Shown piece after piece: positions 1 through 24,739 of a stretch of DNA of 24,739 bases. Positions within the stretch are counted from its first letter, which is position 1; every line of letters starts with the position of its first letter. Location: IMG/VR virus record IMGVR_UViG_3300050821_007058, positions 1 to 24,739 of that record; one strand, given 5' to 3'. This DNA is from a virus. The notes beneath the pieces were generated by a model, which was given only the letters and a program-made list of their open reading frames with translations, was not told the origin of the DNA and did no database searches. A program made the position numbers and the translations under genes.

Positions 1-1500
1 TGCAGCCGGCTCTTCGCCTTCCAATATCTTTTTAACTTTGCCGGGTGTGAAGTTTAGCTGTATTAAATCTATTACTAACTTGCCCAATAGCTTTTGAGCC
101 CTATCAAGGTTATCAAATAAGCCCTGTAGAGTTGTTAGCCCTGCACCTTGGCGAAGTTGTGATAAAATGCCCGCTTTGTCATCCGTTGCGCTGCCCAAAA
201 GTTCTTCGTTTACGCCTGAGATTTGTGAAATTTCTTCTCCAAGTATCTTAGATAGTTCAATCATTGATGGTGGAACTTGCGGTGCTTGTATTTGTACAAC
301 GTCTGCAATGTTAGCTTCATCTTTAATTGCTATACCTCTACCCTGTCCTTGTTGCATATAAACATCAAGAGGGTTCACCAGTGCATTTTCTTTATATATG
401 AACCCACTGTTCATTTGAGATTCTAGTATGTCTAATTCAATGATCTTTCTTCGATTATAAAGGTATTGTGAATCTCGAAGATGACGAACAACGCCGGTCA
501 CACGCCATGGGAAGTAAGGCAGCTCCGGGTGGTAATAAGCGAACACTGGGACGAAGGGATACACGTCTAGACCGCTTGGTTGAGCATCATGGTACATTAC
601 CTTTCCTTGCACAACAATTGCAAGTTTAACTGTTGGAATATCCTGTTCAATAACGGTAACTGTGGGATATGTTTTTAAAAATTGATCAAGTTCTTCGTCT
701 TTATTATCAAATCGCCATTCCATTACTTCACCGGTTTGCGTATCGCACAATACTTTCTGTTTGCGATAATCACGGTGATAGAATTCATCATATGTCAGCA
801 AATCTTTCATCGCATAACCATATGATTCGGGTAGAAATTGGAACTTTCCGTCTCTGCCTGTTCCGGAATCATTGCCCCATAGACCCAAAACCGTTTCTTC
901 TTGGTCAGGCAATAATGAAATGACTTCCCGTTTGGTCAGGAAGCTACGTTTCCAAATAGCATTGCAATCCGAGAGATCAGGCTTACGGAAATAAGGATCA
1001 ACAAGAAAAGCATTATATGAGCAATTATCAACTCTAATATTACCCGATACAGGATCTTCACGATAATCCATCCAAACGTGTAAAAAGTTCATACCTGTAA
1101 TTAATGCACCTTGGAACGATTCTGAAATGGTTTCCAGAACCCCTTCTTGCTGATTTATCCATAGCATAACTTTGGTAAATTGATCACTGGTTTGTTCATC
1201 ACCGTTCTCAATTGGAATCACTATAGTTGATTTACGATTACGCCTTTGGTAACCGGAAATCATATTAACTATTCGCATTATGCGGTTAAAATTGAATTGT
1301 CTACGTTGGTTAGCCGGTAAGTTGCCGTAGATATCTGACCAAAGTGTTTGATCGCCTGTATAGAATCGGAGATCGGTATCACCTTCTCCCCAATAAGATT
1401 GATTAATTGTGATGGCTTGGGCATAGAATGCCTCCATCATTGATAACACGCCCTTATGCTTGTCATCATAGTATTGTGGACCTAATTCCGGGAAAATCAT
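1..1500 (-). CDS. P22-type phage portal protein, 3' end cut by window edge
   Basis: The minus strand reads open from ATG at 1500 for exactly 500 codons to base 1, so the C terminus lies outside the window. The portal is the ring at the packaging and tail vertex through which DNA enters and leaves the head. Seen here: a segment at about residues 67-89 with FNFNRIMRIVNMISG followed by a basic stretch, a FLVDPYFRKPDLSDC stretch near residue 165, a GVVRHLRDSQYLYNRRK stretch in the middle and, near the end, ELLGSATDDKAGILSQLRQ. This series (N-I-G, then DP...D-S-D, then R-D-Q-N-R, then G...R-Q) is what P22-like portals show. AGGAG stands 7 bases before the ATG, but inside a hairpin (1508-1541). The terminase lies upstream on the same strand but is separated from the portal by a plus-strand gene island. 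The family call is strong; the exact subfamily is inference. Confidence 0.9.
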   Translation of the reverse strand, partial: MIFPELGPQYYDDKHKGVLSMMEAFYAQAITINQSYWGEGDTDLRFYTGDQTLWSDIYGNLPANQRRQFNFNRIMRIVNMISGYQRRNRKSTIVIPIENGDEQTSDQFTKVMLWINQQEGVLETISESFQGALITGMNFLHVWMDYREDPVSGNIRVDNCSYNAFLVDPYFRKPDLSDCNAIWKRSFLTKREVISLLPDQEETVLGLWGNDSGTGRDGKFQFLPESYGYAMKDLLTYDEFYHRDYRKQKVLCDTQTGEVMEWRFDNKDEELDQFLKTYPTVTVIEQDIPTVKLAIVVQGKVMYHDAQPSGLDVYPFVPVFAYYHPELPYFPWRVTGVVRHLRDSQYLYNRRKIIELDILESQMNSGFIYKENALVNPLDVYMQQGQGRGIAIKDEANIADVVQIQAPQVPPSMIELSKILGEEISQISGVNEELLGSATDDKAGILSQLRQGAGLTTLQGLFDNLDRAQKLLGKLVIDLIQLNFTPGKVKKILEGEEPAA

Positions 1501-1507
1501 TTATTTT

Positions 1508-1541
1508 CTCCTATGTATAAGATTTGCCTATAGCATAGGAG
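1508..1541 (-). promoter_or_regulatory. Hairpin covering the portal gene ribosome binding site
   Basis: CTCCTATG (1508-1515) pairs perfectly with CATAGGAG (1534-1541). Inside it, TATA (1516-1519) pairs with TATA (1529-1532) across one bulged base, giving about 12 base pairs and a 9-base loop. In the minus-strand RNA the AGGAG that serves the portal start sits in the 3' arm and is fully paired with CUCCU. No T-run follows, so it is not a normal terminator. Translational control is inferred from this geometry. Confidence 0.55.
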
Positions 1542-1566
1542 TAGAAGTGTTTCATATCAAGAAGAA

Positions 1567-1896
1567 TTACAAGCTTAAATTAATCCATTCTGCTTTATTA
1601 TTTAAAAATCCCGCCAATATCCATAAAGTTTTGCTCGATTTATCAAACCAAAACTGACCCACCTGATATGAAATATCGGATTCTTTAGGAATTCTAATAC
1701 TTACAATACATCTTGCGTCTGAATAGTTTTGTAAAGAATATCCATAAGAAGGATTCAAATATTGTTGTTTTTTTGGAGTACCCTCTACTGATTTTGTATG
1801 TTCTTGTTCTTCTAGAAGACGCTTAGATTCCTCTTCTCTTCTTTTTTTACCTCTTCTTGCAATTATTCCCGCACAAAGAGCTGCTACATTAATCAT
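1567..1896 (-). CDS. Small protein with charged helix and fibre-like C-terminal module
   Basis: 109 residues, function not recognised. A short hydrophobic N terminus (about residues 2-13) is followed by a very basic/acidic helix (RRGKKRREEESKRLLEEQ). The last 35 residues contain VGQFWFDKSSKTLWIL and then NKAEWINLSL. This module matches the pattern near the N terminus of the fibre genes at 11672-13387 (VGTIW-like, then NQATWVEF) and 18464-19267 (IGTIWIYSAT, then NSANWQLL). It may therefore be a virion protein of the portal/tail region carrying a fibre-type beta module. AAAGGA lies 8 bases before the ATG. It is the first minus-strand gene before the portal and is divergent from the plus island starting at 1973. 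Gene call good; role open. Confidence 0.65.
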   Translation of the reverse strand: MINVAALCAGIIARRGKKRREEESKRLLEEQEHTKSVEGTPKKQQYLNPSYGYSLQNYSDARCIVSIRIPKESDISYQVGQFWFDKSSKTLWILAGFLNNKAEWINLSL

Positions 1897-1972
1897 GTGG
1901 TTATTCCTTTCTTGTCTATTTTTCCATTATATGCTAAACTTACTAATAAGTCAAATTAAGAAGAAAGGTATT

Positions 1973-2143
1973 ATGAATTGGCAAACATGCACTAATAAAA
2001 CAATAAATTATCCAGGATATTGTTGTGATGAACACGAAGAAGAAAATAAAATACAAAGAAAAGAAATAGTCAATTCTATTAATTCATTTCAAGATCTATT
2101 TAAACCAGTTTCAATAGATGTGACCATAGAGGAATCAAAATGA
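1973..2143 (+). CDS. Small acidic protein, first gene of the plus-strand island
   Basis: 56 residues starting MNWQTCTNKTINY, function not recognised. I chose the ATG at 1973 because AAGAAAGG lies just before it; the longer in-frame reading from 1895 has no binding site and would overlap the divergent gene. Three cysteines (Cys6, Cys18, Cys19) lie near the N terminus, and the rest is Glu/Lys-rich and probably helical. Its stop overlaps the next ATG (ATGA at 2140), so the genes are probably translationally coupled. A promoter must lie in the 76 bases between 1896 and 1973. A TATGCT at 1930-1935 is a possible -10, but I see no good -35. Confidence 0.6.
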   Translation: MNWQTCTNKTINYPGYCCDEHEEENKIQRKEIVNSINSFQDLFKPVSIDVTIEESK

Positions 2144-2379
2144 ATTGGATATCGGTTAAAGACAGATTACCTGAACTCGGTGAAAGAGTTTTAGTAATCG
2201 ATAAATACGGTGAAATTGAAATAGGTAATTATAGTTCTTTTAGAAATGAACAATATTATACTTATAATCCTACTGAATCCAAGGAAGAAAATCGTGGCTG
2301 GGAAAATGATTGGTGTTGCTCTCAAGATATAGAGGATGTAACCCACTGGATGCCTCTACCCGAACCACCAAAGGAATAA
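2140..2379 (+). CDS. DUF551 domain protein
   Basis: 79 residues. It opens with W-I-S-V-K-D-R-L-P-E and ends with VTHWMPLPEPPKE, the two signatures of DUF551 (Pfam PF04448), a short beta-rich domain common in phage and prophage accessory regions. A middle stretch has Gly and Trp residues, as in the family. The function of DUF551 is not known. The length matches a stand-alone family member. It overlaps the upstream gene by 4 bases (ATGA) and is followed by a single base before the next ATG, with AAGGA in its own last codons serving the next gene. Confidence 0.9.
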   Translation: MNWISVKDRLPELGERVLVIDKYGEIEIGNYSSFRNEQYYTYNPTESKEENRGWENDWCCSQDIEDVTHWMPLPEPPKE

Positions 2380-2380
2380 C

Positions 2381-2611
2381 ATGGAAGAAATCAAAGGTAT
2401 TATAGATAATATAAAAAAACAATCCCCGGAGAAAGTAGTAACCGATAGTCAGTATCTTAACCTCATGAATTTTTATAGTACCCGTGAAATTGAACAAAAA
2501 AGAATAAGAAGCTTATGCAATAAATTTAATGTTACTTTCGTGAGAGGATTGCCTAGAAGTAAATATAAAGAAGCAATGGAATACCTAAAAAGTGGTGAAT
2601 GGAATAAATGA
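2381..2611 (+). CDS. Small hypothetical helical protein
   Basis: 76 residues, not recognised. AAGGA lies 5 bases before the ATG, within the end of the DUF551 gene. The protein is basic and mostly helical by composition (IKGIIDNIKKQ at the start, STREIEQKRIRSLCNKF in the middle, KYKEAMEYLKSGEW at the end). The spacing resembles a small DNA-binding or adaptor protein, but no clear helix-turn-helix can be assigned. Its TGA overlaps the start of a tiny membrane peptide gene (ATGA at 2608). Confidence 0.65.
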   Translation: MEEIKGIIDNIKKQSPEKVVTDSQYLNLMNFYSTREIEQKRIRSLCNKFNVTFVRGLPRSKYKEAMEYLKSGEWNK

Positions 2612-2685
2612 ATAAAGAACAATGGTTATGGGTATTATTAATAGTTGCATTTCACGTGGGTTTAATAATAGTGATAGGAAGATAA
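2608..2685 (+). CDS. 25-residue single-pass membrane peptide
   Basis: ATG at 2608 overlaps the previous stop (ATGA), and its TAA overlaps the next ATG (TAATG at 2683-2687). The peptide is MNKEQWLWVLLIVAFHVGLI plus IVIGR: a short N-terminal head, one hydrophobic helix of about 18 residues (7-24) and a final Arg. The head-to-tail coupling on both sides in the same strand supports real translation despite the size. It is too short for a normal holin. It could be a membrane-acting phage peptide of unknown target. Similar in architecture, though not in sequence, to the 27-residue peptide at 10288-10371. Confidence 0.55.
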   Translation: MNKEQWLWVLLIVAFHVGLIIVIGR

Positions 2686-3047
2686 TGCCTACGGTTAGAT
2701 TTATTATAGTTGATGAAGATGATATTAAACGTGGTAAAGGAATCGCTAATTTTACATATAGGGGTCAAAGTCTTGAATTCAAGCATGGAGAAGTATATCG
2801 TTTATGGCCCGATTTGATAGCGTATATAGAAGCACAGTGTCTTCACTATATTAATAATAATGATGAAATGTGTTGGGAACAAAGATATTACTTTGAGCCC
2901 GAAGAAGATTTTTGCTTTAGTAATCCACAGTGCTTTAAAGAACATAAATGTAAAAGTTATTGGAAGCATAAAAAAACGGGACACATAGTAGAAGACGGCG
3001 ATTTGGTGCCTATAATGGAACATAATAATTATGAGAAGGTAAAATGA
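2685..3047 (+). CDS. Hypothetical protein, 120 residues
   Basis: Not recognised. I chose ATG at 2685 (MPTVRFIIVDEDD) because AGGAAG lies 6 bases upstream and the start overlaps the stop of the membrane peptide. The alternative ATG at 2622 would read through that peptide in another frame and has no clear binding site. The N-terminal third is beta-like (VRFIIVDEDD, FTYRGQSLEFKHGEVYRLW). The C-terminal half holds four cysteines, one near WEQRYYFEPEEDFCFSNPQC and others in CFKEHKCKSYW, suggesting metal binding or a disulfide-free knuckle. Its last bases overlap the next start (ATGA at 3044). Confidence 0.65.
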   Translation: MPTVRFIIVDEDDIKRGKGIANFTYRGQSLEFKHGEVYRLWPDLIAYIEAQCLHYINNNDEMCWEQRYYFEPEEDFCFSNPQCFKEHKCKSYWKHKKTGHIVEDGDLVPIMEHNNYEKVK

Positions 3048-3262
3048 AGATAGTAAAGCTGGATGCACTGGGAAGAATACCACTAAAGAAAGTATTAGAT
3101 AATATAGATGAATATGAATACTTCAAAGTTATAACAAAAAACGGTGTAATACTTATGTCACCCATTGGAAATGAACAAGATGAATTACGCTTAGGGATGC
3201 TGGAAGCTGAAGTAGAAATGAATGAATTGGAAGTTGAACTCAAAGCCAAAGGCGAATTATAA
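3044..3262 (+). CDS. Possible AbrB/SpoVT-like small DNA-binding protein
   Basis: 72 residues. The first 45 (MKIVKLDALGRIPLKKVLDN, then YFKVITKNGVILMSPIG) follow the swapped-hairpin AbrB pattern: a beta strand, the GRI/IP turn, a short helix, then two strands around N-G. The Pro sits one place off the usual I-P and the start is short, so the fit is imperfect. The last 25 residues form a strongly acidic helix (MLEAEVEMNELEVELKAK), probably a coiled coil that could dimerise the protein. It overlaps both neighbours by 1-4 bases. If the domain call holds, it would be a transcription regulator or antitoxin-like protein of the island. No toxin is recognised beside it. Confidence 0.6.
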   Translation: MKIVKLDALGRIPLKKVLDNIDEYEYFKVITKNGVILMSPIGNEQDELRLGMLEAEVEMNELEVELKAKGEL

Positions 3263-3420
3263 TGAATAGTCTTGAGGAATTAGTTAACGATATGTTATTA
3301 AAGAATCCTAAGACAAGCGATAAGGCAAAGTTTTTATTATACATTGCAGTATTATCCCAGGCAGTAGAAGAAGGTAAGTTAGATAAACAGACTCTAAAAA
3401 CAATAATTGATTTTATTTAA
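3262..3420 (+). CDS. Small helical protein, last gene of the plus island
   Basis: 52 residues (MNSLEELVNDMLLKNPKTSD, ending TIIDFI), not recognised. Its ATG overlaps the previous TAA (TAATG at 3260-3264). Composition points to two or three amphipathic helices. It ends directly before a strong hairpin (3423-3456), so it closes the transcription unit. No cysteines or membrane segment. Confidence 0.55.
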   Translation: MNSLEELVNDMLLKNPKTSDKAKFLLYIAVLSQAVEEGKLDKQTLKTIIDFI

Positions 3421-3422
3421 TA

Positions 3423-3456
3423 AAACACGGCCCCGGTTGAAGGCAGAGCCGTGTTT
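3423..3456. terminator. Bidirectional hairpin terminator between convergent operons
   Basis: AAACACGGC (3423-3431) pairs perfectly with GCCGTGTTT (3448-3456) around a 16-base loop. In minus-strand RNA the stem is followed by TTTTATT, a fair U-tract; in plus-strand RNA only GTGTTTGG follows. It sits between the end of the plus island (3420) and the end of the long minus operon (3573), so it probably stops both. The remaining 3457-3572 holds nothing I recognise. Confidence 0.7.
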
Positions 3457-3572
3457 GGTATTAGCTTTATATCTGACCTATTAGCTTGGAATAATTAGTT
3501 ACTATGGGTTGCAGTCAATCTATTTTTTTATTTGTGTGTTTATTGATCAACCGAAAATAACTTGTCGGTATC

Positions 3573-3935
3573 TTAGACTTTTTTATCTTCCATTGCAAGA
3601 CATTTATTACCACATAAATATGGATCTTTGCACATAGTTGTAACTTTAATTTCATTAAGATTGCGATCAACGGTAAATGTTCTTATAGTCTTATCCGGAT
3701 CCCATACAAAACATACTGATTTAATGCATGTAAACGGATCAAGGCAATCAAATGCATGTGGCTTTAGACCTTTTAGCTGCATTTGGTTCCATTGGTTATC
3801 AAAGGCTTTGTTTACACGCTTACGGGTTTCGGTTGCTCTTTCATCTTCGGTAACCATAAAGTTTGTTGCCGATACTGTTGGGGGCAGTGGCTTTACACCT
3901 ATTGTTGCAAGAGCTTGTTTAATTTTCTTGAACAT
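3573..3935 (-). CDS. Small protein with two matching C-x-D-P cysteine clusters
   Basis: 120 residues, not recognised; last gene of the minus operon. AGGAG lies 6 bases before the ATG. The N-terminal 60 residues are basic and helical. The C-terminal half holds two similar clusters: C64-LDPFT-C70-IKSV-C75 and C102-KDPYL-C108-GNK-C112, separated by a beta-like stretch with FVWDPDKTIRTFTV. Each has Cys, one residue, Asp-Pro, an aromatic residue, then Cys. Six cysteines in two matching clusters suggest metal binding or two disulfide-knotted lobes. No known zinc ribbon (CxxC) is present. Confidence 0.65.
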   Translation of the reverse strand: MFKKIKQALATIGVKPLPPTVSATNFMVTEDERATETRKRVNKAFDNQWNQMQLKGLKPHAFDCLDPFTCIKSVCFVWDPDKTIRTFTVDRNLNEIKVTTMCKDPYLCGNKCLAMEDKKV

Positions 3936-3944
3936 TGGGTTCTC

Positions 3945-4532
3945 CTAATCTTTATACGACCTAGTAGGTAAAGACCTTCCAAATGGGGCAGAATCAAGCT
4001 CGGTCCAAGTCTCTTTTCTAAAGTTTATATATCGCATTACAAGTTCTTCGTGTTCTTCGTTATAAATAATGGCCCATCCCTCACCTTCACCTATTTCTTG
4101 TATTTCACCCAATTTAATCAATTCCAAAACCTTCTTATGGTCCTCGTGCCTATCTAATAAATAGCCATTGGATTCTTTATCAATTGTTCTTTTTACTTTT
4201 GATTCATCAATCTCGTAAATATCTTCTTCCTTGATTGGTGTATCATCAAAATCAACTGACATTAGTACCATGCTATCTATTGTAGGGTGCCATAGGGGAT
4301 AATACGCATCCTCATCATCACTTGCCTTAAATTCTTCGATTTGTTTATCATGCCTTTCTTTCTCTTCAATAAGCTTATCTATAACATGATTAACTTGTTT
4401 AATCTTTTCTTCTTGTTCTTCTTTGCTAAATGGAACAGCATCGATAATAAACTTTTCACCGCCTATATTCAGTTCCCAACCAAACCTATTCATCATAAGT
4501 TTATCGAATAATTGCTTTTTAATTTCTTCCAT
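3945..4532 (-). CDS. Acidic hypothetical protein with coiled coil
   Basis: 195 residues, not recognised. GGAG lies 4 bases before ATG 4532, and the start overlaps the end of the upstream gene by 14 bases. Residues about 34-68 (KEEQEEKIKQVNHVIDKLIE and onward) form a long charged helix, probably a coiled coil. The following 130 residues are acidic and mixed (DDEDAYYPLWHPTIDSMVLM; later EGEGWAIIYNEEHEELVMRY). No catalytic motif stands out. Its position downstream of the large terminase does not by itself say what it does. Confidence 0.65.
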   Translation of the reverse strand: MEEIKKQLFDKLMMNRFGWELNIGGEKFIIDAVPFSKEEQEEKIKQVNHVIDKLIEEKERHDKQIEEFKASDDEDAYYPLWHPTIDSMVLMSVDFDDTPIKEEDIYEIDESKVKRTIDKESNGYLLDRHEDHKKVLELIKLGEIQEIGEGEGWAIIYNEEHEELVMRYINFRKETWTELDSAPFGRSLPTRSYKD

Positions 4533-4731
4533 TTAACTCCAAATACGGTAATGCGTACTTTTCTTCACACCAGTAATGATTATCAGCTTGTACTATCCAA
4601 AACTTTGCGTAAGGAGCATCATTATTTCTTCCATCTCCTGATTTAACACCAAGTTTTTGCCAATCTATTTGATTATAGTTACCTAAATCATACATTGTTG
4701 TATTACGTTTTTCACAGTATTCTTTATTCAT
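4519..4731 (-). CDS. Small hypothetical protein, 70 residues
   Basis: Not recognised. Three starts are possible in frame: GTG 4743, ATG 4737 and ATG 4731. I prefer 4731 because GAGG lies 7 bases before it, giving MNKEYCEKRNTTMYDLGNYN. Rich in Trp, Tyr and Asn (WQKLGVKSGDG, KFWIVQADNHYWC), with two Cys. A compact beta domain seems likely. The start overlaps the upstream gene by 8 bases and the end overlaps the next gene by 14. Confidence 0.6.
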   Translation of the reverse strand: MNKEYCEKRNTTMYDLGNYNQIDWQKLGVKSGDGRNNDAPYAKFWIVQADNHYWCEEKYALPYLELNGRN

Positions 4732-4924
4732 TTTCATCCTCACAGTTTAATTCATATTGTTGCATTCTAGCCATTCTTTGTTCTTCAATCAATCTTTCAA
4801 TCATGCATTTTTGTGCAGACAATCTAAGCCTTTCACATCTGAATGCATAGACCATCAAAAAGAATGGGACAGCAAAGAGTAATATAATAGTTAAAATAAG
4901 TTTAAAGAATTTATTGTTTGGCAC
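4724..4924 (-). CDS. Small membrane protein with helical tail, GTG start
   Basis: 66 residues from GTG at 4924, read as MPNNKFFKLILTIILLFAVP. AGGAG overlaps the terminase stop codon and lies 4 bases before the GTG; the in-frame reading from 5005 would lie mostly inside the terminase gene. A transmembrane helix covers about residues 8-29. The rest is a charged helix (RCERLRLSAQK, then IERLIEEQRMARMQQYEL) ending acidic. The architecture resembles small phage inner-membrane proteins such as spanin-type or holin-accessory proteins, but length and lack of a second gene do not allow a lysis call. An ATG two bases upstream of the GTG in another frame gives only 11 codons. Confidence 0.55.
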   Translation of the reverse strand: MPNNKFFKLILTIILLFAVPFFLMVYAFRCERLRLSAQKCMIERLIEEQRMARMQQYELNCEDENE

Positions 4925-4931
4925 ATTTCTC

Positions 4932-6329
4932 CTAGTAATTTGGTAAATCATTCCTGAAAATTGAAGGGAGATGGCTTTGATCGCCACCATACCTAGCCTG
5001 TGCATATTTCTTATTCAAATCCTCGGCTGAAGAACCTTCTTTTATCTTTGGAAGGGATAGACAGAGGTATCTGAGGGCGTCACAAATGTGAGAATTGTCG
5101 TCGTGTAAAGGTTTATTGTTATATGTTTTCTTTTCAGAATTATATTCTTTTCGATAGTTTCGCAACGCAGCTATTAAAGTTCTACAACGTTGTTGATCGA
5201 TATGTATTCTGGGAAGTGTAGTGCGAACTGCTTCTATACCATCAATTATTGATAAATGCGGTGCATGGGTAAATCTGAACCCTAACTGTGCTGCTTTTTG
5301 CATTCGGGTTAAACCGCCAGCCGTAAAATCCCTAACTTCAACATCATGTGGAGCAATATGTTTTCCCCAAGTATAAGGTTTTGCTTGAAGAACATTTATA
5401 TAATGCTCAAGTCCAACATCTGAATTTGTATACATATCTATTATATAAATTGAATTTCCACAAACTTGAAACATCAATATACAAGTCATATCAGACATAC
5501 CTAAATCCCATGCACTGTGTACTTTCAAATTAGGCTGCCAATCTACAATACCAACCTGGTTATTAAGCTCCATGTTAATCAAGTATTTACTATAGTAAGA
5601 GCCCAGAGCACCAATAGAAAAATCACAATAATATTCTTGCTGTGCCATATCAGGGGATATTTCACCAGATTCTATTTCATTTTGTATTTGTTCTTCTGAA
5701 ATATGTTCTGTTTCTCTTACCGTAAAATACTGATAAAACCATTCTTCAGGGTTTGATTTTGCTATTTCATAGAGCTTAAAAAAATGATTTTCTCCGAACG
5801 GTGTAGATACAAACAACGCAAAGCCACCGTTACCGGCTAACACAGGTCTTAGTGTGGGATACGCTTGAGGATGCTGGTATGCATATTCTGAAAATACAAC
5901 TCCGACAGGGTTTGTACCACGAAGAGCATCGTAATCATTGCTACCACAAAACTGTATGATTGAACCATTAACGAGATTTATTTTCATTTGAGCTATGTTT
6001 GTTCCTGTGATCAATTCAGGGGGAATATAGTCCATTATACGTTGGCCATCTATTGTAATTCCATCAAACATAACACGTCTAGCCTGTACAGCCGTTGGGA
6101 GTAAATAGTAATACAGGCCTACACGTTTTAAAGCTGCACGTAGAATAAGATTAAATGCACAAATATCTTTACCTGCTCGTCTCGGCCAAACAAGCAAATA
6201 TCGTGTGTATTTTGAAGAATTAAAGGCTTCAATAAGGGGACGTTGGTAATCACGAGCCACAAACTTATTCAGGTGTATCTTAGTCTCAACTTTCACTAAA
6301 GCTCCAACTTCTTTTATCAGCCTGTACAT
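4932..6329 (-). CDS. terL: Terminase large subunit
   Basis: 465 residues; the ATPase/nuclease that cuts concatemeric DNA and pumps it through the portal. Walker A is WPRRAGKD (residues 48-55). The Walker B-like strand is VGVVFSEYA (142-150), with Glu148 as catalytic acid and Ser in place of the usual Asp. The coupling motif is STP (175-177). The RNase H-like nuclease acids are probably Asp275 (SAWDLG), Asp329 (PHDVE) and Asp417 (ICDALRYL). The length is normal for the family. Two starts fit: ATG 6329 (poor binding site) and GTG 6296 with GGAG 5 bases upstream; the second would remove 11 residues and is a serious alternative. The gene overlaps the one before it by 44 bases if ATG 6329 is used. 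Confidence 0.93.
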   Translation of the reverse strand: MYRLIKEVGALVKVETKIHLNKFVARDYQRPLIEAFNSSKYTRYLLVWPRRAGKDICAFNLILRAALKRVGLYYYLLPTAVQARRVMFDGITIDGQRIMDYIPPELITGTNIAQMKINLVNGSIIQFCGSNDYDALRGTNPVGVVFSEYAYQHPQAYPTLRPVLAGNGGFALFVSTPFGENHFFKLYEIAKSNPEEWFYQYFTVRETEHISEEQIQNEIESGEISPDMAQQEYYCDFSIGALGSYYSKYLINMELNNQVGIVDWQPNLKVHSAWDLGMSDMTCILMFQVCGNSIYIIDMYTNSDVGLEHYINVLQAKPYTWGKHIAPHDVEVRDFTAGGLTRMQKAAQLGFRFTHAPHLSIIDGIEAVRTTLPRIHIDQQRCRTLIAALRNYRKEYNSEKKTYNNKPLHDDNSHICDALRYLCLSLPKIKEGSSAEDLNKKYAQARYGGDQSHLPSIFRNDLPNY

Positions 6330-6459
6330 TTACCCATGCATCAGCTTCTTCTCTTGTCTCAACCTGCTTGTACATTTCCACAGTAAATGTATCTTCTTTG
6401 CCCTGTTTCTTTTCAGCCTTTGTCGGTTCAATAATTATCTCTTTATAGAGGGTGTACAT
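6286..6459 (-). CDS. Small protein between packaging genes
   Basis: 57 residues (MYTLYKEIIIEPTKAEKK...), not recognised. I chose ATG 6459 because GGAGGA lies directly upstream, inside the end of the previous gene; a longer reading from 6501 is possible. It is charged, with one acidic/basic helix and a Trp-rich end (ADAWVNVQADKRSWSF). It lies between a putative small terminase module and the large terminase, overlapping both neighbours, so it is probably expressed with them. Confidence 0.55.
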   Translation of the reverse strand: MYTLYKEIIIEPTKAEKKQGKEDTFTVEMYKQVETREEADAWVNVQADKRSWSFSES

Positions 6460-6865
6460 ATTCCTCCACAGCAAGTAATTCCTTGGAAGCTCTAAGATCA
6501 TCTAGTGTAGTTTTGATTTCAGGGGTCATCCCTGAGAATCCTAATTCCTTGGCGCTATGATTCTGCTTTTGCAGGTCACGAACAAAGTCATCACCCTGTG
6601 CTTGCAGATAATCTTGCATCTCTTTAGAAAATCTCTCTTTTTCTATGTCATCAAATTTTTGTTGTTTATTTTTACAATATCTTTCAACATACCCGGCAAA
6701 CTTTGATAATAATTTATGATCAATATCTTCTAACAACACTTCAAGAGCTGCTTGTACAGCATTATCTTTTTCAGCCTGTAATCTGCGTTCTTCAAATTGG
6801 TCATTGATCTTCTTTAAATCTTCCTCAGTCCACTCAAGTGGAGATTTATGCAATAAATCTTTCAT
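6443..6865 (-). CDS. Helical protein between putative terS and terL
   Basis: 140 residues, not recognised. The start overlaps the upstream stop (ATGA). The sequence is highly charged and helical through most of its length (EEDLKKINDQFEERRLQAEK; later FDDIEKERFSKEMQDYLQ), consistent with a coiled-coil oligomer. The gene sits exactly where small terminase or packaging accessory genes lie. It is a second, weaker candidate for a small terminase subunit because such subunits are mostly helical; no helix-turn-helix is visible. Confidence 0.65.
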   Translation of the reverse strand: MKDLLHKSPLEWTEEDLKKINDQFEERRLQAEKDNAVQAALEVLLEDIDHKLLSKFAGYVERYCKNKQQKFDDIEKERFSKEMQDYLQAQGDDFVRDLQKQNHSAKELGFSGMTPEIKTTLDDLRASKELLAVEEYVHPL

Positions 6866-7362
6866 TCTTTCTCCAACATATGATCTACAATTGTTATATC
6901 ACCAAGTGATTGTTTTATACCCGCTACACGCTTTGCTATTCGATCGTCTTCATCTTCTTTATAGTCCCTATCCAATAAGCGAAGATATTTAAAGAAGATT
7001 TCTCTATCGAATTGTCTCTTGTTTACTAGTTTTTGGTTACGTGATTTTATAATATATTTCGAAAGCTCCAGGGTTTCCTGGAAAAATTCATTCTGAAATC
7101 TTTTGAACCTATAAGGTGATATTCTCTTTGATATAGGAAAATCATCTATGTCGGTGCAATCTTCTTTGCTCACAAACTCAAATAATTCATGTGCTATTTG
7201 TAACAATTCTTCGTCTGTTTTTGGCTTATAAACAAGGCTATAATTAGAGGGTTTGCCACCTCGTATTGGAACAGTTCTTTTATCTCGCAGAATGCGTTCT
7301 TTAGCCAATGTACCCCCAAATGTCTTTTCCAGGTGCTTATCTACCTCAGGATTTCGTGCCAT
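6862..7362 (-). CDS. Putative terminase small subunit
   Basis: 166 residues from ATG 7362 (MARNPEVDKHLEKTFGGTLA); GGAG lies 6 bases upstream, which favours this over the ATG at 7398. Small terminases recognise packaging sites and regulate the large subunit. After a basic N-terminal tail comes YKPKTDEELLQIAHELFEFV, then ISPYRFKRFQNEFFQETLEL, which looks like a DNA-binding helix pair, then a long basic helix region to the end (FFKYLRLLDRDYKEDEDDRI). Length, helical content and position two genes before terL fit. Small terminases are poorly conserved, so this rests on organisation more than on motif. Confidence 0.5.
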   Translation of the reverse strand: MARNPEVDKHLEKTFGGTLAKERILRDKRTVPIRGGKPSNYSLVYKPKTDEELLQIAHELFEFVSKEDCTDIDDFPISKRISPYRFKRFQNEFFQETLELSKYIIKSRNQKLVNKRQFDREIFFKYLRLLDRDYKEDEDDRIAKRVAGIKQSLGDITIVDHMLEKE

Positions 7363-7600
7363 TATTGTCTCCAATTTTGAAATCGAATTCTTCTTCAATA
7401 AAATTCTTCAAAAAGTGTATTTCGCTATTCAATTTGTCACATTCTTTTAAGGCTTGTGTATATAATCCGTATGTGTGTGGTTGTGTTGTAACTGAAATAT
7501 ATTTATCAAAGAATTTTAATATTTCATCTTTGTTTAATCGCTTAGATTCAGAAATTATATCACGAATTATGTAAGTGTTTTTATAAAAATGACTAGGCAT
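7346..7600 (-). CDS. Small hypothetical protein, 84 residues
   Basis: Not recognised. Its ATG overlaps the RusA stop (TAATG at 7600), and its end overlaps the start of the next gene by 17 bases. The first 50 residues are helical and lysine-rich (RDIISESKRLNKDEILKFF), the last 30 acidic (IEEEFDFKIGDNN). Location between RusA and the packaging genes suggests a late DNA-processing accessory role; no motif confirms it. Confidence 0.6.
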   Translation of the reverse strand: MPSHFYKNTYIIRDIISESKRLNKDEILKFFDKYISVTTQPHTYGLYTQALKECDKLNSEIHFLKNFIEEEFDFKIGDNNGTKS

Positions 7601-8001
7601 TACTTTACAACCCCAAGTGTAAATTCCGTTCTCGGTCCATTGCCGTCATCATACCTTTTTTTGGCAATAATATCGGATATCAAACAGTCATTGGTATACA
7701 AAATTCCCGGTAAAACATCTTCCAAAAACTTAACGCAATTTGAGGCATCGGGGATGGATCTATGAGGTGAATTAATCATTGCCAGTTTCTTTTTTTTGCT
7801 CCAAGTTTGAGGTATTGGAAAGTAAAATGTTATTGTTAGCAATAGTGGTACATTTTCATAAAACGTTCCATCATGCTGATTCTTGATGTAAATTCCCGTA
7901 TTTATCTTTGCATGTGTTTGTTGGTCATAAAATCTGCCCCTTGAATTGCCTGCTCTTTTCCAGGCTATCGGATTGCAGGGTATTATATAAGTTATTGACA
8001 T
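7600..8001 (-). CDS. rusA: RusA-family Holliday junction resolvase
   Basis: 133 residues, the usual size for this dimeric, Mg-dependent endonuclease, which cuts four-way junctions (Pfam PF05866). The core is PDASNCVKFLEDVLPGILYT followed by NDCLISDIIAKK: Asp85, Asn88, Lys91 and Asp105 match the active-site positions. The second acidic position of the E. coli motif (D-x-D-N) is Ser87 here; PDxSN occurs in phage members of the family, so activity is not ruled out. AGGAG lies 5 bases before the ATG. With the ERF annealing protein at 10749-11534 it probably forms the recombination and concatemer-trimming kit of the phage, just upstream of packaging genes. Confidence 0.88.
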   Translation of the reverse strand: MSITYIIPCNPIAWKRAGNSRGRFYDQQTHAKINTGIYIKNQHDGTFYENVPLLLTITFYFPIPQTWSKKKKLAMINSPHRSIPDASNCVKFLEDVLPGILYTNDCLISDIIAKKRYDDGNGPRTEFTLGVVK

Positions 8002-8035
8002 GTCATCTCCTACCTGTTTTCAGAGATCATACACC

Positions 8036-8929
8036 TTACAACAACAAAGGTGAATCTAATATTTCTTCTTCGTTAAACGGGTTGTAATTGACAATATCTT
8101 TTTGGATCACTTTAACCTCTTTCCTCGGTAGATGATCCTTAACAGACTCAATAGCTGCCAAGCTTAAAGGGTCATCTTTGTACTTATCCAAATAATACTC
8201 GTATGTCTTTGCCGTCTTTTTAACATCCTCGAAACTTCGAACGACGTTGTCCGTAGTTAAATCTTTTTCTATTTCTTGAGTCTTTGGTTGTTCTTCGTGC
8301 AAATCGTTGAATGTAATCGATTGTGGTTCTAATTTGACGCTATTGGGCATACTATTACCAACCAGATTATGCAAGAATGATCCGATAGGGTTAAATCCTT
8401 CGCCTTTTGTTTTCATCAAGTCTTGGTCAAATTTAGCTCTGTGTTTCCACTTTGCTATTCGTTCGGGTGTATGTTTAAACAATAATCTATCGTCAGCAAG
8501 ACAATCAATAAGCTCCATAAATTTCTCTTTTCTATTGCGAAGTATGCTTCTGTGTCTATCGCTCTGTTGTGCCCAATACTGTGCTGACATCTCATATATT
8601 TCCCATTGCTTAATGTTTTCTTCACGGGTCAGATCAATATCGGGAATTATGCCATTATCAGCGTCTATGAATTGTGCTTTGAGCTCTTGCCTAGTAGTCT
8701 TTCTTTCAACTTTGGGTTGCTCCGCTCGTATCTGTTGCAATAGTTGCCAGTTGATTGGCTGCTTCATTATGTTGCTTTGGGAAATGCATTCTTCAAAAAA
8801 TGCCTTAAAATTCCCATAAGCTGGAAGCTTATCATGCATCTTTTCTAAAAGGGAAAGGGTGAAGATGGTCATATACTTAGCATCGGTTGAGTTCAAGTGC
8901 ATATTGCTTATCATTTCTTCAAAATTCAT
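8036..8929 (-). CDS. Hypothetical protein, possibly replication-related
   Basis: 297 residues, not recognised. AGGAG lies 4 bases before ATG 8929, and the start overlaps the upstream stop (ATGA). The N-terminal 90 residues are helical (EEMISNMHLNSTDAKYMTIF; EKMHDKLPAYGNFKAFFEEC). A middle charged region (HRSILRNRKEKFMELIDCLA; FKHTPERIAKWKHRAKF) looks nucleic-acid binding. The C-terminal 100 residues are acidic and less ordered. No Walker motif, so it is not a helicase loader of the DnaC type. Its place ahead of RusA in the first operon after a strong promoter would suit a replication initiator or organiser, but that is only positional inference. Confidence 0.7.
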   Translation of the reverse strand: MNFEEMISNMHLNSTDAKYMTIFTLSLLEKMHDKLPAYGNFKAFFEECISQSNIMKQPINWQLLQQIRAEQPKVERKTTRQELKAQFIDADNGIIPDIDLTREENIKQWEIYEMSAQYWAQQSDRHRSILRNRKEKFMELIDCLADDRLLFKHTPERIAKWKHRAKFDQDLMKTKGEGFNPIGSFLHNLVGNSMPNSVKLEPQSITFNDLHEEQPKTQEIEKDLTTDNVVRSFEDVKKTAKTYEYYLDKYKDDPLSLAAIESVKDHLPRKEVKVIQKDIVNYNPFNEEEILDSPLLL

Positions 8930-9237
8930 ACTGCTCCTTTTTTGAAGTTGTAAGATTTTTCTCGCGCGATACTCTCTTTCTTTTCTTCTTCCTGAAAATA
9001 CCTTCCAGGTATTTTCTTCTTGAACTTACCCTCCGGGTAAGTTCTTTCTTTACCATAGAGACTATTTAGGGAAGGGAACAAAGAAGGAAGAAAAAGAACT
9101 AAGAAAAGAAAGGGAAAAAGGGTAGCTTCTAAAATATGGTTGTCAAGTAATTTATAACTATTGGGGGTACTTGTGCTAAAAAGATCTTTAAAGATTGTGT
9201 TGACATTAGATTTTTTAAGAATATAATTAGAAAGCAT
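8926..9237 (-). CDS. Unusual small protein with hydrophobic centre, first long gene after the leader
   Basis: 103 residues, not recognised. AAGGAGG lies 4 bases before ATG 9237, the strongest binding site in the window, and the TGA overlaps the next ATG (ATGA at 8926-8929), so translation is well supported. The centre (residues about 38-60, TLFPFLFLVLFLPSLFPSL) is a possible membrane segment encoded by a pyrimidine-rich tract. The C-terminal 40 residues are very basic/acidic (KERTYPEGKFKKK; EEEKKESIAREK). Two perfect palindromes (8994-9044) lie inside the coding part. Either this is a real membrane protein, or the ORF mainly carries regulatory RNA and keeps translation coupled to the next gene. 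Confidence 0.55.
   Translation of the reverse strand: MLSNYILKKSNVNTIFKDLFSTSTPNSYKLLDNHILEATLFPFLFLVLFLPSLFPSLNSLYGKERTYPEGKFKKKIPGRYFQEEEKKESIAREKSYNFKKGAV
8994..9044. repeat. Two tandem 10-bp perfect hairpins with identical loops
   Basis: Hairpin 1 is GAAAATACCT (8994-9003), loop TCC, AGGTATTTTC (9007-9016). Hairpin 2 is GAACTTACCC (9022-9031), loop TCC, GGGTAAGTTC (9035-9044). They are separated by TTCTT. Both stems are perfect, share the GAA...TACC skeleton and have the same three-base loop, which reads GGA in the minus-strand RNA. They lie within the 3' part of the 8926-9237 gene, 65-136 bases before the next start codon. They could be RNA-level control elements or a protein-binding repeat such as an origin site. 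Confidence 0.75.
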
Positions 9238-9283
9238 GAAACCTCCTTGAGGTATTCAAGCTGAAATGTATTTGTCTTATCAT
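9227..9283 (-). CDS. Possible 18-residue leader peptide
   Basis: ATG at 9283 has GGAG 5 bases upstream and reads MIRQIHFSLNTSRRFHAF, then stops at 9227. It overlaps the next start (9237) by 11 bases in another frame. The two Arg codons are AGG AGG, which are also the Shine-Dalgarno sequence of the downstream gene. Ribosomes moving through this peptide would therefore cover or expose that site. Size and arrangement are those of a leader peptide, but nothing proves translation. Confidence 0.35.
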   Translation of the reverse strand: MIRQIHFSLNTSRRFHAF

Positions 9284-9324
9284 GAACTCTCCGAAAGTTT
9301 ATGAGATTGAAAATATATTAAAGA

Positions 9325-9361
9325 ACACGTCCCAGCCTCTGGTAAAGTCTTAGGACGGTGT
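9325..9361. other. Branched RNA-like fold in the operon leader
   Basis: On the plus strand ACACGTCC (9325-9332) pairs with GGAC-G-GTGT (9353-9361, one bulged G). Inside are CCAG/CTGG (9332-9335 with 9339-9342) and TAA/TTA (9343-9345 with 9350-9352). Together they can form a small three-way junction. It lies in the untranslated leader downstream of the 9447-9475 promoter. I do not recognise it as a known riboswitch or tRNA. Confidence 0.4.
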
Positions 9362-9377
9362 ATAAATTTACAACTTT

Positions 9378-9414
9378 AAACCCTGCAAGTATTAATTTAC
9401 AAGTAGGGTTTTTT
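9378..9414 (+). terminator. Rho-independent terminator-like hairpin facing right
   Basis: AAACCCTGC (9378-9386) pairs with GTAGGGTTT (9403-9411, one G-U pair) around a 16-base loop and runs into TTTTTT (9409-9414) then GTTT. The T-run is correct for plus-strand transcription, yet no plus-strand gene lies upstream within several kilobases. In minus-strand RNA it falls within the first 70 bases after the promoter and lacks a T-run. It may end a plus-strand small RNA or block antisense read-through. Confidence 0.55.
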
Positions 9415-9446
9415 GTTTGTACTAGTTTATGTCTTAAACTAACGAG

Positions 9447-9475
9447 AACATACTATTATTGTCACAGATTGTCAA
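9447..9475 (-). promoter_or_regulatory. Strong sigma70-type promoter for the long minus operon
   Basis: On the minus strand TTGACA (9475-9470) is followed by 17 bases and TATGTT (9452-9447). The -35 is a perfect consensus and the spacer ideal. Transcription would begin near 9440, leaving about 200 bases of leader before the gene at 9237. The region 9238-9480 has no other long gene: it holds this promoter, the two RNA folds above and a possible leader peptide. Confidence 0.75.
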
Positions 9476-9480
9476 GTTTA

Positions 9481-9810
9481 TTATGGCTTTATGCTGTGCA
9501 ATAAATCTTTCATTAAACTGGGTGAAAAATTAACAGAATCAGCGAGCTTTGCAGCTTGATTTGTTAGCTGTATCCATTCATCAGGTGTTATTTTAGCATT
9601 AATAATTCTATCTAAATCTATTTTAGATTCTATAGCTAATCTTGTTAATAGATACGATTGCATTGAATCATCTAAATGCGTGCATTTTTTAACGTGGATA
9701 GACTGTCTTTGCACTATTTGAAATTCCATTAATATACTTGTGATATCAAATAAATGATCCTCTATTTTTTCAAGAGTTTTTAATAGTCTTTCAATTTGAT
9801 CGTTGGTCAT
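9481..9810 (-). CDS. Helical hypothetical protein, 109 residues
   Basis: Not recognised. I chose ATG 9810 (MTNDQIERLLKTLEKIEDHL) because AGGAG lies 7 bases upstream and the start overlaps the previous stop (ATGA); the reading from 9825 lies inside that gene. The first 55 residues form a coiled-coil-like helix, the rest is helical (LLTRLAIESKIDLDRIINAK). It is the last gene of the regulator operon, ending just upstream of the 9447-9475 promoter. No DNA-binding motif is clear. Confidence 0.65.
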   Translation of the reverse strand: MTNDQIERLLKTLEKIEDHLFDITSILMEFQIVQRQSIHVKKCTHLDDSMQSYLLTRLAIESKIDLDRIINAKITPDEWIQLTNQAAKLADSVNFSPSLMKDLLHSIKP

Positions 9811-9986
9811 TTTGACTCCTTGCATGGCTCACATACTTCACTAGCTTTTCTAATCTCGTTTATTATATCCTTCAATGGCATTTTAGTGTTAAGCATTCTT
9901 GTCTGAACCCCACCTTTATTGTCAGGTGAATATCGCCTAACCGATTCCTCAAAAGAATATACGAGCCAATCGATACATTTACACAT
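9807..9986 (-). CDS. Small hypothetical protein, 59 residues
   Basis: Not recognised. ATG 9986 overlaps the end of the upstream HTH gene (its GAT GTG TAA contains the ATG) and has GAGG 6 bases before it; the TGA overlaps the next ATG. The peptide begins MCKCIDWLVYSFEESVRRYS and ends with CEPCKESK. Two Cys-x-Cys / Cys-x-x-Cys pairs lie at opposite ends (Cys2, Cys4, and two near the C terminus), which could bind a metal together. The start-stop overlaps on both sides support it as a real gene of the regulator operon. Confidence 0.6.
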   Translation of the reverse strand: MCKCIDWLVYSFEESVRRYSPDNKGGVQTRMLNTKMPLKDIINEIRKASEVCEPCKESK

Positions 9987-10182
9987 CTTCTTCCTCTTTA
10001 GTTATACTACCTAATATGGCCTCTAGGTCTTCCTTTTTGTACAATCTATACTTACTCATAGGGTGACGATAACATGATATCTTACCCAACTTTTCCCAGT
10101 TCCGTAAGGTTGCAGGGTGAACCCCCACCAATCTGGCTGCATTGGATATAGTTAAATGATCTCTTGGTTTTTTTATTTTCAT
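9979..10182 (-). CDS. MerR/excisionase-like helix-turn-helix regulator
   Basis: 67 residues with one domain: LTISNAARLVGVHPATLRNW, then EKLGKISCYRHPMSKYRLYK, then KEDLEAIL. The order helix-turn-helix (NAARLVGVHPATLRNWEKLGK), Arg-rich wing (RHPMSKYRLY) and closing DLEAIL helix is that of the minimal winged MerR-type domain used by phage excisionases and small regulators (HTH_17-like). There is no C-terminal effector domain. AAAGG lies 5 bases before the ATG. It is the first gene leftward from the divergent promoter region, so it is a natural candidate to bind the inverted repeat there. No integrase is seen, so an excisionase role is unproven. Confidence 0.8.
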   Translation of the reverse strand: MKIKKPRDHLTISNAARLVGVHPATLRNWEKLGKISCYRHPMSKYRLYKKEDLEAILGSITKEEEDV

Positions 10183-10199
10183 ATTTACCTTTCATAGCA

Positions 10200-10228
10200 A
10201 GTATATAATGTTACACAACCTCTTGCAA
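10200..10228 (-). promoter_or_regulatory. Leftward promoter for the regulator operon
   Basis: On the minus strand TTGCAA (10228-10223), 17 bases, TATACT (10205-10200). The transcript would start close to 10193, only about 10 bases before the start codon region of the gene at 10182. It shares its -35 box with the rightward promoter because TTGCAA is its own reverse complement. Confidence 0.65.
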
Positions 10229-10244
10229 TGTTTCATTGTTGTGT
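10213..10244. promoter_or_regulatory. Inverted repeat, likely operator of the divergent switch
   Basis: ACACAAC (10213-10219) and GTTGTGT (10238-10244) are exact inverted copies centred on the shared -35 region. The left arm lies in the spacer of the leftward promoter, the right arm in the spacer of the rightward one. A smaller palindrome CAATG-TTT-CATTG (10226-10238) lies between. One bound dimer could therefore act on both promoters. Confidence 0.5.
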
Positions 10245-10250
10245 TATACT
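10223..10250 (+). promoter_or_regulatory. Rightward promoter for the ERF operon
   Basis: TTGCAA (10223-10228), 16-base spacer, TATACT (10245-10250). The -10 hexamer is identical to that of the leftward promoter. The first rightward gene starts at 10288 with AAAGGG before it. Confidence 0.65.
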
Positions 10251-10287
10251 AATATTACTTAGCTTAACAATATGAAAGGGTCGAACA

Positions 10288-10371
10288 ATGTTATCAGAAT
10301 TACTTCTCTGTCTACCACTTATAGGTTTTATTATTGTCATTATTGCGCTAGTATTGGAGCAACAACGATGA
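10288..10371 (+). CDS. 27-residue membrane peptide, first rightward gene
   Basis: MLSELLLCLPLIGFIIVIIA then LVLEQQR. One hydrophobic helix covers residues 4-23 and the end is charged. AAAGGG lies 7 bases before the ATG, and its TGA overlaps the next ATG (ATGA at 10368). The start is in a different frame from the longer reading that begins at 10272, which has no spacing for a binding site. Being the first product of a regulated promoter makes a real peptide likely. Function unknown. Confidence 0.55.
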   Translation: MLSELLLCLPLIGFIIVIIALVLEQQR

Positions 10372-10601
10372 CCTATTCTTCGAAGCTCGTAGAGCGAAGT
10401 AGAAATTGTGTGGATTGCAAAATAAATCAAATACATGAATTCTTATCAATGCGCTGTTGGGAATGTTTTAATAAAAGATTCACTGAATGCAATGAGGATT
10501 GTAAAGGATATAAACATGATATTTTATGTAATAAGTATGATCCACCAGCAACAGATTGTTGTCCTAATGGATGCTATAAAGATGATATTGAGGGAGAATA
10601 A
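10368..10601 (+). CDS. Cysteine-rich protein, probable zinc binding
   Basis: 77 residues with ten cysteines: C14-x2-C17, C30-x2-C33, C41-x3-C45, C54, C64-C65, C69. The first two pairs (NCVDC, MRCWECFNKRF) look like a treble-clef or zinc-ribbon knuckle pair, the rest like a second metal site. I chose ATG 10368 because it overlaps the previous stop and has GGAG 9 bases upstream. It sits just ahead of the ERF gene. Cys-rich small proteins near phage recombination genes often bind nucleic acid, but no specific family is recognised. Confidence 0.65.
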   Translation: MTYSSKLVERSRNCVDCKINQIHEFLSMRCWECFNKRFTECNEDCKGYKHDILCNKYDPPATDCCPNGCYKDDIEGE

Positions 10602-10762
10602 TGGAGATTAAGAATATACTTAGTGAGCTTGAAATTTGGATCAAGAATGAGCGTAAAGCAATAGAAAGCGATGAGGGCAAGTTATCGCTTAGAAAAAAAG
10701 ATTTTGATATGGTAACACAATTATTGCAGAATTTATTGAAGGGAGATAATGGAACAGATTAA
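10601..10762 (+). CDS. Small helical protein ahead of ERF
   Basis: 53 residues (MEIKNILSELEIWIKNERKA, ending LLKGDNGTD), not recognised. GGGAG lies about 5 bases before the ATG and the start overlaps the previous TAA. It ends 14 bases inside the ERF gene in another frame, and the ERF binding site AGGGAG lies within it, so the two are likely coupled. Probably two amphipathic helices. Confidence 0.55.
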   Translation: MEIKNILSELEIWIKNERKAIESDEGKLSLRKKDFDMVTQLLQNLLKGDNGTD

Positions 10763-11534
10763 TATTCTAGTTGATATTCTTCAGGGTGTAAGAGATTTAG
10801 AGTTGTACTTTAATGAATTTAAAGATGAAATCAAAAAGACAAATGCATTAGCTGTTGATGCATATGAATCAGAATATATTGATAAGATATCTGAGGCGTT
10901 TGCACAGGCTCAAATGGAATATGAAAGTATATCAAAAAACTGTGAAATAGGTGGGAAGGCATATAGCTTTCAATACGCATCACTAGATCAAATCTTGAAT
11001 ACTATAAGACCGGCTCTAACTAAATACGGTTTATCTTTCAGTCAGTTTACAAAAGAATCACCGGACAATAGTATTATAATGCTACATACAAGACTAAGGC
11101 ATTCCAGTGGTCAATGGATCGAGTCCAGAATGCGTGTATTTGCTAATGGTGATAAGATTCAGGATCTTGGATCGGCTCTTACTTATTATCGTAGATATTC
11201 AGCCTTGATGTTATTAGGTCATCATCCGGCTGAAGAAGATACCGACGGATCATCTACAACTCTAGATATAGATGCACGCAAAAGAAATGTAGAAAAGTTT
11301 GTATCGGAGCCAATAAAGACCGTAGCACCTCAACCTAAGGGGTATGAAAGAATCACTAAGCGTGAAGTTGAAGATTTAGAAGAAGAGTTGAAAACTTATC
11401 CTCCGGATATGGCTGAACGCATGATGCTAAAACTGGGAATTCGTACTTTGGCAGATATGGCACAAGAAGATTACAGACATGTCAGAGATACTATACGCAA
11501 ACATAAACTTGAATTAAGCACTGCAAGCAAATAA
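10749..11534 (+). CDS. erf: ERF-family single-strand DNA annealing protein
   Basis: 261 residues. ERF proteins (Pfam PF04404) form rings that anneal complementary single strands during phage recombination and genome circularisation. The family core is visible: FQYASLDQILNTIRPALTKY (74-93), GLSFSQF, the L-R-HSSGQWIES strand (116-126) and the signature DLGSALTYYRRYSALMLLGH (139-158) followed by an acidic EEDTDG. The C-terminal 90 residues are charged and would form the partner-binding tail. AGGGAG lies just before the ATG. Last gene of the rightward operon; partner of RusA in function. Confidence 0.92.
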   Translation: MEQINILVDILQGVRDLELYFNEFKDEIKKTNALAVDAYESEYIDKISEAFAQAQMEYESISKNCEIGGKAYSFQYASLDQILNTIRPALTKYGLSFSQFTKESPDNSIIMLHTRLRHSSGQWIESRMRVFANGDKIQDLGSALTYYRRYSALMLLGHHPAEEDTDGSSTTLDIDARKRNVEKFVSEPIKTVAPQPKGYERITKREVEDLEEELKTYPPDMAERMMLKLGIRTLADMAQEDYRHVRDTIRKHKLELSTASK

Positions 11535-11551
11535 GCCTCCTTTTCATATGA

Positions 11552-11591
11552 TGCTCCTTGTCCGGCGTAGCCGCGAGGCGAAGACGGAGCA
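11552..11591. other. GC-rich branched hairpin after ERF
   Basis: TGCTCC (11552-11557) pairs with GGAGCA (11586-11591) and GTC (11560-11562) with GAC (11583-11585), enclosing a small CGGC-GTA-GCCG hairpin (11563-11573). It is clearly GC-richer than the surrounding phage DNA. Together with the next hairpin it fills 11535-11671, which has no gene. Confidence 0.45.
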
Positions 11592-11611
11592 AGAGCAGTT
11601 ATACTAAGTAA

Positions 11612-11641
11612 CATTCCGGCGGTTTTTACGCCGCCGGAATG
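11612..11641. terminator. Strong hairpin between convergent operons
   Basis: CATTCCGGCGG (11612-11622) pairs perfectly with CCGCCGGAATG (11631-11641), loop TTTTTACG. Seven A bases follow on the plus strand, so a T-run precedes rather than follows it in either reading. The stability and place between the ERF gene and the last fibre gene indicate a transcription stop for both sides, though it is not a canonical U-tract terminator. Confidence 0.65.
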
Positions 11642-11671
11642 AAAAAAAGGAGTAGAGTGAAGTAGCGGATT

Positions 11672-13387
11672 TTAATTACGTTCCAACTTTTCTATTCGTT
11701 TATTAAGTTTCTGAATCTCATTAAGTAACATAGGAATCAAGTCTAAATACTTAACAGTTTCAGGTTCTGCATTTTCATCATATACAACCAGACCAGGTAT
11801 AAGCTTATCTACTTCTTCAGCTATTAGACCGACAGAAATCTCCGTAGGTAAATGTTTTTTGTAATTGAATGTTACAGGTCTGAGTCTCATAAGAAGTGAG
11901 CTATATTCGCCCATATCTTCAATGTTATCTTTATATTTAGCAGAAGATGATACCGTTCCAAGCTGCCCATTAGTGTCAATCAATACAGCTATGGCTGTAG
12001 CTGAACCTGTTGTTATTCCTCTGATACCTGATATGAAGGTTTTATTTAATTGCTGAACACCGGTTCCCGTACCACTACCGATCCTCATAACGTTTGATTC
12101 ACCATTCACACCGGTATTGGAAATCATTATGTTACTGCTCTCAGATGAAGAATATGCACCCCCCGAACCTGGACCTCCAATTGCTATATTATAGCTACCT
12201 GTAGTCACACCTGATACACCACTTGTAATAAGAGCCAATGGACCTATACCTACATTATATTGACCCGTGGTTATAGTATTACCTGCAACATAGCCATAAA
12301 AAGTATTTTCTTGTCCAGTGGTTACTTGCTGTCCTGCACCGTTACCTACAGCTGTATTCCCTGCACCGGTTGTAAGGGAATTCAAAGCCATTGGACCAAT
12401 ACCTACTTCAAATATTGCCATACCTGCTGTCATCGTATTGTTACCGGCCGATGATCCAAGAAAGACATTATTGAATAAGAATGATATTAAGTTATTACTT
12501 GCACCAAATATAATTTGTGGATTAGTTGCAGCTGAAGTTGTTGAATTAGTAAGGTTTAAATTTCCCGGAATGTAAGTATTTGTGGTAGAAGAATTACCAA
12601 TCCTGGTCACATTTGATTCACCCAATGTGCCTGCTACATTACTACCTATCAAGATATTATTACTCTCGCTTGATGTGTATGCATTTCCTGCTTGATAACC
12701 CAGAAGTGTGTTATTACTTCCTGTTGTAATACCTGTGGCCATTGTGCCTTTACCTACACTATAACCCACAGCTACGTTATTTGTTGCGGTAGTAGCAAGA
12801 TTTAGTGCGTAACTACCCAGAATTGAATTGTAACCCCCGGTATTTAAATTAGAACCTGCATTATAACCCACAGCAGCATTTTCATAAGCCGTCGTAATGC
12901 TATATAAAGCAGCAGTACCAAAACCTGTATTTCCAAAAGCTGTAGTTATAGCAACTGCACCACCTGCCGTATTTCCTACAAGAGTATTATTCAGCGCATC
13001 ACTTACAGTGAAAGTTATGGTGTTTCCCGAACCTGAGAATTTAACAGTTTGGCCTGCTGCCGGTGGACTTGCCAATAGATTAATAATTCCTGCCAAAGGC
13101 AATGCATTTCCATTATCAGTTACAAATTGTGTTACTGAACTGGAACCTGCTGTAAATTCTACCCATGTAGCTTGATTACCTGCAAGTGACACTAAGAACC
13201 ATACTTGTTCAGTTGTACTATTGAGCCATATTGTACCTAGTGAAAAGTTTTGCCAATCATTCACATTGGGGTTAATAGTATATACAACAAGAGGCAAGAC
13301 TGTGTTGTTTGATGATGCCCCGGCCGTTCCCATATAGGCTAAAGGGTTGTTTCCCGAAAGCGCCTGAGCTCTATTTATTACTGCCAT
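11672..13387 (-). CDS. Tail fibre with peptidase S74 C-terminal chaperone
   Basis: 571 residues. The N-terminal about 80 residues are the probable virion-attachment part, with the LGTIWLNSTTEQVWFL and NQATWVEF module shared with two other proteins here. Residues about 125-430 are YadA-head-like beta-roll repeats (NTAVGNGAG, NVGIGPLAL, NTLLGYQAG types). Then an FISGIRGITTGSAT linker, and from about 482 the S74 domain: SSAKYKDNI with the Ser and Lys of the self-cleaving dyad, LRPVTFNY, VGLIAEEVDKLIPGLV, and a coiled-coil end. The S74 part trimerises the fibre and usually cuts itself off. AGGAG lies 6 bases before the ATG. Last gene of the fibre operon. Confidence 0.85.
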   Translation of the reverse strand: MAVINRAQALSGNNPLAYMGTAGASSNNTVLPLVVYTINPNVNDWQNFSLGTIWLNSTTEQVWFLVSLAGNQATWVEFTAGSSSVTQFVTDNGNALPLAGIINLLASPPAAGQTVKFSGSGNTITFTVSDALNNTLVGNTAGGAVAITTAFGNTGFGTAALYSITTAYENAAVGYNAGSNLNTGGYNSILGSYALNLATTATNNVAVGYSVGKGTMATGITTGSNNTLLGYQAGNAYTSSESNNILIGSNVAGTLGESNVTRIGNSSTTNTYIPGNLNLTNSTTSAATNPQIIFGASNNLISFLFNNVFLGSSAGNNTMTAGMAIFEVGIGPMALNSLTTGAGNTAVGNGAGQQVTTGQENTFYGYVAGNTITTGQYNVGIGPLALITSGVSGVTTGSYNIAIGGPGSGGAYSSSESSNIMISNTGVNGESNVMRIGSGTGTGVQQLNKTFISGIRGITTGSATAIAVLIDTNGQLGTVSSSAKYKDNIEDMGEYSSLLMRLRPVTFNYKKHLPTEISVGLIAEEVDKLIPGLVVYDENAEPETVKYLDLIPMLLNEIQKLNKRIEKLERN

Positions 13388-13396
13388 TATTATCTC

Positions 13397-15229
13397 CTAG
13401 ATATATTCGGTGATTATAACAACACCGGATGAGCCTGCACCGCCAGTTGCAGCAGCACCGCTAAACAATGAAATTGCACCTGATCCACCTGAACCATATG
13501 CTTGTCCTGCTAGACCATTACTACTAGCTGCCGCAGATGTTGTAGCCGGTGCATTTCCTCCACCTCCGAAGTATGTTGTTCCACCTGAACCTCCTGTAAC
13601 GGCTCCTAATGTTGAACCCACTCCAAAAGATGAAGCACCGGTACCACCGTAAATATTTATATCTCCGCTACCACCTGCCCCACCCATACCACCTGTAGCA
13701 GTCGTAGCCACGGCCGCAGCTGCATTACCACCACCACCGCCGCCCGATGCGGTTACTATCGCTCCTACGGAAGATGTAACTCCTGCTGTTCCGGGAGAGT
13801 TTCCTACTCCACCTGCGCCACCGGTACCAACAGTAACAACCTTAGATGCTCCTATAGTAGCAGCTGTCACTGTTTTTCTTGCGTAGCCACCACCACCACC
13901 ACCACCACCTGCTGCGGCTGTTGTAACACCCGTTGCAGGCGCTCCACCACCACCACCACCACCACCTACAACTTCAATTGTGCAGTAAAGCATTCCTGCT
14001 GTTGGTGTATATGTACCCGATGAAGTAAATGTTTGTACTGTTATAGAAGTAAAAGCACTTGCATTTGTAGCAGCTATAGTGATACTGTTATGACCATTGG
14101 TTACACTAATGCCGGCTCCTGCCGTAATTGTTGTCGGGACCGGAATGCCCGCACTTGAGCCTATCCATACTTGTCCATCTTGGTTAAGTAGTGTTGTTCC
14201 TCCGTCAAAGGATATATTTCCCGTAAGGGTAGGTAATGGTACTTGTACTACTGTGTTTTGAATGGTTAACCCACTTGATGAGGCTATATTAGAGTAAACA
14301 AATTGACCGGTACCCGATATATAAAAAGCCCCTGAAGAAGTAAGAACCGTATTTAGGCAAGCTCCTGTTGTGCCTGCACCATTTAGGTTCATACAAACTA
14401 AGGATCCTGAATTTATAGCAGATTCAAAGAACTCGGATATGCCCGTTGATGTTAATGTAAATGAATCGGTTATATCTGAAGATGCCACTTTAAGTGTACC
14501 GCCCGATATGGTAGAAGCTGTGTCGGTAAATATTGAAATGCATGAGAATATTTCTACCGCACCTGCGCTCATATTTAGACATCTTCCGCCTGAAGCCGCT
14601 TCTAGGGTACATCCCTGAAGCTGGGCACTTATTCCCGAACCTGAACATTGGAAAGCTATACCGTTTGCAGACCCTGAATTAAAATCTACAAGATTAAGAT
14701 TAACATCCGATATGGCTGATCCTGCTAAGGTAAGAGCAGGTGATGAATTGGTAGATACAAAGCTAATATTTGTACATGACCATTGGTCGCCATTGTTTGC
14801 GCTGGTATAAGTGGCATTACCTTCGATCTGAATTGCTAAACCTGAACCCGTACCTGTTAGATGTACGAATGGAGATAGGGTTAAGTTTTCAGTATATATA
14901 CCCGGTGTTACCCAGACAACTGCCGGTGATGCTGCATCGGCACCGTCTGAAACTGCTTGGTTAATTGCAGATTGTATTGTAGAAAAAGCAGATGTGTTTG
15001 CCGTTTTGCCTACCATATAAGGTGTAACTGCATCAAGGTTAGATATTTGAAATATGTTTGTTCCACCGTTGAAGGTTTTAATACCCTTTACACCGCCCGA
15101 CGTTTGGGGGTAACCGGTAATATCTATTGTACCCGCTATAGGGGTAACCGGTGCGCCTGAATCCGGGGTAAGTGAGTTAACTGTTCCACCGCCGCCGCTT
15201 CCTGAAGTTGGACCTGAAATTTGTGACAT
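13397..15229 (-). CDS. Spike/adhesin with beta-helix and polyglycine tip domain
   Basis: 610 residues. It begins MSQISGPTSGSGGGG, like the 752-residue fibre, so this short head is probably the anchor. A right-handed beta-helix follows (about 75-340; FSTIQSAINQAVSDGADAAS and VWVTPGIYTENLTLSPFVHL resemble pectate-lyase-type phage spikes). From about 400, FTSSGTYTPTAGMLYCTIEV starts a glycine-rich domain with runs of eight or nine Gly, as in phage tip adhesins with stacked polyglycine helices; variable loops there usually decide receptor choice. No S74 domain. AAGGAG lies 5 bases before the ATG. Gly codons come from GGT repeats (see 13887-13964). Confidence 0.8.
   Translation of the reverse strand: MSQISGPTSGSGGGGTVNSLTPDSGAPVTPIAGTIDITGYPQTSGGVKGIKTFNGGTNIFQISNLDAVTPYMVGKTANTSAFSTIQSAINQAVSDGADAASPAVVWVTPGIYTENLTLSPFVHLTGTGSGLAIQIEGNATYTSANNGDQWSCTNISFVSTNSSPALTLAGSAISDVNLNLVDFNSGSANGIAFQCSGSGISAQLQGCTLEAASGGRCLNMSAGAVEIFSCISIFTDTASTISGGTLKVASSDITDSFTLTSTGISEFFESAINSGSLVCMNLNGAGTTGACLNTVLTSSGAFYISGTGQFVYSNIASSSGLTIQNTVVQVPLPTLTGNISFDGGTTLLNQDGQVWIGSSAGIPVPTTITAGAGISVTNGHNSITIAATNASAFTSITVQTFTSSGTYTPTAGMLYCTIEVVGGGGGGGGAPATGVTTAAAGGGGGGGGYARKTVTAATIGASKVVTVGTGGAGGVGNSPGTAGVTSSVGAIVTASGGGGGGNAAAAVATTATGGMGGAGGSGDINIYGGTGASSFGVGSTLGAVTGGSGGTTYFGGGGNAPATTSAAASSNGLAGQAYGSGGSGAISLFSGAAATGGAGSSGVVIITEYI
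13887..13964. repeat. Two CCA trinucleotide runs encoding polyglycine
   Basis: Seven CCA units start at 13887 and another seven at 13944; on the coding strand they are GGT units for Gly in the tip domain. A six-unit run at 17791-17808 encodes the poly-Gly near the start of the 752-residue fibre. Length changes by slippage would stay in frame. Confidence 0.85.
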
Positions 15230-15246
15230 ATGATCTCCTTAATTAA

Positions 15247-15582
15247 TTATGATGCCCCGTACCACGTTGATAAAAAAACTGAACCGACTGTAGGTGAACC
15301 AAGTGTTCTTACGTAAAAACGAACGCCCTGTGCAGTATAGTCTCCGTGGTGATTCAGTGCCTCATCCAATATAAATTGACCGCCTGCTTCAAGAACAAAC
15401 TTGTCGTTCAAACCGTCATCAGAAAAAATCATAAGAGCATCAGTATAGTTCTGTATTAGTAATTTTCTTGAAGGATTTGCCAATGCTGTCCCTATGCCTG
15501 CGTATGTACCCGAAATTGAAGTATATATAACTGCTCTTAGGGGTTCTATTGCCAGTCTTAAGGCTAATTGATTTGAACTCAT
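15247..15582 (-). CDS. Small structural protein, paralogue of 17837-18181
   Basis: 111 residues, beta-rich, not assigned to a named family. YTSISGTYAGIGTAL, KLLIQNYTDALMIFSDDGLN, FVLEAGGQFILDEALN and GVRFYVRTLGSPTVGSVFLS align along their length with the 114-residue protein upstream of the 752-residue fibre. The start overlaps the end of the preceding fibre gene (ATGA) and the fibre/spike at 13397-15229 follows. This type of small beta protein next to a fibre gene may be a fibre connector or decoration protein. Confidence 0.7.
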   Translation of the reverse strand: MSSNQLALRLAIEPLRAVIYTSISGTYAGIGTALANPSRKLLIQNYTDALMIFSDDGLNDKFVLEAGGQFILDEALNHHGDYTAQGVRFYVRTLGSPTVGSVFLSTWYGAS

Positions 15583-17837
15583 TTTGACTCCTCTTTATTT
15601 TGCGCCTGTCCCGCCAAAGTTTTAACGACGGCGGAAAGTTTTTGAAGTTCATTAAGTAACATTGGTACCAGGTCATGGTACCTCACGGCAAACGGTTTGC
15701 CTTCATCATCAAGATTCACTATTCCGGGCATTATTTCATTTACTTCTTCCGCTATAAGACCATATTGTTTTACATTATCCGTATGTGCATTATACAGGAA
15801 GGTTACAGGACGCAATTTCATTATTGCAGATGATTGGTCCGACATATCTTGAATGGAATTTTTAAATCGAGCGGAAGATGATACCGTACCTAATTGATCC
15901 CCATTGGATACCAATACGGTAGATGTAGTTGCGGAGGTAGTTGTAATACCGTAAATTCCACAAATGAATGCCTTATTTAACTCTCGTGTCCCTGATCCTG
16001 TGGCCTGACCCATACGTAATGTATTTGTATCAAGAGCGGAGCCGAGACTATTTATACATATATTACTAACTGCGGTTGTGCCAAGCGAATTACCTCCGTC
16101 AAAACCTATGCCCACATTATAAGAACCGGTTGTAATATTTGATAGGGATTGTGCCCCAAGGGCAGCGTTTCTAAATCCCGTACTGACTAAATTTAAAGCA
16201 GCTTCACCCACACCTGTATTAAATGTACCCGTTACTCCATTACCGGTCATAGCGTTTGCACCATAGGCCACATTATTATTTGCATCTGTGGTATTTAACG
16301 TAAGCGTTGACCCTGATCCTGAAAGAACTAATGTTTGTTCATTTGTAGTAACTATACTTACCGTAGAACCGGAAGCGGAACCTGAATTTCCATCTAATGT
16401 AACTATTCCTGATGATGTGGTACTACCAAGCTGTCCAGTTGTAGTGTCAATGGTAACATAATTTAGATTACTAACACTAACGCCTTCTATACCTTGAATA
16501 TAACAAGATGTTTGAGTTCCGTTTGTACCGATTCTTATTGCACCTGATTCAGCTAATACACCTGCATTTGCCAATAGTATGTTATTTGATTCATTTGAGT
16601 TATTATAATTGGAACCCGCCGATGCTCCAATAACAATATTATTGTCCCCGTTGGTTGTATCAAACAGAGCTAAATCTCCCACAACGGTATTATTTTGACC
16701 ATTCATATATTGGGCAGATAATCTACCTATTGCAACATTATTTTGACCTGAGGTAGCCTGAGCCATTGCACGATATCCAATAGCAACATTAACCTGACCT
16801 ATTGAAATAGCATTGAGAGATTGAAAACCCAAAGCAGTATTATAGCTACCCGTTGAAAGACCTTGCAATGATTCATAACCAATACCCGTATTATCTACCC
16901 CGGTAACAGTATTTCCGGCTAATTTACCTATAATAGTATTATTATTTGCATCGGTGACATTAAGCGTTACGGTATTTGCAGATCCCGTAAATTCTACAGT
17001 TGAACCACAATTTTGTGATGATACCCCCGCTATGATATTTAATACACCACCTGAAGGAGTTGCAGTGCCTGAATCACCGTCAAATGTTGAAGCAAGAGAA
17101 CCCGCCGACATAGACCCTAGCTGATTCGCACTTGTATCAATAGTGACCAGATTCAAATTACTAACGCTAATACCCGATATGCCTTGTATATAACAAGTGG
17201 TATGTGTTGCAAGCGTACCTATACGTATTTCACCTGAATTTCCACCCACACCTTGGTTACCTATGGAGATATTATCACTATCGACATCAGTGTAATCTTG
17301 TCCGGCTAAATAACCCAAAGCAATATTTGTTGATCCGGTTGTTACCCCGGCAAGAGCATTTTTACCTACGGCCGTGTTTGAAGATCCTGATGTAATATTA
17401 TGAAGTGATGTTTGTCCTATTGAGGTATTATTATTTCCGGCTACCATTGCCAGGCCACTTGCTGATCCAACACATGTATTTTGTGAGCCGGTGGCTAATA
17501 CGATTAAAGCTCGCGCACCAATTGCCGTATTATCATTTCCTGTAGTAAGGGCATTAAATGATTCCCAACCAAGTCCTGAATTACGCACACCGGTCATTCC
17601 TGCTTTTCCTGCTAATAGACCCACGATTGTATTGTCACCTGCATCGGTAACATGAAGCTCTACAGTATTTCCCGATCCTGTAAATTCTACAGTTGAACCC
17701 GAATTTAAAGTTGATAATCCGGCTATTATATTTAATACCCCGGCACCGCTTGGAGTTGCCATGCCTGAATCTGTAGTAACACTAAGTACACCACCACCAC
17801 CACCACCACCTGAAGCTAAATTAATAATTTGTGACAT
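15579..17837 (-). CDS. Large three-module tail fibre with S74 C-terminal chaperone
   Basis: 752 residues, start overlaps the previous stop (TAATG). The anchor is MSQIINLASGG plus polyglycine. Three modules follow, each with a GSTVEFTGSGNTVELHVTDA-type strand block, beta-roll repeats (NTAIGARAL, NTALGFQSL, NVGIGFDGG types) and a closing Y/F-I-x-G-I-x-G segment ending in QLGS or QLGT. From about residue 655 comes the S74 domain: SSARFKNSI with Ser and Lys of the dyad, LRPVTFLY, YGLIAEEVNEIMPGIV, and a helical tail. The chaperone is expected to fold the trimer and then cleave off about 98 residues. Homologous to the 571-residue fibre in its last 100 residues. Confidence 0.85.
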   Translation of the reverse strand: MSQIINLASGGGGGGGVLSVTTDSGMATPSGAGVLNIIAGLSTLNSGSTVEFTGSGNTVELHVTDAGDNTIVGLLAGKAGMTGVRNSGLGWESFNALTTGNDNTAIGARALIVLATGSQNTCVGSASGLAMVAGNNNTSIGQTSLHNITSGSSNTAVGKNALAGVTTGSTNIALGYLAGQDYTDVDSDNISIGNQGVGGNSGEIRIGTLATHTTCYIQGISGISVSNLNLVTIDTSANQLGSMSAGSLASTFDGDSGTATPSGGVLNIIAGVSSQNCGSTVEFTGSANTVTLNVTDANNNTIIGKLAGNTVTGVDNTGIGYESLQGLSTGSYNTALGFQSLNAISIGQVNVAIGYRAMAQATSGQNNVAIGRLSAQYMNGQNNTVVGDLALFDTTNGDNNIVIGASAGSNYNNSNESNNILLANAGVLAESGAIRIGTNGTQTSCYIQGIEGVSVSNLNYVTIDTTTGQLGSTTSSGIVTLDGNSGSASGSTVSIVTTNEQTLVLSGSGSTLTLNTTDANNNVAYGANAMTGNGVTGTFNTGVGEAALNLVSTGFRNAALGAQSLSNITTGSYNVGIGFDGGNSLGTTAVSNICINSLGSALDTNTLRMGQATGSGTRELNKAFICGIYGITTTSATTSTVLVSNGDQLGTVSSSARFKNSIQDMSDQSSAIMKLRPVTFLYNAHTDNVKQYGLIAEEVNEIMPGIVNLDDEGKPFAVRYHDLVPMLLNELQKLSAVVKTLAGQAQNKEESK

Positions 17838-18181
17838 TATTCCCCCTGAGCCTGATATAGACCTTCAAAATAAACAGAGCCCATTCCCGCAGCACCATTT
17901 TTTACATATATAACGGTTCCCTGTTTCATTGCACAAAAATCATTTTGAGGAGCTTTATTTGTTTGTAAATCATAAACAAAAGCAGATCTTGTGGGTACAA
18001 AAAAATGATCAGTGGTACCATCTATAGAGCCTGTAACATCTACAGTGGAATTATTAATAACCTTAAATGCAAATAATGGGTAAGGAACCCCTGTACTATT
18101 AATTGCTTGATAACTACCTATAAAAGTAGCTGAATCTATACTCGTCAAAGGTATAAATTGCATAGAATTTTTAAATGACAT
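17837..18181 (-). CDS. Small structural protein, paralogue of 15247-15582
   Basis: 114 residues from ATG 18181 (MSFKNSMQFIPLTSIDSATF); GGAG lies 6 bases upstream, so I prefer it to the ATG at 18193. It has the same pattern as its paralogue: FAFKVINNSTVDVTGSIDGT, then HFFVPTRSAFVYDLQTN, then GTVIYVKNGAAGMGSVYFEG. Mostly beta strands. It overlaps the start of the 752-residue fibre by one base. Not recognised by name; probably a virion protein for attaching or capping the fibre. Confidence 0.7.
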   Translation of the reverse strand: MSFKNSMQFIPLTSIDSATFIGSYQAINSTGVPYPLFAFKVINNSTVDVTGSIDGTTDHFFVPTRSAFVYDLQTNKAPQNDFCAMKQGTVIYVKNGAAGMGSVYFEGLYQAQGE

Positions 18182-18201
18182 ACTTGTCTCCAATTTAAAA
18201 T

Positions 18202-18223
18202 GGGGAGCTTTTTATGGCTCCCC
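18202..18223. terminator. Intergenic hairpin in the fibre operon
   Basis: GGGGAGC (18202-18208) pairs with GCTCCCC (18217-18223) around TTTTTATG. In minus-strand RNA it is followed by ATTTTAAATT, only a weak U-tract. It may reduce expression of the large fibre genes relative to the genes upstream, or protect a processed 3' end. Confidence 0.45.
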
Positions 18224-18232
18224 CTAGGTGTC

Positions 18233-18430
18233 TTAAACGACTTCGGTTTGAACTTCAGGAGCAGTTTGCTTTGCTCTATCCGCTGCCTGTTTAGACATAT
18301 CTACAACGCCGTTAAGCATTTCATGTAGACTGTCATATAGTTCACCGAGTGGCGCATCATTTGGAACCAAAAGAACATATTTTCTTCCGTTCTTTTCTAC
18401 TTCAAAATGTGCCGCTAACTTCTGATTCAT
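18233..18430 (-). CDS. Small hypothetical protein, 65 residues
   Basis: Not recognised. AAGGAG lies 5 bases before ATG 18430. A short beta part (HFEVEKNGRKYVLLVPND) is followed by a helix (LGELYDSLHEMLNGVVDMSK) and an Ala/Gln/Thr tail. Cytosolic, no cysteines. It lies between two fibre-type genes and might be a fibre assembly helper; that is position only. Confidence 0.6.
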   Translation of the reverse strand: MNQKLAAHFEVEKNGRKYVLLVPNDAPLGELYDSLHEMLNGVVDMSKQAADRAKQTAPEVQTEVV

Positions 18431-18463
18431 GAGGACTCCTTATTATGGGTTTATTTTTATAAA

Positions 18464-19267
18464 TTAAGCTGCACAGGTAACGTTTGTCCAAGTTCCAGCC
18501 GCCGTAGCCACATATATACGTGTAACTGCGGATGCTGCGGTAGTATTAATATACATATCGCCCACTTCAGCAGCTAATCCAACCGCTGGCGCACCTGCCC
18601 CGGACATAATCTTTATAGGTCCCGGAAGTTGTACATATGTTGCTGCTGTAGAAAGAATAACATTACCGTTTGTAGCAGTGATGTTTCCTAATGTAGCTGT
18701 AAGAGATGTAGAAGCAGTTAAAGAACCGGTAACCGCAGTATTACCTGTAGCGTTTCCCAAATTCAATGCGCCTGTACCACCTGTGTTGATAGAAGTTACA
18801 GCAGAGCCTGAAGTATTTATATTAGATGTACCAGTTGCTGTAATACCACCTGTTGTGGCCACAAGTCCGGTAGAAGCTGTTAGTGATCCCGTTACTGCAG
18901 TATTGCCTGTGGCGTTACCGATATTTACTGCACCGGTACCGCCTGTACCAATTGTAGTTACAGCTGCACCCGATGTGTTAATTGTTGTTGTGCCTGTTAA
19001 TGAAATTGGACCGGGAGTTACGGTTAATGAACTAAATACACCTGCGCCACCGCCTGATTCCAATAGTTGCCAGTTGGCTGAATTAGAAACAATAGATGTT
19101 AAAATATAAGGTGCATTAGTTGCGCTATAGATCCAGATCGTACCAATTGCATAGCCTGTGTCAGCTGTTGTAGGTGCACGCTTTGCAACTACAGGGAAAG
19201 GCGCTAAGTTGTTTAAAGGCGATTGGGATAGTGAATACCCAACGTTATTGTAATATTGTCTTGCCAT
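18464..19267 (-). CDS. Short fibre/collar-type protein with tandem repeats
   Basis: 267 residues. The head carries the IGTIWIYSAT...NSANWQLL module (about 41-70) that is also in the 571-residue fibre. Residues 96-203 are two 54-residue copies (INTSGAAVTTIGTGGTGAVN..., INTSGSAVTSINTGGTGALN...) of Thr/Gly/Ala-rich beta structure. The end (VGDMYINTTAASAVTRIYVA, GTWTNV) looks like a small beta tip domain seen in phage fibre proteins. No S74 domain. AAGGA lies 5 bases before the ATG. First gene of the fibre operon; the 127 bases to the right hold the divergent RHH promoter. Confidence 0.75.
   Translation of the reverse strand: MARQYYNNVGYSLSQSPLNNLAPFPVVAKRAPTTADTGYAIGTIWIYSATNAPYILTSIVSNSANWQLLESGGGAGVFSSLTVTPGPISLTGTTTINTSGAAVTTIGTGGTGAVNIGNATGNTAVTGSLTASTGLVATTGGITATGTSNINTSGSAVTSINTGGTGALNLGNATGNTAVTGSLTASTSLTATLGNITATNGNVILSTAATYVQLPGPIKIMSGAGAPAVGLAAEVGDMYINTTAASAVTRIYVATAAGTWTNVTCAA
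18659..18982. repeat. Two tandem 162-bp coding repeats
   Basis: Copy 1 is 18982-18821 and copy 2 is 18820-18659 on the coding (minus) strand, each 54 codons. By eye about 42 of the 54 residues agree, with the block TGNTAVTGSLTAST unchanged. This marks an internal duplication of a beta module in the fibre-like protein. Confidence 0.8.
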
Positions 19268-19339
19268 TTTTGTCCTTAGGTAAAAATTAAACTTGCATAC
19301 AGTTAACTAAAATCGTGTAACTCTGCAAGCTATTTGTTA

Positions 19340-19375
19340 TTGACTTATGTAAAACAATCATGTACAATTGTACAT
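19340..19375 (+). promoter_or_regulatory. Promoter with overlapping palindromic operator of the RHH cassette
   Basis: TTGACT (19340-19345), 17-base spacer, TACAAT (19363-19368). A perfect 16-base palindrome ATGTACAATTGTACAT (19360-19375) covers the -10 box. The first gene of the unit encodes a small RHH protein, whose dimers typically bind such sites, so autorepression is the simple reading. No comparably good leftward promoter for the fibre gene at 19267 is visible in 19268-19394. Confidence 0.75.
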
Positions 19376-19394
19376 ATGCACATAAGGAGAAATA

Positions 19395-19550
19395 ATGGAT
19401 AACCCGACAAAGAAAAGATTATCGGTAGATTTACACTGGGAATTTCATCAGGCATTAAAAGAGATTGCATTAAAGCATAATATGACAGTTACACAAATAG
19501 TTGAGGGAATGGTTATACAGTTGATCAAACAAGAAAATATGGTGAATTAA
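19395..19550 (+). CDS. Ribbon-helix-helix repressor-like protein
   Basis: 51 residues: KKRLSVDLHWEFHQALKEIA is the beta strand and first helix, LKHNMTVTQIVEGMVIQLIK the turn and second helix of an RHH domain (CopG/Arc-type). Such proteins act as dimers and insert a paired strand into the DNA major groove. AAGGAG lies 6 bases before ATG 19395. The palindrome over its own promoter is a fitting target. Its last codons (IKQENMVN) are duplicated downstream at 19828-19857. It probably keeps the following lipoprotein gene low or conditionally expressed. Confidence 0.8.
   Translation: MDNPTKKRLSVDLHWEFHQALKEIALKHNMTVTQIVEGMVIQLIKQENMVN
19523..19550 (+). repeat. Direct repeat, copy 1
   Basis: 28 bases at the 3' end of the RHH gene. 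Copy 2 at 19830-19857 matches 26 of the 28. The two copies bracket the lipoprotein gene. Confidence 0.85.
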
Positions 19551-19555
19551 AAATA

Positions 19556-19831
19556 ATGATTAAATTGTTATATTTTTGTTTTTTAATTTTACTTTTAGGA
19601 TGCATGCCCTCTAAAAATACTTTTCACGTTAATGCAATCTTATTAGGACAAACTGTGTCAATGTCAGGAAGATATGGTGAATTTAGAAACCATATAACTA
19701 TATGGGACTGTGGAAAATATGGAGTTATGGTAAGTGAAAATAAATATGTTTTTAAAAAATGTAAACAAGCTACCAAATTAATAGTTGCAGATTATGGGGA
19801 TCACTTAGAAATTGAAGGTATAATCACATGA
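19556..19831 (+). CDS. Phage-encoded lipoprotein
   Basis: 91 residues. The signal peptide MIKLLYFCFLILLLGCMPSK has a lipobox L-L-G-C with the lipidated Cys at 16 and Met at +2, which in enteric bacteria favours the outer membrane. The mature part (about 76 residues) looks like a small beta barrel (AILLGQTVSMSGRYG, HITIWDCGKYGVMV, GDHLEIEGIIT), possibly OB-like, with two Cys that could form a disulfide. Phage lipoproteins of this size (such as T5 Llp or Cor-like proteins) block the phage receptor and prevent superinfection; that role is proposed here by analogy only. The start at 19556 has only a weak binding site (GGTG). Confidence 0.7.
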   Translation: MIKLLYFCFLILLLGCMPSKNTFHVNAILLGQTVSMSGRYGEFRNHITIWDCGKYGVMVSENKYVFKKCKQATKLIVADYGDHLEIEGIIT

Positions 19832-19857
19832 TTAAACAAGAGAATATGGTGAATTAA
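19828..19857 (+). pseudogene. Fragment copying the 3' end of the RHH gene
   Basis: ATG at 19828 overlaps the lipoprotein stop and reads MIKQENMVN then TAA. It repeats the last nine codons of the RHH gene almost exactly (direct repeat copy 2 is 19830-19857). This is best read as the remnant of a duplication or recombination event, though a nine-codon translated relay to the next small ORF is possible. Confidence 0.6.
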
Positions 19858-19858
19858 G

Positions 19859-19930
19859 ATGTGCTGTTTAGATTTTATAGCCTTTGTTGTTATAGGTGCA
19901 ACTATTTTAGACTGGTTGGATGGTCTATAA
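19859..19930 (+). CDS. Possible 23-residue hydrophobic peptide
   Basis: MCCLDFIAFVVIGATILDWL then DGL. A hydrophobic helix fills most of it, with two N-terminal cysteines. The GGTG binding site is weak and its end overlaps the convergent ejection gene by 6 bases. It could be a membrane peptide of the cassette or chance. Confidence 0.3.
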   Translation: MCCLDFIAFVVIGATILDWLDGL

Positions 19931-21856
19931 AAGACCACCCGTACCCGGTCTTATTCCTGATCGTTTTGGTTCTTTTTTTTCTTCTTCTTTTGCTAATGTA
20001 GCTGCTTTATTATTTAAGGCTTCAATTTTAGTCAATAATTTTGGTGATTCATGTTTCATTGCTTGACCAAATAAAGATATATATTCATTAAATATTTCAG
20101 GGTGAGTTTTGAAAACTTCTTTCATATATCTTGCTTCTCTTCCGGCCGTACGTAATAACCTAGCGGCTGTTACGTAAACAGGATAAGCATATGTTCCACC
20201 ACCGGTAACTTTAGCAAGTGCCATTCCTAAAGCAGATAGACCCCAGTTATCTATTTTTTTACCCACATATGAATTTTCTAGCCAGTTTATAAATTTATTT
20301 TGCTGTGAATCTGATTTTATAAACTTATCATATGCTTCTTTCCCTATTTCATTACGTGCTGTTTTATAATCTTTTTCCAGTATATCAAGTTGATCATTAA
20401 GTTGATTTTGTCGCTCTTTGCTATATATCTTTTGTTCTTCAGGGAATTTAGTATCTTCTATTTTATTTTTAGCTTCTTTATAGTCTCGAGTAAGACTTTG
20501 CTTTTGTCTCGTTTGTTCTTTATTGAATCTATTTGTTCCTTGAATAAGTTGACCACGTTCAGCTGTCATAGCTTCTGCTTGTGAAAATGGATCTCCGTGT
20601 TCAGGATGTTTTTCACCTGCTTTTGCTATAAATTCATTTATGCCGTCTTCACCATATATTATCTCTGCATACGCTTTTTCTACGATAGATGGTAATGATT
20701 GGGCCGGATTGCCTTCGCCTCTTTCTTTAAAAAGCTTGCTCTTGTTTAATTTAGTATTTAAATTTTTTTGTAAAGTAACTGCATATTTTAAATTTAAATC
20801 ACCATCTCTTAAATGGTATTTAATTTCATTTAATTGCCTACCTATAGCCTTTTTTTCCGAAGGTGACGTACCTATGGAATATGTTTCTTCCATTTCATCT
20901 AGTAAGGATTTAAGTCCGGGTGCCGGTTCTTTTATTTTTCCTAATTGTCGTGCTTCTTTTGCTTGTTTATATAATTCTTTTGTGTTACCTAATTCTTTAA
21001 TCTTAGCTTCTCTTGCAATTCTGGCATCTTCAAGTTTTTTTAAGTCAGCCTTATAATTTCTTGTGAGTTTGTCTACGGAATCTTTAACATTTCTATCAAA
21101 TGTAGATTTTTCTTTTGCCAGATTTAATTTTTCAGAAGTTATTTTCTTTCCCGTTCTTTCTATTTCAGGTAATCTCTCTGATTCAAGTTCACGTAAACGT
21201 TGTAGTTTTTTAGTTTCAAAATCTTTAACATTAGCATCATAAACATTTTTAGATAAAGAAGTGGGTCTATTTAATGCGGCATGTGTTAGTGCAGAACCAC
21301 CTAAACCACCTACCAAGCCACCTATAACTCCTCCTCTTTCTCCACCAATTTCTTTACCTATTGCATGTCCAACTTGAGATCCACCTAGCATACCTAATGA
21401 TCCGGCGGCTGCTTTACCAAAAGCGGGCAACGAACCAAAGCCTCCTGAAGCTGCTATAAAAGGTGCTTCAGTTAATCCAAAGCGTAATGCAGATTCGGTC
21501 AAATTTCTTGGTGCTCCAAAACCTTCAGGCTTTCCCAAATCTGATAATATTGCTTCAACCGGTGGTAATGCTTGTTCCCTATTACCTTGTGACTTATTAA
21601 GTTGTCCCAGTGTGGGAGCACCTAATAGTTGCATTAATTGATCGCTAGTTTGTTGAGTACCTTGTGGCAATAAAGCTTGCACCAAAGATTGAATCCCTTT
21701 CCCAAATCCCTCAGCGGCACCCCCTATATTGCGAACTGCATAAGAACCCAAACCTTCAGGTTCAACTTGTTGTTGTGGTGTTTGAGGAACATAGGTAGGT
21801 TGTGTTCTTGTAGCTTCACCTATTAAACCACCGCTACCGGGTCTTATTCCAGCCAT
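19925..21856 (-). CDS. Putative DNA-ejection / internal virion protein
   Basis: 643 residues from ATG 21856; GGGAGG lies 7 bases upstream and the start overlaps the previous stop (TAATG), so I prefer it to GTG 21871. Residues about 130-200 are Gly/Ala-rich and could insert in a membrane (SLGMLGGSQVGHAIGKEIGG, GGVIGGLVGGLGG). Residues about 200-520 form long charged coiled coils. A Gly/Ala segment and a basic end follow. The first residues MAGIRPGSGGLIG recur as GIRPGTGGLL at the very end. Size, order and composition fit the pilot/ejection proteins of short-tailed phages, the third of a set of three. No lytic transglycosylase motif is visible. Confidence 0.6.
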   Translation of the reverse strand: MAGIRPGSGGLIGEATRTQPTYVPQTPQQQVEPEGLGSYAVRNIGGAAEGFGKGIQSLVQALLPQGTQQTSDQLMQLLGAPTLGQLNKSQGNREQALPPVEAILSDLGKPEGFGAPRNLTESALRFGLTEAPFIAASGGFGSLPAFGKAAAGSLGMLGGSQVGHAIGKEIGGERGGVIGGLVGGLGGSALTHAALNRPTSLSKNVYDANVKDFETKKLQRLRELESERLPEIERTGKKITSEKLNLAKEKSTFDRNVKDSVDKLTRNYKADLKKLEDARIAREAKIKELGNTKELYKQAKEARQLGKIKEPAPGLKSLLDEMEETYSIGTSPSEKKAIGRQLNEIKYHLRDGDLNLKYAVTLQKNLNTKLNKSKLFKERGEGNPAQSLPSIVEKAYAEIIYGEDGINEFIAKAGEKHPEHGDPFSQAEAMTAERGQLIQGTNRFNKEQTRQKQSLTRDYKEAKNKIEDTKFPEEQKIYSKERQNQLNDQLDILEKDYKTARNEIGKEAYDKFIKSDSQQNKFINWLENSYVGKKIDNWGLSALGMALAKVTGGGTYAYPVYVTAARLLRTAGREARYMKEVFKTHPEIFNEYISLFGQAMKHESPKLLTKIEALNNKAATLAKEEEKKEPKRSGIRPGTGGLL

Positions 21857-22896
21857 TATAATGCCTCCCACTGACCATTTCTGACTATTTCAGACATGCC
21901 ATCATCATGATCCCAGATGGTTCCTTCAGCAAGCATTTCAGGATGACCATACGGATCATTACGAGCAGTTGTTCGTGCAGCTAACTGTAATTCCAAATCA
22001 CGTGGCCATTTTCCTGCTTTTTTCTTTAATTCTTGAATGTCTCTATCAGCCTGTTCCACATCTTCCGTTTCTTTTATAGCTTCATTAAGTTGCGCAAGTC
22101 TAGTTTCATAAGGTTTATTTACTCCTGCTTTACTAGCTTCCAACATTCGGGTTTTATAGTTAGTAGGCTGACCCTTTAAAGCGTTTGTAGATAATAGAAC
22201 CCATTTATTCTGATCAGCTTCATATTTTCTAACATCCGGATCGGTACGTGTCCATTCAGGCAAATTACCTGCTAATGCACCAAAAGCCTCTGGAAATTTA
22301 TCTTTATTCTTTATCAAGTTATCTCGCATAGCCATAAGTATTTTCTTAGATCTACTTGCAAGTTTCACATCTTCTTGATGTTTAGATATAAACGGCTGAA
22401 GTTTATCAAGTGTATGCTCTTGTTCTTGTCTGTTTTCAGATTCTAATTTTGCTTTAGCCTTTATAGCATTAGCTTCTTTTTGCGCTTCAATAGTTTCTCT
22501 ATGTCTCCTCTCCATAGGATTTGGTCCTATAGTTAAACCACCCTGCTGTTGTTGTGGTTCTTGATATTGAGCCAATGCTTGTTCCAATTCAGCGGGATTA
22601 AACCCTTCTTGTTTACCTAATAGTTGATCAAGCATTTGAGGTTGTTGAGTTTGTTGTTGTCCACCTAAACTAAATCCTTCAAGTCTGTCCAAAATTGATT
22701 TTTGTACGCCTTCCGGCTGATATTCCATACCCGGCAATCCTATTTGTTGCCAGAATTTTCCCTTTTGTTTTATATCATGACTCTTAGTTAATTGATCTAG
22801 TTTACTTTGAGCAAGATAAGCTAAACCTTGTCCCAATCCTGTTCCGAAATTACCTTCGAATGTATTTTGTGCCTGTGGCAATATTTGAAATGGCAT
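21856..22896 (-). CDS. Putative DNA-ejection protein, Gln-rich
   Basis: 346 residues. The N terminus has NFGTGLGQGLAYLAQ (16-30), followed by a Gln-rich linker (QQQTQQPQMLDQLLG, EPQQQQGGL), then long charged helices (RRHRETIEAQKEANAIKAKA) and a final beta-like end (GTIWDHDDGMSEIVRNGQWE). Both ends overlap neighbours by one base (TAATG at 21856; its own start codon at 22896 shares a base with the stop of the gene at 22896-23687). GGAGG lies 9 bases upstream. Predicted to be packaged in the head and ejected with DNA, by similarity of layout and of the G-L-G-Q-G motif to its neighbour. Confidence 0.6.
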   Translation of the reverse strand: MPFQILPQAQNTFEGNFGTGLGQGLAYLAQSKLDQLTKSHDIKQKGKFWQQIGLPGMEYQPEGVQKSILDRLEGFSLGGQQQTQQPQMLDQLLGKQEGFNPAELEQALAQYQEPQQQQGGLTIGPNPMERRHRETIEAQKEANAIKAKAKLESENRQEQEHTLDKLQPFISKHQEDVKLASRSKKILMAMRDNLIKNKDKFPEAFGALAGNLPEWTRTDPDVRKYEADQNKWVLLSTNALKGQPTNYKTRMLEASKAGVNKPYETRLAQLNEAIKETEDVEQADRDIQELKKKAGKWPRDLELQLAARTTARNDPYGHPEMLAEGTIWDHDDGMSEIVRNGQWEAL

Positions 22897-23687
22897 TATA
22901 CTGCTCCTCCGGTTAGATATTTAAGTAATAGACCACCTGCTAATGCAGTTCCTTGACCTAATCCTGATCCGAATTGACTCAAGAAGCTTGGCGGAGCGGG
23001 TTGGAAACCATATTCATGTCTAGGTTGTAAGCCTTGTGTAAGCATATTTTGTAATAACTGTAGTCCTTGAGCTTGATTTTGCTGACCCCCACCAAGTAAT
23101 TGGCCAAATAGATTTTGCTGTAATGCATTCTCTTTTAAACCATATTGGCCACGCAGAGAAGCCAATTGAGATTCCAAATCAGATGCAGCCGAACCTAAAG
23201 CTCCTTGAAACGCCGATGAACCTTGTTTACTTTGACCACCTAATGAAGTAAAGCGTTCCGCCAATCCCGGAACCGTTTTTGTTTCGAATTGTTGTCTGGC
23301 TCTATCTTCAATGGGTTGAAATCCTGCATAATTTCCTAGACCGCTAGCTGTTTTATTAAATAAATTCTGTATTTGATTCTGTCCAAAACCACCTTGTTGG
23401 GATGCATTTTGTAGACCCGTAAAACCACTTCCCAACAATTGATCAAGAGCATATGCTATATTAGGTGATAATGGTGGTGATTGTACAAATTTACCCGCAT
23501 TATTTTTGGAAGCGCTAAATTGTTGAGTGTTATAATTATTAATATAATCTTGAGGAACCTTCTTTTTGCCCAGCATTGTAGACGGATTACCCGTTGCCAA
23601 AGGCATCTGTTCACCGTTTTGATATTTCAAAAAATTCTGGTATCGTATATCATCTTTGGGATCCAAAGACATATTTGTAACCGGCAT
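22896..23687 (-). CDS. Putative DNA-ejection protein, Gln/Gly-rich
   Basis: 263 residues. AGGAG lies 5 bases before the ATG. A basic head (residues 1-60) is followed by Gln/Asn/Gly-rich helices; FQPIEDRARQQFETKTVPGL, then AERFTSLGGQ and SSAFQGALGSAASDLESQLA are typical of a family of podovirus internal proteins. The end is FGSGLGQGTALAGGLLLKYL, a probable amphipathic membrane helix. The FG-x-GLGQG-x-A motif is shared with the next gene. First of the three ejection-type genes on the strand. Confidence 0.6.
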   Translation of the reverse strand: MPVTNMSLDPKDDIRYQNFLKYQNGEQMPLATGNPSTMLGKKKVPQDYINNYNTQQFSASKNNAGKFVQSPPLSPNIAYALDQLLGSGFTGLQNASQQGGFGQNQIQNLFNKTASGLGNYAGFQPIEDRARQQFETKTVPGLAERFTSLGGQSKQGSSAFQGALGSAASDLESQLASLRGQYGLKENALQQNLFGQLLGGGQQNQAQGLQLLQNMLTQGLQPRHEYGFQPAPPSFLSQFGSGLGQGTALAGGLLLKYLTGGAV

Positions 23688-23725
23688 AATTTCTCCTAAA
23701 GTTTAAAAACTATTCATATATTACA

Positions 23726-24262
23726 TCATGACTTTATGTATTCAAGCACAACATAACAAATATTATAATTAGTCAAATTCGTAATCGTTGTAATGTTTAC
23801 ATTGGTAGTATCCACATCTAATTGCACAGGATTAGTGCCTGTGACATCTACAAAAGGAATTGGTATATAAGTCAATCCCGTGGTATCTGATGCAACTGCG
23901 TAGATCCTGGTGAATGTAAATCCTGTGTTTATTGGTATTTTATGTGCAACCGATTTTGTTGCTGCATTTGGTAACGCTCCAAAATTAATAACCTCCCTCC
24001 AGACTTGCCTAAAAGTTGCGGTAACAGCAGTTGATGAATTATAAGCAGGATTAGGAAACCACAGTTGTCCATTTACAAACTCAGAAGTTACATAGTATCC
24101 CGTATCTTTTGTATTAATAGCGATCGCCATCAAGTTAAGATTCTGATACATACGCACTAAGATTTCCTGCAATTTCGGATCTAGATTACTTGAGTATATT
24201 ATACTCGGATCCCATATATTCGTGGTTGGTATAAATGAACCAACTTGTGTTGGATTTGCCAT
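23726..24262 (-). CDS. Virion structural protein, tail or needle associated
   Basis: 178 residues, beta-rich, not assigned. GGAAGG lies 8 bases before the ATG, which overlaps the previous stop (TAATG at 24262). The protein opens MANPTQVGSFIPTTNIWDPS, has a short helix (LQEILVRMYQNLNLMAIAI) and then strands with many Thr/Asn/Val (TRIYAVASDTTGLTYIPIPF; NYNICYVVLEYIKS). Placed between a hub-like protein and the ejection proteins. Small beta proteins here are tail adaptors or plugs in related phages; inference only. Confidence 0.6.
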   Translation of the reverse strand: MANPTQVGSFIPTTNIWDPSIIYSSNLDPKLQEILVRMYQNLNLMAIAINTKDTGYYVTSEFVNGQLWFPNPAYNSSTAVTATFRQVWREVINFGALPNAATKSVAHKIPINTGFTFTRIYAVASDTTGLTYIPIPFVDVTGTNPVQLDVDTTNVNITTITNLTNYNICYVVLEYIKS

Positions 24263-24739
24263 TATTGTAGCCTTCCGGTTTTTTCTGTATAAAGAATCAT
24301 ACCGTCAAGTTCAAATTCAACTTCGGAACAAAGATCATTTGTCATTTGTTGAGGGGATAGATACATAAATATCTGTATACACTCACCATAACTTTGGAAC
24401 CATACCGGATGCCATAAGCGTTCCTGAAATTGTTCTAAAGTATAATAAGTTGTATATGGGAAAGTTTCTAACACACTTGTTCCCATAATGGAATTTGAAG
24501 TCACTCCCCCTTGGATCATAGAAACATTAGATGCAGATGGATAATAATCAACTGTTATTGCTCCGGCTGTTGTAGGTACCACGCCAAATTCAATCTTATT
24601 TAGATACATATTTTGACCCGCATCTAAGTATGGGTTCCATTGCTTAGATAACATCTGAATATTAGAAACTCTAGCCGCTGTTCCACCACCTGTATATGTC
24701 CCTGTAAATGGAGCTGGATTTATATTTATAGTATTTGCA
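24262..24739 (-). CDS. Tail hub / DNA-stabilisation-like protein, 5' end cut by window edge
   Basis: The frame stays open from the first ATG at 24654 to the window end at 24739, so the gene begins outside. The visible 158 codons start ANTINI and include the Gly/Thr segment FTGTYTGGGTAARV, QWNPYLDAGQNMYLNKIEFG, TAGAITVDYYPSASN and YTTYYTLEQFQERLWHPVWF, then a strand-rich end (EVEFELDGMILYTEKTGRLQ). The NPY...G...L-x-x-I-x-F...ITVDYY pattern resembles the C terminus of podovirus tail hub or packaged-DNA-stabilisation proteins of the P22 gp10 class. The similarity is from memory of the pattern only. Confidence 0.55.
   Translation of the reverse strand, partial: ANTININPAPFTGTYTGGGTAARVSNIQMLSKQWNPYLDAGQNMYLNKIEFGVVPTTAGAITVDYYPSASNVSMIQGGVTSNSIMGTSVLETFPYTTYYTLEQFQERLWHPVWFQSYGECIQIFMYLSPQQMTNDLCSEVEFELDGMILYTEKTGRLQ

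Follow-up and report, generated by a model that had tools for sequence, protein, structure and literature searches.

The DNA under study (hereafter the window) is an entire IMG/VR record of 24.7 kb that encodes a P22-type portal, as do 19/20 of the records surveyed overall. Between two minus-strand genes, one for an ejection-type and one for a fibre-type protein (roles assigned from position, size and repeats, without family matches), the window carries on its plus strand the genes of an RHH protein and of a predicted lipoprotein (Table 1). The positions and strands of the open reading frames (ORFs) thus bear out the original prediction of an antisense RHH-lipoprotein cassette between ejection and fibre genes, although the stretch 19340-19930 appears, by comparison with related phages, to be part of a larger conserved antisense slot. 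The late strand of the window contains no gene, neither arc nor ant, between the start of the RHH gene and that of the fibre gene.

Table 1. Features of the antisense cassette and of its flanks, with positions in the window.
Feature	Positions	Strand	Remarks
Sigma-70-type promoter, TTGACT-17 nt-TACAAT	19340-19368	+	matches 10/12
Candidate operator, perfect 16-nt palindrome ATGTACAATTGTACAT	19360-19375		over the -10 hexamer (19363-19368)
RHH gene, putative repressor, 51 aa	19395-19550	+	KRLxxD beta-strand; AAGGAG ribosome site
Direct repeat, copy 1	19507-19550	+	3' end of the RHH gene
Predicted lipoprotein, 91 aa	19556-19831	+	mature part C16-T91; two further Cys
Direct repeat, copy 2	19814-19857	+	after the lipoprotein; reads MIKQENMVN-stop
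Micropeptide, 23 aa, MCCLDFIAFVVIGATILDWLDGL	19859-19930	+	single transmembrane (TM) segment; stop overlaps that of the ejection-type gene
Flank: ejection-type protein gene, 648 aa	19925-21871	-	role by position
Flank: fibre-type protein gene, 267 aa	18464-19267	-	role by position and repeats

The RHH fold of the 51-aa protein is a firm prediction: its AlphaFold monomer model reached a pLDDT of 89.9, the Foldseek neighbours of this model were ParG, AmrZ, CopG and Arc, and profile matches in the PDB were to ParG, ORF56, the omega repressor and RHH antitoxins. A specific kinship to Arc or Mnt was looked for by profile but could not be shown. With the RHH/CopG/Arc repressors in general (ParG, CopG, Arc, Mnt) the protein shares fold, size, beta-strand motif and a small palindromic operator, but a TGTAYA-tt-TRTACA site held in a fixed -10 register was seen here only in the present group.

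This site is the perfect palindrome that had been reported over the -10 hexamer of the RHH gene's own promoter, where it was indeed found. It is the sole perfect palindrome of at least 14 nt in the window; a random window would have about 0.64 perfect palindromes of at least 16 nt, so that finding one is no surprise in itself, and what stands out in the sequence comparison is that it covers the -10 and returns in relatives. The promoters of the window and of the loci L012, L013 and L030 all display TGTAYA-2 bases-TRTACA with the -10 hexamer at an identical offset, and in each of the four the promoter site has no second match. One extra site of this type was seen within a flank of L048, whereas 217 kb of other loci contained none. 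In L002 the half-sites are repeated, with TTTGTACATAT occurring twice at a distance of 18 nt. The RHH proteins of operator-bearing loci have an RLxxD beta-strand in common, which is missing from those of L048 and L038; no TGTAYA operator was found in the RHH promoters of these two loci or of L040. Recurrence of the predicted operator in the same -10 register, in four phages whose RHH proteins are divergent, supports on comparative grounds the self-regulation proposed at the outset, and the RHH protein probably represses its own gene through this palindrome.

The lipoprotein ORF is predicted to be a gene mainly on account of its start position (5 nt past the RHH stop), its signal peptide and a flanking repeat. 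The hydrophobic signal ends in Gly-Cys, and the predicted lipobox LLLGC (residues 12-16) agrees with the classical PS00013-type pattern, whereas its Leu at -2 conflicts with two stricter ones; the word 'clear', originally applied to it, therefore seems a little strong. As had been noted, the mature domain is not a recognisable one: no useful relative of the lipoprotein was obtained from viral contigs, phage records, Pfam, PHROGs, PADLOC or the PDB. The sole match in genome_contigs, L003, is spurious (antisense to dxs). A single-sequence AlphaFold model of the mature part is all-beta and of low confidence (pLDDT 57.7), and the Foldseek matches of this model carried no meaning. Another RHH-led slot, that of L032, likewise contains a predicted lipoprotein (1579-1851, minus strand; LLLPSFISC), which is unrelated to that of the window.

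The flanking repeat consists of 44 nt of the RHH 3' end, which recur at 80% identity directly after the lipoprotein gene and ahead of the micropeptide. This duplicated end around the lipoprotein is likely an insertion scar, and the 23-aa peptide that follows can be taken as the window's counterpart of the terminal TM micropeptides of related phages (see below). The slot of L040 holds just an RHH gene and a micropeptide, and, most simply, a cassette of this kind would be the older state, into which the lipoprotein gene was inserted. Alternatively, the lipoprotein ORF may not be a gene, and the real cassette would then comprise, as in L040, only RHH and micropeptide. Besides the example of L040, the failure to find a homologue agrees with this alternative, as does the length of the ORF, which at 91 aa is marginally longer than chance in so AT-rich a slot (P ~0.04 by shuffling); yet the close spacing behind the RHH stop, the signal ending in Gly-Cys, the two further Cys and a repeat that flanks exactly this ORF make it very improbable indeed.

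Relatives of the window were collected by a scan with the family of a nearby 118-aa protein, which gave 40 loci, and the slot was compared in 25 records (the window and 24 relatives) whose gap between the ejection-type and the fibre-type gene had definable limits. It is coded antisense in all 25, with a mean ORF coverage of 0.65 antisense versus 0.05 sense; since gaps free of long sense ORFs were picked by eye as slots, the low sense coverage is partly built in, which does not apply to the antisense coverage. Control gaps, between the fibre gene and a 110-aa gene, were coded antisense in 0/17. A recognisable DNA-binding regulator leads about 15 of the 25 slots, RHH in about 11 and HTH_17-like in about four (Pfam-confirmed for L017), and no regulator was recognised in the remaining ~10/25. 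Slot genes are frequently TM-like (65/94, versus 14/123 other small genes), and the last of them encodes a one-helix TM peptide no longer than 60 aa in 20/25 slots; the window's own 23-aa micropeptide was left out of the counts by the ribosome-site rule. Between the ejection-type and fibre-type genes of L036 and L037 there is no slot, and in L020, L038, L042 and L049 the antisense unit adjoining the fibre gene holds a terminase gene, not small membrane genes.

The content of the slot behind the regulator is variable. Most relatives have TM coiled-coil proteins or Cys-rich ones there instead of lipoproteins. L002, the closest relative found, has the same slot with an RHH protein 86% identical to that of the window, the compared flanking proteins being 29-75% identical, and behind it a 70-aa Cys-rich and a 52-aa TM protein that are unrelated to the window's cargo. 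Cargo that differs from phage to phage agrees with the status of moron assigned to the cassette. Conservation of the slot, the unrelated cargo of L002 and the inclusion of a terminal TM micropeptide in the cassette are, as far as sequences can tell, additions to the earlier picture. Some further peculiarities of these regions may be recorded: an SPFH/Band_7 protein (PHROG 200) is encoded in the antisense slots of L016 (1931-2788) and L017 (2244-3092); the slots of L022 and L034 each contain several small TM proteins, some with a common KDFHGRLCAIEE motif, and one member of these proteins had no relative in Pfam, PHROGs or phage records; and L002 has a tandem pair of fibre-type genes (2717-4833) with near-identical N-termini.

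The strong enrichment in TM proteins would also suit a lysis or envelope-disruption cassette, with an o-spanin-like lipoprotein, i-spanin- or holin-like TM proteins and the repressor as a clock. One slot protein of phage G007 has a weak XhlA match that does not reach the curated cut-off (E 1.3e-4). A search of 20 records for lysozyme and amidase families gave none, and no endolysin family appeared among the best 25 of 55 PHROG families in the large relatives G001, G010 and G007, which leaves room for a lysis role of the slot. However, the cassette runs opposite to the late-gene strand under a host-type promoter and its own repressor, no slot protein is endolysin-like, and a conserved TM protein adjoining the terminase gene (window 4724-4951 and L051 8362-8580, both on the minus strand) is another candidate for a lysis gene. 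A lysis function is, in our view, unlikely.

The orientation of the cassette, convergent with the ejection gene, could point to an antisense regulator island that controls late read-through from the ejection into the fibre genes, with the membrane products being secondary. Membrane-protein ORFs with ribosome sites fill the slot, however, which is beyond the needs of a read-through switch, and we regard this possibility as distinctly unlikely. Finally, the RHH protein and the membrane micropeptide might form a toxin-antitoxin or addiction pair, the former as antitoxin and repressor and the latter as toxin. RHH proteins of the relatives weakly match HicB- and TacA-like antitoxin families, and small membrane toxins resemble the terminal TM micropeptides in size. 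On the other hand, no toxin family was found, PADLOC returned nothing convincing and, to our knowledge, the partners of RHH antitoxins are cytoplasmic toxins, all of which renders such a pair highly unlikely.

A closer parallel is provided by the immI region of Salmonella phage P22, where the order in the sequence record is 16(+), sieA(-), orf59a(-), mnt(-), arc(+), ant(+), 9(+). In both cases the slot separates the last ejection gene from the tailspike or fibre gene, and it has an RHH repressor followed by membrane-protein genes, all read against the late genes; the membrane cargo adjoins the ejection gene and varies among relatives, and the phage has a P22-type portal. By contrast, the window cassette is devoid of arc, ant and sar, the relatives tested have no tyrosine integrase, and family searches detected neither a P22 similarity of the ejection and fibre proteins nor a relation to SieA of the predicted lipoprotein and TM micropeptide that occupy the position of sieA. 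Because arc and ant are absent from the late strand, the cassette may be said to work like immI rather than to be immI. The P22 region has been named the 'ant moron' and is in rapid flux (Villafane et al. 2008, PMC2629481); in phage L no more of it is left than a homologue of mnt and one short gene, orf62 (PMC8022706). The reduced immI of phage L resembles the slots considered here in combining an RHH repressor with a short gene of unknown function, although phage L is a temperate close relative of P22 and the present phages are far diverged.

With regard to the cargo, SieA blocks the gp16/gp20 ejection conduit, and Llp of phage T5 is a small exclusion lipoprotein whose gene adjoins that of the receptor-binding protein (PMC9586334). 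The predicted lipoprotein of the window shares with T5 Llp and T1-type Cor its small size and a location beside receptor-binding genes, but the searches made detected no sequence relation, and an RHH repressor is not described with those systems (PMC9586334). These comparisons with P22, SieA and Llp make exclusion the best guess for the function of the cargo; by analogy with the position of mnt-sieA in P22 and with T5 Llp, superinfection exclusion is plausible.

A lysogeny- or early-expressed moron had been envisaged, of which the moron part is upheld by the exchange of cargo and the lysogeny part is weakened: a tyrosine integrase was found in 0/20 records, some of which may be fragments. A serine recombinase was present in one of the 20, and Cro/XRE-like regulators occur in some relatives. 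Since no tyrosine integrase was found, there is maybe no lysogen to protect.

Taken together, we interpret the cassette, with moderate confidence, as an immI-like, autorepressed entry-exclusion island on the antisense strand of a P22-portal-type podovirus. What the sequences themselves show is a conserved antisense island, a repressor fold, an operator with its register to the -10, cargo that is exchanged and a duplicated RHH end. From these we infer that the sigma-70-type promoter would fire across the island against the direction of the late genes, and that a dimer of the RHH protein, the first product, would bind the palindrome over the -10 and shut its own promoter, so that the cassette would be expressed as an early limited pulse or constantly at a low level. 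The genes after the repressor would supply exchangeable envelope cargo, here the small, presumably lipidated lipoprotein and the 23-aa membrane micropeptide, whose likeliest job may be an envelope-level block of further phage entry, comparable to that of SieA or Llp. Against this immI-like interpretation we count a lipoprotein without homologue, with an ORF near chance length and Leu at -2, the missing arc and ant, an RHH protein with no specific tie to Arc or Mnt, lipoproteins not being the usual cargo, the lack of a tyrosine integrase in 20 records, and the ~10/25 slots without recognised regulator.

The immI/ant-moron slot has been described in the literature for enterobacterial P22-like phages and close relatives; new here, at the level of gene arrangement, appear to be the place, strand, order and autorepressor logic of immI in far-diverged environmental podoviruses, where the slots house numerous small membrane proteins unrelated to one another. 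These parallels suggest that the position beside the ejection genes has long served to house genes that act on the envelope and perhaps exclude entry, and the cargo of the slots constitutes a list of candidates for testing, in which the role of the terminal micropeptides is a question of its own. A more far-reaching view, possible but doubtful, is that a whole group of environmental podoviruses with P22-type portals, for the most part integrase-free, maintains the antisense autorepressed island beside its DNA-ejection genes as a dedicated, fast-exchanging entry-exclusion locus, usually with a terminal one-helix micropeptide that itself acts on the ejection conduit, and that immI of P22 is a temperate, specialised form of an older slot. 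Among the minor observations from the relatives, phage G007 also encodes a GroES (Cpn10)-like gene (L055, 9964-10239, plus strand).
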